DNA of 64,000 nucleotides, taken from Salibacter halophilus (GTDB lineage: Bacteria; Bacteroidota; Bacteroidia; Flavobacteriales_G; Salibacteraceae). The stretch spans positions 1 to 64,000 of the forward strand of contig NZ_WACR01000005.1 of the NCBI RefSeq assembly GCF_008806325.1, given 5' to 3'. The position numbers and the translations under genes were made by a program. Shown here one piece after another: positions 1 through 64,000 of the stretch. Each line of letters begins with the position of its first letter. Position 1 is the first letter of the stretch. The notes under the pieces were generated by a model. It did no database searches. It was not told the DNA's origin and worked only from the letters and a program-made list of their open reading frames with translations.

Positions 1-38
1 TCACCGCTTGAACACAAGTGTTCAGACTTTGTGAAAAC

Positions 39-75
39 GAAAAAAGCCCAGTGCTAATCGCACTGAGCTTTTAAT
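39..75 (-). terminator. Terminator downstream of tRNA-Ser
   Basis: On the minus strand a GC-containing stem (AAGCTCAGTGC pairing with GCACTGGGCTT, loop GATTA) is followed by a run of T. It lies just beyond the 3' end of the minus-strand tRNA. The symmetric A and T flanks could let it work in both directions. Confidence 0.75.
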
Positions 76-80
76 TCTTT

Positions 81-168
81 TGGCGGAGAGTGAGGGATTC
101 GAACCCCCGGACCCGTGAAGGTCAATGGTTTTCAAGACCACCGCAATCGACCACTCTGCCAACTCTCC
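81..168 (-). tRNA. tRNA-Ser (anticodon UGA)
   Basis: The reverse complement folds as a class II tRNA. The acceptor arms GGAGAGT and ACTCTCC pair, there is a long variable arm typical of serine tRNA, and the T-loop reads GGTTCGAATCC. The anticodon loop is CTTGAAA, giving anticodon TGA, which reads UCA-type serine codons. The discriminator base is G, as expected for serine. The 3' CCA is encoded in the DNA (TGG at 81-83 on the plus strand). A terminator-like hairpin follows. Confidence 0.95.
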
Positions 169-254
169 GCTGCAAATGTAATATCGCTTTTTAAACCTGC
201 AAGCCCCCAATTCAAAAAAATTTCAGGAATAACGGGACTTACAGGAATAATCGA

Positions 255-1007
255 TCAAAAAGGATTTGTGGCCCAAACTGTTAGCTCGGGAATAAATCCG
301 CGATCATCCATCTCTAAACTGCTCACAATTGCGTGGCCAATCTCCACTGCCGTGAGTTTGCTGGGCTCCTCTGGACGTTCTTCACGTGTCTCCTGACCAA
401 ATGCCGTTGGAACCTCGCTGGGGTTGACATGAATCACCCGAACATTGTAAGGACGCAACTCTGCCTGCCAGCATTGTGACATTCCTCTCAACGCAAACTT
501 TGACGAAACATAAACCGATCCTGTAGCATATCCCTTCAATGAAGCTGTGGAACCAAGATTTACAATGTTTCCGTACTTCTGCTCCTTGAACAATTCAGCC
601 GCTTTAGCACCCATCATCGCAGCCCCCATAACATTGATATCGTAAACTGCCTGAAAATCTTCGCGTTTTAAATCTGTGAGCTCCTTGCGCTTGTTAACTT
701 TGATGTTGTTTTTCTTTTCGTGCTCAGTAAGTGTTTGTCTCGATCCAATGCCGGCATTATTCACCAAACAATCGAGATGTCCAAATTCTTCGAGAAAAGT
801 CTCGTAAGTCTTGGCTATATCCTCATCACTTGCCACATCAGCGTGAATTGCTAATGCATTGATTTCTTCAGCCACTTTGCGGAGCTTTTCAGGATTACGA
901 CCGGTAATTGCTACTTTCCCGCCTTTTTCGCTCAATAATTTAGCTGTAGCCTTCCCTATTCCTGAGCTTCCACCTGTTACTAAAAAAGTTTTTCCTTTAA
1001 TTTCCAT
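255..1007 (-). CDS. SDR family oxidoreductase (3-oxoacyl-ACP reductase-like)
   Basis: Cytoplasmic NAD(P)-dependent short-chain dehydrogenase/reductase of 250 aa, a usual family length. The Rossmann cofactor motif TGGSSGIG is at residues 11-18, NNAG at 83-86, and the catalytic YxxxK is Y166/K170 (YVSSK) with an upstream serine near 153. The sequence resembles FabG-type 3-oxoacyl reductases and other classical SDRs; the substrate cannot be told. A basic insert of about 18 residues (around 94-112) follows the NNAG motif and is unusual for FabG proper. The gene stands alone between the tRNA and a divergent secreted-protein gene, so context gives no pathway. Confidence 0.9.
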   Translation of the reverse strand: MEIKGKTFLVTGGSSGIGKATAKLLSEKGGKVAITGRNPEKLRKVAEEINALAIHADVASDEDIAKTYETFLEEFGHLDCLVNNAGIGSRQTLTEHEKKNNIKVNKRKELTDLKREDFQAVYDINVMGAAMMGAKAAELFKEQKYGNIVNLGSTASLKGYATGSVYVSSKFALRGMSQCWQAELRPYNVRVIHVNPSEVPTAFGQETREERPEEPSKLTAVEIGHAIVSSLEMDDRGFIPELTVWATNPF

Positions 1008-1047
1008 AATTCTAATTTGTATCTATTTTCAATTATTAATCGTTTAC

Positions 1048-1078
1048 TTGAGCAACATTGTTCTTCTCATTACCTTTG
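1048..1078 (+). promoter_or_regulatory. Bacteroidota promoter TTG-N20-TACCTTTG
   Basis: TTG at 1048-1050 and TACCTTTG at 1071-1078 match the flavobacterial sigma-A consensus (TTG, 17-23 nt, TAnnTTTG) with a 20-nt spacer. The start codon at 1085 is only 6 nt past the -7 box, so the transcript would have almost no leader. Confidence 0.65.
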
Positions 1079-1084
1079 TTCATT

Positions 1085-2548
1085 ATGAAATCGACAATTA
1101 CAGCCTTTTTATTAATCATATCATCTACGGTTTTCGGTCAGAGCCTAACCGGGCTGGATGCCCAATTCGCGTTGTCTACGTTTTCAACTCCAACTCAGGA
1201 GCCATACGTAGAAAACTATCTCAAAATTCAGGCGAAAACTATAAACTACAAAAAAAACAGCGATAGTTTATACCAGGGAAAGCTTATCGTGACTTATACT
1301 TTCTCTCAGGGAGATACTGTAAGGGCATTCAAGAAATTTGAGATTTTGAGTCCAACCGTTACAAGTCCCGACTCTGCAAAAGGATCATTCATGGATCTGC
1401 AACGAATCGCGATTGACAACGGAGTGTACGATTTGGAAATCAAACTTCGCGATGCATACGGATCTGACCATGAATACAAAGGATCACAAACTGTCAACGT
1501 GAATTACCCTGAGAATGAATTGTCGATTTCTGATATTGAGCTAATTGCGAACAAATCAGTTGCAAAGAATCAAGAAAGTCCGTTCGTTAAAAACGGACTC
1601 AAGTTCATTCCTTACGTATATGACTATTATCCTACTGAAATCAATACACTTTCATTTTATGCAGAGGTGTACAACGCCAGCCAATCACTCGGTGAAGAAA
1701 CTCCATATGTAATCCGCTACGGAATTGTGAACGATTACGGTGATCATTTACCTCAGTTCACTGCGTATCAACGCGAGCGAGCTAGCGACATCGCTATTTT
1801 GGCTAAAGATTTTGATATTTCGCAATTGCCTACGGGTAATTTTAAGCTAAAGATCGATTTACTGGACAGTGCTCAAAAGGTATTGAGATCTGAAGAGCTC
1901 GAGTTTTTGAATGTCAACAAGGCACTGCCACAACAAAATGCGCCAACTAATAAATATGACGCACTTGCTGAGATGTTAAAGAAAACTCCTCAGCCGCAAT
2001 TGTTGGAGCACATCTACAGCATGAAACCAATTGCTTCAGTTCCTGAAAAATCATTTATCAGGATTCACGCAGAAAATGTTGATAAAGCCAAGCTCGAAAA
2101 TTTCTTCATCGACTTTTGGATGGAGAAAAATCCGCGCGATCCATACCAGGCATGGAAAGAATACCGCAAAAAAGTTGAGTATGTGAATCAGCATTTTGGT
2201 ACACGTGTTGAGAAAGGCTATGAAACCGATCGCGGACTCACATACCTGAAATACGGACAGCCCAACACAATTGTGCGCAGAGATAATGAGCCAAGTAATT
2301 ACCCCTACCACATTTGGCATTATTACAAACACCCAAAAAGATCAGACGCTCGCTACGTTTTTTACAACAAGGACAAATCGACAAACGATTACAAATTACT
2401 CCACTCCAATGTAATAGGAGAAATCAATAACCCAAGATGGAAATACGAGCTCCAAAGAAGAAACACTCCTTACGGAGATGTTGACTTTGAAGGTGACGCT
2501 AGCGATTGGGGGAACCAAAGTGACGACTTTTTCAATCAGCCCAGGTAG
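1085..2548 (+). CDS. GWxTD domain-containing secreted protein
   Basis: Protein of 487 aa with an N-terminal signal peptide (MKSTITAFLLIISSTVFGQ), so probably periplasmic or surface-located. The C-terminal third carries the GWxTD domain signature in variant form: GYETDRGLTYLKYGQP, followed by PYHIWHYY. The domain is known mainly from Bacteroidota and has no assigned activity. The ATG at 1085 was preferred to an upstream start (1058) because it begins the signal peptide exactly and sits just past a good promoter. A copy of the dispersed word lies in the signal-peptide cleavage region (1136) and another at 1460. It is convergent with the flippase gene and leaves one spare base. Confidence 0.85.
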   Translation: MKSTITAFLLIISSTVFGQSLTGLDAQFALSTFSTPTQEPYVENYLKIQAKTINYKKNSDSLYQGKLIVTYTFSQGDTVRAFKKFEILSPTVTSPDSAKGSFMDLQRIAIDNGVYDLEIKLRDAYGSDHEYKGSQTVNVNYPENELSISDIELIANKSVAKNQESPFVKNGLKFIPYVYDYYPTEINTLSFYAEVYNASQSLGEETPYVIRYGIVNDYGDHLPQFTAYQRERASDIAILAKDFDISQLPTGNFKLKIDLLDSAQKVLRSEELEFLNVNKALPQQNAPTNKYDALAEMLKKTPQPQLLEHIYSMKPIASVPEKSFIRIHAENVDKAKLENFFIDFWMEKNPRDPYQAWKEYRKKVEYVNQHFGTRVEKGYETDRGLTYLKYGQPNTIVRRDNEPSNYPYHIWHYYKHPKRSDARYVFYNKDKSTNDYKLLHSNVIGEINNPRWKYELQRRNTPYGDVDFEGDASDWGNQSDDFFNQPR

Positions 2549-2549
2549 T

Positions 2550-3842
2550 TTAACGATTGAATGGCAGGATCTTCACTCCCACTTTCCTTTCCATGATGAA
2601 ATGTGTGAGTCCGTTCCAGTAGAATGCTGAAATGAGTGTGACAATTGCCATTCCGGTGATGTTGTAATAATGGAGGGCGATACTACCCAAAACAACCTGA
2701 AGTAAAACTCCGCCCGCGTAAACCCATAAATTATATCGCTCAAAACCAGTTGAGGACAACACCTGATTTGGTGCTCCTAGCGCTACATTCACAAACTGAG
2801 CTATCATCATAACAGAGTATAGCGTCCAGGTGATACTTTCATGATAAAATTCACCAAAAAGCGAAAGGATAATATTCTTGAATGAAAGGAGTACTACGAG
2901 CGCAACTGCCCCAAAACTCAGGTTCATTCGCACAATGCGCGCTACGGTAGCCTGTAGCTTTTGGATCTGACCGCTGTAATACAACTTGCTCACCTCAGGA
3001 CCCAGCGCGTAGTTTGAAATGTAAATTATCGTGTGGAGCAACATTGCAACGCGCTTGACAACCGAATAAATTGCAACGGTTTCATATTCCTCAAAATACT
3101 TGATCAGGTAAATATCAACGTTGCTGTCGATAATATCAATGACCGACATGAAGTAAAAATACCAACGCGTAGCCGGTTTATCACTCGATGACTCAGGTGC
3201 TTTTTCTAGCTCTTTAGGAGGCTGCTTCTTTTTGAGTGAAGCGTAAATAATAACTCCGGCAATTTGACTGATAAAATAGGCTGAAGCACTGAAAAACATC
3301 ACTTTCAGGATGGTCAGATCCAGCTTTAGCCAAAACACACCGGTCGATAATGTCAAGAGGAAAACAGCCGAAAAAAGTAGTTTCTCTGGCAATTGGCTAA
3401 CGCCCACCTGATCGAAGGCTTTTTGAACCGCCTGCCTGATTGTTCCAACAACGATGAAGCCGGTGATCAACAGAATCAACACGACAATTGGCCATTCGAT
3501 ATTAAACCATCCAATTGCATTGGAACCGAGAAAAGCTCCGGCCAATAAACTCCAGGCAATAGCGCTGTAACCGAGACTCTTTTTGGTGATACCGCTAAAC
3601 CCTTTGCTGAATCCGGTTCTGACCTTTAGTAATTCGCGAGTTAAATAGTTGTGTTGTCCAAAAAGGGCGATCACTACGAAAAGTTGAATGAGCGAGCTGT
3701 AAAAGCTATACTCACCAAACTGAGAAGCTGGTAAATAATTAGAAAGGAGGATGTGTGTGAGAAAACTGGTGACTAAAAAGACACCGTGAATCCCCGTAAC
3801 TCCCATCAACTGCTTTATGTACTGGTCGTATTTCAGCTTCAT
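2550..3842 (-). CDS. Oligosaccharide flippase family protein (MOP superfamily)
   Basis: Polytopic membrane protein of 430 aa with about 12 hydrophobic segments spread over its whole length, as in Wzx-type lipid-linked oligosaccharide flippases and related MATE/MOP transporters. Such proteins move undecaprenyl-linked sugars across the inner membrane. A hydrophilic, Glu/Ser-rich loop near residues 205-225 separates the two halves. No glycosyltransferase cluster surrounds it, so the substrate is not indicated. It holds three copies of the dispersed word (2963, 3312, 3615), the densest cluster in the window. Confidence 0.8.
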   Translation of the reverse strand: MKLKYDQYIKQLMGVTGIHGVFLVTSFLTHILLSNYLPASQFGEYSFYSSLIQLFVVIALFGQHNYLTRELLKVRTGFSKGFSGITKKSLGYSAIAWSLLAGAFLGSNAIGWFNIEWPIVVLILLITGFIVVGTIRQAVQKAFDQVGVSQLPEKLLFSAVFLLTLSTGVFWLKLDLTILKVMFFSASAYFISQIAGVIIYASLKKKQPPKELEKAPESSSDKPATRWYFYFMSVIDIIDSNVDIYLIKYFEEYETVAIYSVVKRVAMLLHTIIYISNYALGPEVSKLYYSGQIQKLQATVARIVRMNLSFGAVALVVLLSFKNIILSLFGEFYHESITWTLYSVMMIAQFVNVALGAPNQVLSSTGFERYNLWVYAGGVLLQVVLGSIALHYYNITGMAIVTLISAFYWNGLTHFIMERKVGVKILPFNR

Positions 3843-3907
3843 GAACGGCCCGAATTTAGGTTAATTCGCACAAGTTGCAGAATGTTAAGAACGAGTTTCT
3901 CTAAAAC

Positions 3908-4927
3908 TTATTGATTAGGATTCTGCTGAAATTCTTTATCAGTGAGTGTTTTGAGATAAGCGATTAATGCTTTCTTATTATTATCTGATAGCGAAAAACC
4001 ATCGATCAACGTACTTTTATTGCGATGGTCAGATCCACCTGAAGCGTAATGGTCAATCACTTGAGATAGTGACTTGAGGCTGCCATCGTACATGTAAGGG
4101 CCGGTTACTTCTACATTTCTCAGTGTTAGCACTACAAACTTTCCTGCATCATCAGGATCAGAGGTCACCTTTGCCCTACCCGAATCAGCATAATTTGCTT
4201 TGAGTCCGTTGTTTTGAAAAGAATAATTTGTAAAGAATACTCCGCTGTGACATTTTGAACAATTGAGCGAATCGCTATTAAATAGGTTTTGTCCGCGTTT
4301 TTCGAGATCTGAAAAAGACGCTGATTTTTCGTGAACTACTCGATCGTATTTTGAGTTGCCATAAATCAGCGTGCGTTGATACGCAGCCAATGCATATGTA
4401 ATCCCTCTCATTGTGACACCGCTATTGAAAACCTCTTTAAAACTTTGCTGATACAATGAATCTTTTCGCAATCGATCGACAATTGTCGTAGTGCTTATGT
4501 CCATTTCACCGGGATGATCAATTGGCGCTAAAGCTTGTAATTCTAACGATTCAATTCCGCCATCTTTGAAGAAATGCGGTTTGTAAGCTACATTTACCAG
4601 AGTTGGCGAATTGCGCTCACCAGATCGCTTATGTACACCACTACTAAAAGCTACCGTATCACTAAAAGCATAAGCAGGTAAATGACAGGAAGCGCATGAT
4701 AGCGAAAAATCTGAAGAGAACCGTGCATCGAAGAAAAGTTGTTTCCCCAGTTTCACCTTTTTTGTTGTCAACGGATTGTCAGCGGGAATCTCTGGTTTGG
4801 GAAACCATTCAGGAATGTTGAGTTCGTAACTTTCTTTTTGGTCAGAACACGAAAAAAAGGCGACACTGATAGCAATCAGTATCGCCCCTAAGACAAGTCT
4901 ATTTGATTTATTCAAACGCAATTTCAA
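3908..4927 (-). CDS. Di-haem cytochrome-c peroxidase family protein (MbnH/MauG-like)
   Basis: Lipoprotein of 339 aa (lipobox ending at Cys27) with two c-type haem motifs: CASCH at residues 78-82 and CSKCH at 223-227. This is the layout of bacterial di-haem peroxidases and the MauG/MbnH branch. Known MbnH enzymes oxidise a tryptophan of the partner MbnP to kynurenine, making a copper site. The gene overlaps the 3' end of an MbnP-family gene by 20 nt, so the two are translationally coupled. That context favours the MbnH role over hydrogen-peroxide detoxification. The enzyme should act in the periplasm, tethered to a membrane. Confidence 0.9.
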   Translation of the reverse strand: MKLRLNKSNRLVLGAILIAISVAFFSCSDQKESYELNIPEWFPKPEIPADNPLTTKKVKLGKQLFFDARFSSDFSLSCASCHLPAYAFSDTVAFSSGVHKRSGERNSPTLVNVAYKPHFFKDGGIESLELQALAPIDHPGEMDISTTTIVDRLRKDSLYQQSFKEVFNSGVTMRGITYALAAYQRTLIYGNSKYDRVVHEKSASFSDLEKRGQNLFNSDSLNCSKCHSGVFFTNYSFQNNGLKANYADSGRAKVTSDPDDAGKFVVLTLRNVEVTGPYMYDGSLKSLSQVIDHYASGGSDHRNKSTLIDGFSLSDNNKKALIAYLKTLTDKEFQQNPNQ

Positions 4928-5696
4928 AGTTGTTTACAAAGTCTTTGGCTGCCGGCATGTTATCCATTGTGTGGCTCTGACCATCATTGATGAAGTCTAA
5001 CTCAGCATTGCTGTTTAATATCTTATTAAAATTAATCATTATTGTAATATCGGTATTTTCACCCTTCTTCACATCAAAACTGCGATCTACTTCTACTCCT
5101 TCACGGTAAAGATCTGTTGTTCCTGTGTGGTATAACCATGAAACAGTATCATTTTGAGTGTATGCAAATCCTTCAGCTTTTTGGAAAATATACATCGTTT
5201 TCCATGTCCAGTACATTGTGTTGCTGTTGTGCAGAGGATGTTCCGGGCCATAATCAGCCGGATCAGCACTGTTTAATTCGTCTTTTACTCCCTGGTCAAA
5301 TCTGACCTGGGTATAAGTCCCAACAGGCAAATCAAACGTTACCGTGTTGTTATAACGAGTAGCGTACGGACTCATATCAATGAATTCAATATCCTTTCCA
5401 ATTTTCTTTTTTCCTGATTGATTTATTCCCCCAATATCACTCAGATAAAACTGGAGCTTTGTCAAATTGAATTCATATTCATTATTGTAATCGTATTTTT
5501 CATCAAAGTTCATTGGCGCATCATTGTACTCCAACTCAAAATTAACAGTAACCTGACCTTTTTGAACAGGCTGTGGATTATTGTTATCATCGTCATCATC
5601 ATTGTCGTTATTGCAGCTTATACCTACTCCAGTCAGCACTATTGCCGCACCGAATAACAACAAGTATTTCTTAAAATTTAATCTATCCGTTTTCAT
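4908..5696 (-). CDS. MbnP family copper-binding lipoprotein
   Basis: 262-aa lipoprotein with lipobox Cys28 followed by an acidic Asn/Asp stretch (CNNDNDDDDD). Such acidic residues after the cysteine are typical of lipoproteins exported to the cell surface in Bacteroidota. The sequence around LTKLQFYLSDI and the Trp-containing segment MYWTWKTMY match the MbnP family, which binds copper and is modified by its MbnH partner. The stop codon lies 20 nt inside the downstream di-haem peroxidase gene. Upstream, at 5746-5757, is a dyad-symmetric site resembling one upstream of the second copper locus at 14.3 kb. The copper role is inferred from family and pairing. Confidence 0.85.
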   Translation of the reverse strand: MKTDRLNFKKYLLLFGAAIVLTGVGISCNNDNDDDDDNNNPQPVQKGQVTVNFELEYNDAPMNFDEKYDYNNEYEFNLTKLQFYLSDIGGINQSGKKKIGKDIEFIDMSPYATRYNNTVTFDLPVGTYTQVRFDQGVKDELNSADPADYGPEHPLHNSNTMYWTWKTMYIFQKAEGFAYTQNDTVSWLYHTGTTDLYREGVEVDRSFDVKKGENTDITIMINFNKILNSNAELDFINDGQSHTMDNMPAAKDFVNNFEIAFE

Positions 5697-5745
5697 CGCG
5701 TTTTAATTTGATAATAAAAGTAGCAATAATAATATCGCTGTGCAG

Positions 5746-5757
5746 TGACTTTTGTTA
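5746..5757. promoter_or_regulatory. Possible operator TGAC-N4-GTTA upstream of the MbnP gene
   Basis: An imperfect dyad, GTGAC-TTTT-GTTAC (5745-5758), lies 49 nt upstream of the MbnP start. A similar dyad, TGAC-TAAA-GTCA, lies 37 nt upstream of the other copper-related operon (14298-14309). The four-base spacing and the core are shared. The regulator is unknown, and assigning it is inference. Confidence 0.35.
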
Positions 5758-5919
5758 CAGATGATTAATTCTCATCACATTGTTTATATCCGTATTACAA
5801 TATTAAATTACTCCACAATTTCGCTTTACTCGTAAAAAGCTTGTTAAAGTAATCTTAAATGCCAATTTTGTGGCACGCTTTTAGCATTTTTGGGAGTCTG
5901 ATAGTTAAACTAAAGAAAT

Positions 5920-7395
5920 ATGAGATCGACAATAACACTCGCACTATTCGTCATTTCCCTGTTACCGGGATTTTCACAAGACGGATATTCCTACAAATTT
6001 AAGATCAACGGCCTTGCTGATACTACGATCAAAATGGCCAATTTTTACGGTGCCCGCCAGTATTACAACGATACGGCTTACGTAAATTCTAAAGGTGAAT
6101 TTGAGTTCACCGGTAAAGAAGAAATGAAACCGGGTGGTATTTATTCGGTAATCATGCCCGACAAAAAGTCTTATTTACAGGTCGTAATTGCCGAAAATTC
6201 ATTTTACATAGAAGCTGATAAGGACGACCTCATGAATTCTGTGAAAATCAAAAATTCACCGGAAAACGAGGCTTTTTACGAATACATGCGTAAAATGAAC
6301 AGTCTACAGCCAAAACTGCAACAACTGGCTGAACAAAAGCAACAGGAAACGAGCAAGAAAAAGAAGAAAAAGCTCCAGGAACAAATCGATGAAACGGCTG
6401 ATGAACTCAAGAGCTTTCGAGATGATTTTGTAACTAATAATAAAGACCTCTTCATCGCCAAAGTGATGAAGGCTTCAATTGAACCCAAGGTTCCTGAAGA
6501 GGTTAAAAACAGTTCAGATTCTACAGCGCAGTACAAGTATTACAAAAAACACTATTTCGATAACATCGACATGACGGATGATCGCATGTTGCGCACTCCT
6601 ATCCTCCACCAAAAACTGGATTACTACTTGCAAAAGGTAGTTCCGCAAATTCCAGACTCAATTTGCGCAGCCGCAAAACGTATGACGGATCTGACAGGAA
6701 ATGATTCAAACCTCATCTATAAGTATGTCGTTCAGCACGTGACAAACACTTACGAAAAGTCTAAGATCATGGGGATGGACGGTGTTTTCGTTTGCATGGC
6801 TGAGCAGTATTACATGAAAGGCAAAGCTTTTTGGATCGATTCTACTCAATATGCTGAGCTCGAAGAATCGTACACTAAAAGAAGAAGACAAATCATAGGT
6901 GTAACCGCTGAAAACATCATTCTGCCTGACACAGGCGGAACATGGCATTCAATGTACGATATCAAAGCACCTTACACGGTGCTGGTATTTTGGGATCCAA
7001 ACTGCGGACACTGCAAGAAAGAACTTCCTAAACTTCAAAAGTTCTACGAAGAACACAAGGACAATGGAGTTGAGATGTTTGGTGTGAGCACTGAGCTCAA
7101 AAACGGAGATCTCAAGAAATTCCTCGACAAGAAGAATATCACATTCCTCAATGTTTCTGATACGCCAGAGATCAATGAGAATGCGGTCAAATACATCCGT
7201 TCAGGAAAAACGACTCTCAACAGTCTAAACTTCCGCGATTACTGGGATATTTTCAGTACTCCGCAAATCTTCCTGCTCGATGAAAACAAAGAGATCATCG
7301 CTAAGCGCATTACATCAGAGCAATTGCCTGATATCATCAACTCGCACCGCGAGAATGAAAGCATCAACATTAAGGCTAAAGGACAAACGCGCTAA
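5920..7395 (+). CDS. TlpA-like thiol-disulfide oxidoreductase with N-terminal DUF4369
   Basis: Secreted protein of 491 aa: signal peptide (MRSTITLALFVISLLPGFSQ), then a DUF4369-type beta domain (about 25-130), a charged coiled-coil-like helix rich in K/Q/E (about 130-165), a middle helical region and a C-terminal thioredoxin fold. The redox motif is C362-G-H-C365 within VFWDPNCGHCKKELP. Proteins of this type reduce or isomerise disulfides in the periplasm of Bacteroidota, often serving c-type cytochrome maturation. It is divergent from the MbnP/di-haem cytochrome pair, which would fit that job. It overlaps the convergent methyltransferase gene by 4 nt. Confidence 0.88.
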   Translation: MRSTITLALFVISLLPGFSQDGYSYKFKINGLADTTIKMANFYGARQYYNDTAYVNSKGEFEFTGKEEMKPGGIYSVIMPDKKSYLQVVIAENSFYIEADKDDLMNSVKIKNSPENEAFYEYMRKMNSLQPKLQQLAEQKQQETSKKKKKKLQEQIDETADELKSFRDDFVTNNKDLFIAKVMKASIEPKVPEEVKNSSDSTAQYKYYKKHYFDNIDMTDDRMLRTPILHQKLDYYLQKVVPQIPDSICAAAKRMTDLTGNDSNLIYKYVVQHVTNTYEKSKIMGMDGVFVCMAEQYYMKGKAFWIDSTQYAELEESYTKRRRQIIGVTAENIILPDTGGTWHSMYDIKAPYTVLVFWDPNCGHCKKELPKLQKFYEEHKDNGVEMFGVSTELKNGDLKKFLDKKNITFLNVSDTPEINENAVKYIRSGKTTLNSLNFRDYWDIFSTPQIFLLDENKEIIAKRITSEQLPDIINSHRENESINIKAKGQTR

Positions 7396-8168
7396 AAGCG
7401 AAATCGATAATCGTAACGGGGCGTTTTTACTCCGGTGAAAACAATCCCCATCCTAAATAAATCAAGGGTCACAGAAACATTTTTGTGGCCCTTTATTTTT
7501 TCCCAGGCACGCGTCATTCCGGCCGACCAGTAAATATCATCGAGAATGAAAATAGCTTCTTTAGCCGCATGTTTTTCAATTTGCTCGAAATAATGAACAG
7601 TCGCCTCTTCGCGGTGATTGCCATCGATGTAGATTAAATCAAAAGGTCCATTTTCGGTCAGAGCCGAATCCAGCTTTTCGTCAAACTGGCCAACGATGAG
7701 TTCGATGTTGCACAATTTGAGGTCATCAAATGTTTGCTGAGCGATTTTAGCTGTTTGCGGACAGCCTTCAATCGTCACAACCTTACTCTTTGAATGAGCT
7801 GAGGCTAAAAAAGAAGTTGAAATGCCAAGTGATGTCCCTAACTCCAAAATATTTTTAGAATCGTAATAATGTGCGATCTTGAACAGGAGTTTGAGGAATT
7901 TCTTATCCGGACTCCCCTTTTTGGCTATCCCTGAGAGCGATCTTGTTTTTGTGAGCCCTGCACGAGACCCAGCTCCAAAGTCTGTTACTTCGATGGTCGA
8001 GGGATCTGACCGTAACTGTTTTCGTTTTTCAAAGAGTTCGTCAAAAACGTAGAATTCTTTTTGGGAATACAGGACTTCCTCTAAAAAGTTGTAGACAAAC
8101 GGAGAGTGAATGCCGTGGCGTGTTTTGGCGGTTGCAAGGTATTTGAAAAACTCGATTGCTGTGTGCAC
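7392..8168 (-). CDS. Class I SAM-dependent methyltransferase (O-methyltransferase-like)
   Basis: 258-aa cytoplasmic protein with a Rossmann-like SAM-binding fold. The motif I region reads NILELGTSLGIST, the acidic ribose-binding strand is KVVTIEG, and the motif DLIYIDGNHREE is typical of the methyltransferase_24 and caffeoyl-CoA O-methyltransferase groups. The N-terminal 70 residues carry the segment TRHGIHSPFVY, common in Bacteroidota homologues. The substrate is unknown. It lies downstream of fabI on the same strand, but a hairpin sits in the 43-nt gap. Confidence 0.85.
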   Translation of the reverse strand: MHTAIEFFKYLATAKTRHGIHSPFVYNFLEEVLYSQKEFYVFDELFEKRKQLRSDPSTIEVTDFGAGSRAGLTKTRSLSGIAKKGSPDKKFLKLLFKIAHYYDSKNILELGTSLGISTSFLASAHSKSKVVTIEGCPQTAKIAQQTFDDLKLCNIELIVGQFDEKLDSALTENGPFDLIYIDGNHREEATVHYFEQIEKHAAKEAIFILDDIYWSAGMTRAWEKIKGHKNVSVTLDLFRMGIVFTGVKTPRYDYRFRF

Positions 8169-8178
8169 GGCTTCAACA

Positions 8179-8206
8179 AAAGAGCCCCCGCAAAAAGCGA
8201 GGGCCT
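8179..8206 (-). terminator. Hairpin terminator after fabI
   Basis: GCCCCCGC (8184-8191) pairs with GCGAGGGC (8197-8204) around an AAAAA loop, with one mismatch. On the minus strand it is followed by CTCTTTTG. It lies just past the fabI stop codon and would separate fabI from the methyltransferase gene. Confidence 0.6.
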
Positions 8207-8211
8207 GATGA

Positions 8212-9024
8212 TTATTTTGTGAATTTTTCCATGACCTTATTGCTCACTCCTGTATTGGAGAAGCCGCCATCGTGGTAAAGGTTTTGCATGGTTACTTTGC
8301 GCGTAAAGTCGCTGAAGAGCGTGATCGTGTAATCTGCACATTCATCAGCCGATGCGTTGCCCAATGGTGACATTGAATCAGCAAATGAAATAAACTCGTC
8401 AAATCCTTTCACGCCTGTTCCGGCAGTTGTTGGAGTTGGCGATTGAGAAATCGTGTTGATACGCACTTTCTTCTTTTCACCGTAATGATAGCCAAAACTG
8501 CGCGCAATGCTCTCGAGAAGTGATTTGGCATCAGCCATATCGTTGTAATCGGGGAATACACGCTGTGCTGCGATGTAAGTCAAACCAACCACACTTCCCC
8601 ATTCGTTGAGCGCATCCATTTTCATAGCAGTGCTCAATGTGCGGTGAAGCGACATGGCTGAAATGTCCATCGTTTTGTGGTAAAAGTCGTAGTTATTCTC
8701 AGTGTAATGTTTCTTTTTTCTCACATTGGGTGACATCCCGATGCTGTGCAGGATGAAGTCAACCTTTCCGCCAAGGATTTCCTGAGCTTTGGTAAACAGG
8801 TTTTCGAGATCTTCCATGTTGGTAGCATCGGCCGGAATCACCTCGCTGTTTGTAGCATCAGCCAGTTTGTTGATTTCGCCCATTCGCAAAGCGATTGGCG
8901 CATTTGTCAAAACAAATTCGGCTCCCTGCTCGTGTGCTTTTTCAGCCACTTTCCAGGCAATAGACTGCTCGTTGAGCGCTCCAAAAATGATTCCTTTTTT
9001 TCCCTTTAATAAATCAGTTGCCAT
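8212..9024 (-). CDS. fabI: Enoyl-[acyl-carrier-protein] reductase FabI
   Basis: NADH-dependent enoyl-ACP reductase, the last step of each fatty-acid elongation round, 270 aa (usual length). The catalytic residues match E. coli FabI in spacing: Y150, Y160 and K167, in the motif Y-N-D-M-A-D-A-K. The N-terminal cofactor segment GALNEQSIAW corresponds to the FabI G-x5-S-I-A-W motif. The C-terminal segment around residue 250 (LYHDGGFSNTG) is also typical. It is a single gene followed by a hairpin. A -7 box, TACTTTTG, lies upstream on the minus strand (9048-9055). Confidence 0.97.
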   Translation of the reverse strand: MATDLLKGKKGIIFGALNEQSIAWKVAEKAHEQGAEFVLTNAPIALRMGEINKLADATNSEVIPADATNMEDLENLFTKAQEILGGKVDFILHSIGMSPNVRKKKHYTENNYDFYHKTMDISAMSLHRTLSTAMKMDALNEWGSVVGLTYIAAQRVFPDYNDMADAKSLLESIARSFGYHYGEKKKVRINTISQSPTPTTAGTGVKGFDEFISFADSMSPLGNASADECADYTITLFSDFTRKVTMQNLYHDGGFSNTGVSNKVMEKFTK

Positions 9025-9047
9025 AATCTAATGCATTTTTATTGTGC

Positions 9048-9055
9048 CAAAAGTA
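9048..9055 (-). promoter_or_regulatory. Probable -7 box of the fabI promoter
   Basis: On the minus strand TACTTTTG matches TAnnTTTG and ends 23 nt before the fabI start. No convincing TTG -33 element was found at the right distance, so the call is tentative. Confidence 0.4.
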
Positions 9056-9156
9056 AGGATTTACCGCTTTTGAGTTAGTCCGTGAATTGAACGTTTTTGA
9101 ACATCGCTGGCAAACAGTTCAAAATTTTGTTACTTTCGGTACGTAAGCCACGCACA

Positions 9157-9492
9157 ATGCAAAAAACCTTCATCCTCTTCCTCTTTATTGTATCGGCTGT
9201 TACGGTCAGATCCCAAAAGGTTTTCTCAGTCGAGTACGCTCATCAGGCCGATGTGAAAGTCTTCGTAGCTGATTACGAGCACCAGGCAGACTTAAGCGTT
9301 TTCAAGGTAGATTACGGCCATCAGGCAGACGGCAACGAGGGAAAGTGGTTTTTCGTGGAGTACGCACATCAGGCCGATAAAAAGATCTATTTCGTTGATT
9401 ACCAGCACCAGGCCGATATCACTATTTATTTTGTAGAGCACCGCCACCAGAGCGGCTGGAATGATAAATCGAAGAAACACTTATTTTATTGA
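9157..9492 (+). CDS. Secreted HQAD-repeat protein (septoil-knot, DUF6150 type)
   Basis: 111-aa protein with a signal peptide (MQKTFILFLFIVSAVTVRSQ) followed by six consecutive repeats of 12-15 residues, each ending [VA]-[ED]-[YH]-x-H-Q-[AS]-[DG]: VEYAHQAD, ADYEHQAD, VDYGHQAD, VEYAHQAD, VDYQHQAD and VEHRHQSG. The pattern, with a Trp-containing break after the third repeat (EGKWFF) and a terminal SGWND, matches the small beta proteins annotated as 7(1) septoil-knot domains. Their function is unknown. The ATG at 9157 was chosen because it starts the signal peptide. The dispersed word overlaps the cleavage site (9204). The next gene begins 3 nt after the stop. Confidence 0.8.
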   Translation: MQKTFILFLFIVSAVTVRSQKVFSVEYAHQADVKVFVADYEHQADLSVFKVDYGHQADGNEGKWFFVEYAHQADKKIYFVDYQHQADITIYFVEHRHQSGWNDKSKKHLFY

Positions 9493-9495
9493 GAT

Positions 9496-11424
9496 ATGAA
9501 AATCAAACAACTGTTAACTCTTTTAGTAATCTTTATTTCACTCAACTCATTTTCAGAAAATGATACTCTAACTCTTAATGATTTATCAATTGAAGAGGTT
9601 ACAGTCTTCAAGAGAGGAGTTGAAATTAAACGTGTGGGAAAAGTTGAAATCCCAGAAGGTAGAAATGTATTGATATTCCCCAGGCTAGAGAGTTCTGTTG
9701 AATCGAATAGTATCAGAGTCAAAATCGATAATGTAGAGATTCTTTCTATTCAGGAGATTCTCAATTATGACATATCTGAAGTGAAAGACGAGATTAAAAA
9801 TATAGATGACACAATTGATGGGTTACTTAAAGATCTCAAATCACTGCAGTCAGAAGAGAGCATTTTAAAAACTCAAAAACAGCTTCTCTACAATTCAACA
9901 TCTAAGAAAGATGTCGATATTGGTAATAATGAAATTCAGGCAAGACTTACTCTTCTTAAAAAAGAACTTTCATCAATAAACAAAGAGTTATTTTCTAATG
10001 GAGAAAAACAAGAATCAATTGCCAAAGAGATAAGGACCCTAAATTTAAAAAGAGAGAGAATCACATCTCAAATTGAAAAAAACACAAATGCGATCTCAAT
10101 TGAAATAATGAGTTCTAATAAAGAGAGAAAAAACATAGAACTCAAATACTTTTCCAGAGATGCTGGTTGGAATTCAAAATATGATTTAAAAGTCAGGGAT
10201 ATAGAACAACCAACTATTTTAGAAAAATGGGTTGACATTAGACAAAACACTGGTAGAAACTGGGAAAATATAAGCATTAATATCTCATCATATCATCCAA
10301 CAACAGACCTTAAAAGTACAAGTTTGGAAAAATACTATATCGATGAAATGAAACCAGACTTACAAAGTAATGAGCCGGGCGAAATACGAGGAAAAGTAAT
10401 TGATTCAGAAACATTAGAACCAGTACCCTTTGCTAATATTATCATTAAACAAAAGGGAGTTCAAGTTAGCGGCACATCTTCTGATTTTGATGGGAACTTT
10501 TCTTTGAGAGACTTAAAGTCTGAAAGATACACTTTAGAAGCAACTTTCGTTGGCTATAAACCATTGAGAAAAGAGATTGTCGTAGTTCCAGAAGAAGTGT
10601 CGAATATTGTAATCAAGCTTGATCAAAATCTTGAAAGTCTAAAGGAATTTGAAGTTGTAGACTACAAAGTACCGCTAATAGAGAAGGATAATACATCGAG
10701 TGGAAATACATTTACAAACGATAGGTACAAACCAAAAACCAGAAAATCTTCAGAACCTCAAAATAAAAAGGCAATGACTGTTGCTGGTGTTACTATCAAT
10801 TCTAAAAAGTTGTTAAATAGCAGCAATAAATCTTTTTCAAAACTTCCTAAAAAATACTCAATTAAAAGCTCAAGTAGTAAGAAACTTAATATTGAAAAAG
10901 ACACTGTAAATTCAGATTTTAAACTCACAGGAATCCCTAAAAACAACTCAAATGCATTTGTAACAGCAACAATCCCTAATTGGCAGGAATATGGAGTTCC
11001 GCCAAATAGTGTCATCAATATTTTTTATCAAAATGAATTTAATGGTGTATTGAAGCTAGATAAATCATCAAAGACTAATGATACTCTGGATTTAGCTGTT
11101 GGCATTGCAAAGCAGATAATACTTGATAGAGATGTGAAAATTAAAAATGATAGAAAGGGAATTAGGCAAAACAAAAGACAGACGACAGAAGACATCACCC
11201 TCACAGTTAAAAACACGAGCAAATCACCAGTAATAGTCGATTTAAAAGATCAATATCCTCTTGCCAAAAATGAAGAGATTGAAATTGAACTGGTTGAATC
11301 AGGAAATGCTGATGTCGATAAAGATAAAGGAATACTATCATGGGAGGTGACTCTTCAACCGAACGAAACAAAAGAATACAATTTCAAATATACTGTCGAG
11401 TATCCTCCTAATTACAGCTATTAA
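9496..11424 (+). CDS. DUF4139 (MuiA-like) protein with inserted carboxypeptidase-regulatory-like domain
   Basis: 642-aa secreted protein with a signal peptide (about 1-20). The N-terminal domain (about 25-130) resembles DUF4140. It is followed by a long coiled-coil (about 90-205) and the DUF4139 beta region (RDAGWNSKYDLKVRD onward). A beta-sandwich of the CarboxypepD_reg-like type (EIRGKVIDSETLEPVPFANI, about 296-375) is inserted in the middle of DUF4139, before its C-terminal half. Related proteins are named mucoidy inhibitor A; their activity is unknown. The gene is visibly AT-richer than its neighbours and has no copy of the dispersed word over 1.9 kb, suggesting later acquisition. It is co-oriented with thpR. 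Confidence 0.8.
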   Translation: MKIKQLLTLLVIFISLNSFSENDTLTLNDLSIEEVTVFKRGVEIKRVGKVEIPEGRNVLIFPRLESSVESNSIRVKIDNVEILSIQEILNYDISEVKDEIKNIDDTIDGLLKDLKSLQSEESILKTQKQLLYNSTSKKDVDIGNNEIQARLTLLKKELSSINKELFSNGEKQESIAKEIRTLNLKRERITSQIEKNTNAISIEIMSSNKERKNIELKYFSRDAGWNSKYDLKVRDIEQPTILEKWVDIRQNTGRNWENISINISSYHPTTDLKSTSLEKYYIDEMKPDLQSNEPGEIRGKVIDSETLEPVPFANIIIKQKGVQVSGTSSDFDGNFSLRDLKSERYTLEATFVGYKPLRKEIVVVPEEVSNIVIKLDQNLESLKEFEVVDYKVPLIEKDNTSSGNTFTNDRYKPKTRKSSEPQNKKAMTVAGVTINSKKLLNSSNKSFSKLPKKYSIKSSSSKKLNIEKDTVNSDFKLTGIPKNNSNAFVTATIPNWQEYGVPPNSVINIFYQNEFNGVLKLDKSSKTNDTLDLAVGIAKQIILDRDVKIKNDRKGIRQNKRQTTEDITLTVKNTSKSPVIVDLKDQYPLAKNEEIEIELVESGNADVDKDKGILSWEVTLQPNETKEYNFKYTVEYPPNYSY

Positions 11425-11440
11425 CTTTTAAGTAACAACA

Positions 11441-11974
11441 ATGCGCCTTTTCCTCTCCATACCAATCGGAAAGAAAATTGCTGTCAAGTTGGCGAGTTGT
11501 ATTGAGTTGTTTCCTGATGATCACAAGTTGCGGTGGATTCCGCCTGCGAATTACCACATTACGCTTTTGTTTATAGGAGAAACTGGCGAGCAATCGGTTG
11601 GTGAGATTAAAAAGGCTGTAAAAGATGTTTTAAACTCATCTCCTTCTCTACCTCAACTGACTTTTAACGGTTTTAAAACCGTTCCCAACAACAAATCAAA
11701 AATGATTTGGGCTGCCTATGAACAAAGTAAACAATGGCAAACATTTCGCGATAATCTACACTACGCGGTTATCGGGAAGGGAAAACCCGATCACGCAGTT
11801 TTTAGTCCGCACGTGACCATGGCTCGCGTTTACGACAAAAAGCCTATTCAGTGCCCTGATGTAAGCGGTGAAATGGATCTGACCGTAAAACCGAATGAAT
11901 TGATTTTAATGCAATCTTTGTTGAAGAAAAAAGGTGCCGAATACGAGCACATCCATCATTTTCAATTGCCATGA
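11441..11974 (+). CDS. thpR: RNA 2',3'-cyclic phosphodiesterase (LigT/ThpR family)
   Basis: 177-aa 2H phosphoesterase. The two catalytic HxTx motifs are H39-I-T41 (NYHITLLFIGE) and H124-V-T126 (SPHVTMARV), spaced as in ThpR/LigT. These enzymes open 2',3'-cyclic phosphates on RNA ends and can ligate tRNA halves in vitro. The length is normal. The stop codon overlaps the ATG of the next gene (ATGA at 11971-11974), indicating one transcript. Confidence 0.92.
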   Translation: MRLFLSIPIGKKIAVKLASCIELFPDDHKLRWIPPANYHITLLFIGETGEQSVGEIKKAVKDVLNSSPSLPQLTFNGFKTVPNNKSKMIWAAYEQSKQWQTFRDNLHYAVIGKGKPDHAVFSPHVTMARVYDKKPIQCPDVSGEMDLTVKPNELILMQSLLKKKGAEYEHIHHFQLP

Positions 11975-12510
11975 AGGAGAAAGATTTTGCAAAGAGGATT
12001 GAGTATTTTTTGACAACACATCGCACAAAGCAAAAATGCGATGAATTGGCTGCCGAGGTTTCAAAAAATGAAGCTTATTTTGAGGTATTGATCGACATTT
12101 GGAAGCGCGGAAATATTCATCCAAACTACGCTGCCTGGGTCGCTTCACATGCTGTCATGAGAAATGAAGAGCTCTTTAAAAAATACGGGGAGCAACTGTT
12201 CGATTTCATCCCGCATTGCAAAACGAGCGGTGAGGAACGCGAGATTTTGCGCATGGCGAAAGAATCTGAAATATCTGAAGAATGGGAAGGTAAAGTGCTG
12301 GACAACTGTTTGTCTAACATCGAAAACCCTGCTAAAGCGATAGCTATTCACAACTATAGCCTGGAGTTACTGGACAGATTTATGAAACGCTATACCGAGC
12401 TTGAAAATGAAATACTGGAAATCATTAGTCGCAACAAACCGCACTATGCAGTTACGATTCAGCGGAAAATTGACAAGCTTTTTCACAAGCGATCGAGCGC
12501 ATCAAAGTAA
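11971..12510 (+). CDS. Conserved hypothetical helical protein
   Basis: 179-aa, entirely helical-looking, charged protein without signal peptide or membrane segment. The alternating helices (for example KNEAYFEVLIDIWKRG and ENPAKAIAIHNYSLELL) suggest a HEAT-like solenoid. Related Bacteroidota proteins have sometimes been labelled adenylosuccinate lyase-like without good evidence; none of that enzyme's motifs is seen here. It is translationally coupled to thpR by a 4-nt overlap. Its 3' end overlaps the convergent lipase gene by 28 nt. The function is not recognised. Confidence 0.7.
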   Translation: MKEKDFAKRIEYFLTTHRTKQKCDELAAEVSKNEAYFEVLIDIWKRGNIHPNYAAWVASHAVMRNEELFKKYGEQLFDFIPHCKTSGEEREILRMAKESEISEEWEGKVLDNCLSNIENPAKAIAIHNYSLELLDRFMKRYTELENEILEIISRNKPHYAVTIQRKIDKLFHKRSSASK

Positions 12511-13343
12511 GCTGATGGCAGATGTCCCAGAAGCACCTCTTTCTTGCTCAGGTCCTTATAACTCGAAATCGTATCGATTGATCCCTTGATCAATAATTGC
12601 TCTCCGGCATGAGCGTATTCGCTGTAGAAAGGCTTAACGCTCTCTGGCGGTAAATTGGGAATAGGGTCAAAAATGTGTTCGATTCGTTGATGAAATGACA
12701 CACTCTTCTCAAGAGTCTTAGCAAATATAGAATTCCCAACACGCGGACTACCAAACGTGATGAGCCTGGGTTTGAGATCACTCCATTCAAGGGCTGATAA
12801 AGTTGCAAGTGCCGCTCCCAGGCTGTGTCCCGTGATTGTCAACTTCCCTTCTCCTATTTGAGCACTGTCAATGGCTAAATCGACTGCGGTTCTGACTGTG
12901 TCGAACAAATCGTTAAACCCGCTGTGAACCAGCAACTTTTCGCTACTACCGTTCGACCACTGTTTTTGCGTGAACAACATATCGTGGTACCATTCCACCG
13001 CTGCGAGTGTTCCCCTAAAAATTAAATAATGGTCAGATCCGTTGCGCAACAAAACGCCAATAGGCAACACCTTGTTATACCTGCTCTTCCACGGCAACAG
13101 GTTGTTTTCAACATAAAAAGTTGACAGTCGCTCGAATCCTGACGGAACTTCAAATGGAAAATACGGCCCAAACTCTTCCTTCCCGATTAATGTCCATTTC
13201 TTTTGGTTATCGCCAAACCGGGCAGAAAAAGCTTCGGCATATACTCCACAAATCAATTCGAGCAAAAAACGGTATTCTATTCGCTGTTCGCTTGAAATGA
13301 GTTCCTTTTGGTCAGAGCCGGCTAACTCACTGTTGCTTTTCAA
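12483..13343 (-). CDS. Lipase family protein (class 3 alpha/beta hydrolase)
   Basis: Alpha/beta hydrolase with the nucleophile elbow TGHSLGAALA (Ser about 174 when started at 13343) and the oxyanion-hole segment FRGT about 60 residues earlier, as in fungal-type class 3 lipases. A following PRVGN segment and a C-terminal His region (KEVLLGHLPSAYF) supply the rest of the triad. No signal peptide is seen. The start is uncertain: the only upstream ATG (13430) would overlap the TerB-like gene by 104 nt and adds 29 residues that look unlike a lipase. A TTG at 13343, overlapping by 17 nt, is preferred. Substrate unknown. Confidence 0.8.
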   Translation of the reverse strand: MKSNSELAGSDQKELISSEQRIEYRFLLELICGVYAEAFSARFGDNQKKWTLIGKEEFGPYFPFEVPSGFERLSTFYVENNLLPWKSRYNKVLPIGVLLRNGSDHYLIFRGTLAAVEWYHDMLFTQKQWSNGSSEKLLVHSGFNDLFDTVRTAVDLAIDSAQIGEGKLTITGHSLGAALATLSALEWSDLKPRLITFGSPRVGNSIFAKTLEKSVSFHQRIEHIFDPIPNLPPESVKPFYSEYAHAGEQLLIKGSIDTISSYKDLSKKEVLLGHLPSAYFDALDRL

Positions 13344-13731
13344 ACTCCTGTATTTTGTGTTTGAGTCGTTGAAGCATATCGCGTTCCTTCGAGTTGGTAT
13401 TGTAAAACGCACTGGCAACAGCATCGGCAATTTCTACAGTTGCTTTGCGCAGTTTCGCATCAAAAGCAGAGTGGTGATCATCAACGTAGCTGATGAAATC
13501 GATAAAGCATGTTTCAGGATCTGCCGATTGTTCCTGGCAACTTTCAAACTGCATTTCTACGTAGTAAGCACTGTCTGTTCCAAACTCATCAGTTGAATTT
13601 TCAACCGGAACGAGATCCTTCACTACTTTTTCGTGCATGGCTTTTCGTTCTTTCTCGGCAACCTTTCCATCAGATTTTGCGACAGCATAGAGCAGCTTTC
13701 CCAGCTCAGCATAAAAATTTTTGTAGATCAT
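13327..13731 (-). CDS. TerB-like small cytoplasmic protein
   Basis: 134-aa helical protein. The N-terminal segment ELGKLLYAVAKSDGKVAEKE resembles the TerB family (tellurite-resistance/DUF533-like), in which this helix-loop-helix carries acidic residues that may bind metal. No tellurite-resistance partners are nearby, so the name says little about function. The stop codon lies inside the following lipase gene, suggesting coupled translation. Confidence 0.65.
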   Translation of the reverse strand: MIYKNFYAELGKLLYAVAKSDGKVAEKERKAMHEKVVKDLVPVENSTDEFGTDSAYYVEMQFESCQEQSADPETCFIDFISYVDDHHSAFDAKLRKATVEIADAVASAFYNTNSKERDMLQRLKHKIQEFEKQQ

Positions 13732-13797
13732 AAAATGTCATTTCTGTTGCCACTAAGATACAATTCTGAAACGACAGATGGAGCATTAAAAAGACCG

Positions 13798-14157
13798 TTA
13801 ATCCTCACTTTTATTTTCAACGAGTAGGAACATATTCTCATCCAGTTCAATATATCCCTGATCGTAACAGAAGAAATATATACCGCCTTTTTTGGTACGG
13901 AGTATATGAGTAAAGTAATTGAAATTAAACCCGTTTTGTAAGAGTTTTAATTTGGAGATCTTGGTTTTACCTCCATCATTGAGATCGTTGAGTATGCAGC
14001 GGTTTTTCTTGAGTTTTTTGTTGATCTTGCGGTAATAAGCATCTTCATCGCGGTGTTTGCGATTGTGATAACTACTCCTGCAATCTGCATCGCAAAAGCG
14101 TTTATCAATTCGGCCCCTCAACTTTTCACCACATTCTAAACAAGCACGTTCACTCAT
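13798..14157 (-). CDS. Zinc-ribbon-like hypothetical protein
   Basis: 119-aa cytoplasmic protein starting with a C4 metal-binding ribbon: C-L-E-C-G (CxxC) followed by FCDADC (CxxxC), with the linker GRIDKRFC. This is a common arrangement in short Bacteroidota proteins of unknown role. The basic stretch after the ribbon (SSYHNRKHRDED) suggests nucleic-acid contact, which is inference. The start at 14157 was chosen over an ATG at 14181 because a -7 box (14179-14186) would place transcription start between the two. Confidence 0.7.
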   Translation of the reverse strand: MSERACLECGEKLRGRIDKRFCDADCRSSYHNRKHRDEDAYYRKINKKLKKNRCILNDLNDGGKTKISKLKLLQNGFNFNYFTHILRTKKGGIYFFCYDQGYIELDENMFLLVENKSED

Positions 14158-14178
14158 AGCTGTAGGTGTTGGTTTACT

Positions 14179-14186
14179 CAAATGTA
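14179..14186 (-). promoter_or_regulatory. -7 box TACATTTG of the zinc-ribbon gene
   Basis: A perfect TAnnTTTG on the minus strand, 21 nt before the chosen ATG (14157). Its position rules out the longer open reading frame starting at 14181. The -33 element is weak. Confidence 0.5.
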
Positions 14187-14297
14187 ATAAAAATAAATAA
14201 ACTTTATAGTTAGCTTTTTAATCAGGTTTTAATGAAATTAAACAACCTTTATTTGAGCATTATCGTTGAAATACTAATCATCTTGATTGACCACATG

Positions 14298-14309
14298 TGA
14301 CTAAAGTCA
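14298..14309. promoter_or_regulatory. Possible operator TGAC-TAAA-GTCA upstream of the copper locus
   Basis: A perfect 4+4 dyad with a 4-nt spacer, extended imperfectly to TGTGAC...GTCATA. It lies 37 nt upstream of the first gene of the TonB-receptor operon. A related dyad is found 49 nt upstream of the MbnP gene. A -7-like box, TATTTTTG (14333-14340), lies between site and start codon. Confidence 0.4.
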
Positions 14310-14346
14310 TAATACAGTGAAGTAAAAAGGATTATTTTTGTTTCAA

Positions 14347-14715
14347 ATGAAATTCATTTCATCCATATTGCTAATTGCACTGTTTGGCTTTACACAGTTT
14401 TTCAATGCTGTGCTATTTGTCAATTACCGCATGAATGTGGACGAGATCACGGAGTTGTTTTGTGAAAACAAGGATAAACCTGAACTCAACTGTAACGGTA
14501 AATGTCACTTTAGCCAACAACTCATGGGTGAAACAGATGAAAAAAGAGCTCCACAGGAAATTTCATTTTTACCTGAACAAACACTTTATTTTGGATCTGA
14601 CTGTGAAGAATTTTCCTCTGGATCTGACCAAAATAAGAACTCTTCAAACTTCTTTTATCAGATCTCATATTCCTTTTTAGCACCAATTGAGGTGTTTCAT
14701 CCACCCAGGGCATAA
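14347..14715 (+). CDS. Small exported hypothetical protein, first gene of copper-related operon
   Basis: 122-aa protein with an N-terminal hydrophobic segment (signal peptide or anchor, about 1-25). It is followed by a conserved Cys-containing block, LFCENKDKPELNCNGKCHFSQQL, whose CxxxC and neighbouring His could bind a metal. Small proteins with this block are often found before TonB-receptor genes in Bacteroidota; their role is unknown. The weakly conserved tail carries two GSD-encoding stretches, one an exact copy of the dispersed word (14620) and one a single-mismatch copy (14593). The start at 14347 begins the signal segment. Confidence 0.7.
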   Translation: MKFISSILLIALFGFTQFFNAVLFVNYRMNVDEITELFCENKDKPELNCNGKCHFSQQLMGETDEKRAPQEISFLPEQTLYFGSDCEEFSSGSDQNKNSSNFFYQISYSFLAPIEVFHPPRA

Positions 14716-14766
14716 GTCTTACCCCTATTACTTCATACTTTTTTATCAACTTAAAATCAAAGACTT

Positions 14767-15600
14767 ATGTTACTCAAAAATATTAAAGTTTGGGTCTTAA
14801 TGGCGCTAATTATTGGAGCAAGTACATCATGTAAAGACGATGACGATGATGACAACACTCCCACACCAACAAATAATCCTTTTAAAAACTATGTAATCCT
14901 GGGAACCAGTGATGATGACAATGACGATGACGACATTGTGATTTACGGTGAAAAGGAAGCTTTTGTGGGATACAACAAAATCTGGATCGTAGAAAAAGAC
15001 GATGACGGAACTGTTGATGACAGCTTTTTAGAAGATCAGGTAACGATAAATCCGGTTATGGATATGCCTATGCACTCTCACAGTGCTCCTGTAGAACAAC
15101 CTGGAACTCCTGATCAAAACGGTGCTCGTCAAGCAGCAGTCGTATTTGTGATGCCTACAACTGCAGGTGACTGGTACATTGATGTTACGCTTACTGATGA
15201 TAACGATTCAGAAACACATCGTGTGAAAATAAACAGTGTCGTTGAGCCGGAAGAAACGAGAACTAAAAGCTTCTACACTCCCGACAGTGCTCGCTATTTT
15301 GTATCGCTCGTAGAACCATCAGACCCTGAGGTTGGAATCAACGATTACGAAGTTGTGGTTCACGAACGCAAAACGATGATGTCATGGCCTGCAGTAAACG
15401 GATTAACGATGGAGATCGATCCGGAAATGCCTACGATGGGCCACGGTTCACCAGACAATGAAAACCCGGTAGAAACGACTAACGGGCACTACGTTGGAAA
15501 AGTGAACTTCACCATGACAGGCTACTGGAAAGTCAATATGGTTCTCAAAGAAAACGGAAACGACATCAAGGACGACCTTTTCTTCGACATCACGTTCTAA
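14767..15600 (+). CDS. Met/His-rich surface lipoprotein with YtkA/FixH-like domains
   Basis: 277-aa lipoprotein, Cys22 followed by KDDDDDD. A Lys/Asp-rich segment right after the cysteine is the known surface-export signal of Bacteroidota lipoproteins. Two similar beta-sandwich units follow, each with a Met/His cluster: MDMPMHSHS (about 98-106) and EMPTMGHGS (about 220-228). They resemble YtkA/FixH-like domains with potential copper ligands. It stands directly upstream of an OprC-like TonB receptor, so a role in capturing copper and handing it to the receptor is inferred. A second acidic run (DDDNDDDD) lies near residues 51-58. Confidence 0.78.
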   Translation: MLLKNIKVWVLMALIIGASTSCKDDDDDDNTPTPTNNPFKNYVILGTSDDDNDDDDIVIYGEKEAFVGYNKIWIVEKDDDGTVDDSFLEDQVTINPVMDMPMHSHSAPVEQPGTPDQNGARQAAVVFVMPTTAGDWYIDVTLTDDNDSETHRVKINSVVEPEETRTKSFYTPDSARYFVSLVEPSDPEVGINDYEVVVHERKTMMSWPAVNGLTMEIDPEMPTMGHGSPDNENPVETTNGHYVGKVNFTMTGYWKVNMVLKENGNDIKDDLFFDITF

Positions 15601-15621
15601 GAATCTCTAAAACATATTGAT

Positions 15622-17610
15622 ATGTTAAGGCAATTTATTGTCCTTACCTTACTCCCTGCGTCAGTTTTGGCGCAGGTGAGCGAGGTTCGTAATGACTCAT
15701 TACGCGTTAAAAACCTCAATGAAGTAGAGATTGAAGAAGATTTATCACAGGTCAACCAAAGCTACTCTTCAATTAACAAGCCCGGAGAGGCAATCAGGCA
15801 AATTTCAGGAGCAGATTTCATCAGGCGTGGAAATTACGCTTATGAACCTGTTTTTCGCGGACTCACCATGGAACGCATGAATATCACACTCGATGGAATG
15901 CGCATTTTTGGAGCGTGTACTGATAAAATGGATCCGGTTACTTCTTACGTCTCAACGAACAACCTGTCTGGCATAGCTGCTGGTCAGAGCCATAATTCGA
16001 GTGCATTTGGTGGTACATCACCTGTAGGACTCAACCTGGCAACTAAAAAAGCGCGATTCACAGGCGAACCACAATTCACAGGTACCGGTTTATACGGTTT
16101 GAGTTTTAATGGATTGGGAAACGTGGCCCAGGGATCTGTCGATTACTCATCATCGAAGTTTGGTTTGAGAGTATCCGGTTCTTACCGCGATGCTGATCCT
16201 TACAATGATGGAAACGGAAATGAGGTTCTCTTCACACAATTCCACAAACTCAACCTGGCTGCTAATGCAAAGTACAGATTATCATCAAACGAATGGATTG
16301 AAGCTCAGTTCATTTTAGATGACGCTTGGGACATTGGCTACACCGCTTTACCAATGGATGTTTCATCGGCTAAAGGGCGAATTTACAGCTTGTCTTATCA
16401 TCGGTATTTTCTGAATTCTGCACAGTCTCATCTTGAGGTAAAAGCTTACGGGAACGACATCGAGCACGTGATGGACGACACAAAGCGACCTAATGTTCCT
16501 ATGCACATGGATATGCCGGGTGGAAGCACCACTTATGGTGGTTATGCCCATTACGGTCAGAACCTGGGCAACCGACACAAAGTGAAAATCAAAGCTGATG
16601 GTTTCTACAATGAGCGCTGGGCCGATATGATCATGTACCCAAAAAATGAAAAGGAAATGTTCATGGAAACATGGCCATTATCTACACGTGTTGGATTTGG
16701 CGGTGAAGCTGAATTGAACTCAAAATGGACCGATAAACTCAATACAACAGTTTTCTTCAGATCCAATTACTATGAAAACTCAATGATGAGCGACTTTGGT
16801 TTAAAGCAGATTTCCATTTTCGGATATGAGAATCCTGACAGAGAGGATTTAACAATGAGTGGCGGATTGGTTATTAATCACAACCCAAGTATTTTCAATC
16901 ACTCTTTGAGCATGAAGGTGAGTCAGCGCGTTCCTACTCTAAGCGAACTCTACGGGTTCTATTTATTCAACGCTCAGGATGGATTCGATTACATGGGAAA
17001 TCCTGATTTAGAGATGGAAAACTCTTATCAGTTGAGTTATGAAATGAAAAAGTCATTTGATGACATACAGTTGAGTTTGAGTCCGTTCGTTCACTACATC
17101 GAAAACTATGTTTTTGGTGTTTGGGATTCTACACTTTCAGTCATGACCATTGGTGGAAATGGAGTGAAGTTTTACGAAAACCTCGATTATGCTTACATAA
17201 CCGGCTTTGAACAAAGTGCTTTTTGGAAAATCACAAAAGCTGTCTCGTTAAAAGAGCGACTCAAATACCGCTATGCTGAGGATAACAACGGAACTCCTCT
17301 CCCATTGATTGCTCCGCTAAAAGTAGATTTAACAGCTCAATATAAAAAAGAAAAATGGTTCTTTGAAGTGAACTCAAATATCGCTGCTGATCAAAACAGG
17401 GTAAACCCCATTTATGGCGAAGATGAAACGAGCGGATATGTTATTTTCAACACGAGCGCTCAACGCGTTTTTGAAGTTGGAAAGAATGAACTTACTGTTC
17501 GTGCAGACTTGCGAAATCTCACCAACAAGCAGTACTGGGACCACCTCGACTGGGGAAATGTCCCGAGAGCCGGCTTTAACGGGGCTCTGACCGTTGGTTT
17601 TAAATTTTAA
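15622..17610 (+). CDS. TonB-dependent receptor, OprC/NosA-like (probable copper importer)
   Basis: 662-aa outer-membrane receptor: signal peptide (about 1-17), plug domain (about 45-150) and beta-barrel ending in aromatic FKF. The plug contains C99-T-D-K-M103, the CxxxM motif that binds copper in Pseudomonas OprC. A barrel segment reads M294-H-M-D-M298, close to the HxM half of the OprC site. A further Met-rich loop (DMIMYP...EMFMETW, about 333-350) follows. These residues point to copper rather than siderophore uptake. The upstream Met/His lipoprotein supports this. TonB/ExbBD are not in the window. The gene holds three copies of the dispersed word. Confidence 0.85.
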   Translation: MLRQFIVLTLLPASVLAQVSEVRNDSLRVKNLNEVEIEEDLSQVNQSYSSINKPGEAIRQISGADFIRRGNYAYEPVFRGLTMERMNITLDGMRIFGACTDKMDPVTSYVSTNNLSGIAAGQSHNSSAFGGTSPVGLNLATKKARFTGEPQFTGTGLYGLSFNGLGNVAQGSVDYSSSKFGLRVSGSYRDADPYNDGNGNEVLFTQFHKLNLAANAKYRLSSNEWIEAQFILDDAWDIGYTALPMDVSSAKGRIYSLSYHRYFLNSAQSHLEVKAYGNDIEHVMDDTKRPNVPMHMDMPGGSTTYGGYAHYGQNLGNRHKVKIKADGFYNERWADMIMYPKNEKEMFMETWPLSTRVGFGGEAELNSKWTDKLNTTVFFRSNYYENSMMSDFGLKQISIFGYENPDREDLTMSGGLVINHNPSIFNHSLSMKVSQRVPTLSELYGFYLFNAQDGFDYMGNPDLEMENSYQLSYEMKKSFDDIQLSLSPFVHYIENYVFGVWDSTLSVMTIGGNGVKFYENLDYAYITGFEQSAFWKITKAVSLKERLKYRYAEDNNGTPLPLIAPLKVDLTAQYKKEKWFFEVNSNIAADQNRVNPIYGEDETSGYVIFNTSAQRVFEVGKNELTVRADLRNLTNKQYWDHLDWGNVPRAGFNGALTVGFKF

Positions 17611-17631
17611 TTGAAATCGCTGCCGGAATCA

Positions 17632-18171
17632 CTATTGGTTTTCGGTAGCGGTTTTTGAAGCCTTGAGCGGAAAACGAGCCATAATTGAACGGATGTCCAT
17701 TTCAACATCTTCAAGATCGCGCTTGTCATCCACAGATTCGCTCAACCAGCCCTGCCAAATGAGTCGCTTATTTTTTACGTCCACAACATCGATGATGACA
17801 GTTCCTTCCTGATAAGTGTACTCGCGATAGGGATAGCGGTTATACCCCCAATCCCACGGGTAGTAATAATCGTAAGGATATGACGAACGCTCGAGTTTTG
17901 TCTTTTGCCTCACTCTGGTGTCGTACAATATCCAGAGGTCAGGCTTTACGGTATCTTTTTCTAATCCGCGGAGCTCCATTTCATTTTCGAGAACTTCTTC
18001 AATTTTTTGGTCGGCAAAATCAGCATATTCTTTATCCGGGTCGAGTTTTACCATGAATGTTTTGTAAGATCTGAAGTCGATATTCTCAGCGGTTTGCACG
18101 CTCACATCTCGCTGTGAGGCACATGCAGTGATCAGGATCAGACCGAAAAGAAAAACAAAAACTCTACGCAT
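17632..18171 (-). CDS. DUF4136 domain-containing lipoprotein
   Basis: 179-aa lipoprotein (lipobox LITAC, MRRVFVFLFGLILITAC). The following DUF4136 region includes the start block FRSYKTFMV and the segment GTVIIDVVDVKNKRLIWQG, typical of this cell-envelope family of unknown function. A Tyr/Pro-rich stretch (SSYPYDYYYPWDWGYNRYPYREY) sits in the middle. The start at 18171 gives a clean signal peptide; the longer reading to 18195 would lie inside the upstream gene. It overlaps the stop of nnrD/E by 8 nt (ATGCGTAG) and is the last gene of the operon. Confidence 0.85.
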   Translation of the reverse strand: MRRVFVFLFGLILITACASQRDVSVQTAENIDFRSYKTFMVKLDPDKEYADFADQKIEEVLENEMELRGLEKDTVKPDLWILYDTRVRQKTKLERSSYPYDYYYPWDWGYNRYPYREYTYQEGTVIIDVVDVKNKRLIWQGWLSESVDDKRDLEDVEMDIRSIMARFPLKASKTATENQ

Positions 18172-19663
18172 GTCTGATCGATTTAAAGGCTTCACCCAAA
18201 TTATTTATAATATCAGACGCAGTAAGCGATTCAAACGACTCTTTATCGAGTGCAGCATCTCCGGCTTTTCCGTGGACAAACATTCCTAAAAGTGCGGCTT
18301 CAAAACTGCTGTAGTTTTGAGCAAGCAAGCCGGTGATAACTCCGGTTAATACATCTCCGCTTCCACCAGTTGCCATACCGGCATTTCCAGTACTGTTGAA
18401 AAACACTTTTCGGTCAGGTGTTACTAAAAAGCTGATATGATCCTTATAAAGGAGGTAACATTCAGATTTTGAACACCATTCTTTGATCTTTTCGAGACGT
18501 TTAATCGGTTTATCGATGTCTCCGAACAACCTCTTAAATTCTCCCGGATGTGGAGTTAAAATGCTTCCTTTCGGAAGATGATCGAGCCATTGCGGGTGTT
18601 CTGAAAGTAAGTTGAGTGCATCAGCATCGAGTACGAGCGGTTTCTCAGTCGTTTTGATCAATTCTTCCACGACAAAACGCGTTTCCTCGTGATGACCAAT
18701 TCCCGGCCCCACTCCCACGGCATTGAAATCAGAATAATCGATATCGTCTTTTAAGCATTCCTCTCCTGAATCAACAATGCACATCACCTCTGGAATTGCT
18801 GTTTGCATGATATCATAACCGCATCTTGGAATGTGAGCAGTAACCAAACCTGCACCGGATTTAAGCGCTGCTTTTGATGAAAGTACAGCTGCACCTACTT
18901 TTCCTTTTCCACCGGCCGTTAACAATGCATGACCGTAAGTTCCTTTGTGCGAAAAGCCCTTTCTATTTCTCAATATCTTGCGCGCATCTCTTTCGGTCAG
19001 AACCTCATGATCTGTCTTTTCGTTTTCGATGAAGCTCTTGAGTAACCCGATATCGAGAACCGTCACATTGCCTACAAATTCTGCATACTCAGCAAACTGG
19101 AAAGCTAATTTCGGCAATTGAAAAGTTATCGTTTCATCAGCTTTGAATATGGTACCATCGTTCTCGTCATTGTCATCAGCAAAGAGCCCTGAAGGAATAT
19201 CAATTGCCAATCGCTTCGCTTCGTAATTGTTGAGTTTCTCGATAACTTCAGCGGGAAAGCCTTCAACGGGTCTGTTCAAACCTGAACCAAAAATCGCGTC
19301 AATAATGAAATCTGGCTCGTTGATCTTTAACTCATCTGCCGATTTGATTGTCGTGATTTTAACATTGCAATCTCTCAGTCTTTCAAAGTTCGTTTTGAAA
19401 TCATCAGAGTACTGGTCATTGAAATTGAGTACAACTACTTCCACTTCATTTAGATCACTGTAATGGCGAGCAATTACGAGTCCGTCACCTCCATTATTGC
19501 CCGGTCCGCAAACGATCAATATCTTTTGATTGATGTAAAAAATGGGCAGAGCTAAATGGGCATTTTTTGCAGCCCTTTCCATCAAATCAAGACTTGAAAT
19601 AGGTTCGTTCTTTATCGTAAATTGATCAGCTTTTCTGATTTGATCAGCGGAGAGTATTTTCAT
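18164..19663 (-). CDS. nnr: Bifunctional NAD(P)H-hydrate epimerase / ADP-dependent NAD(P)HX dehydratase
   Basis: 499-aa two-domain repair enzyme. The N-terminal YjeF_N epimerase (about 1-215) has the segment VCGPGNNGGDGLVIARH. The C-terminal ribokinase-like dehydratase (about 230-495) has LTPHPGEFKRL, GVGPGIG and the nucleotide-binding GSGDVLTG. Together they convert both epimers of hydrated NAD(P)H back to NAD(P)H. The length is usual for the fused bacterial form (YjeF/Nnr). It overlaps coaE by 4 nt upstream and the DUF4136 gene downstream, so it is cotranscribed. Confidence 0.96.
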   Translation of the reverse strand: MKILSADQIRKADQFTIKNEPISSLDLMERAAKNAHLALPIFYINQKILIVCGPGNNGGDGLVIARHYSDLNEVEVVVLNFNDQYSDDFKTNFERLRDCNVKITTIKSADELKINEPDFIIDAIFGSGLNRPVEGFPAEVIEKLNNYEAKRLAIDIPSGLFADDNDENDGTIFKADETITFQLPKLAFQFAEYAEFVGNVTVLDIGLLKSFIENEKTDHEVLTERDARKILRNRKGFSHKGTYGHALLTAGGKGKVGAAVLSSKAALKSGAGLVTAHIPRCGYDIMQTAIPEVMCIVDSGEECLKDDIDYSDFNAVGVGPGIGHHEETRFVVEELIKTTEKPLVLDADALNLLSEHPQWLDHLPKGSILTPHPGEFKRLFGDIDKPIKRLEKIKEWCSKSECYLLYKDHISFLVTPDRKVFFNSTGNAGMATGGSGDVLTGVITGLLAQNYSSFEAALLGMFVHGKAGDAALDKESFESLTASDIINNLGEAFKSIRHA

Positions 19664-20256
19664 TTTTTCGGCTTTTGGCCAAAAGATAGCAATTGTGGAT
19701 GAATATCACGAACCTGTTCGATCAATGATGCTTTTCCGTCATTTAAAATCTCGTAATCGCAAAAAGCGCGTTTTTCGTCATCAGTCATCTGGTTGCTCAT
19801 GCGCTTTTCAACTTCTTCAGCAGAGACTTTGTCACGCTCCACTACTCTTTTAATTCTGAGTTCTTTGGGAGCAGTAACCAGAATGAGTTTATCGCACTGT
19901 TTGTAACTGCCACTCTCGATCATGATGGCTGCCTCTTTGATGACGTAAGTCGTGTTCTGACTGTGATACCAATTTTCAAAATCTTTTTTAACGGCCGGAT
20001 GAATAATTCCGTTGAGTTTTTCCAGTTTTGACTTATCGTCAAAGACCACTTTTGCAATGTAATCTCTATCGGGTTTATCGTTTTTGTAAGCCTTTTCACC
20101 CAACAAGTCAATTACAGCAGCTTTCACATCATCACTTTCAACGTACAGTGCTTTTGCTCGCTGATCAGCATCGTAAATGGGAATACCAAACGATTGAAAT
20201 ATGCGACAAACCGTGCTTTTTCCGCTTCCTATTCCTCCGGTAACGCCAACAATCAT
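19660..20256 (-). CDS. coaE: Dephospho-CoA kinase
   Basis: 198-aa P-loop kinase, final step of coenzyme A synthesis (ATP-dependent phosphorylation of the 3'-OH of dephospho-CoA). The Walker A motif GGIGSGKST is at residues 7-15; the segment IYDADQRAK and the LID-type region LRIKRVVERD are characteristic. Normal length. It overlaps both neighbours by 4 nt (ATGA junctions at 19660 and 20253), so it is translationally coupled in the yajC-YbbR operon. Confidence 0.96.
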   Translation of the reverse strand: MIVGVTGGIGSGKSTVCRIFQSFGIPIYDADQRAKALYVESDDVKAAVIDLLGEKAYKNDKPDRDYIAKVVFDDKSKLEKLNGIIHPAVKKDFENWYHSQNTTYVIKEAAIMIESGSYKQCDKLILVTAPKELRIKRVVERDKVSAEEVEKRMSNQMTDDEKRAFCDYEILNDGKASLIEQVRDIHPQLLSFGQKPKK

Positions 20257-21224
20257 CGCGATCTGATTATGTATTCTACATTTTCAGGAGAGTAACTAAT
20301 CACTTTCACATGATCGTTTTTAGAAGTGACATTAACATAGAGTTTTGGCGGTTGATTTTTCAGAACCGAAGAATAATCGACCTGTGCTTTGAATTGCTTT
20401 TCGTCAATGCTATCAAAATGTGATAATCCTGTTTTGAAATTGACGGTTACAACTCGCGGATATGTTGAAAGTGTAAGCGAATCGGGTAAGTTAATTGTTT
20501 CTATTTTCACTTTTGTCGATCCCTGTGTGAGTTGCTCAACAGGTACAGTGACTTTCACCGAAGCCGGCTCAAAATTCATTTTTGCTGAATTACTCACAAC
20601 TGGTAAATCTTCATTAACAGTCGTTTCCAGATCATCCAGTTGCAATCTTTTTGTAAATACTTTTGTGAGTTCACGCACTTCAGATTTTGGTCCTTTAGCC
20701 ACTACAGAATCTGGAGTTGAAAATGGATCTGACTGTAATGTGTATTGCTCGTTTACGGTAACATTTAAATCCAGCTCAACAGGAACTTTTTTAGCCATTC
20801 TCTCTTCGATGAGAACTTGAATGGAATCTGCCGATAGTTGATCGATATCGAGGTAATCGCCAAGCTCGTCATTCACCAAATTCCTGATCGATCCTGCATC
20901 CACAACCTTTCGTTCTACTTCATCATCACCAAAAGTGGTGTAATTGCGAAGATCAACCGTAACCGGCTCAAATTCATCTTTTTTAGATACGCCTAATAAA
21001 TTAAAACCCTCTCCTCTAACCCTGAAAGAGACAGCTTTTGGAGGTGCGTTGACAATAACTTTTTCGTCAGGAACTCCGGCATACTCTACCGGGACAGAAA
21101 TAGTGAGAGAGTACTCTTTTGTGAGGGCATTCAGAACCCAAAAAAAAGTGGCTATAAGCAAACAAACCAGAAAAACGTAAAAACGCTTTCCCGGTTTTTT
21201 TATGAGTGCTTTGATTCTATTCAT
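20253..21224 (-). CDS. YbbR-like domain protein (CdaR-like)
   Basis: 323-aa protein with one N-terminal membrane segment (FYVFLVCLLIATFFWVLNAL, about 15-34) and a periplasmic part of repeated YbbR-type beta domains. In Firmicutes YbbR/CdaR regulates the diadenylate cyclase CdaA; no cyclase gene is in this window, so that role is not shown here. The ATG at 21224 was preferred over one 12 nt upstream. It overlaps coaE by 4 nt and follows yajC by about 30 nt, an arrangement frequent in Bacteroidota. Confidence 0.85.
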   Translation of the reverse strand: MNRIKALIKKPGKRFYVFLVCLLIATFFWVLNALTKEYSLTISVPVEYAGVPDEKVIVNAPPKAVSFRVRGEGFNLLGVSKKDEFEPVTVDLRNYTTFGDDEVERKVVDAGSIRNLVNDELGDYLDIDQLSADSIQVLIEERMAKKVPVELDLNVTVNEQYTLQSDPFSTPDSVVAKGPKSEVRELTKVFTKRLQLDDLETTVNEDLPVVSNSAKMNFEPASVKVTVPVEQLTQGSTKVKIETINLPDSLTLSTYPRVVTVNFKTGLSHFDSIDEKQFKAQVDYSSVLKNQPPKLYVNVTSKNDHVKVISYSPENVEYIIRSR

Positions 21225-21257
21225 ACTTCGGTGCAATTAATCGCCAGCCCGAAGATA

Positions 21258-21569
21258 TTATTTTTGCGGCTGTTGCGCTAATGTTGATTCACCTGTTCCT
21301 TTTGAATATTCAGGTGAAATTGCTGAACGCTCAACAGTCAATTTGAATTTTCCGTTGATATCGATTACGACTGTTGTTTCATTGAGCTCGGCAAGTTTAC
21401 CGTGGATACCACCAATAGTTACCACGTGATCGCCTTTTTTGAGGTTTTCCTTGAATTTTTTGGCCTCTTTTGCCTTTTTCATTTGGGGTCTGATCATGAA
21501 GAAATAAAACACCACGATGATCAAAAGAAGCGGTCCAAAGTTTTCTAATAATCCCTGTAAATTTTCCAT
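21258..21569 (-). CDS. yajC: Preprotein translocase subunit YajC
   Basis: 103-aa membrane protein with a single N-terminal segment ([26 protein letters not shown], about 13-38) and a small KOW-like cytoplasmic beta domain ([14 protein letters not shown]). YajC associates with SecDF at the Sec translocon. Length and motifs are typical. It lies in the middle of the minus-strand operon, 12 nt after the DUF1573 gene. Confidence 0.95.
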
Positions 21570-21581
21570 TTTTTGCGTTTT

Positions 21582-22046
21582 TTATTTTGATGGTCCCACA
21601 ACATCACCGGTTATAGCCAGCGTGTTTGTCGCGGGAGTTGTGTTTGCAACGATATAAATCTTTTTGTGAATGCGTCCTACTTTTCCTTTACTATTGAACA
21701 TAACTTCAATTTCTCCGGATTCTCCTGGACCAATTGGTTTGCGCGGATATTTGGGAACAGTACATCCGCATGAGCCACGAGCTGATGTAATCACCAATTC
21801 TTTATTACCCGTGTTTTGAAACTTGTAGATCTTTGTCACTTTCTCACCTTGTGTGATTGTTCCAAATCCCTGTACAAGTGTATCGAACTCCATAATGGGT
21901 GCTTCACTGCTTTTCTTCGTTGAGTCTGATGAAGCAGTTGCATTATTCTTCACCATATCAGGAGTAATTGATTCCTGGTCAGATCCGGAATTATTGCATC
22001 CCCAACCAACCAATCCTATCAATCCGATAAACAATAGCTTTTTCAT
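21582..22046 (-). CDS. DUF1573 lipoprotein
   Basis: 154-aa lipoprotein (lipobox ending LVGWGC) with an Asn/Ser-rich linker and one DUF1573 immunoglobulin-like domain: FGTITQGEKVTKIYKFQNTG and the hallmark ARGSCGCTVPKYP. The family is widespread in Bacteroidota envelopes and its function is unknown. The internal ATG at 22046 starts the signal peptide better than the one at 22055. It follows nusB by about 10 nt and precedes yajC. Confidence 0.88.
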   Translation of the reverse strand: MKKLLFIGLIGLVGWGCNNSGSDQESITPDMVKNNATASSDSTKKSSEAPIMEFDTLVQGFGTITQGEKVTKIYKFQNTGNKELVITSARGSCGCTVPKYPRKPIGPGESGEIEVMFNSKGKVGRIHKKIYIVANTTPATNTLAITGDVVGPSK

Positions 22047-22055
22047 AATTTTCAA

Positions 22056-23003
22056 TTATTCGATTAGACCTCTACCTGTTTTCGAAATTTCGCCACTTTT
22101 TTTGAGTTTAGCAACCAGTTTATCGAGTACTCCATTGATAAATACTTTCGATTTTGGAGTGCTGTAATCTTTCGCTAATTCTATGTACTCATTAAAAGTC
22201 ACTTTAACGGGAATACTTGGAAAGTAAAGTAATTCACACAATGCCATACGCATGAGTACAACATCTAGCTTTGCGATACGCTCCAGTTCCCAGTTAGTTG
22301 TGTTTTGGCCAATACGATCAGATAGCGATTCTTTGTTTACAATTGTTCGCTTGAACAGTTCTTTCACAAATTTGAGATCGTCATCTCTGTCCTTGAAAAG
22401 TGGAAGAAGAAAATTGCTGTGCTCTCCCATTTCAGGCGTCATGTTTTTAAACGTCTTGATGACATTCAAAATAACCAGAGCCAGATCATCAGTCCAGTAG
22501 ATGCTCTTGTCTTCAAAAAAGTCGTGAATTACTTCAAAACTGGCGATGTATCGCTTGAATATTTTGATCATGAACTCCTGATCTTCCTCAAAAGACTGAC
22601 CGGGTTTTTCCATGTATTCAATGTACTCATCACTTTCGCGAATTTGACGCCATAACTTCTTGATGTTGTCAGACTCAAGCGACCAGTTGATCTTTTTCTT
22701 TTCTACCTCGGCTCTGAATAAAACATTGTTATCCAGTAATTGAACAATATGGTTATTGATAAACTTGAGGTTAGGATTCAAATCCTCATCAGTTGCCAGT
22801 CGTTTTTCTTTATTCTGTTCAATGTTCCTACGCGCTTTCTCAGCAACTTCATTCGTGAGTTCGAGAACATAGAGATACAGGTCGTAGATTTTGTTGATGC
22901 TGGTGATCATGTTTTTTTCACCAACAGTCATATCAGCATTGTCGCTTTCAAATGCGTAAATAGCCTGTAATCCTTTGACTCGCAGGTAGCGTCTGTTAAT
23001 CAT
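22056..23003 (-). CDS. nusB: Transcription antitermination factor NusB
   Basis: 315-aa protein, about twice the length of proteobacterial NusB, as is usual in Bacteroidota. The N-terminal RRYLRVKGLQAIYAFE matches the start of the fold, then a long helical insertion follows, and the C-terminal helical NusB core ends with VTFNEYIELAKDYSTPKSKVFINGVLDKL, the signature block. NusB binds boxA RNA with NusE to allow rRNA antitermination. The ATG at 23003 was chosen; the upstream start would overlap the leucine dehydrogenase stop. Confidence 0.93.
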   Translation of the reverse strand: MINRRYLRVKGLQAIYAFESDNADMTVGEKNMITSINKIYDLYLYVLELTNEVAEKARRNIEQNKEKRLATDEDLNPNLKFINNHIVQLLDNNVLFRAEVEKKKINWSLESDNIKKLWRQIRESDEYIEYMEKPGQSFEEDQEFMIKIFKRYIASFEVIHDFFEDKSIYWTDDLALVILNVIKTFKNMTPEMGEHSNFLLPLFKDRDDDLKFVKELFKRTIVNKESLSDRIGQNTTNWELERIAKLDVVLMRMALCELLYFPSIPVKVTFNEYIELAKDYSTPKSKVFINGVLDKLVAKLKKSGEISKTGRGLIE

Positions 23004-23014
23004 CCCTTCTTGCA

Positions 23015-24121
23015 TTAACGGGTCATTTTTATCTTTCCGATTTGCTCAATTCTTTGCTCAGCTATTTTATTAGCCGCTTCATAGGTAGGGATATTTTGCT
23101 CGTTGGCAAGTTCAAAAATACGTGTTGTTGTGTCGTAAATCGTTTCGCATTTATTCATCGCTCTGTCGCGGTTATAGCCTTCGAGTTCTGAATAACAGTT
23201 GATCACGCCACCAGCATTGATCACGTAATCAGGAGCGTAAATAATTCCGCTTTCTTTCACTGCCACACCGTGTTTCTTTTCATCAGCGAGCTGATTGTTA
23301 GCAGCTCCGGCAATCACGCTACAGTTCAGCTTTTTGAGTGACTCGTCATTGACCGTTGCACCCAAAGCACACGGAGCATAAATATCCATGTCATTCTCGT
23401 AAACCTTATCAGAATCGATTACATTTACTGAAGAGTGTTTATCAGTCACCAGCTTGATTTTATCGTCAAAAATATCTGCGATAGAAACCTGAGCATTCTC
23501 TTTCATTAGATGGTCGATCAAATAACGACCAACATTACCGGCTCCCTGAACAGTGATTTTTTTGCCTCCTAAATCGTCAGATCCATAAGCGGCTTTAGCA
23601 GCGGCTTTCATCCCGAGATAAACACCGTATGCAGTAACAGGAGAAGGATCACCGGCTCCGCCCAATTCCTTTGGAATACCCACAACGTGTTTTGTTTCGT
23701 TGCTGATAAATTCCATATCCTGAGTTGTCATTCCAACATCCTCAGCAGTGATGTATTTTCCGCTTAGCGAATCAACGAATTTACCAAAGCGTCTCATTAA
23801 CGCTTCGTTTTTCATTGTGCGGGAATCACCGATTATCACAGCTTTTCCTCCACCCAGGTTGAGTCCGCTTACAGCATTTTTGTAAGTCATACCGCGCGAA
23901 AGGCGCAAAACATCATTTATAGCTTGAAGTTCGTTGTCGTAAGTCCACATCCTGGTACCGCCAAGTGCCGGACCTAATGTGGTATTATGGATTCCAATTA
24001 TCGCTTTTAAACCGGTTGCATCATCATGACAAAACACTACTTGTTCATGTCCCATTTGAAACATTTCCTGGATTACAGGGTTTTGTGTTTTATCGGCCAG
24101 TGAAACTGTATTCACATCCAT
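23015..24121 (-). CDS. Leucine dehydrogenase (Glu/Leu/Phe/Val dehydrogenase family)
   Basis: 368-aa NAD-dependent amino-acid dehydrogenase, which reversibly deaminates branched-chain amino acids. It has the substrate/catalytic segment MTYKNAVSGLNLGGGKAVI, the second conserved block YITAEDVG and the Rossmann motif VQGAGNVGRYL. The length matches leucine/valine dehydrogenases (about 360 aa) rather than glutamate dehydrogenases (about 450 aa). It is the first gene of an eight-gene minus-strand operon, an unusual partner for yajC and nusB but probably just sharing the promoter. Confidence 0.93.
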   Translation of the reverse strand: MDVNTVSLADKTQNPVIQEMFQMGHEQVVFCHDDATGLKAIIGIHNTTLGPALGGTRMWTYDNELQAINDVLRLSRGMTYKNAVSGLNLGGGKAVIIGDSRTMKNEALMRRFGKFVDSLSGKYITAEDVGMTTQDMEFISNETKHVVGIPKELGGAGDPSPVTAYGVYLGMKAAAKAAYGSDDLGGKKITVQGAGNVGRYLIDHLMKENAQVSIADIFDDKIKLVTDKHSSVNVIDSDKVYENDMDIYAPCALGATVNDESLKKLNCSVIAGAANNQLADEKKHGVAVKESGIIYAPDYVINAGGVINCYSELEGYNRDRAMNKCETIYDTTTRIFELANEQNIPTYEAANKIAEQRIEQIGKIKMTR

Positions 24122-24165
24122 GTTTATTGTATTAGAACGTTAATATTCAGAGACGAAATTTACTA

Positions 24166-24199
24166 TACATTTGCCCCGTTATTTGGGACGGCAAATGTA
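24166..24199. promoter_or_regulatory. Inverted repeat holding two facing -7 boxes
   Basis: TACATTTGCC (24166-24175) and GGCAAATGTA (24190-24199) form a perfect 10-bp inverted repeat with a 14-nt spacer, in the gap between the leucine dehydrogenase operon and the ABC exporter. Each arm contains a perfect TAnnTTTG box: plus-strand 24166-24173 and minus-strand 24192-24199. The two promoters would fire toward and across each other. Confidence 0.55.
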
Positions 24200-24247
24200 G
24201 CGTTTTTCTCGGGATTTGTTAATGAATGTAGGAAAGTACTCAACTGA

Positions 24248-26038
24248 ATGAAATCACTTCGATACCTCAATAAATATTTAGTAAAATACAAGTGGCGACT
24301 GTTACTGGGAATTTTATTCATCGCCATTTCAAACGTCTTCAAAATCTTTCCAGCCCAAATTATCCGCTACGCTTTTGACATTGTTAAAGAGACTATTGTT
24401 CAGTATCAGGTTTTGAATGGTACGTACTTCCATGCCGATTTTTATGCGGTATTGAGTAAAATGCTACTGCTTTTTGGTGGCTTCGTCTTGTTGATGGCTT
24501 TAATGAACGGATTATTCCTCTTTTTTACTCGTCAAACGATCATCGTGATGTCCAGGCTCATCGAGTACGATCTCAAGAATGAGGTTTTCAAACACTACCA
24601 GGATTTGAGTTTGGCTTTTTACAAGCGCAATAACACCGGTGATTTGATGAACCGCATCAGTGAAGACGTCAGTAAGGTAAGAATGTATTTGGGTCCGGCT
24701 ATTATGTACACGCTCAACCTAATTGTTCTTTTTGTTCTTGTCATCAGCACAATGATTTCAGTAAACGCAAAGCTTACGCTCTACGTCCTCACTCCTCTTC
24801 CACTTCTCAGCATTTCGATTTACTACGTGAGTAACATCATCAACATTAAGAGTGAAAAAGTTCAAAGACAGCTTTCCAATATTTCAACTTTCGTTCAGGA
24901 AGCATTTTCGGGTATTCGGGTTTTGAAAGCCTACAACATCAACATGGAACGCGAAAAAGCCTTTTTGGAAGAAACTGAAACGTATAAAAATAAGAACCTT
25001 GAACTGGTAAAAGTAAACGCTCTATTTCAGCCGTTGATGATTTTGCTAATCGGGCTGAGTACGATCCTAACGATTTACATCGGTGGAGAACTCGCCATTT
25101 CAGGTGAAATCACGACCGGTAACATTGCCGAATTTGTGATTTATGTTAACATGCTCACCTGGCCTGTTGCTGCTTTGGGTTGGGTAACATCTCTTACTCA
25201 AAGAGCTGCGGCATCTCAGGAACGCATCAACGAATTTTTACAGTCAGAACCGGAAATCAAGAACCACATTCACACCGATACCCCAATTGAAGGAAATATC
25301 GAATTTAAAGATGTCCATTTTGTCTATCCAGACAGTGGAATTGAAGCTCTAAAAGGCGTTAATTTCTCGATCAAAGCCGGTGAATCTCTGGCTGTAATCG
25401 GGCGAACGGGTTCCGGCAAAACGACAATTGCAAACCTTATTGGTCGATTATTCGATCCTACCCAGGGCGAAATCAGAGTTGACAACAAACCGATTAGGGA
25501 ATTCAACCTCAACCAGTTGAGAAGATCAATCGGCTATGTTCCACAAGAGGTTTTCCTCTTTTCTGATACAATAGAAAACAATGTTGCTTTTGGTTTGGAT
25601 CTGACCAAAGACAATTTAAAAGCAGTTGAACAGGCTACTAAAGATGCTCAGGTTTATCACAATATTACTGAGTTTCCAAAAGGTTTTCAAACTGAACTGG
25701 GAGAACGCGGTATCACGTTATCGGGCGGTCAAAAACAACGACTATCAATCGCCCGGGCTCTGATCAAAAAACCGAAGATCCTCATTTTTGATGATTGTCT
25801 TTCAGCTGTTGATACTCAAACCGAAGAACGAATCTTGACGAATTTAAAGCGCATTATGAAGGGGCGTTCTTCAGTAATTATCTCTCACAGAGTGTCATCT
25901 GTGAAGCACTGTGATCAAATTATAGTGCTGGATGATGGCAAAATTGTTGAACGTGGTAATCATGCTGAACTACTCTCTAAAAAGGGTGTTTACAGCGACT
26001 TGCACGAGCAACAATTGCTTGAAGAACAAGAGGCTTAA
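24248..26038 (+). CDS. ABC transporter ATP-binding protein/permease (MsbA/MdlB type exporter)
   Basis: 596-aa half-transporter that should work as a dimer. Six membrane segments fill the first 320 residues, and the nucleotide-binding domain follows: Walker A GRTGSGKTT (from residue 385), signature LSGGQKQR (from 491), Walker B ILIFDD (about 515) and the switch histidine in ISHRVSS. It resembles lipid and multidrug exporters. The substrate is not indicated, since it is a single gene divergent from the leucine dehydrogenase operon. Confidence 0.92.
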   Translation: MKSLRYLNKYLVKYKWRLLLGILFIAISNVFKIFPAQIIRYAFDIVKETIVQYQVLNGTYFHADFYAVLSKMLLLFGGFVLLMALMNGLFLFFTRQTIIVMSRLIEYDLKNEVFKHYQDLSLAFYKRNNTGDLMNRISEDVSKVRMYLGPAIMYTLNLIVLFVLVISTMISVNAKLTLYVLTPLPLLSISIYYVSNIINIKSEKVQRQLSNISTFVQEAFSGIRVLKAYNINMEREKAFLEETETYKNKNLELVKVNALFQPLMILLIGLSTILTIYIGGELAISGEITTGNIAEFVIYVNMLTWPVAALGWVTSLTQRAAASQERINEFLQSEPEIKNHIHTDTPIEGNIEFKDVHFVYPDSGIEALKGVNFSIKAGESLAVIGRTGSGKTTIANLIGRLFDPTQGEIRVDNKPIREFNLNQLRRSIGYVPQEVFLFSDTIENNVAFGLDLTKDNLKAVEQATKDAQVYHNITEFPKGFQTELGERGITLSGGQKQRLSIARALIKKPKILIFDDCLSAVDTQTEERILTNLKRIMKGRSSVIISHRVSSVKHCDQIIVLDDGKIVERGNHAELLSKKGVYSDLHEQQLLEEQEA

Positions 26039-26068
26039 TTCCATTTTTTTCCAAAGGTCTTTTTTCAA

Positions 26069-26076
26069 TACATTTG
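26069..26076 (+). promoter_or_regulatory. -7 box TACATTTG of the PUR gene
   Basis: A perfect TAnnTTTG, 39 nt before the ATG at 26116. A -33 TTG is not evident. Confidence 0.4.
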
Positions 26077-26115
26077 AAATCTCTATTATTGAAGTGATTT
26101 TAAGCTAAACGGACC

Positions 26116-26472
26116 ATGGAAGACAACAAGGATTTTGAACAAGAAGAGATTTACGCTAAAAGAGTGAGAGCGGGCAAGCGCACATACTTTTTTGATGTGC
26201 GTTCAACAAAAGGAAATGATTACTTTTTGACGATTACTGAAAGTAAGCGAAAATTCAATGAAGACGGATCTGTTCATTACAAGAAACACAAAATTTTTCT
26301 CTACAAGGAAGATTTTGAAAAGTTTAGTGATGCACTCAGCGATTCCTTCCAAAAAATCATTGAATTGAAGCAGGAACAAAACGAACGCCTTAACGACAAA
26401 TTTGAAAACCAATTCACTGAGGTTAGTTTTGACGAGCTCGGAGACAACGGTGAACCGCAGGAACAAAACTAA
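26116..26472 (+). CDS. PUR-alpha-like DNA/RNA-binding protein (DUF3276)
   Basis: 118-aa cytoplasmic protein consisting of a single PUR repeat: KRTYFFDVRSTKGNDYFLTITESKRK and KHKIFLYKEDFEKFSDAL, with an acidic C-terminal tail. Bacterial PUR proteins of this size dimerise and bind single-stranded purine-rich nucleic acid. They are nearly universal in Bacteroidota; the cellular role is unclear. A strong hairpin terminator follows. Confidence 0.92.
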   Translation: MEDNKDFEQEEIYAKRVRAGKRTYFFDVRSTKGNDYFLTITESKRKFNEDGSVHYKKHKIFLYKEDFEKFSDALSDSFQKIIELKQEQNERLNDKFENQFTEVSFDELGDNGEPQEQN

Positions 26473-26493
26473 TCGCACTCATCTTACATTGTG

Positions 26494-26522
26494 AAAAAAC
26501 CGCTTTTTGAGCGGTTTTTTTA
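26494..26522 (+). terminator. Rho-independent terminator after the PUR gene
   Basis: AAAAAACCGCT, loop TTTTG, AGCGGTTTTTTT: a strong stem with a T-run, usable in both directions. It rules out the long reading of the next gene that begins inside it. Confidence 0.85.
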
Positions 26523-26541
26523 TTGTTTTACTTTTGATGAT

Positions 26542-26889
26542 ATGAGCAAAAAGAATAAGAAAAAACGAGTTGATGTTGTCTATTCGACAAACCCCGATTA
26601 CGAATACGACTACGAAGATGATGGTGTGGAAGAAACCCTTCCACCTGAGGAGCAAAACCTGAAAGTAAGAATTGAAAAAAAAGGTCGTGGAGGAAAAACC
26701 GCGGTTGTGGTAAAAGGGTTTATCGGATCTGAAGATGATTTAAAAGACCTGGCAAAAACGATCAAAACAAAATGCGGAACCGGTGGCTCCGCAAAAGATG
26801 GTGAAATCATTATTCAGGGCGAAATGCGCAACAAAGTGTTGGAGGTTCTCCAAAAAGAAGGCTACAACGCCAAGCAAGCAGGAGGTTAA
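26542..26889 (+). CDS. SUI1/eIF1-like translation initiation factor
   Basis: 115-aa protein: basic N-terminus (MSKKNKKKRVD), an acidic linker and a C-terminal SUI1 domain (KVRIEKKGRGGKTAVVVKGF, then LAKTIKTKCGTGGSAKDGEIIIQG). It is related to eukaryotic eIF1 and E. coli YciH and probably binds the 30S subunit to check start selection, which is family knowledge. The ATG at 26542 was chosen because the longer frame (26491) starts inside the preceding terminator. The stop overlaps the convergent lipoprotein gene by 4 nt. Confidence 0.93.
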   Translation: MSKKNKKKRVDVVYSTNPDYEYDYEDDGVEETLPPEEQNLKVRIEKKGRGGKTAVVVKGFIGSEDDLKDLAKTIKTKCGTGGSAKDGEIIIQGEMRNKVLEVLQKEGYNAKQAGG

Positions 26890-27095
26890 GAACAGCTATA
26901 CCCCTCATCTTCACGGTTGTCAATTTCATCCTGATCAGCAGTACACACTTCTTCATTGGAGTTTGTAGTATCGATTGGATTTCCCTGTGAATCTTCAATC
27001 ACTACTGATCTGCTGCAATCGTAACATTTAGAGCATGATGTGCTTATCATTCCAAAAAAAGAAGCTACTAATAAGATTGTAAAGATATTTTTCAT
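26886..27095 (-). CDS. Small Cys-rich lipoprotein, hypothetical
   Basis: 69-aa protein with a signal peptide and lipobox (MISTSC), then a short mature part with CxxC (SKCYDC) and two further cysteines (EVC and YSC), suitable for disulfides or metal binding. The preceding GTG codon at 27098 was rejected in favour of ATG. No family was recognised. It is convergent with SUI1, with a 4-nt overlap. Confidence 0.65.
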   Translation of the reverse strand: MKNIFTILLVASFFGMISTSCSKCYDCSRSVVIEDSQGNPIDTTNSNEEVCTADQDEIDNREDEGYSCS

Positions 27096-27139
27096 CACTT
27101 TTGAATTTTTCGATTACAAATTTAAGCATCACAATTTCA

Positions 27140-27613
27140 ATGCCACAACTAAAACATTTCATTCCCAAGGTTATTGTTTGCTCGCTTTTCGCTACACTAC
27201 TCCTTTCAGCGTGTTCCACTCATGATCTCAATGAATTGAGTTGGCTCACTGGCGATTGGGAACGCGATTTCAATAATACATCGCAAATGGAGTCCTGGAA
27301 GTTACGAAACGACACAATTTACGGTGAAGTAAAATACTCAAATGGTAATGACACTTCAGTCATGTGGCTTTCTAAAATCTACAATAAAGATGGCTTGACC
27401 CTGGAACTCATTAATGATAAAAATATTGAGCCTTATTTTTTTACAATCAAGAAAAAGAGTGATACGTCAATCATCTTTCACAATCCAGAATACCAATTCC
27501 CTAAAGAGATTCTATACCGCACTTCAGGAGATTCTCTAGTGAAAATCATACACGGCTCTGGAGGTAAAATACCAAAATCTGCTGCGTTTAAGTTTGGACG
27601 CCTTTCGAACTAG
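27140..27613 (+). CDS. DUF6265-like lipoprotein
   Basis: 157-aa lipoprotein (lipobox LLLSAC). The conserved start LSWLTGDWERDF and WKLRNDTIYGEV match the DUF6265 lipocalin-like family, a small beta-barrel of unknown function in Bacteroidota. The ATG at 27140 starts the signal peptide; an earlier ATG (27101) adds 13 residues before it. The 3' end overlaps bshA by 26 nt in convergent orientation. Confidence 0.8.
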   Translation: MPQLKHFIPKVIVCSLFATLLLSACSTHDLNELSWLTGDWERDFNNTSQMESWKLRNDTIYGEVKYSNGNDTSVMWLSKIYNKDGLTLELINDKNIEPYFFTIKKKSDTSIIFHNPEYQFPKEILYRTSGDSLVKIIHGSGGKIPKSAAFKFGRLSN

Positions 27614-28733
27614 ATTCTCTCATAGCTCTCTCGTAGAGCTCTTCGTAACGGGGTAATATCTTTTGAATATCAAATGTTTGTGCCACTTCATAAGCACCTT
27701 GCTTGAACTTTTGATGTTCGTTTTTATCGGTCAGAACCGAAAGACTGTTAGCGATCATTGACTCTACGTCTCCTACAGAGCTTGTGTAACCGCTTTTGCC
27801 GTCAATGTTCACTTCCGGTAAACCGCCAGTATTCGATGAAATAACCGGTACTTTAGCAGCCATCGCTTCAAGTGCTGCCAAACCAAAGCTTTCAGTTTCA
27901 GATGGAAGTAAAAACAGATCGCTCATGCATAAAACACGCTCAACCTCTTTCGTTTTTCCGAGGTATATCACGTCTCTTCCCAAACCGAGTTCTCTCGCTT
28001 CATCAATTGTTTTAGAACGCTCGGGGCCGTCACCTACCAAAACCAGTCGAGCCGGGATCTGATCGTGAATTCCTTTGAAAATTCGAACAACATCGTGAAC
28101 ACGCTTTACTTTCCTGAAATTTGAAATATGTGTGATGAGCATTTGTCCTTCTTCAGCCAGTCTCGCTTTTTCACAATTCTTGCGGTTCTGATAGAGCTTT
28201 AAATCGATGAAATTCGGAATTACCTCAATAGGTGTTGAGCAATCAAAGAACTCAATTGTCTCTTCCTTGAGGTGTTCTGACACGCTCGTTACATAGTCGC
28301 TGTGCTGAATACTGAACTTCACAGCCGGCTTGTAACTCGGATTTTTACCAACAAGTGTAATATCTGTTCCGTGAAGAGTGGTGATAACCGGCACATTGAT
28401 TCCGGCATCAATCAGAATCTTTTTTGCCATGTATGCAGCAAAAGCGTGCGGAATAGCATAATGCACATGTAGAATATCCAATTTTTCATTTTTGACTGTA
28501 TCCACCATTTTACTCGCCAACGCGAGTTCATAAGGTTGGTAATGAAAAAGAGGATAATCCTCAACATTCACTTCATGGTAGTAAATATTCTCTTCTAAGA
28601 TATCTAATCTAACGGGCTGACTATAAGTGATAAAATGCACTTTGTGGCCTTCTTTGGCAAGTGCATTTCCTAGTTCTGTAGCGACTACTCCACTACCTCC
28701 GTATGTGGGATAACAAACAATTCCAATGTTCAT
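27588..28733 (-). CDS. bshA: N-acetyl-alpha-D-glucosaminyl L-malate synthase BshA
   Basis: 381-aa GT4 glycosyltransferase catalysing the first step of bacillithiol synthesis, transfer of GlcNAc from UDP-GlcNAc to L-malate. The N-terminal block GIVCYPTYGGSGVVATELG is diagnostic for BshA. The C-terminal nucleotide-sugar motif includes PSETESFGLAALEAMA. Length is normal. The ATG at 28733 gives the standard N-terminus; an upstream start would overlap the GH3 gene. It follows the GH3-hydrolase gene by 11 nt and may share its transcript. bshB and bshC are not in the window. Confidence 0.95.
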   Translation of the reverse strand: MNIGIVCYPTYGGSGVVATELGNALAKEGHKVHFITYSQPVRLDILEENIYYHEVNVEDYPLFHYQPYELALASKMVDTVKNEKLDILHVHYAIPHAFAAYMAKKILIDAGINVPVITTLHGTDITLVGKNPSYKPAVKFSIQHSDYVTSVSEHLKEETIEFFDCSTPIEVIPNFIDLKLYQNRKNCEKARLAEEGQMLITHISNFRKVKRVHDVVRIFKGIHDQIPARLVLVGDGPERSKTIDEARELGLGRDVIYLGKTKEVERVLCMSDLFLLPSETESFGLAALEAMAAKVPVISSNTGGLPEVNIDGKSGYTSSVGDVESMIANSLSVLTDKNEHQKFKQGAYEVAQTFDIQKILPRYEELYERAMRESSSKGVQT

Positions 28734-28744
28734 AATATCAAAAA

Positions 28745-31696
28745 TCAATACTCGATTGAGTCGTAAATAACCTGCATTATATCTGTTCTGATATCCATCG
28801 TAATCAGCTTTTTATTAGCTGCTGAAGGATAAATCCGATTCGACAAAAACACGTAAACAATATCCTGTTCGGGATCTGCCCAGGCCATTGTTCCCGTAAA
28901 ACCTGTGTGACCAAAACTCGCATAGCTAACGCACTGGCAAGTAGGTCCGCCATCGTCATCTCTCACAGGCTTGTCAAAACCGATTCCTCTCCTGTTTTTC
29001 ACTTCAGGGTCTTCACAAAACAAGCACTCCGTGTACTTCTCGATAACAGAATCAGAAAATATATTTACGCCTCCGTAGCTTCCTTTGTTCAAAAAAGTTT
29101 GCATCAACTTGGCCAGATCATTGGCATTGCTGAACAAGCCTGCATGTCCGCCAACACCGCCTAACATCGCTGCTCCCGGATCGTGCACATCACCGTGAAT
29201 GAGTTGTTGCCTGAAATAAACATCGTATTCCGTGGGAACAATTCTATCCAAATCAAAATGCTCTCGTGGTAAATAACGTGTAGTTCCCATTCCGATTGGC
29301 TTGTAGATATTTTCAGTTGCAAACTCATCAAGCGATTGACCAGTCACTTTTTGAATAATTCGTTGCATGAAATAATACCCCAAATCACTGTAAAGATAAT
29401 CCTGGTTCTTCTTGAGCGGTGTTTCCACAATTCGTTTGATGATAGAGTCAGGATATGATTTTTCAATGTAAAAATTCTCAGCTACCCGGTGCGGATACAA
29501 CTCACTTTGACCAACAGAGTAAACATCATATCGGGGAACACCATTTGACAGTGTGTTTTTGTAAAATGGAATCCAGGAAATCAATCCAGCATGGTGAGTC
29601 AATATATCTTTGATTTTGAGGTTTTCGTACTCTGTCCCTTTTACAAACTCCGGAATAAAATCTCCAAGTGTATTGTTCACATTGAGCTCTCCTCTATCAT
29701 TCAAAATCATCAGAGAACTCACTGTAGCGGCTATTTTCGTAATTGAAGCAAGATCGTAAATATCTGTCAGAGCCACGTGTTTAGCATTGTCTTCATAGGT
29801 ATGCCTACCCATCGCCTTGTGGTAAACGACTTTCCCTTTTCTGGCTACTAAAATCTGACAACCGGGATACGCCTGCTCAACAATACCGTGCTGAGCTATC
29901 GAATCAATTCTGGTCAGAACCTGCGGATTCAAGCCGGCTGTTTGTGGTTCTGAATAGGAAAACCTCTTCACCTTGTTTGTTCGTGATCCGCTTCCGGCAA
30001 TGTAATGCTGATTGATCGTAACCGGCAGCTTCCCTGAAACCGGAATTGCTCCAAAAAGAGCTTCAGCTGCATAATGCTGAGCAAACTCACTCTCCTCATA
30101 ACTCACCAGAATTGCCGATAGCGAATCCAAAGCATCGTAATTGCGCAAAGCATATGGATTTCCAAAGTGAACGAGTATCACCTCTTTTTCTTTTGCCAGT
30201 TCTTTAATGAAAGAGAGCGATTCATTCGTGATTCCAAAATTACCTGTTGGATATAGCCTTGTATTGTGTAGCGATGCAATTACCACATCAACATTTTCGA
30301 GCTCTTCCCGAATCAATTTGCGCTCAAATGAAGTCGGTTTTTTGTTGCTGTAAACGGTTTTGATGTTTCCGTACAGTTGCAACTCATCCTGAAAAGCAAA
30401 ACGATCGTTTTCACCAAAATAAAGATTTGCTATGTTGAGAGAGTCTAACCTTCCAAAAGGCAAAATATCTCCATTGTTGTGAACCAGAGTTTGCGCTTTG
30501 GCGTTAAGGTCTCGATTTAGTTGAACGTGATTCGGCTGGTTGAGGCTCTGACCGATATTCTTTAAATTGATAGAGTCAAATTTTGTAGCGCCTGTCCATT
30601 CTTTGGCTTTCAGTATTTTCAGAACCCGTTCATTCAAATCCTTTTCGAGCGAATCATTTCGTTTCACTTCATTTTTTATCGCCTTAATCGCAGAAGGAAT
30701 TTCTGTGGGGAAAAGCAACACATCATTACCGGCCAAAAATGCTTCAAGAGCGACATCTGCTCCGTCACGACCATCAGTAACGCCCTTCATGTTGAGAGCA
30801 TCAGTAAAAATGAGGCCGTTGAAGTTGAGTTCTTTTTTGAGTAAATCTGTCACAACACTTTTACTCAATGTTGTGGGAACATTAGGTTGGTCAACTAAGG
30901 CCGGAACATTCAAGTGAGCAACCATGACACCACCTACTCCTTGATCGATCAATTCCTGAAACGGAAATAACTCGAGACTTTCTAATCGGTTTCGATCGAA
31001 TGGTAAATTTGGTAATTCCTTGTGGCTATCTGTTTTCGTATCACCATGCCCCGGGAAATGTTTGGCAACAGCAATAACACCTTCATTCTGTAAGCCTTTT
31101 GAAAGTGCTTTTCCCATTCTAACTACTCTCAGTTTATCTTCACCAAACGATCTGGAATTGATTACGGGATTATTAGGATTGTTATTGACATCAACAACCG
31201 GAGCAAAATTTACATGTACCCCAATTCGCTTGAGTTGTTGTGCCATTGCCCGTCCCAGTTCTGTCGCGAGTGAGTCATCATCAGCTGCCGAAACCATCAT
31301 GCTCCTTGGAAAGCGCATTGCAGAATCCAAACGCATCGAAAGTCCCCACTCTGCGTCCATCCCGATGAGCAATGGAATAGTTGACTTCTTTTGGTAGCGA
31401 TTCGTCAGTTTAGCTTGTTTGATAGGAGTTCCCTGAAAAAAGATGAGTCCGCCAATGTTGTGTTTTTCAATAAGCTCATCGATCTCTTCAGCGTGCGGCT
31501 CACCTTTGTTAGAATAAGCTGCAACCATGAATAGCTGACCTATCTTTTCCTCTAGCGTAAGCGCATCGAGTACACTATCTGCCCAGGGAGATTTTGCAGT
31601 TTCAAAATCAGGGTCAATATGTACTTTTTGCCAGTCGTGAAAAGAGACAGCAAAAAACGCAAGCACAAGTGTTATCGACAGATATAGCTTATTCAT
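28745..31696 (-). CDS. Fusion of GH3 beta-N-acetylglucosaminidase and beta-lactamase-like serine hydrolase
   Basis: 983-aa exported protein. After a signal peptide (MNKLYLSITLVLAFFAVSF) comes a GH3 domain (about 30-370) with the NagZ-type motif KHFPGHGDTKTDSHKELP and the nucleophile region FTDALNMKGV, then a GH3 C-terminal-like domain (about 390-580). The last 370 residues form a class C beta-lactamase/penicillin-binding-like hydrolase with SITK (SxxK) and YSD in the YxN position. Both activities fit peptidoglycan turnover: removing GlcNAc and cutting a peptide or ester. The start at 31696 begins the signal peptide. Such fusions are known in Bacteroidota. Confidence 0.9.
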   Translation of the reverse strand: MNKLYLSITLVLAFFAVSFHDWQKVHIDPDFETAKSPWADSVLDALTLEEKIGQLFMVAAYSNKGEPHAEEIDELIEKHNIGGLIFFQGTPIKQAKLTNRYQKKSTIPLLIGMDAEWGLSMRLDSAMRFPRSMMVSAADDDSLATELGRAMAQQLKRIGVHVNFAPVVDVNNNPNNPVINSRSFGEDKLRVVRMGKALSKGLQNEGVIAVAKHFPGHGDTKTDSHKELPNLPFDRNRLESLELFPFQELIDQGVGGVMVAHLNVPALVDQPNVPTTLSKSVVTDLLKKELNFNGLIFTDALNMKGVTDGRDGADVALEAFLAGNDVLLFPTEIPSAIKAIKNEVKRNDSLEKDLNERVLKILKAKEWTGATKFDSINLKNIGQSLNQPNHVQLNRDLNAKAQTLVHNNGDILPFGRLDSLNIANLYFGENDRFAFQDELQLYGNIKTVYSNKKPTSFERKLIREELENVDVVIASLHNTRLYPTGNFGITNESLSFIKELAKEKEVILVHFGNPYALRNYDALDSLSAILVSYEESEFAQHYAAEALFGAIPVSGKLPVTINQHYIAGSGSRTNKVKRFSYSEPQTAGLNPQVLTRIDSIAQHGIVEQAYPGCQILVARKGKVVYHKAMGRHTYEDNAKHVALTDIYDLASITKIAATVSSLMILNDRGELNVNNTLGDFIPEFVKGTEYENLKIKDILTHHAGLISWIPFYKNTLSNGVPRYDVYSVGQSELYPHRVAENFYIEKSYPDSIIKRIVETPLKKNQDYLYSDLGYYFMQRIIQKVTGQSLDEFATENIYKPIGMGTTRYLPREHFDLDRIVPTEYDVYFRQQLIHGDVHDPGAAMLGGVGGHAGLFSNANDLAKLMQTFLNKGSYGGVNIFSDSVIEKYTECLFCEDPEVKNRRGIGFDKPVRDDDGGPTCQCVSYASFGHTGFTGTMAWADPEQDIVYVFLSNRIYPSAANKKLITMDIRTDIMQVIYDSIEY

Positions 31697-31818
31697 AGAT
31701 TTAATTGAAATTAACGTTGCGAATTTAGCCATTCCAAATTCACAAAAAATGAACCAATTCATGAATTTCCCCAACACTCGATGTGCATAACCACGTATAT
31801 AGTCACAAAATCATTTTG

Positions 31819-31826
31819 TATTTTTG
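31819..31826 (+). promoter_or_regulatory. -7 box TATTTTTG upstream of the mutL operon
   Basis: A perfect TAnnTTTG, 9 nt before the ATG at 31836, embedded beside CAAAATCATTTTG (31806-31818), a short inverted repeat. The mRNA leader would be only a few nucleotides. Confidence 0.45.
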
Positions 31827-31835
31827 GCCATCAGT

Positions 31836-32141
31836 ATGCGATATACGATTTTCAAACAAAATAAACCGCGCGGCTTTGGCTTTAAGCCGCGTTACTATGA
31901 TGCTGAGAAAGAAGCTCTCGATGCACGCGTAGCTCAAATTGAAAAGCAGGTAGCGTTGGAAAAAGAAGGCAAAGCTGCTGATGCCAGTGATCTCAGATCA
32001 AAGATTAAATCTCAATGGGGTCACGGTCAGAGCCGTAAAAAAGCCAACAAGAAGTCTAATTTGAGAGTTGCGCTCATTGCCGGAGTACTTCTACTCCTCT
32101 TTTACCTTTTCATTTACACAGATTTCCAACTACCATTTTAA
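31836..32141 (+). CDS. Small membrane-anchored hypothetical protein upstream of mutL
   Basis: 101-aa protein. A basic, coiled-coil-like cytoplasmic part (KEALDARVAQIEKQVALEKEG) is followed by one C-terminal membrane segment (VALIAGVLLLLFYLFIY), a tail-anchored topology. It is 23 nt upstream of mutL and co-oriented. No domain recognised. The N-terminus is MRYTIFKQNKPRGFGFKPRYYD; the ATG at 31836 was chosen over an upstream TTG. Confidence 0.75.
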   Translation: MRYTIFKQNKPRGFGFKPRYYDAEKEALDARVAQIEKQVALEKEGKAADASDLRSKIKSQWGHGQSRKKANKKSNLRVALIAGVLLLLFYLFIYTDFQLPF

Positions 32142-32164
32142 CACTAAACTGAGAAACAATCAGA

Positions 32165-34039
32165 ATGGCGAATATCGTTCAACTGTTACCCGATAACATT
32201 GCCAACCAAATAGCCGCGGGTGAAGTTATTCAAAGACCCGCATCCGTAGTAAAAGAACTACTTGAAAATGCTGTAGATGCTGATGCAACTGAGATTGACC
32301 TCATCGTTAAAGATGCGGGTAAAACACTCATTCGCGTAATCGACAACGGTAGCGGAATGAGTGACGAAGATGCGAGAATGGCGCTGGAACGTCATGCTAC
32401 ATCTAAAATTCGCAGTTCAGATGATCTTTTTTCTATCAAAACAATGGGATTCCGCGGTGAGGCTCTGGCTTCAATCGCATCGATTTCACATGTAGAGATC
32501 AAAACGAAAGAGCGCAGTAACGACCTCGGTTCTCAGGTTTTAGTCGAGGGATCTGAAGTTAAAAAACAAGAACCCACTCAAACCAAAAACGGAACATCAA
32601 TAGCTGTTAAAAACCTGTTTTACAATGTTCCAGCTCGTAGAAAGTTCCTAAAAAGCGATCAGGTTGAGTTGCGACATATCATCGATGAATTTGAGCGTGT
32701 TGCATTGCCAAATCCGCATATCAAGTTTACATTTCATCACAATGACAACGAATTGTTCCACTTAGATCCGGGTTCTTTCAGGCAGCGAGTTGTAGCTGTG
32801 TTCGGTAAAAAATTCAGAGAGCGACTGGTTCCTGTTGAACAAAAAACGAATATTTTGGACTTGCGCGGATTTGTTGGTAAACCGGAGTCTGCCCGCAAAA
32901 CCAGAGGTGAGCAGTTTTTCTTTGTCAACGGACGTTTCATCAAATCGCACTACTTGCATCACGCTATCAGTGAGGCGATGGAGGAGCTGATTCCAAAAGG
33001 TTATCATCCTTCCTATTTCATCGAACTTCAGGTTGAGCCAGACTTTATCGATGTCAACATCCACCCGACTAAGACTGAAATAAAATTCGAAGATGAACGG
33101 GCTATTTACGCGATTGTGAGCAGCTCAGTAAGGCAGGCAATCGGGCAGTACAATATAACGCCAACGATTGATTTTGAACAGGAAACCAGTTTTGATGGTC
33201 CCTCCTCAAATAAACCGGTTACGCCACCACAGATTAAGGTAGATACGAGCTACAATCCGTTTGAGGAAAACAAACAGTTTGGCGGTAAACCAGGCTCTGA
33301 CCGAAAAAAATTCAGTGGTTCTGAAGCATCAAAGGCGATGCAACGAGAGAATTACGAAAAGCTCTTTCGGGCGAATCCAGAAATGGCAAAATGGACGGCT
33401 CAACACCTCGATCAGGAAGATGAAACTCCAGAAGAAACACAACAACAGTCTTTTGAAGTTGAAGAAAAAGAGCAACACAAAATGCCGTGTATTCAACTTC
33501 ACAAAAAATATATTTTATCAACGATCAAGTCTGGCGCGGTTTTGATTCACCAGTCGAGAGCTCATGAACGAATTCTTTTTGAGCGTTTCACTGAGTTTCT
33601 AGCGAATAATCCGGCCAGCTCGCAGCAATCCTTATTTCCGCAACAAGTTCAGTTCTCAGCTCAGGATGCTACATTGGTTGAAGAATTGAGCGATGAATTG
33701 AAAATGCTCGGGTTTGAATTATCGGGATTTGGGAAAACTACATTTGTTGTTCAGGGAATGCCTGATTATGCTGTCAACCAGGACCCACAAGAATTATTGG
33801 AGACTGTTTTAGAGAACTACAAGAACAACTTACAGGAATTAAAGTTAGATAAACAGGAAGCTTTTGCGCGCTCACTAGCGCAGCGAACTGCCATTATAGG
33901 TGGTAAGGAATTATCTCGTGACGAGATGTTGGTTTTGATCGAAGAGCTTTTTGCCTGTTCAAACCCCTACACCACACCGGGTGGCCGACCTATTATTCAT
34001 ACTTTTACGATTAAAGAATTTGACAAACTATTTAATTGA
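32165..34039 (+). CDS. mutL: DNA mismatch repair protein MutL
   Basis: 624-aa mismatch-repair ATPase linking MutS recognition to strand incision. The GHKL ATPase motifs are present: IAAGEVIQRPASVVKELLENAVDA, DNGSGM, TMGFRGEALASI and NGTSIAVKNLFYNVPAR. The flexible linker (about 340-430) is followed by a C-terminal dimerisation domain. That domain carries QSRAHERILFERF in place of the QHAxxERxxYE consensus and lacks an obvious DQHA(X)2E(X)4E endonuclease motif. The end of the gene overlaps the next by 4 nt (ATGA). Confidence 0.97.
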   Translation: MANIVQLLPDNIANQIAAGEVIQRPASVVKELLENAVDADATEIDLIVKDAGKTLIRVIDNGSGMSDEDARMALERHATSKIRSSDDLFSIKTMGFRGEALASIASISHVEIKTKERSNDLGSQVLVEGSEVKKQEPTQTKNGTSIAVKNLFYNVPARRKFLKSDQVELRHIIDEFERVALPNPHIKFTFHHNDNELFHLDPGSFRQRVVAVFGKKFRERLVPVEQKTNILDLRGFVGKPESARKTRGEQFFFVNGRFIKSHYLHHAISEAMEELIPKGYHPSYFIELQVEPDFIDVNIHPTKTEIKFEDERAIYAIVSSSVRQAIGQYNITPTIDFEQETSFDGPSSNKPVTPPQIKVDTSYNPFEENKQFGGKPGSDRKKFSGSEASKAMQRENYEKLFRANPEMAKWTAQHLDQEDETPEETQQQSFEVEEKEQHKMPCIQLHKKYILSTIKSGAVLIHQSRAHERILFERFTEFLANNPASSQQSLFPQQVQFSAQDATLVEELSDELKMLGFELSGFGKTTFVVQGMPDYAVNQDPQELLETVLENYKNNLQELKLDKQEAFARSLAQRTAIIGGKELSRDEMLVLIEELFACSNPYTTPGGRPIIHTFTIKEFDKLFN

Positions 34040-34917
34040 TGAACCAACACAGAGTTGGAGGCTTTCAGATGCTGCCTCCGGTAGTTAAGAATTTATTGAT
34101 TATAAACGGACTCATGTTCCTGGCCACGATGATGTTGCAATCATCATTTGGTATCAGACTCAACGATATGCTTGGCTTACATTGGATTGGTTCTCAAAAA
34201 TTCGAGATCTATCAGGTGATTACATATATGTTTATGCACGGTAGTTTCTCGCATATTTTCTTCAACATGTTTGCTGTTTGGATGTTTGGTAGCGCCATTG
34301 AAAACACATGGGGATCTAAACGATTTCTCACCTACTACGTCATTACAGGAATTGGTGCAGCATTCTTGCATTATGTGATCCTTTACTTCACTGATATTGC
34401 TCCGGTTATTAGCTTAATCGATCAGTTTTTGAATAATCCTTCATCAGACACACTCAGAGCCTTACTTGCCGAACACAAGTTTGAAATCAGCAAGCAATTT
34501 CACGGAAACATGTACGATATGTTTCGCAATGCTCAGGCAAGTTTGCAAAGCGTTGCCGATGGTGCAGGATCTGAAGCGGACGTAAAAAAGGCTTACGCAT
34601 TTATAAATGAATATCGCTTGCATTTTCTCAATTTACCAAATGTGGTTGGAGCATCAGGTTCGTTGTTTGGATTACTGCTGGCATTTGGAATGATGTTCCC
34701 TAATGTTAGGCTATTCCTCATATTTCTGCCTATACCGATTAAAGCCAAGTACTTTGTAATTGGCTACGGCTTAATCGAATTTGTATCTGGTTTAATGAAT
34801 AGTCCGGGCGATAATGTAGCGCACTTTGCTCACCTTGGCGGAATGCTATTTGGTTATATTTTGATTAAAATTTGGCAAAACCGAAACCAAAATAACTCTT
34901 ATAACGATTATTATTAG
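34036..34917 (+). CDS. Rhomboid family intramembrane serine protease (first copy)
   Basis: 293-aa polytopic protease. Catalytic serine 207 is in GASG (VVGASGSLFGLL), and the histidine region HFAHLGGMLFG starts at residue 263. The N-terminal segment with MFMHGSFSHIFFNMFAVWMFG is the conserved L1/TM2 block. An unusually long extramembrane loop (about 130-195) interrupts the fold. It overlaps mutL by 4 nt. A second rhomboid lies 0.8 kb downstream, separated by a toxin-like pair. Confidence 0.92.
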   Translation: MMNQHRVGGFQMLPPVVKNLLIINGLMFLATMMLQSSFGIRLNDMLGLHWIGSQKFEIYQVITYMFMHGSFSHIFFNMFAVWMFGSAIENTWGSKRFLTYYVITGIGAAFLHYVILYFTDIAPVISLIDQFLNNPSSDTLRALLAEHKFEISKQFHGNMYDMFRNAQASLQSVADGAGSEADVKKAYAFINEYRLHFLNLPNVVGASGSLFGLLLAFGMMFPNVRLFLIFLPIPIKAKYFVIGYGLIEFVSGLMNSPGDNVAHFAHLGGMLFGYILIKIWQNRNQNNSYNDYY

Positions 34918-34939
34918 ACTTATCAAGTTATTGATATAA

Positions 34940-35518
34940 ATGAAAAAACTCTACATAATAGGAGGATGTAACGGAGCAGGTAAAACAACTGCATCTTACA
35001 CTATTTTACCTGATATTCTCGATTGTGAAGAGTTTATAAATGCTGATGAAATAGCGAGAGGGTTATCTCCTTTTAATCCTGATAAAGCAAAGATTGAGGC
35101 TGGTAGGATTATGCTCAAAAAGATTAAAAGCTTTATTGATGCTGGAAAAAGCTTTTCCTTTGAGTCTACTTTAGCTACAAAGAGTTATTTTAATATTATT
35201 GAGAGAGCTAAAGATGAAGGATATGAAACAACCTGTATCTTTTTTTGGTTATCATCTCCTGAGCTGGCAATTAGCCGCGTGAAACAAAGAGTTAAAGAAG
35301 GAGGACATGATATTCCGGTAAACGTTATCAAAAGACGCTACAAAAACGGAATTGCCAACTTTTTTGATTTTTATGAAGAAACAGTTGATAGCTGGGTATT
35401 CATTAATAATTCAAATAAAAAACAAGAGATAATTGCTGAAGGTGGATCTAATCAACTGGATGTATATAATACTGCTATTTGGAATGAAATAAAAAAACAA
35501 TTGAATGAGTACAGCTAA
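34940..35518 (+). CDS. Zeta-toxin-family P-loop kinase
   Basis: 192-aa protein with Walker A GGCNGAGKTT (residues 8-17) and the zeta-toxin-type segments EFINADEIARGLSPFNP and FSFESTLA. Known zeta/PezT toxins phosphorylate UDP-GlcNAc and block cell-wall synthesis; some chromosomal members have other kinase roles. The gene is AT-rich, has no copy of the dispersed word, and with its small partner sits between two rhomboid genes that are normally neighbours. That suggests insertion by horizontal transfer. Confidence 0.85.
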   Translation: MKKLYIIGGCNGAGKTTASYTILPDILDCEEFINADEIARGLSPFNPDKAKIEAGRIMLKKIKSFIDAGKSFSFESTLATKSYFNIIERAKDEGYETTCIFFWLSSPELAISRVKQRVKEGGHDIPVNVIKRRYKNGIANFFDFYEETVDSWVFINNSNKKQEIIAEGGSNQLDVYNTAIWNEIKKQLNEYS

Positions 35519-35696
35519 AGAACTAAAAATAGAAAGAGACAAAATTGTAAAGGGTCTTGAACTCGCTTACGAAAGACTTGTGAAATACAAACGGCAGATT
35601 AACAGCCCTTTGATTATTGAAAAAGATGGTAAAATAATTGAACTCGATCCTTACGAAGCACCAGATAAAGTTAAATACAAAAGAGGGTTAGAATAA
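35505..35696 (+). CDS. Small partner of the zeta-like kinase (putative antitoxin)
   Basis: 63-aa protein overlapping the kinase gene by 14 nt, so translated from the same mRNA. The N-terminal half is a predicted amphipathic helix (AKELKIERDKIVKGLELAYERLVKYKRQ). The C-terminal half is a short beta-like segment (PLIIEKDGKIIELDPYE). It is not similar by eye to epsilon antitoxin, and the order (kinase first) is the reverse of epsilon-zeta. The antitoxin role is inferred from linkage only. Confidence 0.6.
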   Translation: MSTAKELKIERDKIVKGLELAYERLVKYKRQINSPLIIEKDGKIIELDPYEAPDKVKYKRGLE

Positions 35697-35711
35697 CACT
35701 GATTTATTCGT

Positions 35712-36620
35712 ATGACAAATAATTTCATCGTTGAAGATTTAAAGAAAGTCCTTTACGGTCGCAATCACTTATCAAAGTTGATATTGATCAACGCGGCTGT
35801 TTTTTTGGTGCTCAACATAGCCTTAGCTATTGCCTCTCCGGCAACTGATGAGACTATTTTGCGAGCTATAGGTTTACCGGCCGGAATCCTGAATTCGATC
35901 CTTCATATTTGGACATACTTTACATACATGTTTGTACATGAGGGTTTTTTCCATTTTCTCTTCAACATGCTGTGGCTCTATTGGCTCGGCCGCATTTTAG
36001 CTGATATTTACGGTCAGAACCGTGTACTCATCCTCTATATTTTTGGTGGCCTAGCTGGCGGGGTACTCTATGTGCTCGCATCGGTTTTTCCTTCGATTAT
36101 TCCACAGTCGAGCTTTTTAATTGGTGCATCTGGCGGAGTTTTATCTGTAATGATAGGTGCCGCTACCCTACTTCCTGACTTCCAGTTGAGACTGCTTTTC
36201 TTTGGAAACGTCAAGTTAAAGTATCTGGCTCTCGTTGGATTCATTTTATCGACAATTCTCGATCTCAACGCCAATACAGGAGGTAAAATAGCGCATGTTG
36301 GCGGAGCCGGTTTTGGGCTGCTTTACGGAATGCAATTGCGCAACGGAAAAGAAATCACCGATCCAATTATCGACTTTTTTGAAAACATCTGGAAAGTCCT
36401 ACAACCCAAACCAAAGATGAAAGTCGTGCACAAAAACACGAAAAAGAAGTCGGCCGGGAAACGCAAAGCATCGGCTTCAAAAGGCTCTGACCGTTCATCT
36501 ATGAGCGATGATCAGGTACAGAAAAGAATAGACGATATACTCGATAAAATATCACACTCGGGTTATGATAGTTTAACTTCTGAAGAAAAAGATTTCCTTT
36601 TTAAGATGAGCAAACGTTAA
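35712..36620 (+). CDS. Rhomboid family protease with C-terminal DUF6576-like tail (second copy)
   Basis: 302-aa intramembrane protease. The catalytic GASG is in LIGASGGVLSV, the histidine in HVGGAGFGLLYG and the conserved MFVHEGFFHFLFNMLWLYWLG at the TM2 entry. A cytoplasmic tail (about 220-302) is rich in Lys and ends in a small helical domain, DDILDKISHSGYDSLTSEEKDFLFKMSK, of the DUF6576 type found on Bacteroidota rhomboids. The first rhomboid lacks this tail. Two copies of the dispersed word occur, at 36012 and 36483. Confidence 0.92.
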   Translation: MTNNFIVEDLKKVLYGRNHLSKLILINAAVFLVLNIALAIASPATDETILRAIGLPAGILNSILHIWTYFTYMFVHEGFFHFLFNMLWLYWLGRILADIYGQNRVLILYIFGGLAGGVLYVLASVFPSIIPQSSFLIGASGGVLSVMIGAATLLPDFQLRLLFFGNVKLKYLALVGFILSTILDLNANTGGKIAHVGGAGFGLLYGMQLRNGKEITDPIIDFFENIWKVLQPKPKMKVVHKNTKKKSAGKRKASASKGSDRSSMSDDQVQKRIDDILDKISHSGYDSLTSEEKDFLFKMSKR

Positions 36621-36630
36621 CTTTGCGGTT

Positions 36631-37749
36631 ATGCGTAAAGTAATTATCGCCATTTTTTTAATTGTCAGCATTGTTCTGGCTCTTATGCTCCTACTTTCTC
36701 ATCTATCTGCTAAAGTGGATTTGCAGTTCCTGCCTGAGTTCAAGGTTATGGGGTTGCTCTATCCTTATTTGCTTTTTGCTAATTTGGCAATAATACTACT
36801 CGCTCTATTTTTCAAGCCTTTCCTAGCCATATTACCGCTTGCAGCGATTTTAGGAACTCTACCAAAGCCGCTCGAAATCTACGCTTACAATAAAGATGAA
36901 GTGCGCGTAACAGGCAACTCTAATGAAGTTAAAGTGCTGAGCTACAATGTTAGGCTATTCAATAAATACAGTTGGAAGGACAGTCTCAAAACGCGGGATA
37001 GCATCATGAACTTTCTCAGCCGTCAAGATGCTGATGTTTATCTTTTACAGGAGTTTTATCACGGTCAAAAAGGTGAAAACACTCAGAATTACCAACTGGT
37101 GCCTAAACGACTCAATGCGACAAATACTTACTTTGAATATCAGGAAACGAAAGATAAGAACCCGAAATACTTCTTTGGGCTTTCTACATTATCAAAACAT
37201 CCTATTATAAAATCGGGAGTTGTGGTCCCGCGATCTGATCAGGAAAACTCTAAAGCAAATGCGACTTTCAGTGATGTGAAAATCGGTAATAAAACTATTC
37301 GAATTTACAATGTTCACCTGAGGTCACTCGGTTTTAATAATCGCGATTATGAGTTTTTGAAAGATGTATCCAAAAAGCCAAACAATGAAAATTTAGAAGG
37401 TGGAAAGTCGATTTTGAAAAAGCTGATTCTAGCTACGGAGAAAAGAACTAAAGAAGTAGATGAATTGCTACTTCACATGAGTGATAGTCCCTACCCTATG
37501 ATCATAGCCGGAGACTTTAATGAGACTCCATTCACGTTCAATACTCAACAGGTAAGTCAACTCATGAAAGACGCATTTTTAGAAGCTGGAAACGGTTTTG
37601 GTTTAACCTATGAAGGTTTTGGCTCAATACCCAGTATGCGTATCGACTATATTTACGGTAGTCACTCTATTCAATTTGAGAAATTCCAAACTCATTCTGT
37701 GAGTTTCTCAGATCACCGCCCTATCAGTGCTACATTTACAGTCAATTAA
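36631..37749 (+). CDS. Endonuclease/exonuclease/phosphatase family protein, membrane-anchored
   Basis: 372-aa protein with two or three N-terminal membrane segments (about 5-90) and a C-terminal EEP catalytic domain: KVLSYNVRLFN (metal/phosphate strand), VYLLQEFY (Glu ligand), IAGDFNETP (Asp/Asn) and SDHRPISATF (Asp-His). The active site should face the periplasm or cytoplasm depending on topology. Substrates in the family range from DNA to phospholipids. It follows the second rhomboid by 10 nt. Confidence 0.9.
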   Translation: MRKVIIAIFLIVSIVLALMLLLSHLSAKVDLQFLPEFKVMGLLYPYLLFANLAIILLALFFKPFLAILPLAAILGTLPKPLEIYAYNKDEVRVTGNSNEVKVLSYNVRLFNKYSWKDSLKTRDSIMNFLSRQDADVYLLQEFYHGQKGENTQNYQLVPKRLNATNTYFEYQETKDKNPKYFFGLSTLSKHPIIKSGVVVPRSDQENSKANATFSDVKIGNKTIRIYNVHLRSLGFNNRDYEFLKDVSKKPNNENLEGGKSILKKLILATEKRTKEVDELLLHMSDSPYPMIIAGDFNETPFTFNTQQVSQLMKDAFLEAGNGFGLTYEGFGSIPSMRIDYIYGSHSIQFEKFQTHSVSFSDHRPISATFTVN

Positions 37750-37820
37750 ACCGATAAAGCCACTTGTCACGTCAGGTTCCCGCCCGACAAAAAATGTGTT
37801 CCCAGTAATATTTCAAAAGC

Positions 37821-37828
37821 TATTTTTG
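37821..37828 (+). promoter_or_regulatory. -7 box TATTTTTG of the efflux operon
   Basis: A perfect TAnnTTTG, 5 nt before the ATG at 37834. If it is used, the transcript would be leaderless or nearly so. The 84-nt gap holds no other recognisable element. Confidence 0.45.
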
Positions 37829-37833
37829 CTGCT

Positions 37834-38502
37834 ATGATTAAACTCGAGAATATCGAAAAGTCTTACAAGACTGGAGCGAACTCACTCAAGGTCCTTAAAG
37901 GAATTGATTTGCACATCAAAGAAGGCGAGCTGGTTTCTATTATGGGTTCATCAGGTAGTGGGAAATCCACGCTTTTGAATATTCTCGGAATTTTGGATAA
38001 TTACGACACTGGGAAGTACCTGCTCGATGACATGCTCATCAAGGATCTGAACGAAACAAAAGCAGCAAAATACCGCAATCATTTTATCGGGTTTATTTTT
38101 CAATCGTTCAACCTTGTAAGTTTTAAGTCTGCTCTTGAAAACGTGGCTCTCCCACTCTATTACCAAAAGGTTTCGCGCAAAAAACGAAATCAAAAGGCGA
38201 TGGAGTACCTCGAAAAAGTAGGATTAAAAGAATGGGCTCACCATTTGCCAAATGAACTTTCGGGCGGACAAAAACAACGTGTTGCAATAGCCAGGGCGCT
38301 CATCACGAATCCTAAGGTTATATTGGCTGATGAGCCTACTGGAGCACTCGATACAACTACGTCACACAGCGTGATGGACATGCTCAAGGAAATTCACAGT
38401 CAGGGTAATACTGTAGTTATCGTGACCCACGAAAATGACATTGCTGAAATGACTGATCGTATTATTCGTTTAAAAGATGGTAGAATAGAACAAAATGTTT
38501 GA
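37834..38502 (+). CDS. ABC transporter ATP-binding protein (MacB/LolD type)
   Basis: 222-aa nucleotide-binding subunit: Walker [11 protein letters not shown]-loop FIFQSFNL, signature LSGGQKQR, Walker [13 protein letters not shown] and the H-loop in VTHENDI. The ADEPTGALD box is typical of the MacB/LolD/FtsE class that drives type VII ABC mechanotransmission. It is the first gene of a four-gene operon with two permeases and an adaptor. It overlaps the next gene by 8 nt. Confidence 0.95.
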
Positions 38503-39724
38503 CCGCGACAGCTTTGCTGAAATAGCACAAACCATACGCACAAACAAGTTGCGTACTTTTCTCACGGGATTCAGCGTGGCGTGGGGAATTTTCATGCTTA
38601 TTATTTTACTCGGTTCGGGTAAGGGTTTACAAAACGGTGTAGAAAAAGACTTTAAAGATGATGCGGTCAATTCTGTATTCATTACTCCCGGAAGTACCTC
38701 CAAAGCATACAAGGGCATGCAGCCCAATCGGAATATCGTTTTCAAGAACGAAGATTACGAGTACATCAAAAACAATATTGACGGTGTAGAGCACATTACC
38801 GGCCGATTCATGAGATGGAGTGAGCAGGTTTCCTCAGAGAAATACAGTGGATCATTTTCGCTTCGCTCTGTCCATCCTGATCACAAATTCCTGGAAAACA
38901 CGATTGTGGAAAGTGGCAGATACATCAACCAAAAAGACCTCGATGACGAGCGCAAGGTTATTGTTATTGGAAGAAAAGTTCAACAGGAACTCTTTCCTAC
39001 CAGGCCAAATCCTGTAGGAGAAAATCTCCAAATGGCTGGAACAATGTTCAAAGTGATTGGTGTCTTCACCGATGAAGGGTCATCAGGCGAGGAGAATACC
39101 GTTTACGTGCCTGTTAATGTGGCTCAAAAAATTTATAACGGTCAGAACCAACTCCAGCGCATCATCTTCTCAACCGGTGATGCTTCTCTCGAAGAAGTCA
39201 ATTCCATGACAGAGCGCGTAACCGATTACTTTTCAAAGAAACTACTCTTCGACCCCACAGATACACGTGCACTACGCGTGAGAAACCTTGCAGAGGAATA
39301 CCAAATGATTACGAGTATTTTCACCGGCATCAGCCTTTTCATTTGGGTGATCGGGATTATGACTGTAATAGCTGGTGTTATTGGTGTGAGCAACATCATG
39401 ATGATTGTAGTGAAAGAACGCACAAAAGAAATTGGAATACGAAAAGCATTAGGCGCTACACCATTTTCCATTGTGATTTTGGTTCTGATGGAATCGGTGA
39501 TAATTACATCCATTGCCGGTTACATCGGTTTAATCAGCGGAGTTGCGTTACTGGAGTATTTGTCTTCAGTTGTTCAGGCTCCTATGTTCCAAAATCCTGA
39601 AGTGAATTTTCAAGCCGCTATTTGGGCCGTAATATTATTGGTGATAGCTGGCGGAATTGCCGGCTTATTCCCTGCCATGAACGCAGCTAAAGTAAAACCC
39701 ATTGTTGCACTAAGAGATGAGTAA
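38495..39724 (+). CDS. ABC transporter permease, MacB/FtsX type (first)
   Basis: 409-aa permease: one N-terminal membrane segment (TFLTGFSVAWGIFMLIILLGSG), a periplasmic MacB_PCD-like domain (about 50-240) and three C-terminal segments of the FtsX type with the conserved loop VVKERTKEIGIRKALGATP. Only four membrane segments are present, as in MacB. It is paralogous to the next gene over its full length, so the transporter is probably a heterodimer. It shares 1 nt with the next gene (TAATG). Confidence 0.94.
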   Translation: MFDRDSFAEIAQTIRTNKLRTFLTGFSVAWGIFMLIILLGSGKGLQNGVEKDFKDDAVNSVFITPGSTSKAYKGMQPNRNIVFKNEDYEYIKNNIDGVEHITGRFMRWSEQVSSEKYSGSFSLRSVHPDHKFLENTIVESGRYINQKDLDDERKVIVIGRKVQQELFPTRPNPVGENLQMAGTMFKVIGVFTDEGSSGEENTVYVPVNVAQKIYNGQNQLQRIIFSTGDASLEEVNSMTERVTDYFSKKLLFDPTDTRALRVRNLAEEYQMITSIFTGISLFIWVIGIMTVIAGVIGVSNIMMIVVKERTKEIGIRKALGATPFSIVILVLMESVIITSIAGYIGLISGVALLEYLSSVVQAPMFQNPEVNFQAAIWAVILLVIAGGIAGLFPAMNAAKVKPIVALRDE

Positions 39725-40971
39725 TGTTTGACAGAGACCAGTGGAACGAAATATACGCTACATTGTCGCGAAACAAGCTTCGCACGGCTCTGACCGCCTT
39801 TGGTGTAAGCTGGGGAATTCTCATGCTCATCATCATGCTTGGTGCCGGACAGGGACTCAAAAACGGAACACTTCAAATGTTTTCGGGCAGAGTAGCCAAC
39901 AGTGTTTTCATGTGGTCGATGTTCACAAGTAAACCTTATGCCGGCTATCAGGAAGGTCGCAGAATTCAATTTACAAATGACGATATCGAACTGCTAAGAA
40001 CTCAGGTTCCTGATATCAACCTCATCTCTCCCGGTTTGCAACTTGGCGGATGGCGTGGAGCTAACAACGTATCGCGAGGAGATAAAATCGGTGCTTTTGA
40101 GATCAACGGCTACACACCTGAGGCTAAAGATGTAAAACTGCTTCAAATCCCTAAAGGTCGCTTCCTCAATGAACGCGACATGACTGATTACCGAAAGGTG
40201 TGTGTAGTTGGTGATATTGTTGCAGATGAACTATTTGAAAAAGGTGAAGATCCTCTCGACAAGTACATCGAGATCAATGATGTTTACTTTAAAGTCATCG
40301 GGCAGTTCAAATCGTCACTCAGTGGTGATAGAGCCGAAAATGAAGACCGCAGTATTTACATTCCTTTCACAACTTTTCAGCGCACTTTCAATAAAGGCAA
40401 TGAAGTCGGTTGGTTCGTACTTACAGGAGATGATGGCGTTTCAGCAACATCGGTAGAAGAAAAAGCAAAACAGGTTCTGAAAAAAGCACATAGTGTACAT
40501 CCGGGTGATGTAAGAGCAATTGGAGCCTGGAACATGGAACGCGAAATGACACGTTTCCTCAACATGTTTTCCGGAATTCAAATTCTCTCGTGGACAGTTG
40601 GAACGCTTACTTTACTGGCAGGGGTAATCGGTATTTCCAACATCATGCTCGTCATCGTAAAAGAGCGCACAAAGGAAATTGGCGTTCGCAGAGCAATGGG
40701 AGCAACACCTTTAAACATCATTCAGCAAATCATTTTAGAATCCATGGTTCTGACCACTATAGCCGGTATCCTCGGATTTATAGCCGGTGTTTTCCTGCTG
40801 GAACAAACGAGCCAACTCATTCAACACAAGTTTTTCGCTAACCCTGAAGTCGACTTTACAATCGCCATTACAGCACTTTTGATTTTGATCATTTCGGGAG
40901 TGTTTGCCGGAATCATGCCCGCATCGCGAGCAGTTAGAATTAAACCAATTGAAGCATTAAGAACTGAATAA
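39724..40971 (+). CDS. ABC transporter permease, MacB/FtsX type (second)
   Basis: 415-aa permease with the same layout as its upstream paralogue: N-terminal start MFDRDQWNEIYATLSRNKLR (compare [20 protein letters not shown]), a periplasmic domain, and C-terminal segments with VVKERTKEIG[VI]R[RK]A[ML]GATP. The start overlaps the upstream stop by 1 nt, and the adaptor gene follows after 2 nt, so the four genes form one unit. Two copies of the dispersed word (39786, 40746). Confidence 0.94.
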   Translation: MFDRDQWNEIYATLSRNKLRTALTAFGVSWGILMLIIMLGAGQGLKNGTLQMFSGRVANSVFMWSMFTSKPYAGYQEGRRIQFTNDDIELLRTQVPDINLISPGLQLGGWRGANNVSRGDKIGAFEINGYTPEAKDVKLLQIPKGRFLNERDMTDYRKVCVVGDIVADELFEKGEDPLDKYIEINDVYFKVIGQFKSSLSGDRAENEDRSIYIPFTTFQRTFNKGNEVGWFVLTGDDGVSATSVEEKAKQVLKKAHSVHPGDVRAIGAWNMEREMTRFLNMFSGIQILSWTVGTLTLLAGVIGISNIMLVIVKERTKEIGVRRAMGATPLNIIQQIILESMVLTTIAGILGFIAGVFLLEQTSQLIQHKFFANPEVDFTIAITALLILIISGVFAGIMPASRAVRIKPIEALRTE

Positions 40972-40973
40972 AT

Positions 40974-42059
40974 ATGAAGACAGCAATTCGCACCATCTTG
41001 TTACTCGCAGTTTTAGGAGGTTTTGGATACACCCTTTTTTACCTCTACAACAAAAACCAGGAGCCTGCAACAGTTTACGAAACGGTAAAGCCAACGATCA
41101 GAACCATCAAACAACAAACCGTGGCAGCCGGCTCAGTTACTCCGCGCAATGAGATTTTGATCAAGCCTGTGGTATCTGGAATCATCGATGAACTCTACGT
41201 TGAACCCGGTGACAGAGTATCTGAAAACGATCGCATAGCACGCATCAAGATCATTCCTGACATGGTGAATCTCAACAATGCACAAAACCGCGTTAAACAA
41301 GCAAAGATTCAGCTCAACAATGCCAAACAGGATTTTGATCGCAACCAGCAACTCTACGATCAGGGCGTAATTTCAAAAGCAGATTTCCAACCCATAGAAA
41401 TCGCGTACGACAATGCCCAACTCGAATTGCAAGCCGCAAAAGACAACCTGTCTATCATTCAAAAAGGTATTAATAGCTCTTCTCAGGAAGCCTCAAATAC
41501 AATTGTGCGCTCCACTATTTCAGGAATGGTATTAGACGTTCCCGTAGAACGCGGCTTCCAGGTTATTGAAGCCAACACTTTTAACGAAGGAACAACCATT
41601 GCCTCAGTTGCTGATATGGGCGAAATGATCTTCGAGGGATTTCTGGATGAAGCTGAAGTGGGAAAAGTTCAGGAAGGAATGGATATTTCCCTCAAAATAG
41701 GTGCCCTTCAAAACAAGACACTTGATGCCAAACTCGAACATATTTCGCCAAAAGGAGAAGATAAAAACGGAGCAATCCAGTTTAAGATCAAAGCTGAAGT
41801 ATTACAGGATGATTCAACTTTCATCAGAGCAGGATATTCTGCCAATGCTTCAATCACACTTGCCGAGCGCAAAGATGTGCTCTCAATTAGTGAATCAGTT
41901 GTGGAATATAAAGAAGGGAAAGCTTACGTTTATGTTCAGCAGGATTCACAAATGTTTGAGCGCACACCTGTTCAACTTGGATTGAGTGACGGAATTCAAA
42001 CAGAAGTAATCAGCGGAATCGATAAAGACGCTGTGCTGCGCGGAAAAGAAAAACGGTAA
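40974..42059 (+). CDS. Periplasmic adaptor subunit (MacA/HlyD-like membrane fusion protein)
   Basis: 361-aa protein with an N-terminal membrane anchor (ILLLAVLGGFGYTLFYLY), a biotinyl-lipoyl-like domain (GSVTPRNEILIKPVVSGIIDELYVEPGDRV), an alpha-hairpin coiled coil (about 95-165), and barrel and membrane-proximal domains. It would link the ABC permeases to an outer-membrane channel. No TolC-type gene is present in the window. This completes a MacAB-like efflux operon; the substrate is unknown. Confidence 0.94.
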   Translation: MKTAIRTILLLAVLGGFGYTLFYLYNKNQEPATVYETVKPTIRTIKQQTVAAGSVTPRNEILIKPVVSGIIDELYVEPGDRVSENDRIARIKIIPDMVNLNNAQNRVKQAKIQLNNAKQDFDRNQQLYDQGVISKADFQPIEIAYDNAQLELQAAKDNLSIIQKGINSSSQEASNTIVRSTISGMVLDVPVERGFQVIEANTFNEGTTIASVADMGEMIFEGFLDEAEVGKVQEGMDISLKIGALQNKTLDAKLEHISPKGEDKNGAIQFKIKAEVLQDDSTFIRAGYSANASITLAERKDVLSISESVVEYKEGKAYVYVQQDSQMFERTPVQLGLSDGIQTEVISGIDKDAVLRGKEKR

Positions 42060-42103
42060 TCGTTGAGCAATTCGGCTCGTTCTCGTAATTTGGCCTTTTC
42101 ACA

Positions 42104-43996
42104 ATGGAAAGTCCATTAAGCATATTGAATAAGTACTGGGGTTTTGACTCGTTCAGAGCCATGCAACGCCCCATTATTGAGAGCGTCCTCGAAGGGAAAG
42201 ACACGTTAGCGCTACTTCCTACCGGTGGCGGTAAATCGATTTGCTACCAGGTTCCGGGAATTGCACTTGGCGGTGTAACCGTTGTTATTTCTCCACTCAT
42301 CGCACTGATGCACGATCAGGTTGCAGGTCTCAAGAATAAAGGGATATCAGCTATTGCTCTCACTTCAGAGCTCAACTATCGTCAGCTCGATATTGTTCTC
42401 GACAACGCAGTTCACGGCAAATACCAGTTCATTTTTGCCTCTCCGGAGCGACTCAAAACAGACCTTTTCACGGAGCGACTCAAAAGAATGGATGTCAAAC
42501 TCCTGGCTATTGACGAAGCGCACTGTATATCTCAATGGGGATACGACTTTAGGCCCAGCTATTTGGAGATAGCATCGATAAGGGAGCTGCTGCCTGATGT
42601 ACCGGTTCTGGCTCTGACCGCAACCGCAACACCTGAAGTGGCAGATGATATCCAGGAACGGCTGAATTTTGAACAACCGAACATCATCAAAGGTGATTTT
42701 GCTCGTAAAAACCTCTCCTATTTTATCACCGAGACAGAAAAGAAAGATCCGCTCCTGTTAAAAGCACTCCAAAAAAATCCGGGTTCTTCTGTCATCTACT
42801 TCAAATCGCGCAGGAAAACACGGGAATATTCAGACTGGCTCAACAGGCAGGGAATAAGTGCTAATTACTACCACGCTGGTTTGAGAAGTGATGACCGGCA
42901 AAAAATTCAGCAAGACTGGATTAAGGGAAAAACACGAGTGATTTGTGCTACCAATGCATTTGGGATGGGAATCGACAAACCCGATGTGCGCACCGTTTTT
43001 CACCTCGATTTGCCTGATAACTTAGAATCTTACTTCCAGGAAGCAGGAAGAGCTGGAAGAGATGGCGAAAAGTCTTTTGCGATTACGCTTTTTCACAAAA
43101 GCGATTTTGATGAGCTGCAACGCAGGTTTGAGTTGAGCTTCCCTCCCATCAGCGAGATCAAACGTATTTACCAGGCCATGGGAAACTACTTTCAAATTGC
43201 TGAAGGTGGCGGGTTTGAAACTTCACACGAACTCGATATTCAAAAGTTTTCCCGCAATTTTGATTTACAACCGCTCGTGGTTTTTAGCGCATTGAAAATA
43301 CTTCAGCGCGAAGGACTCATCAGCTATAACGAATCAGGTTTTTACACTTCCCGCTTTATGTTCCTGGTCGATAACCGAACACTTTACGATTTCAAATTGC
43401 GAACACCTAAAATGGCGCCACTCATCGATACAATCCTGAGATCCTATGAAGGGTACTTCGATGATTTTATCTCTGTTTTTGAATCGCGTATTTCGCAAAA
43501 ACTCAAATCGACTCGTTACGAAGTGGTAGCCGGACTCAATTACCTCAAAAAGCTGGAGATAGTCGATTACACTGAACAGAGCGAAAGTGGAATTGTCACT
43601 TACACGCGAGAACGCATTCCCACTTCCTCATTCCGCTTACAACCCGAAACGTACAGCGATCTGAAAGAAAGGGCACAAAAGCGCCTCAAATCAATGGAAA
43701 ACTTTGTGAGCAACAAAGAAACCTGTAGATCTGTAATACTGCTCAATTATTTCGGTCAGAACCGTACCGAAGAGTGTGGCATTTGTGACTACTGCATCAA
43801 AAAGAAAAAAGGGAGCATCGCTTATGCTAACCTGAATGAATACGTGAAACTTCATAAAACCTTCACGCTCGAAGAAGCCGAGCAGGCTTATCCTAACATC
43901 GGAAAGGATTCATTACTGGAAAACCTCAGGCTATTGATCGATGAACAAACCATTGAAGAGGTTGAAACGAATAACTTTAGATTGAAAAAGAAATAA
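42104..43996 (+). CDS. recQ: ATP-dependent DNA helicase RecQ
   Basis: 630-aa superfamily 2 helicase. Walker A LPTGGGKS has GGGKS at residues 41-45, the DEAH box is at 137-140 (AIDEAHCISQWGYDFRP), and motif VI is QEAGRAGRDG. A RecQ zinc-binding segment (CRSVILLNYFGQNRTEECGICDYC) is present. The order departs from E. coli RecQ: a winged-helix-like region precedes the Zn cysteines and no clear HRDC domain follows. It unwinds DNA 3'-5' in recombination and fork repair. A terminator follows immediately. Confidence 0.94.
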   Translation: MESPLSILNKYWGFDSFRAMQRPIIESVLEGKDTLALLPTGGGKSICYQVPGIALGGVTVVISPLIALMHDQVAGLKNKGISAIALTSELNYRQLDIVLDNAVHGKYQFIFASPERLKTDLFTERLKRMDVKLLAIDEAHCISQWGYDFRPSYLEIASIRELLPDVPVLALTATATPEVADDIQERLNFEQPNIIKGDFARKNLSYFITETEKKDPLLLKALQKNPGSSVIYFKSRRKTREYSDWLNRQGISANYYHAGLRSDDRQKIQQDWIKGKTRVICATNAFGMGIDKPDVRTVFHLDLPDNLESYFQEAGRAGRDGEKSFAITLFHKSDFDELQRRFELSFPPISEIKRIYQAMGNYFQIAEGGGFETSHELDIQKFSRNFDLQPLVVFSALKILQREGLISYNESGFYTSRFMFLVDNRTLYDFKLRTPKMAPLIDTILRSYEGYFDDFISVFESRISQKLKSTRYEVVAGLNYLKKLEIVDYTEQSESGIVTYTRERIPTSSFRLQPETYSDLKERAQKRLKSMENFVSNKETCRSVILLNYFGQNRTEECGICDYCIKKKKGSIAYANLNEYVKLHKTFTLEEAEQAYPNIGKDSLLENLRLLIDEQTIEEVETNNFRLKKK

Positions 43997-44024
43997 AAAA
44001 CCCCGCAAAAATGCAGGGTTTTTT
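43994..44024 (+). terminator. Rho-independent terminator after recQ
   Basis: AAAAAACCCCGCA pairs with TGCAGGGTTTTTT (one bulge) around a short A-rich loop, ending in a T-run right after the recQ stop codon. Confidence 0.85.
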
Positions 44025-44025
44025 G

Positions 44026-44257
44026 AATTCTCACAGGACTATTAATGTTTAACTAATGAGAAGTAAAATTCTCACAGTCATAAACTTAATCCATCATTTT
44101 ATTCTTTTCTACTATTTAGCTTTAACTATAGAAACAATCTTTACCATCTAGCAATCAACACTTTCATATATTGTGAAAATAAAGTCACAGAAATATTCAT
44201 AATTGACTTTTGACACTTGAGTGATTGTTATACTTTAGAGTTTAAACACAAAAAAGA
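44026..44257. other. Gene-free AT-rich stretch upstream of the S4 protein gene
   Basis: 232 nt between the recQ terminator and the next start. It is strongly AT-rich. A promoter-like TTATACTTTAG lies near 44228-44238 (one mismatch to TAnnTTTG), about 20 nt before the ATG at 44258, with TTGAC (44203-44207) upstream. No other structure was seen. Confidence 0.5.
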
Positions 44258-44653
44258 ATGGCAGGAGTACGAGTCGATAAGTTTCTGTGGAGCACGCGAA
44301 TTTTCAAAACACGATCAATTGCCACCAAAGCCTGTAAGAATAACAAGGTAAAGATGGAAGGCGAAGTCGTAAAACCCGCTAAAGAAATCTCAATAGGTGA
44401 TGAAGTTGATGTGAAAAAGCGCGGAGTTTGGTTTCGCTACCGCGTACTTGAGTTGCTGAAAAAGCGTGTTGGCGCAAAGCTCGTACCCGACTACATCGAA
44501 GATATTACTCCACCAGAGGAAAAAGAGAAGCTACAGGTCATTCAAACACGTGTTCAGTTTGACCGCGATAAAGGAACCGGCAGACCAACGAAAAAGGAAC
44601 GCAGAGAACTTGACGATTTTCTATCTTACTGGGACGGATGGGAAGATGATTAG
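44258..44653 (+). CDS. S4-domain RNA-binding protein (Hsp15-like)
   Basis: 131-aa protein with an N-terminal S4 domain: RVDKFLWSTRIFKTRSIATKACKNNKVKMEG, matching the Hsp15/YrfH pattern. The C-terminal part is basic and charged. Hsp15 rescues stalled 50S subunits carrying peptidyl-tRNA, so a ribosome-associated quality-control role is likely. It is 35 nt upstream of fmt on the same strand. Confidence 0.92.
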   Translation: MAGVRVDKFLWSTRIFKTRSIATKACKNNKVKMEGEVVKPAKEISIGDEVDVKKRGVWFRYRVLELLKKRVGAKLVPDYIEDITPPEEKEKLQVIQTRVQFDRDKGTGRPTKKERRELDDFLSYWDGWEDD

Positions 44654-44688
44654 CCCAAAATCACCACCTTTGTGCAAAACAATCGAAT

Positions 44689-45651
44689 ATGAGCAAGTCG
44701 CTACGTATCGTTTTCCTGGGAACACCAGATTTTGCAGTTGAATCATTAGAAGCACTTCATCGGTCAGATCACGAAGTTGTGGGAGTCGTCACAATGCCCG
44801 ATAAACCCGCAGGTCGCGGACACAAGCTCAAAGCGTCACCTGTCAAGCAGTTTGCCTTGGATAACGAGATCCCTGTCCTACAGCCAAAAAACCTGAAAGA
44901 CGAAGACTTTATAAAAGACCTGAAAGCTCTCAGTGCCGATTTACAAGTCGTAGTAGCTTTCAGAATGTTACCTGAAGTTGTTTGGAACATGCCATCCATG
45001 GGAACCATCAACGTACATGCCTCACTCCTTCCACAATATCGTGGTGCAGCTCCAATCAACTGGGCCGTCATGAATGGTGAAAAATACAGCGGTGTTACAA
45101 CGTTTTTACTCAAACACGAGATTGACACCGGAAATATCCTTTTACAGAAGGAAGTAGCAATAACCCCTGAGGACAATGCAGGCTCCCTGCACGATAAGCT
45201 CATGAAAGCCGGAGCAAAGCTGCTTATTGAAACTGTTGACCGCTATGTTGATGGCAACCTTCAACCCACTCCGCAAAGCGATGTTAAAATAGATGGCGAA
45301 CCCAGAAAAGCTCCAAAAATATTCAAGCCGGACTGCCAAATAGATTGGAGTCAAGATGCTGAAACGATTCACAACAAAATACGCGGATTGAGTCCATACC
45401 CCACTGCCTGGACGAAAATATCAGGTATAGGCGATAGAGAGAAAACATTGAAGCTCTACCAGTCAGAACCGGCTGATGGTCACAAAAAGCTCGACCCTGG
45501 TGTGGTTCTGACCGAAAACGATCAATTCATCGTTGGAACCGGAACCATACCTATTATAATAAAGGAACTACAAATGGAAGGAAAGAAACGCATGAGAGCG
45601 AATGATTTCCTCCGCGGGTTACACGATAAAGAATACCTAAAACTCAATTGA
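44689..45651 (+). CDS. fmt: Methionyl-tRNA formyltransferase
   Basis: 320-aa enzyme that formylates initiator Met-tRNA using 10-formyl-THF. The N-terminal RIVFLGTPDFAVESLEAL, the formyl-THF site HASLLPQYRGAAPINWAVMNGE (catalytic Asn, His and Asp region) and TTFLLKHEIDTGNILLQ are diagnostic. The C-terminal domain starts with KIFKPDCQIDWSQDAETIHNKIRGLSPYPTAW. Length is normal. A copy of the dispersed word is at 45504 and a single-mismatch copy lies about 45 nt upstream of it. Confidence 0.97.
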   Translation: MSKSLRIVFLGTPDFAVESLEALHRSDHEVVGVVTMPDKPAGRGHKLKASPVKQFALDNEIPVLQPKNLKDEDFIKDLKALSADLQVVVAFRMLPEVVWNMPSMGTINVHASLLPQYRGAAPINWAVMNGEKYSGVTTFLLKHEIDTGNILLQKEVAITPEDNAGSLHDKLMKAGAKLLIETVDRYVDGNLQPTPQSDVKIDGEPRKAPKIFKPDCQIDWSQDAETIHNKIRGLSPYPTAWTKISGIGDREKTLKLYQSEPADGHKKLDPGVVLTENDQFIVGTGTIPIIIKELQMEGKKRMRANDFLRGLHDKEYLKLN

Positions 45652-45652
45652 T

Positions 45653-46072
45653 ATGAAACAGTTATTCATTACTGCACTATTATTAGTTATTGTCAAACTT
45701 GGGGTTGGACAGTTTTGGCAAAATGCAGCTGATATCGTTCCAAATGAAGAATACGATAACATCCATGTTCAAAAAGTCCATACAAGCGAAGAGGTGAGCT
45801 CATTCGTAATTTGGGTGAAGAATGAAGTAAAACCTCACCACCACGGTAACCATGTTGAACATGTGTACGTGATTGAAGGATACGGAACCATGTTATTAGG
45901 TGATGAACTAAAAGAAGTTAAAGCTGGCGATATAATTGCCATTCCGCCCAATATTATTCATGCAGTCAAGACTCTCTCCAAAACTCCGCTCAAAGTGATA
46001 AGTATACAGGCACCTGAATTTTTCAATAAGGATAGAAACTATGTTGAATCAGAAAATTGGCCTCCAAAATGA
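45653..46072 (+). CDS. Secreted cupin-domain protein
   Basis: 139-aa protein with a signal peptide (about 1-20) and a single conserved beta-barrel. The metal-binding motif 1 is HHHGNHVEHVYVIEGYG (two spaced His and Glu), and motif 2 is IPPNIIHAV (His). Single-domain cupins of this size bind Fe, Mn or Zn and act as dioxygenases, isomerases or sugar binders; the activity here is open. It follows fmt after 1 nt, so it is cotranscribed with it. Confidence 0.88.
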   Translation: MKQLFITALLLVIVKLGVGQFWQNAADIVPNEEYDNIHVQKVHTSEEVSSFVIWVKNEVKPHHHGNHVEHVYVIEGYGTMLLGDELKEVKAGDIIAIPPNIIHAVKTLSKTPLKVISIQAPEFFNKDRNYVESENWPPK

Positions 46073-46162
46073 GCTAAAACCCGCAATGGGGTTGATTTTA
46101 AGCGCAGTTATTAACAAACCACCCGATTTATTAACAAAAAAGCCTGTTTTTCGTCTAAACCC

Positions 46163-46192
46163 TTGTGTAGCTTGGCTATTCCCATAAATTTG
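46163..46192 (+). promoter_or_regulatory. Consensus promoter TTG-N19-TAAATTTG of the HU gene
   Basis: TTG at 46163-46165, a 19-nt spacer, and TAAATTTG at 46185-46192, an exact match to the Bacteroidota sigma-A consensus. The AT-rich leader to the start codon (46241) is 48 nt long. Confidence 0.8.
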
Positions 46193-46240
46193 ATAGCGAT
46201 TTGAAATTAATTTATTGTTTAATCCTAATTTTAATTCAAA

Positions 46241-46513
46241 ATGAACAAAGCAGAATTAATCGACTCGATTTCAGAAGGTGCTGGAATCACAAAAGCAGAC
46301 GCTAAAAAAGCTCTTGACGCTTTTATTGACACAACTACTAAAACCCTAAAAAAAGGTGATCGTCTATCACTAGTAGGTTTTGGTTCTTTCTCAATTTCTG
46401 AGAGAAGTGCAAGAACTGGACGTAACCCACAAACGGGTAAAGAAATTCAAATTCCTGCAAAAAATGTTGTGAAGTTCAAAGCAGGTGCTGAGTTAGCAGA
46501 TTCAGTAAACTAA
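46241..46513 (+). CDS. HU family DNA-binding protein
   Basis: 90-aa nucleoid protein that forms dimers and bends DNA. The whole length fits [30 protein letters not shown], then the beta-arm region [24 protein letters not shown] with the intercalating Pro in NPQTG, and a final helix. It has its own strong promoter and a terminator, so it is a monocistronic gene. Confidence 0.97.
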
Positions 46514-46536
46514 GAACTTTTTTATATCATGCTGGT

Positions 46537-46571
46537 AAAGCCTCTCGAATTTCGAGGGGCTTTCTTTTTTT
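46537..46571 (+). terminator. Rho-independent terminator after the HU gene
   Basis: AAAGCCTCTCGA and TTCGAGGGGCTTT form a strong stem with an AT loop, followed by CTTTTTTT. It sits between convergent genes and may serve both. Confidence 0.9.
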
Positions 46572-46584
46572 AAGTCTCTTTGAG

Positions 46585-47955
46585 TTATAGCTTGATGCTA
46601 ATTTCTTTTTTATCAAGCATGATTAAAATCAAAAGAGGCAGCATCCATACTACTCTCGCCTGATAACGATCATAGGGAGCACTGAGTCCGGCAGTAACCA
46701 TTGAGTTGACAACTATTCCGACCAAAAGAAATAGCACTAAAAAGGCTGTTTGTCTTTTCTTGTCAGGATTTAAGGAATAAAGAACCAATATTGCCAGTGA
46801 TATAAAAAGGACGAGCACATTAACTTTATTGAGAAAGTCAAATTGTAGAGCTTGACCATTAAACTTGTTTTGTTTGGAATTTAAATAATCATTCAGCTCT
46901 TCTCTAAATCGCCAGTGAATTTGTCCATACGGAGCACTTCCTTGACCGTAAGCTGAGAGACCTTCACCTATTTTATTCCTTGTTAGCTGAACTCCACCAT
47001 ATATCAGAGACTTTGAGATACTTTGAACTAATAATCCTGGATCCTTGTGAATCCCATAAATAACCTCATCAAAATCCTGTTTTCCTTTTTCCCAGGCATT
47101 TGTTTTAGACACAATGCCATCTCCACTCCAAATAAAACCATCGATAGTTGTGGGCAACTCTTCTTTATAATCACAAAGAGTATTTCCTCCAAACCAGGGT
47201 TGATCGCAGTTTTTGTCGAGATAAGGCTTAACAAGTCCTTTCTCATTCAAACTAGCCAGTAAAAATACATGGGATCCTTTAGAAAGAACAAATTCTTCGC
47301 TAATTGAGTAATTGATAAAAGGCAGAATAATCCAGCTGGATAACACTAATAATGAAAGAAATACACTGTTCTTAAGAGAGAGAAGAATCATCTCCTTACC
47401 TCTGGTTAATTTCACGATCAGAGCCAGACCAACCATTATCGTTCCGATCATTAGATGAGAAAAGTGAACGAGCAACGAAACCGTTAGTATCAATCCGACC
47501 AACACATTTCTAACAATTGAGCCCTTCAAACTTCCAGATAGAAACAGGTAAAGTGAAATAATGGCAATCGGAGCAAAGAAATCAGGCATTAACTGGTTAG
47601 AATACCATCCTATTCCTGTAAAGAAGACCAGAAAAAGAGTAATCAATAAGTAACTCTTTTTCAACCTATCAGTTTTGTATAAACTCCTAAACAGTTCATA
47701 CAAAACATAAGATGTAATCAGGTTCTGAACGAAAATCACAAACCATGCTGAAGTCTTGAAAGAGAAAAATCGCAGAAATAGTCCATACATTACAGGTCTG
47801 TCATTGGGTACAAACACATCAAATCCACTGTAAATATATGTTCCAGTGTCAGAATAGACCAATGGATAACCATTGTAAAGGCCAATCAATGATAAAATAA
47901 GTGTACCAATCAATACAATTGAAATCGGTTTGGCTTTTTCTTTAAAGTTACTCAT
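46585..47955 (-). CDS. Polytopic membrane protein, GT-C glycosyltransferase-like
   Basis: 456-aa protein with about 10-11 membrane segments over its whole length. A conserved-looking first loop, NGYPLVYSDTGTYIYSGFD, contains an acidic residue in the position used by GT-C/ArnT-like transferases, which take sugars from polyprenyl phosphates. The similarity is only by pattern, so the function is open. The gene is AT-richer than its surroundings, has no copy of the dispersed word, and stands alone. The ATG at 47955 was preferred over one at 47970. Confidence 0.65.
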   Translation of the reverse strand: MSNFKEKAKPISIVLIGTLILSLIGLYNGYPLVYSDTGTYIYSGFDVFVPNDRPVMYGLFLRFFSFKTSAWFVIFVQNLITSYVLYELFRSLYKTDRLKKSYLLITLFLVFFTGIGWYSNQLMPDFFAPIAIISLYLFLSGSLKGSIVRNVLVGLILTVSLLVHFSHLMIGTIMVGLALIVKLTRGKEMILLSLKNSVFLSLLVLSSWIILPFINYSISEEFVLSKGSHVFLLASLNEKGLVKPYLDKNCDQPWFGGNTLCDYKEELPTTIDGFIWSGDGIVSKTNAWEKGKQDFDEVIYGIHKDPGLLVQSISKSLIYGGVQLTRNKIGEGLSAYGQGSAPYGQIHWRFREELNDYLNSKQNKFNGQALQFDFLNKVNVLVLFISLAILVLYSLNPDKKRQTAFLVLFLLVGIVVNSMVTAGLSAPYDRYQARVVWMLPLLILIMLDKKEISIKL

Positions 47956-48048
47956 AGTAGAAGTCAACAAGAGTTTGATATGTAGAGATAAAAGTTAAGG
48001 TCTGATGCCAAAAATAGTGAATATTAATTCTGATCAGTAATCAGCAAT

Positions 48049-48082
48049 AAAAACACTTCGAGAACAAACCCGAAGTGTTTTA
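48049..48082 (-). terminator. Bidirectional hairpin terminator after the M42 peptidase gene
   Basis: AAAACACTTCG and CGAAGTGTTTT form an 11-bp stem around AGAACAAACC, about 20 nt beyond the stop of the minus-strand peptidase gene. Confidence 0.8.
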
Positions 48083-48103
48083 TATAGCCATGAATGTTGC
48101 CTT

Positions 48104-49171
48104 CTACTTAATATATCGAAAATCCTGTTTGTTCTTGATCGACTTAACGGCATGATAGATCAGGTCGATTACCTGTTCCACATCTTTCTTGTGCACCATT
48201 TCTACCGTTGTGTGCATGTAGCGCAAAGGCAATGAAATCAATGCTGCTACAACTCCACCATTACCGTAGGCAAATGCATCAGTATCTGTTCCTGTAAAGC
48301 GTGAGGCTGCTAATCGCTGGAATGGGATTTTATTCTTATTTGCTGTGTCCATGATCAGCTTGAGTAAGTTATTTTGAACTGCAGGTGCATAGCTGAGCAC
48401 CGGACCTTTTCCCGCTGCAAGATCTCCTTCAGTCTTTTTATTAATCAGCGGTGTTTGCGTGTCGTGACAAACATCAGTTACAATAGCAACATCAGGCTTT
48501 ATACGCTCAACGAGCATTTCGGCTCCTCGAGTTCCTATCTCTTCCTGAACTGCATTTGCAACGTAAAGCCCAAACGGCAATTCATCTCCATTTTCTTTTA
48601 ATCTGCGAGCTACTTCAGCAATCATGAATCCACCAACTCGGTTGTCCAACGCTCGACCAACGTAATATCGATCGTTGAGCTCCATAAACTCATCCTCAAA
48701 CGTCACTACGCTTCCAACATGAATTCCGAGCTTTTCCACTTCTTCTTTTGATGTACAACCACAATCGATAAAGATATTATCAACTTTAGGATACTGTTCC
48801 TTGCTCTTGCGTGTGTGAATAGCCGGCCAGCCAAAAACTCCTTTCACAACTCCTTTTTCGCCCTGAATATTCACTCTTTTTGAAGGTGCAATCATGTGGT
48901 CAGATCCGCCATTTCTCCTTACATAAAGAAAACCATCATCAGAGATATAATGAATGAACCAACTAATTTCATCAGCATGAGCTTCAATAACAACTTTGTA
49001 TTCAGCCTCAGGATTTATGACTCCAACTGCTGATCCAAAATTGTCAGTAAAATACTCATCTACATGTGGCTTGAGATAGTCTAGCCACATTTCCTGTCCG
49101 GGCGATTCAAATCCTGTTGGTGATGCAGTATTCACATACTTTTCAAGAAATTCAAGTGCTTTTTTATCCAT
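48104..49171 (-). CDS. M42 family metallopeptidase (glutamyl aminopeptidase-like)
   Basis: 355-aa cytoplasmic di-zinc aminopeptidase, probably a dodecameric TET-type complex. The metal ligands and catalytic acid are seen in VIEAHADEISWF (His and Asp), RALDNRVGGFM (Asp) and VQEEIGTRGAEM (Glu-Glu), with later IVTDVCHDTQ and KIPFQRLA...GTDTDAFAYGNGG. These enzymes trim peptides released by the proteasome-like proteases. It follows a lipoprotein gene by 13 nt on the same strand, and a hairpin terminator ends the transcript. Confidence 0.93.
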   Translation of the reverse strand: MDKKALEFLEKYVNTASPTGFESPGQEMWLDYLKPHVDEYFTDNFGSAVGVINPEAEYKVVIEAHADEISWFIHYISDDGFLYVRRNGGSDHMIAPSKRVNIQGEKGVVKGVFGWPAIHTRKSKEQYPKVDNIFIDCGCTSKEEVEKLGIHVGSVVTFEDEFMELNDRYYVGRALDNRVGGFMIAEVARRLKENGDELPFGLYVANAVQEEIGTRGAEMLVERIKPDVAIVTDVCHDTQTPLINKKTEGDLAAGKGPVLSYAPAVQNNLLKLIMDTANKNKIPFQRLAASRFTGTDTDAFAYGNGGVVAALISLPLRYMHTTVEMVHKKDVEQVIDLIYHAVKSIKNKQDFRYIK

Positions 49172-49184
49172 TGATTATTACAGT

Positions 49185-50042
49185 TTAAAGATTCATTAAT
49201 TCAATATCGTACTCTCCTTTACTCGTTGTCATTTTCACCTTGTTATCACATGAACCATTTCCCCAGTTAAGTGTGCGAGAGGGTTTTCCTTTTGTTGTTA
49301 GTGTGATAACACCTCTTGAAAAATAAACACATTCATTCCGTTTTTCCAATTCTTTATCGATCAGAACCATGGTTGAATCAAGATTTCCTCCAACTATCTC
49401 GCCCCCTCCGGTTATTCCAAACTCATCGTTATTGTGAGCTTCGAGACCATCGTAAAAAATATTGTCGTGAAAACCACTCTTGAATTCGCGATCAAACTCA
49501 CCTGAAAATGTAGCTCCGTAACCTACAATACCCATGTAGTTGAGCTCCTCAATGCGTGTTTTGAAGAGAATCGTTTCGTCTTGGGTGTAACCTAGCTGCT
49601 GGATTCTAACTGTTCCACTCAATACGTAGTCGTCTACCCTGAGGTCTACGGCTCTGACCGTGAAAAAAGATCCCTGCTCTAGTGTGTTTCCCCTCACTTC
49701 TACCACGAGTTGACCATCCAGACTTATTGATTCTTCGAGCGTACATGAATTGAACTGTATTTCCACATCAGTTCTTCCATTTTCATTTGTGGTGATTGTA
49801 GTATCTGAACAGTTTGTAATGTACTTACCCTGGTATTCAACCTTTGATGTATCTACAATAAGTGAAGTTGCTGTTTCAAAAGCTATATCGTTGAATAACT
49901 CGGCAAACTGGAGGCTCATTACAACGTTTTTACCTTCCCTTTTGGGGTGTGTTTCAGTTTGCGGAATATCGGGTTGTTCTGTCTCGCACGAAAGCAAAAA
50001 CATCAACAGGTACAAACTCGTTATGTAACCGATATATTTCAT
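49185..50042 (-). CDS. Hypothetical lipoprotein
   Basis: 285-aa lipoprotein (lipobox MFLLSC at about residue 19) with a mature part that looks all-beta. Two cysteine pairs (NCSDTTITTNENGRTDVEIQFNSC and ERNECVYFSRG...NGSC) could form disulfides. The pattern of strands with the repeated phrase GQLVVEVRGN resembles envelope beta-domain proteins in other Bacteroidota, but no named family was recognised. It is upstream of the M42 peptidase and probably cotranscribed. Confidence 0.7.
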   Translation of the reverse strand: MKYIGYITSLYLLMFLLSCETEQPDIPQTETHPKREGKNVVMSLQFAELFNDIAFETATSLIVDTSKVEYQGKYITNCSDTTITTNENGRTDVEIQFNSCTLEESISLDGQLVVEVRGNTLEQGSFFTVRAVDLRVDDYVLSGTVRIQQLGYTQDETILFKTRIEELNYMGIVGYGATFSGEFDREFKSGFHDNIFYDGLEAHNNDEFGITGGGEIVGGNLDSTMVLIDKELEKRNECVYFSRGVITLTTKGKPSRTLNWGNGSCDNKVKMTTSKGEYDIELMNL

Positions 50043-50079
50043 AACATCAATCTTGCAAAGTACTGCATTTTTCAGCCAC

Positions 50080-50113
50080 TTGTAAAGAATTATGCAAATT
50101 AAAGATAGTTTTG
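50080..50113 (+). promoter_or_regulatory. Promoter TTG-N23-TAGTTTTG upstream of the small membrane protein and mltF
   Basis: TTG at 50080-50082 and TAGTTTTG at 50106-50113 with a 23-nt spacer, the long end of the accepted range. The first start codon is at 50130. Confidence 0.6.
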
Positions 50114-50129
50114 CGCAAAATGTTTAAAC

Positions 50130-50318
50130 ATGAACTTTTCAGATAGTCAACTCGTATTTGCCGTTGCGGTGTTCGTAATTTTTATTATCTTCATCGGCCT
50201 AGCATATAGAAAAGATTTTAAACGAACACCTGCATATTTTAAAGGAACATGGAAAGTTTTACTAGCAATAGTCGTAATTTTTGGAGTTTTCTACTTAACC
50301 GTAAAGCTGTTTGGATAG
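50130..50318 (+). CDS. Small two-helix membrane protein overlapping mltF
   Basis: 62-aa protein with two membrane segments (about 8-25 and 40-60) joined by a basic loop (YRKDFKRTPAYFKGTWK). It starts 17 nt after a good promoter and its last 70 nt overlap the start of mltF in another frame. No family was recognised. The strong hydrophobic pattern and promoter position support a real gene. Confidence 0.7.
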   Translation: MNFSDSQLVFAVAVFVIFIIFIGLAYRKDFKRTPAYFKGTWKVLLAIVVIFGVFYLTVKLFG

Positions 50319-51739
50319 CTTTATTCGTTTTTGCTTTTGCCGGTTGTAATGATGATGCGGCAGAAGAAGAACAAGAAGCTAAAGTCCAGGATCAGGAACA
50401 ATCTGATGTTCTCAAAGATATTCTCGAAAAGGATAAGCTCATCGCTCTTACTGATAACAGCGCTACCAGTTATTTTATTTACAGAGGTCAACCGATGGGT
50501 TATGAGTACGAGTTGCTCGATCTTTTTGCCAAATACCTCGATGTAGATTTAGAAATAAAAGTTGTCGATAACATCGATGCACTTCTCGATAGCCTTGAAA
50601 CCGGTAAAGGTCACATTGCTGCAGCTAACCTCACTGTTACTTCATCTCGCAAAAACCGTTTTTTGTTTTCAGAACCTCACCTCAGAACCAAGCAGGTTCT
50701 TGTACAAAAAATGCCTGATAATTTCCGCAGACTCACACGCAATCAGGTTGAGCGGGATCTTATTCGCGACCCGGTTGAACTGGCAAACGAAACTGTTTAT
50801 GTGAGAACCGGAACTTCTTTTTACGACAGATTAGTTAATTTAAGTGATGAAATTGGCGATACTATTCACGTTGGTGAGCTCGCTGGTGTTGTTGAAGCTG
50901 ATAGTATTCTTTCAATGGTGAGCAGCGGACAAATAAAGTATTCTATTGAAGATGAAAATGTAGCGCGTTTCTTCCAACCATTTTATCCCAATGTCGATAT
51001 TCAAACTTCTATTTCTTTTAGTCAGAACATCGCCTGGGCTTTACCGAAAAATGGAAATAATCTTTTAGATACTGTCAATAAGTGGATCACAGCTGAGCAA
51101 AGTACCAGCGACTACGCTTATATTTACAACAAGTACTTCAAGTGGAGCAAAAAGAGTAGACAGGCAGAGAGCAATTACAGCTTAAAAGGTGGAGGTATGA
51201 TATCTCCATACGACAATATGATTAAGCAATACGCCAATAAAATTGACTGGGACTGGCCTCTGCTCGCTTCTGTTGTCAAGCAGGAAAGTAATTTTGACCC
51301 AAACATTAAGTCATGGGCAGGAGCTGTTGGACTGATGCAGGTATTACCCGCAACTGCAATTCAGTACGGTGTGGATTCACATCAACTTGCTCTTCCTGAG
51401 CCGAACATTTTTGCCGGTACACAATACATGGACTGGATCGAAAATTACTGGAGTCGAGAACTCGATGATACTACTGACGTACTCAAGTTCACGCTCGCTT
51501 CATATAATGTTGGACTTGGTCACGTGAAAGATGCTCGCAGACTGGCAAAAAAATACGACAAAGATCCTGATAAATGGGACAACAACGTAGCTTCTATGCT
51601 CCTGAAGAAAAGTAATCCTGAATACTATCAGGACGAAGTTGTTTTACACGGTTACTGCCGCGGAGTTGAACCATATAATTACGTAAAATCAATCTACAGT
51701 CATTACGACCACTACTCCAATTTCATGGAGGAGAAGTGA
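50249..51739 (+). CDS. mltF: Membrane-bound lytic murein transglycosylase F (MltF-like)
   Basis: 496-aa lipoprotein (lipobox FAFAGC, Cys about 33), followed by an acidic stretch (NDDAAEEEQE) like surface-export signals. The first half (about 50-285) is a periplasmic solute-binding domain of the SBP_bac_3 type. The second half (about 310-490) is an SLT-type lysozyme-like domain with catalytic Glu in VVKQESNFDPN and the motifs GAVGLMQVLPATA and ASYNVGLGHV. This is the MltF arrangement, in which the first domain controls glycan cleavage. No other start fits the signal peptide, so the 70-nt overlap with the upstream gene stands. Confidence 0.92.
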   Translation: MESFTSNSRNFWSFLLNRKAVWIALFVFAFAGCNDDAAEEEQEAKVQDQEQSDVLKDILEKDKLIALTDNSATSYFIYRGQPMGYEYELLDLFAKYLDVDLEIKVVDNIDALLDSLETGKGHIAAANLTVTSSRKNRFLFSEPHLRTKQVLVQKMPDNFRRLTRNQVERDLIRDPVELANETVYVRTGTSFYDRLVNLSDEIGDTIHVGELAGVVEADSILSMVSSGQIKYSIEDENVARFFQPFYPNVDIQTSISFSQNIAWALPKNGNNLLDTVNKWITAEQSTSDYAYIYNKYFKWSKKSRQAESNYSLKGGGMISPYDNMIKQYANKIDWDWPLLASVVKQESNFDPNIKSWAGAVGLMQVLPATAIQYGVDSHQLALPEPNIFAGTQYMDWIENYWSRELDDTTDVLKFTLASYNVGLGHVKDARRLAKKYDKDPDKWDNNVASMLLKKSNPEYYQDEVVLHGYCRGVEPYNYVKSIYSHYDHYSNFMEEK

Positions 51740-51741
51740 TA

Positions 51742-52467
51742 TTACTCCTTCACCTTCTTCTTCATAGGAGGCTCAGGAAAGTAATAACGGAAGTCAAGGG
51801 TGAGATATGTTCCCTCAATATCGAGAGTATTCTCTGTTAATGGAGAATCGAAAAAACCGATCTTGGAGAGGTAAAAGCTATCAAATGGTTGATGAAATGA
51901 TCCGCCAACGTAGAATATTCCATGTTTTTTGTGTCTGAACTCAAAACCTAAATTCGCCATGACAGATCCCTGTATCCAACTTCTGCGAACCGTTTCGTGG
52001 ACGTAGTCTCCGCGATCAGCTTCGCTGAATACATCAGAAGGAAATAGGTCTATCACACCTCCCATTCCGGCTGTCATGTAAACACGATCATCGAGCTGAA
52101 TGAAAACAAGACCCATAACCGGAATTTCATATCCAATAAGGCGATAATCCATATTCGCTTCAAAGCTGTTGTTGAGGCTGTCGACTTTTAAGTTGAAGTT
52201 GCGCTGCACGTAGGAAATACCAGATTCAATCGAAAAACGATCACTGATCCCGTAACGGATCATTCCGCCTGCGTTGTAGCCAAACTGTTGATTATTGCTG
52301 TAAGTAACGTTGTTTTCTGTCTTTGAAACTGTTCGTGCATTTAAAAAGCTAACAGGGAGCATTGGCTTGAACTGCACTCCAAAAGTAAGCACCCGTTCCT
52401 GAGCATTAGAACTCAACGACACAAGTGTTAATAAAGCGATACTAACTGCACTCAGTATTTTCTTCAT
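51742..52467 (-). CDS. Outer-membrane beta-barrel protein (PorT/OmpW-like)
   Basis: 241-aa protein with signal peptide (MKKILSAVSIALLTLVSLSSNAQ) and alternating amphipathic beta strands ending in an aromatic residue pattern (LTLDFRYYF), as in eight-stranded porin-like barrels. The C-terminus has a basic tail (PPMKKKVKE), which is unusual for a barrel that should end in an aromatic residue. Substrate and partners are unknown. The start at 52467 begins the signal peptide. Confidence 0.8.
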   Translation of the reverse strand: MKKILSAVSIALLTLVSLSSNAQERVLTFGVQFKPMLPVSFLNARTVSKTENNVTYSNNQQFGYNAGGMIRYGISDRFSIESGISYVQRNFNLKVDSLNNSFEANMDYRLIGYEIPVMGLVFIQLDDRVYMTAGMGGVIDLFPSDVFSEADRGDYVHETVRRSWIQGSVMANLGFEFRHKKHGIFYVGGSFHQPFDSFYLSKIGFFDSPLTENTLDIEGTYLTLDFRYYFPEPPMKKKVKE

Positions 52468-52493
52468 AATGGCGTAACGCAATATTAAGAGTT

Positions 52494-52838
52494 TTATGCT
52501 TTGAAGAGTCCAACAATTAACAAAGTGAGCATGATCAAAAGAAAAACCAATAGAATTATTCGTAATCCTTTGTAAGGGATAAAACGCTTACGGTATTTCC
52601 CAATAGCCATGTTGTTAAGCGGTTTCACGTGTTTTACATCGTTGGATCTGACCGCAAACATCACCTTTCTCGAATGATCCTGTTCAGTGTCAACATCCTT
52701 CTCGTACCAGATTTCATTTTCATTCAGCAATTGTTCAAAATAATCGCCCTGCTCAACAGATTTGAAAAAGAAAACCTCAATTCCTTTTGCAGTAGGGTGA
52801 GTTCGCCAATTGGTGAGGTCAAATCGATCTAAACTCAT
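52494..52838 (-). CDS. Small tail-anchored hypothetical protein
   Basis: 114-aa protein. A soluble N-terminal domain (about 1-85) is predicted alpha/beta (WRTHPTAKGIEVFFFKSVEQGDYFEQLL), followed by a single C-terminal membrane segment (GLRIILLVFLLIMLTLLIVGLF). It overlaps the M23 peptidase gene by 4 nt, so it is translated from the same transcript. No family recognised. Confidence 0.72.
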   Translation of the reverse strand: MSLDRFDLTNWRTHPTAKGIEVFFFKSVEQGDYFEQLLNENEIWYEKDVDTEQDHSRKVMFAVRSNDVKHVKPLNNMAIGKYRKRFIPYKGLRIILLVFLLIMLTLLIVGLFKA

Positions 52839-53929
52839 ATCACCCGTATCTTTTGCCCCACGTAGAGCGTTTGATTTCTACTGATTCCGTTCATCCTGCA
52901 AATCTCACTAACCGATGTTCCGTACTGTTTTGCAATCTTATAGAGGAAATCGCCACGTTTTACTTTATGAAAGTGCGTACCGGCCGGAAAAGCAGCATAG
53001 CCAAATTGTGTCTTTTTGAGAACAAGGACATCGTTTTCCACACGTTCAGAACCGAAATCGATAAACGTGTGCGGATTGAGCGGAACTCCCTTGAATCTAA
53101 CCTCAAAGTGAAGGTGACTGCCAGTTGAGTGACCAGATGAACCTCCCAAACCAACAACATCTCCGGCTTTGACAAAGTCGCCCGGTTTCACTTTAAATCG
53201 ATGGAGATGTGCGTAAATCGTTTCCAATCCGTTGTAGTGGCGAACAACCACTACTCTACCATAACCACCGTAATATCTTGCAACTCTTACCATTCCCGGA
53301 AATGCAGCCTTCACCGGATCCCAAACCTGGAGATCGATATCCACGCCATTGTGGTTCCGACCATCGCGCCAGCCAAATTTAGAGGTGATTTTACCGGAAT
53401 AAGGATGATGATATTCCTGCAAAAGCTTGCTTCCTGTGAGCTGTAAATTGATCACGGTATCAGAAGCTATTAACTCGTTAGAATTGTAAGGGTTAGGAAC
53501 GCTGGTATTCCACTCAGGATAATAAAATGAAGCCGGATAAGCTGAAGTATCAAAACCTTCATTCTCCTCAAAGTTGTGATGAGCAACAAAATAATTGATC
53601 TGGTTGATGAGCGGGTACGGAATAGTGTCGAGTTCAAACAACGAGTCGATCACTGTGAAGACTTCATCAAAAGTCATGGTTGGAATCGACAGATAGAGAT
53701 CTAACTGTTGTATCAATTTTGATGAAGCATTTGGGAGAGCAGCTAAAGAGTCCCTGTAATGTAAGGCTTCAGACCTGTCGAGCTCCTCTACCTCTTCAAA
53801 GAGCATCTCTTCACCGTACATTACCATAGCCGACAGAGTATCGCCCTTTGCATGAGCCGAATTAGCTCCCAAAAAGCCCATAAATAAAACTACAATAATA
53901 GTGTGACGCAATAGTTCCACAATTCGCAC
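52835..53929 (-). CDS. M23 family metallopeptidase with LysM domain
   Basis: 364-aa exported peptidoglycan endopeptidase. Signal peptide (about 1-27), a helical N-terminal region, then an M23 (LytM-like) domain with the zinc ligands HNGVDID (His, Asp) and HLHFEVR (His), and a C-terminal LysM (FHKVKRGDFLYKIAKQYGTSVSEI) that binds glycan. The order M23 then LysM is less common than LysM first. It probably cuts cross-links during growth or division. With MltF and the two GH3 enzymes it makes this half of the window rich in wall-turnover genes. Confidence 0.94.
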   Translation of the reverse strand: MRIVELLRHTIIVVLFMGFLGANSAHAKGDTLSAMVMYGEEMLFEEVEELDRSEALHYRDSLAALPNASSKLIQQLDLYLSIPTMTFDEVFTVIDSLFELDTIPYPLINQINYFVAHHNFEENEGFDTSAYPASFYYPEWNTSVPNPYNSNELIASDTVINLQLTGSKLLQEYHHPYSGKITSKFGWRDGRNHNGVDIDLQVWDPVKAAFPGMVRVARYYGGYGRVVVVRHYNGLETIYAHLHRFKVKPGDFVKAGDVVGLGGSSGHSTGSHLHFEVRFKGVPLNPHTFIDFGSERVENDVLVLKKTQFGYAAFPAGTHFHKVKRGDFLYKIAKQYGTSVSEICRMNGISRNQTLYVGQKIRVI

Positions 53930-54011
53930 AAATATTTATATCAAAAGGGATTACGCTAACACGCGTACTTCAACAGGTTTAATTATTTTGCACTACCAAA
54001 ATTAAGAAACC

Positions 54012-54644
54012 ATGAAAGCTCTCAAAATTATAGGTTTTACTTTAATAGGACTACTACTAATTGTAATTGTAGTTGGTTATATGCAACCGAGCAAGGTTGA
54101 ATTGAGCGTTTCAAAAGTCGTGAACGCTCCTGTTTGCGCAGTTTTCGATCACGTAAATAATCTCGAAAAAAGAACTGAATGGTCGCCATGGGAACAACTT
54201 GATTCGGCAATGAAAATCGAATACGGACAGGTCAAAAAAGGGTTAGGTGCTAACTACAGCTGGGAAAGCCCAGATCAGGGATCAGGAGAGCTACGATACA
54301 TAGAAGTTGAAAAAAACAAACGAATTAAATCTGAAATCGATTTTGGTCAGTCCACAAAATCATACGGTACATTCTCCTTCCAGGAAGTTGCTGACGGCAC
54401 TAAAGTAACCTGGAAATTTGAAACAAATATGGGCAGCAACCCATTCCAGCGAATTTTTGGAGTGATTGTTAAAACAGCTATCAAAACTACATTTGAAGGC
54501 GGACTCAAGAATCTCGCGAAAAATGCATCAGCCGATAAAAACAATCCAAACTGTATTGAAGCCATTCCGTCCCAGACTGAACAACCTGCAGAGGATAGCG
54601 CAACGGTAAATGCATCACAGCCCGATTCAACATCTGCAAGCTAA
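54012..54644 (+). CDS. SRPBCC family protein, membrane-anchored
   Basis: 210-aa protein with one N-terminal membrane segment (IIGFTLIGLLLIVIVVGYM) and a START/Bet v1-like lipid- or ligand-binding fold: APVCAVFDHVNNLEKRTEWSPWEQ and GTFSFQEVADGTKVTWKFE, typical of the polyketide-cyclase-like SRPBCC group. The low-complexity C-terminal 30 residues (TEQPAEDSATVNASQPDSTSAS) look unstructured. Ligand unknown. It is monocistronic with a 60-nt gap to the CPBP gene. Confidence 0.88.
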   Translation: MKALKIIGFTLIGLLLIVIVVGYMQPSKVELSVSKVVNAPVCAVFDHVNNLEKRTEWSPWEQLDSAMKIEYGQVKKGLGANYSWESPDQGSGELRYIEVEKNKRIKSEIDFGQSTKSYGTFSFQEVADGTKVTWKFETNMGSNPFQRIFGVIVKTAIKTTFEGGLKNLAKNASADKNNPNCIEAIPSQTEQPAEDSATVNASQPDSTSAS

Positions 54645-54704
54645 ATTTGCGGTACTCTCTTTAAAGTAGCACATTTGTTCAGCCTCACGAAAAGGTGAAG
54701 TTGA

Positions 54705-55313
54705 ATGAATAAAAAACGCTTATATTTTCTCGGCCTCATTACCCTTATCGGGTTTCCACTTGTCGGAATTACAATTGTAGGATTTGTTGAAGACCAGCCC
54801 CGCTCTTTTCCCTGGTCATTTGAACAATCGTGGTACATGCAGCTACTCATTGGTGCCATTATCGGAGTAATTGCCGGATTTGGCGCATGGCGCATCACAC
54901 TCACAAAATTCATGAGCGATATCCTCAATCGCTACGGCAAACTCGTGAAATCCTTTAAAATGAATACCTGGGATTCACTATTCATGTCTTTGTGCGCAGG
55001 AATAGGTGAAGAAATTCTGTTCAGAGGTGTCATTCAACATTACTGGGGCATTTGGCTAACAGCCATTTTCTTTGTCGCCATTCACGGTTATCTCAACCCG
55101 CGCGACTGGCGAATATCCATTTACGGAGCTTACATGACACTCGTCATTGCCGGAATTGGTTACCTTTACGAGTACTCAGGAATTGTAGCAGCAGCAACAG
55201 CTCACGCTGCAATCGACTTTGTACTATTCACCAAAATGAACAACCACCGTTACCAAACCGAAACAATTGAGGAAAAAGAACCGATCGATGAAAACGAAAT
55301 TGATACTCTTTAG
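54705..55313 (+). CDS. CPBP family intramembrane glutamic endopeptidase
   Basis: 202-aa polytopic protein of the Abi/CAAX-processing group. The catalytic EEILFRG motif is in AGIGEEILFRGVIQH; the following histidines are in FFVAIHG and AAATAHAAIDF. Bacterial members process or protect small proteins and peptides in the membrane. It lacks neighbours of bacteriocin type. Its 3' end overlaps the following GH3 gene by 26 nt. Confidence 0.92.
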   Translation: MNKKRLYFLGLITLIGFPLVGITIVGFVEDQPRSFPWSFEQSWYMQLLIGAIIGVIAGFGAWRITLTKFMSDILNRYGKLVKSFKMNTWDSLFMSLCAGIGEEILFRGVIQHYWGIWLTAIFFVAIHGYLNPRDWRISIYGAYMTLVIAGIGYLYEYSGIVAAATAHAAIDFVLFTKMNNHRYQTETIEEKEPIDENEIDTL

Positions 55314-56433
55314 TCTGCTCGCTACATTCAGCGCCTGCAACGGACAACCAAAACAAGAAAAATTGACAACTCAACGGTCAGAGCCGAAAAAGCTGTCGTT
55401 CAACCTCAGTGACTTCTACTCCAATCGGGCAGAGTTAGATGAAAAAGTACAGCGAGTATTTGATGAGTTAAAGCCCTCAGAGCGACTCGCACAAATGATC
55501 ATCACAAGTGCCGGAGAGCTGGGCAAACCACAAGCTACAGTTGCTAACCTTGTAAAAAACAATAAAGTTGGCGGAGTGATCTTTTTGAAAGGAAACGGAT
55601 CAGATCACAAAAAATTCATCGATTCATTAAACGCAATTTCTGCTAAACAAAGTCAACTTCCACTCATCTACAGCATTGATGCTGAGCCATCGTTGATCAA
55701 CAGCCGTTTGCCAGATGTCAAACAGAAATTCCCAAAGACGATTGACATCAAATCTCCTGAAGAATCAGCCCGCGTTGCGACTGATATTTCAAATAAGATC
55801 AAAAATTTCGGATTTCACTACAACTACGCACCGGTTGTGGACCTCAGCCCGAATAACGAAGCCATTAAGTCGCGGAGCTTTGGATCTGACCGTGACAGTG
55901 TGATAGCTAAAGCAAAGGCATTCATCAAAGCAACTCAGGATGAAAATGTTGTTTCGTGTGCCAAGCATTTTCCCGGGCACGGATTTGTTGAAGGTGACAC
56001 GCATAAAAAGCTGGTTTATATCGATGGCGAATTGAAGGAAGTTGATGTTTACAAACCGTTGATAGAAGAAGGTGTCTTGAGCATCATGATCGCGCACATA
56101 GCGGTTGAAAACAACGAGAAATACGGCACTGATGGAGCTCCGGCCAGCATTTCGAAAAACATCGTGACAGATTTGCTACGCAACGAACTAGGATTTGAAG
56201 GCATTATAACGACTGATGCAATGAATATGGTTGGCGCAACGAGCTCTGGTGAAAGTGCTCCATTCCTGGCCGCTGAAGCGGGTTGCGACATGATCCTGAT
56301 GCCCCCGAATGAAACAGCGCTTTTGAAAGAAATGCAGGCTGAATACGAACAAAATAAAGCTTTCAGGAGTCAGATTGATGAAAGCATCAAACGTATTTTG
56401 AGGTTAAAAATCTGTCTTGGATTAATCGAATAG
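55288..56433 (+). CDS. GH3 family beta-N-acetylglucosaminidase (NagZ-like), second copy
   Basis: 381-aa lipoprotein (lipobox LLATFSAC). The single GH3 domain has CAKHFPGHGFVEGDTHKKL (NagZ-type Asp-His dyad, with a Thr in place of the usual Ser) and nucleophile region TTDAMNMVGA. This enzyme releases GlcNAc from muropeptides. Being lipidated, it should act outside the cytoplasm, unlike proteobacterial NagZ. The window thus has two GH3 enzymes, this stand-alone one and the fusion at 28.7-31.7 kb. The ATG at 55288 starts the signal peptide. Confidence 0.92.
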   Translation: MKTKLILFSLLATFSACNGQPKQEKLTTQRSEPKKLSFNLSDFYSNRAELDEKVQRVFDELKPSERLAQMIITSAGELGKPQATVANLVKNNKVGGVIFLKGNGSDHKKFIDSLNAISAKQSQLPLIYSIDAEPSLINSRLPDVKQKFPKTIDIKSPEESARVATDISNKIKNFGFHYNYAPVVDLSPNNEAIKSRSFGSDRDSVIAKAKAFIKATQDENVVSCAKHFPGHGFVEGDTHKKLVYIDGELKEVDVYKPLIEEGVLSIMIAHIAVENNEKYGTDGAPASISKNIVTDLLRNELGFEGIITTDAMNMVGATSSGESAPFLAAEAGCDMILMPPNETALLKEMQAEYEQNKAFRSQIDESIKRILRLKICLGLIE

Positions 56434-56435
56434 TT

Positions 56436-56885
56436 ATGAAGAGTTCAACTTTATTTATCGTTCTTTCATTAGCAGCCGGTTTGGTAATTCCGCTACAGGG
56501 AGCACTGAACGGAATTTTGGGAAAACAAATGAATCACCCGCTCCAGGCGACATTCATCTCCTTTTTGGGTGGTGTTTTTTTCCTTTTCATCTTACTCATC
56601 ATCATCAATCCTGATATTCCTACCTGGAGCATGCTCAAGGGAAATCCGTGGTACATTTACACCGGTGGATTTCTGGGAGTCATATTTGTGACAATGGCAC
56701 TTTTGTCTGTTCCCATAATCGGAGCCGGAAACTTTTTAGCTGCAGCACTTACGGGACAAATGGTAGGCGCGATTATCATCGATCATTTTGGGATCTTAAA
56801 CGTTCCTGTTCAACCAATTACATGGACAAGAGTTTTAGGGGTTCTCTTTCTGTTTTTAGGGGTTTACCTCGTGAAAAGAGGGTGA
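56436..56885 (+). CDS. DMT-type transporter (YdcZ/DUF606-like)
   Basis: 149-aa membrane protein with five hydrophobic segments. The N-terminal LVIPLQGALNGILGKQMNHPLQATFISFLGG matches the DUF606/YdcZ half-size drug/metabolite transporters, which act as dimers or with a partner. It follows the GH3 gene by 2 nt, in the same operon. Substrate unknown. Confidence 0.88.
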   Translation: MKSSTLFIVLSLAAGLVIPLQGALNGILGKQMNHPLQATFISFLGGVFFLFILLIIINPDIPTWSMLKGNPWYIYTGGFLGVIFVTMALLSVPIIGAGNFLAAALTGQMVGAIIIDHFGILNVPVQPITWTRVLGVLFLFLGVYLVKRG

Positions 56886-56936
56886 AGCCGTCATTTGTAG
56901 AATCATTTTCGTCTGTTCTAATGTGATTATCATTCT

Positions 56937-56944
56937 TATATTTG
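56937..56944 (+). promoter_or_regulatory. -7 box TATATTTG of the T9SS cluster
   Basis: A perfect TAnnTTTG, 22 nt before the ATG at 56967. A -33 TTG is lacking, but TGTTCT lies at about the right distance. Confidence 0.5.
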
Positions 56945-56966
56945 ATAACTTTCGATTTAGGAACAC

Positions 56967-59900
56967 ATGAAAAGACTCGGGGTTATATTGGTTTTTCTTG
57001 GGCTGTGCAATGCATTGAGTTTTGCTGTTAAGCCCGGCTACAAATTCATCATCAACCACGGTCAGTTTCACGAAAATGTGCTGTTCAAAGCAGAAATCCC
57101 ATCGGGAAATATATTTGCTGAGAAGAATGCACTCACCTATCACCTCTACGATGCACAGCTTTTACAGGATCTTCACCACAGTCCTGAAGCAGATTCCAAT
57201 CCGAATCAAAAAATGCAGCATCACGCATTTAAAATGCAGTTTGTTGATGCAACTCCCGCTACGGTTGAAGGAAAAGAAAAGTACAAACACTGGTTCAATT
57301 ATTATCTAGGAAACAATCCTGATAAATGGGCGAAAAAAGTTCCGGCTTTTGGTGAAGTGCAATGGCAGTCACTTTACAATGGAATTGACATGCGCCTTTA
57401 CACGAGTGAGAATCAACTCAAGTACGACTTCATCGTCAATCCCGGCTCAGACCCTGATAAAATAAAATGGCAATATTCTGGCTTAGAAGATATTACTGTC
57501 AGAAAGCGATCTATTACTTTAAGCACTTCACTGTTCGATATTTCAGAGAACAGACCATTTGCCTACCAGCTCATTAACGGTGAAAAAATCGAAGTAAAGT
57601 GTTTTTTCAAAGAACTCGAAGACGGATCAATCGGCTTTGAATTTCCCGATGGTTACAATCGGTCAGAGCCACTTATAATCGATCCAACTTTAATTTTTTC
57701 CACTTACTCGGGAAGTACAGCCAACAACTTTGGGTATTCAGCAACATTTGATGCGCGTGGATACCTCTACTCGGCCAGTACGGTATTTGACAACGGATAT
57801 CCCACAACAATGGGAGCTTTTCAAACATCCTGGGCAGGCGGTACTGGTGGTGGTCCGGTTGGTTTTCCATCCATTAACGGAACCGATATTGCCATAACCA
57901 AATGGGATACAAACGGAACTGCTCCAATCTACAGCACTTACATTGGCGGCTCCGGTGACGAGCTACCTCACAGTTTGGTCGTCAATGACAATCAGGAACT
58001 CTATCTCATGGGAACAACAGGATCTCAGGATTACCCTGTGATCGCGACAAGCTATGATACCTCATTTAACCTGGATAACAATAACATAAGTCAGGTCAAT
58101 TTGCTAGCCGGATTGGGTGTGTTTTTTGATATTGGATCTGACCTTGTCATTTCACGATTCGATTCTAGTGGGAATAATTTACTCGGTTCCACTTTCCTTG
58201 GCGGCACACACAATGACGGACTCAATGACGGTCCCACAAAATTCAACTATGCTGATGAAGTGAGAGGCGAAATCGCAATCGACAACAACCAAAATGTTGT
58301 GATCGTGACCTGTACCAGGTCAGATGATATCCCCATCGCTGGATCACCTTTTCAGGCTACAAAACCGGGATCTACAAATAACCTGGATGCGGCTATTTTC
58401 AAAATGAGTTATGATCTTACTTCACTCACTTGGTCCTCCTACCTGGGCGGTATTGCAGCTGATGGTTTGTATTCAGTCGCCTTTGATGATCAGAACCAAT
58501 TGTATGTTTCGGGTGGTACTTCATCGATTAATTTCCCCACAACGAGCGGAGTTATAGGAACAGCACATAACGGTGGAATCGATGCTTTTGTGTCACTTAT
58601 CAGCGAAGATGGTAGTAGTTTGATCCACAGCTCTTACTGGGGCTCGAATAATTATGACCAAAGCTACTTTGTTGAAACAGACGACAATGATGATGTCTAT
58701 ATATTTGGGCAAACAGCAGCTATTTCTGGCCAGTTGATATTCAATGCTCAGTACAATGTACCTGCAGGTGGTCAATTCATCACAAAATTATCTCCACAAC
58801 TCGACAGCATAATTTGGTCTACCCGCTTTGGTAGCGGTGATGGCGATCCGGATATTTCACCAACAGCATTCCTCGTTGACTTGTGTAATGCCGTTTATCT
58901 ATCTGGCTGGGGAAGTTCCATTCAGGGCGGCAGTTTGAGTACCAGCGGTTTAACCACTGCCGGAAATCCTATTCAGAGCACAACAGATGGCAACGACTTC
59001 TACCTCATGCAACTTGCCGATGATGCATCATCGCTCGATTACGCGACATTCATGGGCGGTTCTGCAGCAGAACACGTTGATGGGGGAACGAGTAGATTTG
59101 ACAAAAAAGGAAAAGTCTATCAGGCTGTTTGTGCCGGCTGCGCCACCGCATCTTCTCCTCCATCATCAGATTTTCCAACGCATCCTAATCCAGGTGCTCA
59201 CAGTACAACCAATAACGCAAATGGCTGTAATCTGGCCGTATTTAAAATAGACTTTTTACTTCCACTTGTCGTGGCTGATTTCATTGCACCCGATCAGGGT
59301 TGTGCTCCATTTACTGTTGATTTTGAAAATGTTAGCCTGCAACAAAGTGCTACTAATTTCTACTGGGACTTTGACGATGGCGACACCTCAAACCTATTTG
59401 AACCCATTCACACTTTTGATTCTGCCGGAGTCTACAACGTAATGTTGGTACTTTCAGATACCGCCTCCTGTAACCTCAATGACACGCTCTTCAAGGAAAT
59501 AACAGTAAGCAACGATACTTCTTACACTCTCCCAACAGTAACAAAATGCATTAACGAAGAAGTTAAAATAGGACCTAACTCTACTCCTATTCCCGGAATC
59601 TCTTACAACTGGTCACCTTCCCAGTTTTTGTCAGACACGACAATACCAAGAACTGCTACAACCGTTCCATTTGATTTCACTTATGAGTTAATCATCGACA
59701 ATGGAGTTTGCCCCGATACCGTTTTTCAGCCGGTAGAGGTCGATTCGGTAAAAATAGAACTCCCTAATGACACACTACTCTGTGATGATCAATTCCCGTT
59801 CAATCTCAGCGGAAATAGCTTTGGGACGGGAAATCAGTTTGTTTGGAGTTCAGATTTGACTCTGACCGATACGCTCAACACTGCATTAACAGATTCCACC

Positions 59901-61502
59901 TTCCAGGCAGATTCTGCCAGCACTTACTACTTCACTGCTATTTCATCTAATGATTGTCAGCTCACAGATAGCGTTGAAGTTTTATCTGTACAACAGCAAA
60001 ATCCATTGATCACAGGATTTGACGATCCCGGGATTGGCTGTATACCTTACGATATCAATTTTAATAACACGTCAACACACATTGATTCAGCCCAGTTTTT
60101 CTGGGATTTTGGAACTGGAGATACCAGCATGCAGGTAAATCCGAGTTATCAATTCAGCAATTCAGGCACTTACACCATTCAACTTGTTGCTTTAGATACT
60201 GGGATTTGTACTCAAATTGATACAACAGAACTGCAAATTGAAGTGATTGAGCCGATTACTGAAAATGTGGCTGATACCGGTTGCCTCAATTCAACCATAC
60301 AAATTGGTTCACAGTCAGAACCGAATACAACTTACTCCTGGGTTGAGAGCGGGCTTGTGAGTGATCCTAACGCCTCTTCAACTTCAGCGCAATTGAACTC
60401 AGATACAACGCTAACATTGTTAGCTACATCGGTTTGTGTGGACACGCTTTACAACTCGGTTAGGATCGACTCCATTTCTGCAAATACTGACTCGCTCATC
60501 ATCTCGTGTTCTGACCAAAATCCGGTTCAAGTCAACGGAACAGCTCAGGGTGACAACCCAACTTTCCAGTGGGATACGCTTTCGAGTTTTGCTAACCCGA
60601 TATCCACACAACAAGCTCTTACTTATTCAGCTGAAAGAGGCGTAAACAAACTCTATTTCAAAGCTACAACTGCTTTTGGCTGTGAGGCGATTGACTCAAC
60701 CAATATAGTAGTGAGTGATTTAACTGTCAAAACTGATGGCGACAGCATTGTGTGTTTCAACGATACCGCTCAGTTGTTTGCCGAAAACCAATTCCCGCAA
60801 AATCAGCTCACCTTCTCCTGGGAACCGATTGAAACGATCATCACTCCTACCGATAGCCAACGTATTGTTGCAACGCCTACTACTACAACATCATACATCG
60901 TGACCTCTATTAACGATAGTGGTTGTGTGGGAAAAGACACGGCTACAATTGACGTTTCATCACTCAATCAGGGAGTGATATCAGCCCTGGCGAGTCAGGA
61001 CACGATATTGAAATCACAAACTGTAGATCTGCTTGCTAATCCAGACACATCAATTTATTCTTACACGTGGTCTCCTGAGGATGTCCTCGTTTCAAACGGA
61101 CTTGCAAGCGTCATCGCTCAACCGCAGCAAACCACAACTTTTGAGGTGGCTGTAACTGATAGCCAGTACCCGCAGTGCTCTGACCGTGCTGAAGTAACCG
61201 TTGTCGTTGAAGAATTGATTTGTGGTCCGCCAGATATTTACGTGCCCAACGCTTTCACTCCTGATAGCGATGGCCTCAACGATGAGCTGCTGGTGAGAGG
61301 AGAAAATATTCGGGATCTTACATTCAAGATTTACAACCGCTGGGGTGAACTGGTTTTTGAAACAACCAATCAGCAAGAAGGCTGGGACGGAATTTGGAAC
61401 GATAGCCGAGTTGAAAACGGTGTTTATGTGTATCACCTCGATTTGATCTGTATTGACGGGCAAGAGTATTTTGAAAAAGGAAACGTGACGATTTTGAAAT
61501 AG
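56967..61502 (+). CDS. Type IX-secreted giant protein with SBBP and PKD-like repeats and a gliding-motility C-terminal domain
   Basis: 1511-aa protein with signal peptide (about 1-20). The N-terminal region (about 20-240) has the block HWFNYYLGNNPDKWAKKVPAFGEV, then SBBP-type beta-propeller-like repeats (IYSTYIGGSGDELPHSLVVN and repeats of the form WSSYLGG...D). Next come two or more PKD domains (FYWDFDDGDTSNLFEPIHTF; FFWDFGTGDTSMQVNPSYQF) and other Ig-like domains. The C-terminus (VPNAFTPDSDGLNDELLVRG onward) is the CHU_C type B sorting signal of the type IX system. It is probably an adhesin or mobile surface protein. It is followed at once by a PorP/SprF gene. Confidence 0.94.
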   Translation: MKRLGVILVFLGLCNALSFAVKPGYKFIINHGQFHENVLFKAEIPSGNIFAEKNALTYHLYDAQLLQDLHHSPEADSNPNQKMQHHAFKMQFVDATPATVEGKEKYKHWFNYYLGNNPDKWAKKVPAFGEVQWQSLYNGIDMRLYTSENQLKYDFIVNPGSDPDKIKWQYSGLEDITVRKRSITLSTSLFDISENRPFAYQLINGEKIEVKCFFKELEDGSIGFEFPDGYNRSEPLIIDPTLIFSTYSGSTANNFGYSATFDARGYLYSASTVFDNGYPTTMGAFQTSWAGGTGGGPVGFPSINGTDIAITKWDTNGTAPIYSTYIGGSGDELPHSLVVNDNQELYLMGTTGSQDYPVIATSYDTSFNLDNNNISQVNLLAGLGVFFDIGSDLVISRFDSSGNNLLGSTFLGGTHNDGLNDGPTKFNYADEVRGEIAIDNNQNVVIVTCTRSDDIPIAGSPFQATKPGSTNNLDAAIFKMSYDLTSLTWSSYLGGIAADGLYSVAFDDQNQLYVSGGTSSINFPTTSGVIGTAHNGGIDAFVSLISEDGSSLIHSSYWGSNNYDQSYFVETDDNDDVYIFGQTAAISGQLIFNAQYNVPAGGQFITKLSPQLDSIIWSTRFGSGDGDPDISPTAFLVDLCNAVYLSGWGSSIQGGSLSTSGLTTAGNPIQSTTDGNDFYLMQLADDASSLDYATFMGGSAAEHVDGGTSRFDKKGKVYQAVCAGCATASSPPSSDFPTHPNPGAHSTTNNANGCNLAVFKIDFLLPLVVADFIAPDQGCAPFTVDFENVSLQQSATNFYWDFDDGDTSNLFEPIHTFDSAGVYNVMLVLSDTASCNLNDTLFKEITVSNDTSYTLPTVTKCINEEVKIGPNSTPIPGISYNWSPSQFLSDTTIPRTATTVPFDFTYELIIDNGVCPDTVFQPVEVDSVKIELPNDTLLCDDQFPFNLSGNSFGTGNQFVWSSDLTLTDTLNTALTDSTFQADSASTYYFTAISSNDCQLTDSVEVLSVQQQNPLITGFDDPGIGCIPYDINFNNTSTHIDSAQFFWDFGTGDTSMQVNPSYQFSNSGTYTIQLVALDTGICTQIDTTELQIEVIEPITENVADTGCLNSTIQIGSQSEPNTTYSWVESGLVSDPNASSTSAQLNSDTTLTLLATSVCVDTLYNSVRIDSISANTDSLIISCSDQNPVQVNGTAQGDNPTFQWDTLSSFANPISTQQALTYSAERGVNKLYFKATTAFGCEAIDSTNIVVSDLTVKTDGDSIVCFNDTAQLFAENQFPQNQLTFSWEPIETIITPTDSQRIVATPTTTTSYIVTSINDSGCVGKDTATIDVSSLNQGVISALASQDTILKSQTVDLLANPDTSIYSYTWSPEDVLVSNGLASVIAQPQQTTTFEVAVTDSQYPQCSDRAEVTVVVEELICGPPDIYVPNAFTPDSDGLNDELLVRGENIRDLTFKIYNRWGELVFETTNQQEGWDGIWNDSRVENGVYVYHLDLICIDGQEYFEKGNVTILK

Positions 61503-62506
61503 TGCGCAAACTGGTAATTTACATAGCGTTTTTCTTTTTTGTCATCGGGCTGAGGGCTCAGGATGCACGCTTCACACAGTTTTTCAATGATCCACTTTAC
61601 ACAAATCCGGCTCTGACCGGCAACTTTTTAGGTAAATACCGCTTTGGTGCGCATTATCGGCATCAATGGGCATCTGTAACACGAGCATTTCAAACGGGTG
61701 GTGTCTCTGCCGATATTGCCAATATCCTCCCTTCTACCGGACTCGGATTGATGATTTACAATGATCTTGCAGGTGACGGAGATTACAGCAATACGCAAAT
61801 ATCAGTTCCGCTCAGTTATACTTTCAAGTTATCGTCTGATTCTACTCAGCGATTGACACTGGGAGCTCAACCAGTTTTCCAGTTCCAACAACTCAACTTT
61901 GGTGATTTTTTCTTTGATGATCAGTATGACAACGGATCTTTTAACCCGAATATTCCAACTGCAGAAACTGGCTTTTTACAATACGAAACACAACGCTTTT
62001 TCAATCTGCACGCTGGAGCTGTGTACACTTCACAAAAATCGAAACGTGAATATTTTCAAGCAGGATTAGCCGTTCACAACGCTCTTGAACCAGAAAACTC
62101 ATGGTTTGGTCAAACCGCCCAGGTCAACATGCGCTACAGCGTACATGGAAATGCAGCCATTCGATTTTCGCAGGGATTCAATGTAAATCCCGGTATTCGC
62201 TATATGAGGCAGGGACCACACCAGGAAATTATGGGCGGAGCTAATCTCGCATTCCACTTCAACGATTCTCCGTTTAAAAATAAAAGCATTGAAGTTGGCC
62301 CGTGGTATCGCCATAACGATGCCGCAATCCTCTATGCCGGAGCGCATATTGAAAGATGGAAAATAGGGTTATCGTACGACATCAACATTTCATCGCTGGA
62401 AAGAGCAAGTAACAACCGTGGTGCGTGGGAAGTTGCGCTGCTGTACACGATTGAATACATTAAACCGGATCGCAAGAAATTCAAAAATTGTCCAACCTTT
62501 TTGTAA
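61502..62506 (+). CDS. PorP/SprF family type IX secretion membrane protein
   Basis: 334-aa outer-membrane protein with signal peptide (VRKLVIYIAFFFFVIGLRAQ). The segment DARFTQFFNDPLYTNPALTGNF is the family hallmark. The rest alternates beta strands and ends in KFKNCPTFL after a barrel-type region. PorP/SprF proteins hold type B-sorted cargo at the surface and are typically encoded directly after it. The start codon is GTG, overlapping the upstream stop by one nucleotide (TAGTG). Its stop overlaps the next start (TAATG). Confidence 0.93.
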   Translation: MRKLVIYIAFFFFVIGLRAQDARFTQFFNDPLYTNPALTGNFLGKYRFGAHYRHQWASVTRAFQTGGVSADIANILPSTGLGLMIYNDLAGDGDYSNTQISVPLSYTFKLSSDSTQRLTLGAQPVFQFQQLNFGDFFFDDQYDNGSFNPNIPTAETGFLQYETQRFFNLHAGAVYTSQKSKREYFQAGLAVHNALEPENSWFGQTAQVNMRYSVHGNAAIRFSQGFNVNPGIRYMRQGPHQEIMGGANLAFHFNDSPFKNKSIEVGPWYRHNDAAILYAGAHIERWKIGLSYDINISSLERASNNRGAWEVALLYTIEYIKPDRKKFKNCPTFL

Positions 62507-64000
62507 TGAAAATAAAGTCGCTCATAGGGTTTATCTTTTTGTTGATGCTGCGTAGCAACAGTTTTGGTCAGAGCCCTGATCAATTCCGCGAGCTGGCCGA
62601 TGACGCAATCCGTGAGGGCGATCACTACGGTGCTGCGGTGTATTATCAAAAAGCCTTTTTACTAGACAGTCAGAACCTGAGATTCGCTTACAATGCGGGT
62701 AAAGCTTTCCGTGAGACAAACGACTACGAAAAGGCAAACGAGCTCTTTTCTCATGTAGTTCAAAAGGACGACATGGATGAATATCCGCTCGCGTTATACT
62801 ACCAGGCCGAGATGGAAAAATACAGAGGCAATTACCTGCAGGCCCGCGAATTATTTGAGCAGTACGGAAAGATTTACCGCTACAAATCTGCCTGGCACAC
62901 CAAAAAAGCTAAAAAAGAACTGGAGTCCTGTGAATGGGCTTACGAACACCAATTTGACAGCAACAAAGTTGAATTCTACCGCTACGAACACCCTATCAAC
63001 ACGATTTACTCAGAGTTGAGTCCGTGGTTGAGCTACGACTCAACATTCTACTTTGCTGCTCTGCGCTACGACACCGGCTATTCGTGGAGAATTCCGAACG
63101 CTGACAAGAGCTACTTCACTGAGGTTCTGACCGTGGAAAAAGATACCAACGAAGTTTATTCCATTGATGAAGTTGACAACATCAACGAGAGCTTTGTCCA
63201 CACGGCTAATTATTTCTTCGATTCAACATTTGCGGTTGTGACACGCTGCGATGAAAACTGTCATATTTACGCTGCAAAAAAGGAAAATGGCGAATGGACA
63301 TCCTTCGAATACGTGGAGCAACTCAACCGCAGCGGATACGAATCTACCCAGGCATTTCCTGTCATGATCGATGGAAAACGGTATGTGTTTTTCTCGAGCG
63401 ATTTCAGGCGCGGTGAGGGCAAAATGGATATCTGGTACAGCTCGATGATGCCTAATGACAAGTTTTCTCAACCGCAAAACCTCTCGGCTATCAACACGCC
63501 CGGAAATGAAATCACACCTTATTACGACACAGCTCATAAGGCCCTCTATTTCTCCTCAGACTGGCACAATGGGTTTGGCGGACAGGATGTTTTTCGTGTG
63601 ACAGGATTCCCAAATGATCTGTCAGAACCGGAAAACCTCCTCCATCCTATCAACACATCTGTTAATGATTTATACTTCAATAGAAACGATCTTTACGAGA
63701 TGGGCTTTTTGGTATCGAACCGCGAAGGCGGCATGGCGATCAAGAGCAAAACTTGCTGCAACGAGATTTACGGCTTTGAAGAGATCGAAGCTCCTGAAGT
63801 TGAAGAAGAGCCTGTCAAACCCGATACGGTTGAAGAGCCAGATACTAACTTGATTGTGGAGGAAGTACGCAATGAAATCACCCAAAAGCTGATCGACTTA
63901 AAGCTTTTGCCCCTCGAAATGTATTTCCCCAACGACCAGCCCGATAAAAACACCTACGCTACGACAACTGAACAAACCTACTTTGATGTCATAGAAACCT
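62506..64000 (+). CDS. PD40-repeat protein of the T9SS cluster (PorE/OmpA-like), partial
   Basis: Open frame of 498 codons from the ATG at 62506 to the right end of the window; no stop is reached. Signal peptide MKIKSLIGFIFLLMLRSNSFGQ. TPR-like helices follow (about 25-135: YYQKAFLLDSQNLRFAYNAGKA, ALYYQAEMEKYRGNYLQARELF). Then come beta-propeller (PD40/WD40-like) repeats: WLSYDSTFYFAALRYD, VFFSSDFRRGEGKMDIWYS and LYFSSDWHNGFGGQDVF. This is the layout of PorE/OmpA-family proteins next to PorP; the missing C-terminus should hold a CarboxypepD_reg-like and an OmpA domain. That last part is inference. Dispersed words at 62566 and 63123. Confidence 0.9.
   Translation, partial: MKIKSLIGFIFLLMLRSNSFGQSPDQFRELADDAIREGDHYGAAVYYQKAFLLDSQNLRFAYNAGKAFRETNDYEKANELFSHVVQKDDMDEYPLALYYQAEMEKYRGNYLQARELFEQYGKIYRYKSAWHTKKAKKELESCEWAYEHQFDSNKVEFYRYEHPINTIYSELSPWLSYDSTFYFAALRYDTGYSWRIPNADKSYFTEVLTVEKDTNEVYSIDEVDNINESFVHTANYFFDSTFAVVTRCDENCHIYAAKKENGEWTSFEYVEQLNRSGYESTQAFPVMIDGKRYVFFSSDFRRGEGKMDIWYSSMMPNDKFSQPQNLSAINTPGNEITPYYDTAHKALYFSSDWHNGFGGQDVFRVTGFPNDLSEPENLLHPINTSVNDLYFNRNDLYEMGFLVSNREGGMAIKSKTCCNEIYGFEEIEAPEVEEEPVKPDTVEEPDTNLIVEEVRNEITQKLIDLKLLPLEMYFPNDQPDKNTYATTTEQTYFDVIET

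Follow-up and report, generated by a model that had tools for sequence, protein, structure and literature searches.

Apparent whole-set exchange of a motif residue in the six repeats of the small exported DUF6150 proteins

The window analysed here, the whole stretch of 64,000 nucleotides from Salibacter halophilus, encodes an ordinary member of DUF6150, a known bacterial family of small secreted proteins, and our main finding is that this family exchanges a key residue in all six copies of its repeat together. We lean, by a little, towards reading the motif position as a six-fold 'setting' in a knot-like family, in which selection at the level of the protein moves all six copies in step (between Ser, Asn, His and Tyr, with the adjoining Gln going to Lys, Glu or Arg), while the DNA shows no homogenisation and the remaining positions of each repeat evolve on their own. 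The usual fate of tandem repeats is either homogenisation at the DNA level or divergence. It is uncommon for six dispersed residues to switch in this nearly all-or-none manner, and this is the part of our results most worth the attention of specialists.

The gene is an intact reading frame on the forward strand (ATG at 9157 to TGA at 9492) for a protein of 111 aa, and it is present once in the 3.1 Mb genome (Table 1). Reading the sequence by itself had suggested DUF6150, and the profile search agrees, since the single Pfam family matched is PF19647 (88.7 bits against a cut-off of 27; E 2.5e-25), with protein residues 14-109 covering positions 3-97 of the 98 in the profile. DUF6150 is a family without a stated function. 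All 35 aligned members score as DUF6150 in Pfam, and the six units of the window protein align with those of its 34 relatives as repeated strands with Y-x-x-Q-A-D turns. NCBIfam and padloc gave no match, PHROGs gave only a weak one (phrog_6462, E 0.0027), a viral structure library held no convincing match, and no phage, plasmid or viral-contig relatives were found. Cleavage of the predicted signal peptide would leave a mature protein starting with QKVF; a Q-K-[VI] start lines up across the relatives, with a hydrophobic stretch before each. Nearly all of the roughly 92 mature residues fall into six strand-turn units. The description of a secreted, compact, six-repeat protein was upheld by the putative signal peptide, the six units and a confident single-domain model.

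The motifs lie at protein residues 29, 42, 55, 71, 84 and 97, that is, at a spacing of 13 aa which widens to 16 aa only from unit 3 to unit 4. The Trp of the segment in this longer interval (mature W45) is invariant in 35 of 35 aligned sequences. Of the six HQAD motifs claimed by the sequence-only reading, those of units 1-5 stand and that of unit 6 is HQSG. When the mature sequence was shuffled 200,000 times, two or more HQAD turned up in only two of the shuffles, compared with five in the real protein, and no further HQAD was found when all six frames of the window were scanned. The repeats are also visible in the DNA, as had been noted, but loosely, because a repeat finder recovered only three copies of 39 nt with 72-74% identity; the six His codons read, in order, CAT, CAC, CAT, CAT, CAC, CAC.

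Table 1. Features of the DUF6150 gene and its surroundings, in window coordinates
Feature	Position	Strand	Basis
TAnnTTTG-like element TACTTTTG, upstream of fabI	9048-9055	-	read from sequence
TAnnTTTG-like element TACTTTCG, 7/8 to consensus, upstream of DUF6150 gene	9131..9138	+	read from sequence
DUF6150 gene	9157..9492	+	intact ORF; PF19647 at residues 14-109; sole copy in genome
Predicted Sec signal peptide MQKTFILFLFIVSAVTVRS, without lipobox Cys	9157..9213	+	read from sequence
Motif 1, HQAD (in VEYAHQAD)	9241..9252	+	unit alignment
Motif 2, HQAD (in ADYEHQAD)	9280..9291	+	unit alignment
Motif 3, HQAD (in VDYGHQAD)	9319..9330	+	unit alignment
GNEGKW segment between units 3 and 4, lengthening the interval to 16 aa	9331..9348	+	alignment
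Motif 4, HQAD (in VEYAHQAD)	9367..9378	+	unit alignment
Motif 5, HQAD (in VDYQHQAD)	9406..9417	+	unit alignment
Motif 6, degenerate HQSG (in VEHRHQSGW)	9445..9456	+	unit alignment
C-terminal helix, mature residues 85-91	9466..9486	+	DSSP on AlphaFold2 model
DUF4140/DUF4139 protein with carboxypeptidase-regulatory-like insert	9496..11424	+	Pfam

Alignment of the six units in 40 well-aligned members showed that whole proteins can be typed by their motif as SQAD, NQAD, NQSD, HQAD, YQAD, DYKAD, SRAD or SEAD, and one genus alone (g10) holds DYKAD, NQAD and NQSD. Judged from these sequences, uniformity within a protein is a strong tendency with mixed exceptions (L081, L034, L036 and L024). The residue at the His position is S, N, Y, H, T, F or G, Ser being commonest, followed by Asn and Tyr. 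His fills all six motifs in two of the 40 members, the window protein and L004, and occurs in one motif of a third, mixed member. The near-invariance of HQAD is therefore real inside the window protein and lost in its relatives, where His is mostly replaced by Ser or Asn. This bears on the proposed ring of His or Asp side chains, which finds no support as a family feature. That the function of the protein is to bind a metal or ligand through a ring built by the His (and Asp) of its six motifs appears very unlikely. The window protein and L004 do carry all six His, and no residue is more frequent than Asp in the +3 column, where most units keep it. But the 40 members retain the same architecture with mostly Ser, then Asn and Tyr, at the position, and the Asp often gives way to Gly, Lys or Asn in unit 3 and nearly always to another residue, mostly Gly, in unit 6, although ligands would be expected to persist at a conserved metal site. 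Since His is not conserved in the family, the chief reason to propose a conserved metal ring falls away; a metal site peculiar to the His-type lineage is possible.

Several other loci show variant forms of the gene. The second DUF6150 gene of genome G027 (L021:1498-1797, reverse strand) has five units, one having apparently been lost in frame. Broken copies were found in Kaistella soli (L006:5971-6314, a frameshift and a stop) and in genome G444 (L030:1498-1863, one stop); in both, the Gln codon of motif 4 has become a stop. A protein of 239 aa without signal peptide (L019:985-1701, reverse strand) carries five N-terminal YEAD-type units followed by a Ser-rich linker, a membrane segment and an apparent bacterial SH3 domain, and genome G207 has two divergent DUF6150 genes with degenerate motifs in tandem (L039:699-1794, forward strand). 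A cysteine-containing branch with FAD-type motifs (x-x-F-A-D; L040, L041 and L042, family f28) is probably a separate subfamily.

The exchange of the motif as a set is seen when units are compared within and between proteins. At the His position, units of the same protein agree with an identity of 0.87, against 0.35 for one unit compared across proteins (n=29 non-redundant), and the value of 0.87 was reached by 0 of 2000 column shuffles, tests of uniformity that only partly remove relatedness. The adjoining Gln position behaves likewise (0.91 within a protein versus 0.66 for one unit across proteins), while several strand positions show the reverse, with 0.17-0.33 within a protein and 0.61-0.85 for one unit across proteins. 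Because strand positions are repeat-specific and the motif is uniform, the units retain their old separate identities despite the uniform motif. Among 95 pairs of proteins at least 70% identical outside the motif, which are not independent of each other, 27 differed at none of the six motif positions, 10 at one, 5 at two, 3 at three, 2 at four, 13 at five and 35 at all six. Thus 37 of the 95 pairs differ at 0-1 positions, 48 at 5-6 and 10 in between, whereas a binomial expectation would place 29 pairs at three differences and 26 at four, instead of the 3 and 2 observed. On a tree from 56 non-motif columns, which is poorly resolved with many open forks, the motif type requires a minimum of 13 changes. 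Examples of such switches are L011, with NQ at all six units, which is joined with L024, with SQ at four (support 99/88), and L085 with L003. Coupling between particular pairs of repeats (for example, i with i+3) was flat over all distances and carried no topological information.

Uniform repeats could also arise in the DNA itself, by recent copying or gene conversion in each lineage, with no need for selection on a uniform ring. The repeats are visible in the DNA and a recent duplication would yield uniformity, but we hold this origin to be unlikely, as four observations oppose it. Synonymous motif codons match no more than expected, with an agreement of 0.53 against the 0.51 predicted by the gene's own usage; TCN and AGY serines are mixed between the units of single genes in 10 of 21 Ser-type genes; the repeat-specific strand residues are common to proteins with different motifs; and agreement is equally strong for distant and adjacent units. 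A variant with ancient copying tracts limited to the motif itself is conceivable. One base per unit suffices for many of the exchanges (Ser AGY to Asn AAY, or Asn, His and Tyr among each other), so that parallel point changes would be enough. Given the lack of homogenisation at synonymous codons and the repeat-specific strand residues, selection on the protein rather than copying of DNA best explains the uniformity, as far as can be read from the genes.

We see an even chance that the best explanation as a whole is correct, namely that a small exported DUF6150 protein forms a ladder-like, stable scaffold with its six uniform turns in one ring or stack. The putative signal peptide would lead to export, and the six units, each a strand plus a short helical turn, are predicted to build a compact single domain. 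The chain may wind more than once round one axis, as in the knotted protein Q9PR55; in designed torus-knot repeat proteins the chain likewise winds repeatedly about one axis (PMC10598012). Winding of this kind would make the six turns (Y-x-[S/N/H/Y]-[Q/K/E/R]-A-D) meet as one ring or stack, where the side chains of the variable position could touch their equivalents in other units or one shared symmetric partner. If side chains contact each other or a symmetric partner, the six have to match in kind. The motif residues would then be kept uniform by selection and could change only as a set, with mixed sets disfavoured. The motif would serve mainly as the architectural ladder of a very stable scaffold, in the cell envelope or beyond it, rather than as a catalytic or metal site conserved in the family. 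Export of a very stable scaffold is the proposal that assumes least, and for the window protein the most likely role is that of such a scaffold with its six turns arranged in one uniform ring.

DUF6150 is distributed patchily: in a sample of 392 genomes across the phylum 22 carry it, as do 11 of 35 genomes of the same taxonomic family; it is absent from two other genomes of the genus examined. One of these congeners (G002) has fabI and a methyltransferase gene in synteny with the window and a different gene beyond fabI. This pattern is what would be expected if the motif were a recognition surface for an outside partner (a host, phage, sugar polymer or competitor), its type switching under diversifying selection while the gene comes and goes, and the gene-lacking congener that keeps the fabI-methyltransferase flank, the several motif types within g10 and the two broken copies fit as well. 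However, the genes have no recurrent neighbour, and thus no conserved partner gene, in 38 neighbourhoods (up to ~8 kb per side) apart from plain synteny within one genus, and the searches for phage, plasmid and viral-contig relatives and for a match in padloc found none. Moreover, switching of all six sites together is atypical of arms races at a surface, where mixtures are expected. Recognition of this kind seems rather improbable to us, though its chance is not negligible.

In the window, the DUF4139 gene begins 3 nt downstream of the DUF6150 gene and is perhaps co-transcribed with it, a pairing that is not conserved in the 38 neighbourhoods. The -7 element of Bacteroidota has the consensus TAnnTTTG. 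By its similarity to this consensus TACTTTCG is a possible candidate for the DUF6150 gene's own promoter, and the divergent arrangement of TACTTTCG and TACTTTTG suggests separate promoters for this gene and fabI.

The structure of the mature window protein was predicted with AlphaFold2 from an alignment with the 34 relatives. The model is a compact single domain (pLDDT 96.4, pTM 0.85) and shows the six-fold repeats, with six strands that each lead into a helical turn of three residues at the motif, and with a helix at the C terminus. A 7_1 knot had been proposed from the motif pattern, and in a Foldseek comparison with 350,542 PDB chains the nearest solved structures were indeed those of 7_1-knotted Q9PR55, four chains of which (8iwa, 8iwb, 8jrm) rank 1-4. 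These matches are weak (E 0.012-0.074, best probability 0.84, the next match having E 0.73), with TM 0.33-0.38, an rmsd of about 10 A and ~18% identity in the structural alignment. Among the matches that follow, with E about 1, SPOUT methyltransferases predominate, a group of trefoil-knotted enzymes. When the divergent member L035 was modelled as well, the same four Q9PR55 chains came out on top. Sequence searches of the PDB found no relatives up to E 10 with the 35-member profile or four single relatives, where compositional filters may hide repeats, and no match to the window protein itself to E 1.

The modelled domain might instead be an open, unknotted beta-repeat, its likeness to Q9PR55 being local strand-turn geometry only. 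Both models superpose on Q9PR55 with TM 0.30-0.38 and an rmsd of about 10 A over 73-76 aligned columns, and AlphaFold is known to ignore topological barriers (PMC10672856), so that this reading deserves a serious hearing although we doubt it. The only clear structural neighbours among the 350,542 chains are entries with a 7_1 knot, followed far behind by mostly SPOUT methyltransferases, and a compact, confidently predicted domain of 92 residues with six short strands would be hard to square with a simple open solenoid. On the strength of the models, a knot in the window protein is plausible and the link to the Q9PR55 knot is a good lead, although with so low a superposition the overall course of the chain may depart from that of Q9PR55 and may not form a 7_1 knot.

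If the six-fold setting is true, the six turns form a closed ring that acts as a unit, and natural sequence variation could probe the symmetry of a knotted fold. The 7_1 knot of the Q9PR55 type is the most complex protein knot known. A ring of six turns would offer a natural panel of variants (Ser, Asn, His, Tyr, Lys, Glu and Arg types, together with the in-frame five-unit copy L021) useful for studying the folding of the most complex protein knots, and would point to the surface where function should be sought. The five-unit copy is, in addition, a natural test of whether the knot type drops by one winding.

With the rest of DUF6150 (PF19647) the window protein shares the six-unit architecture, the Trp segment between units 3 and 4 and the C-terminal tail, but it differs in having His as motif residue in place of the commoner Ser or Asn, and in its degenerate unit 6. 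Among knotted proteins, the 3_1 Knotted Solenoid fold is likewise a repeat-built beta protein of bacteria, but the unknotted proteins closest to it are pentapeptide-repeat beta-solenoids, and the fold is reported only from a specific bacterial group (PMC13123833); no entry of this fold was recognised among the 50 structural matches listed. Q9PR55 of Ureaplasma (PDB 8IWA, 8IWB, 8JRM), whose 7_1 knot was predicted (PMC9278004) and then confirmed by crystallography (PMC13352647, PMC11223836), resembles the window protein in its shortness (89 aa) and its repeated strand-turn secondary structure, but differs in the low global superposition with our model and in having no sequence-profile link. P73136, a probable homologue of Q9PR55 with a predicted 5_1 knot (PMC9278004), is likened here by description only and has nearly the length of the window protein (112 versus 111 aa). 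Knot type can differ between homologues (PMC9278004), and if the window protein is knotted, its type could be 5_1.
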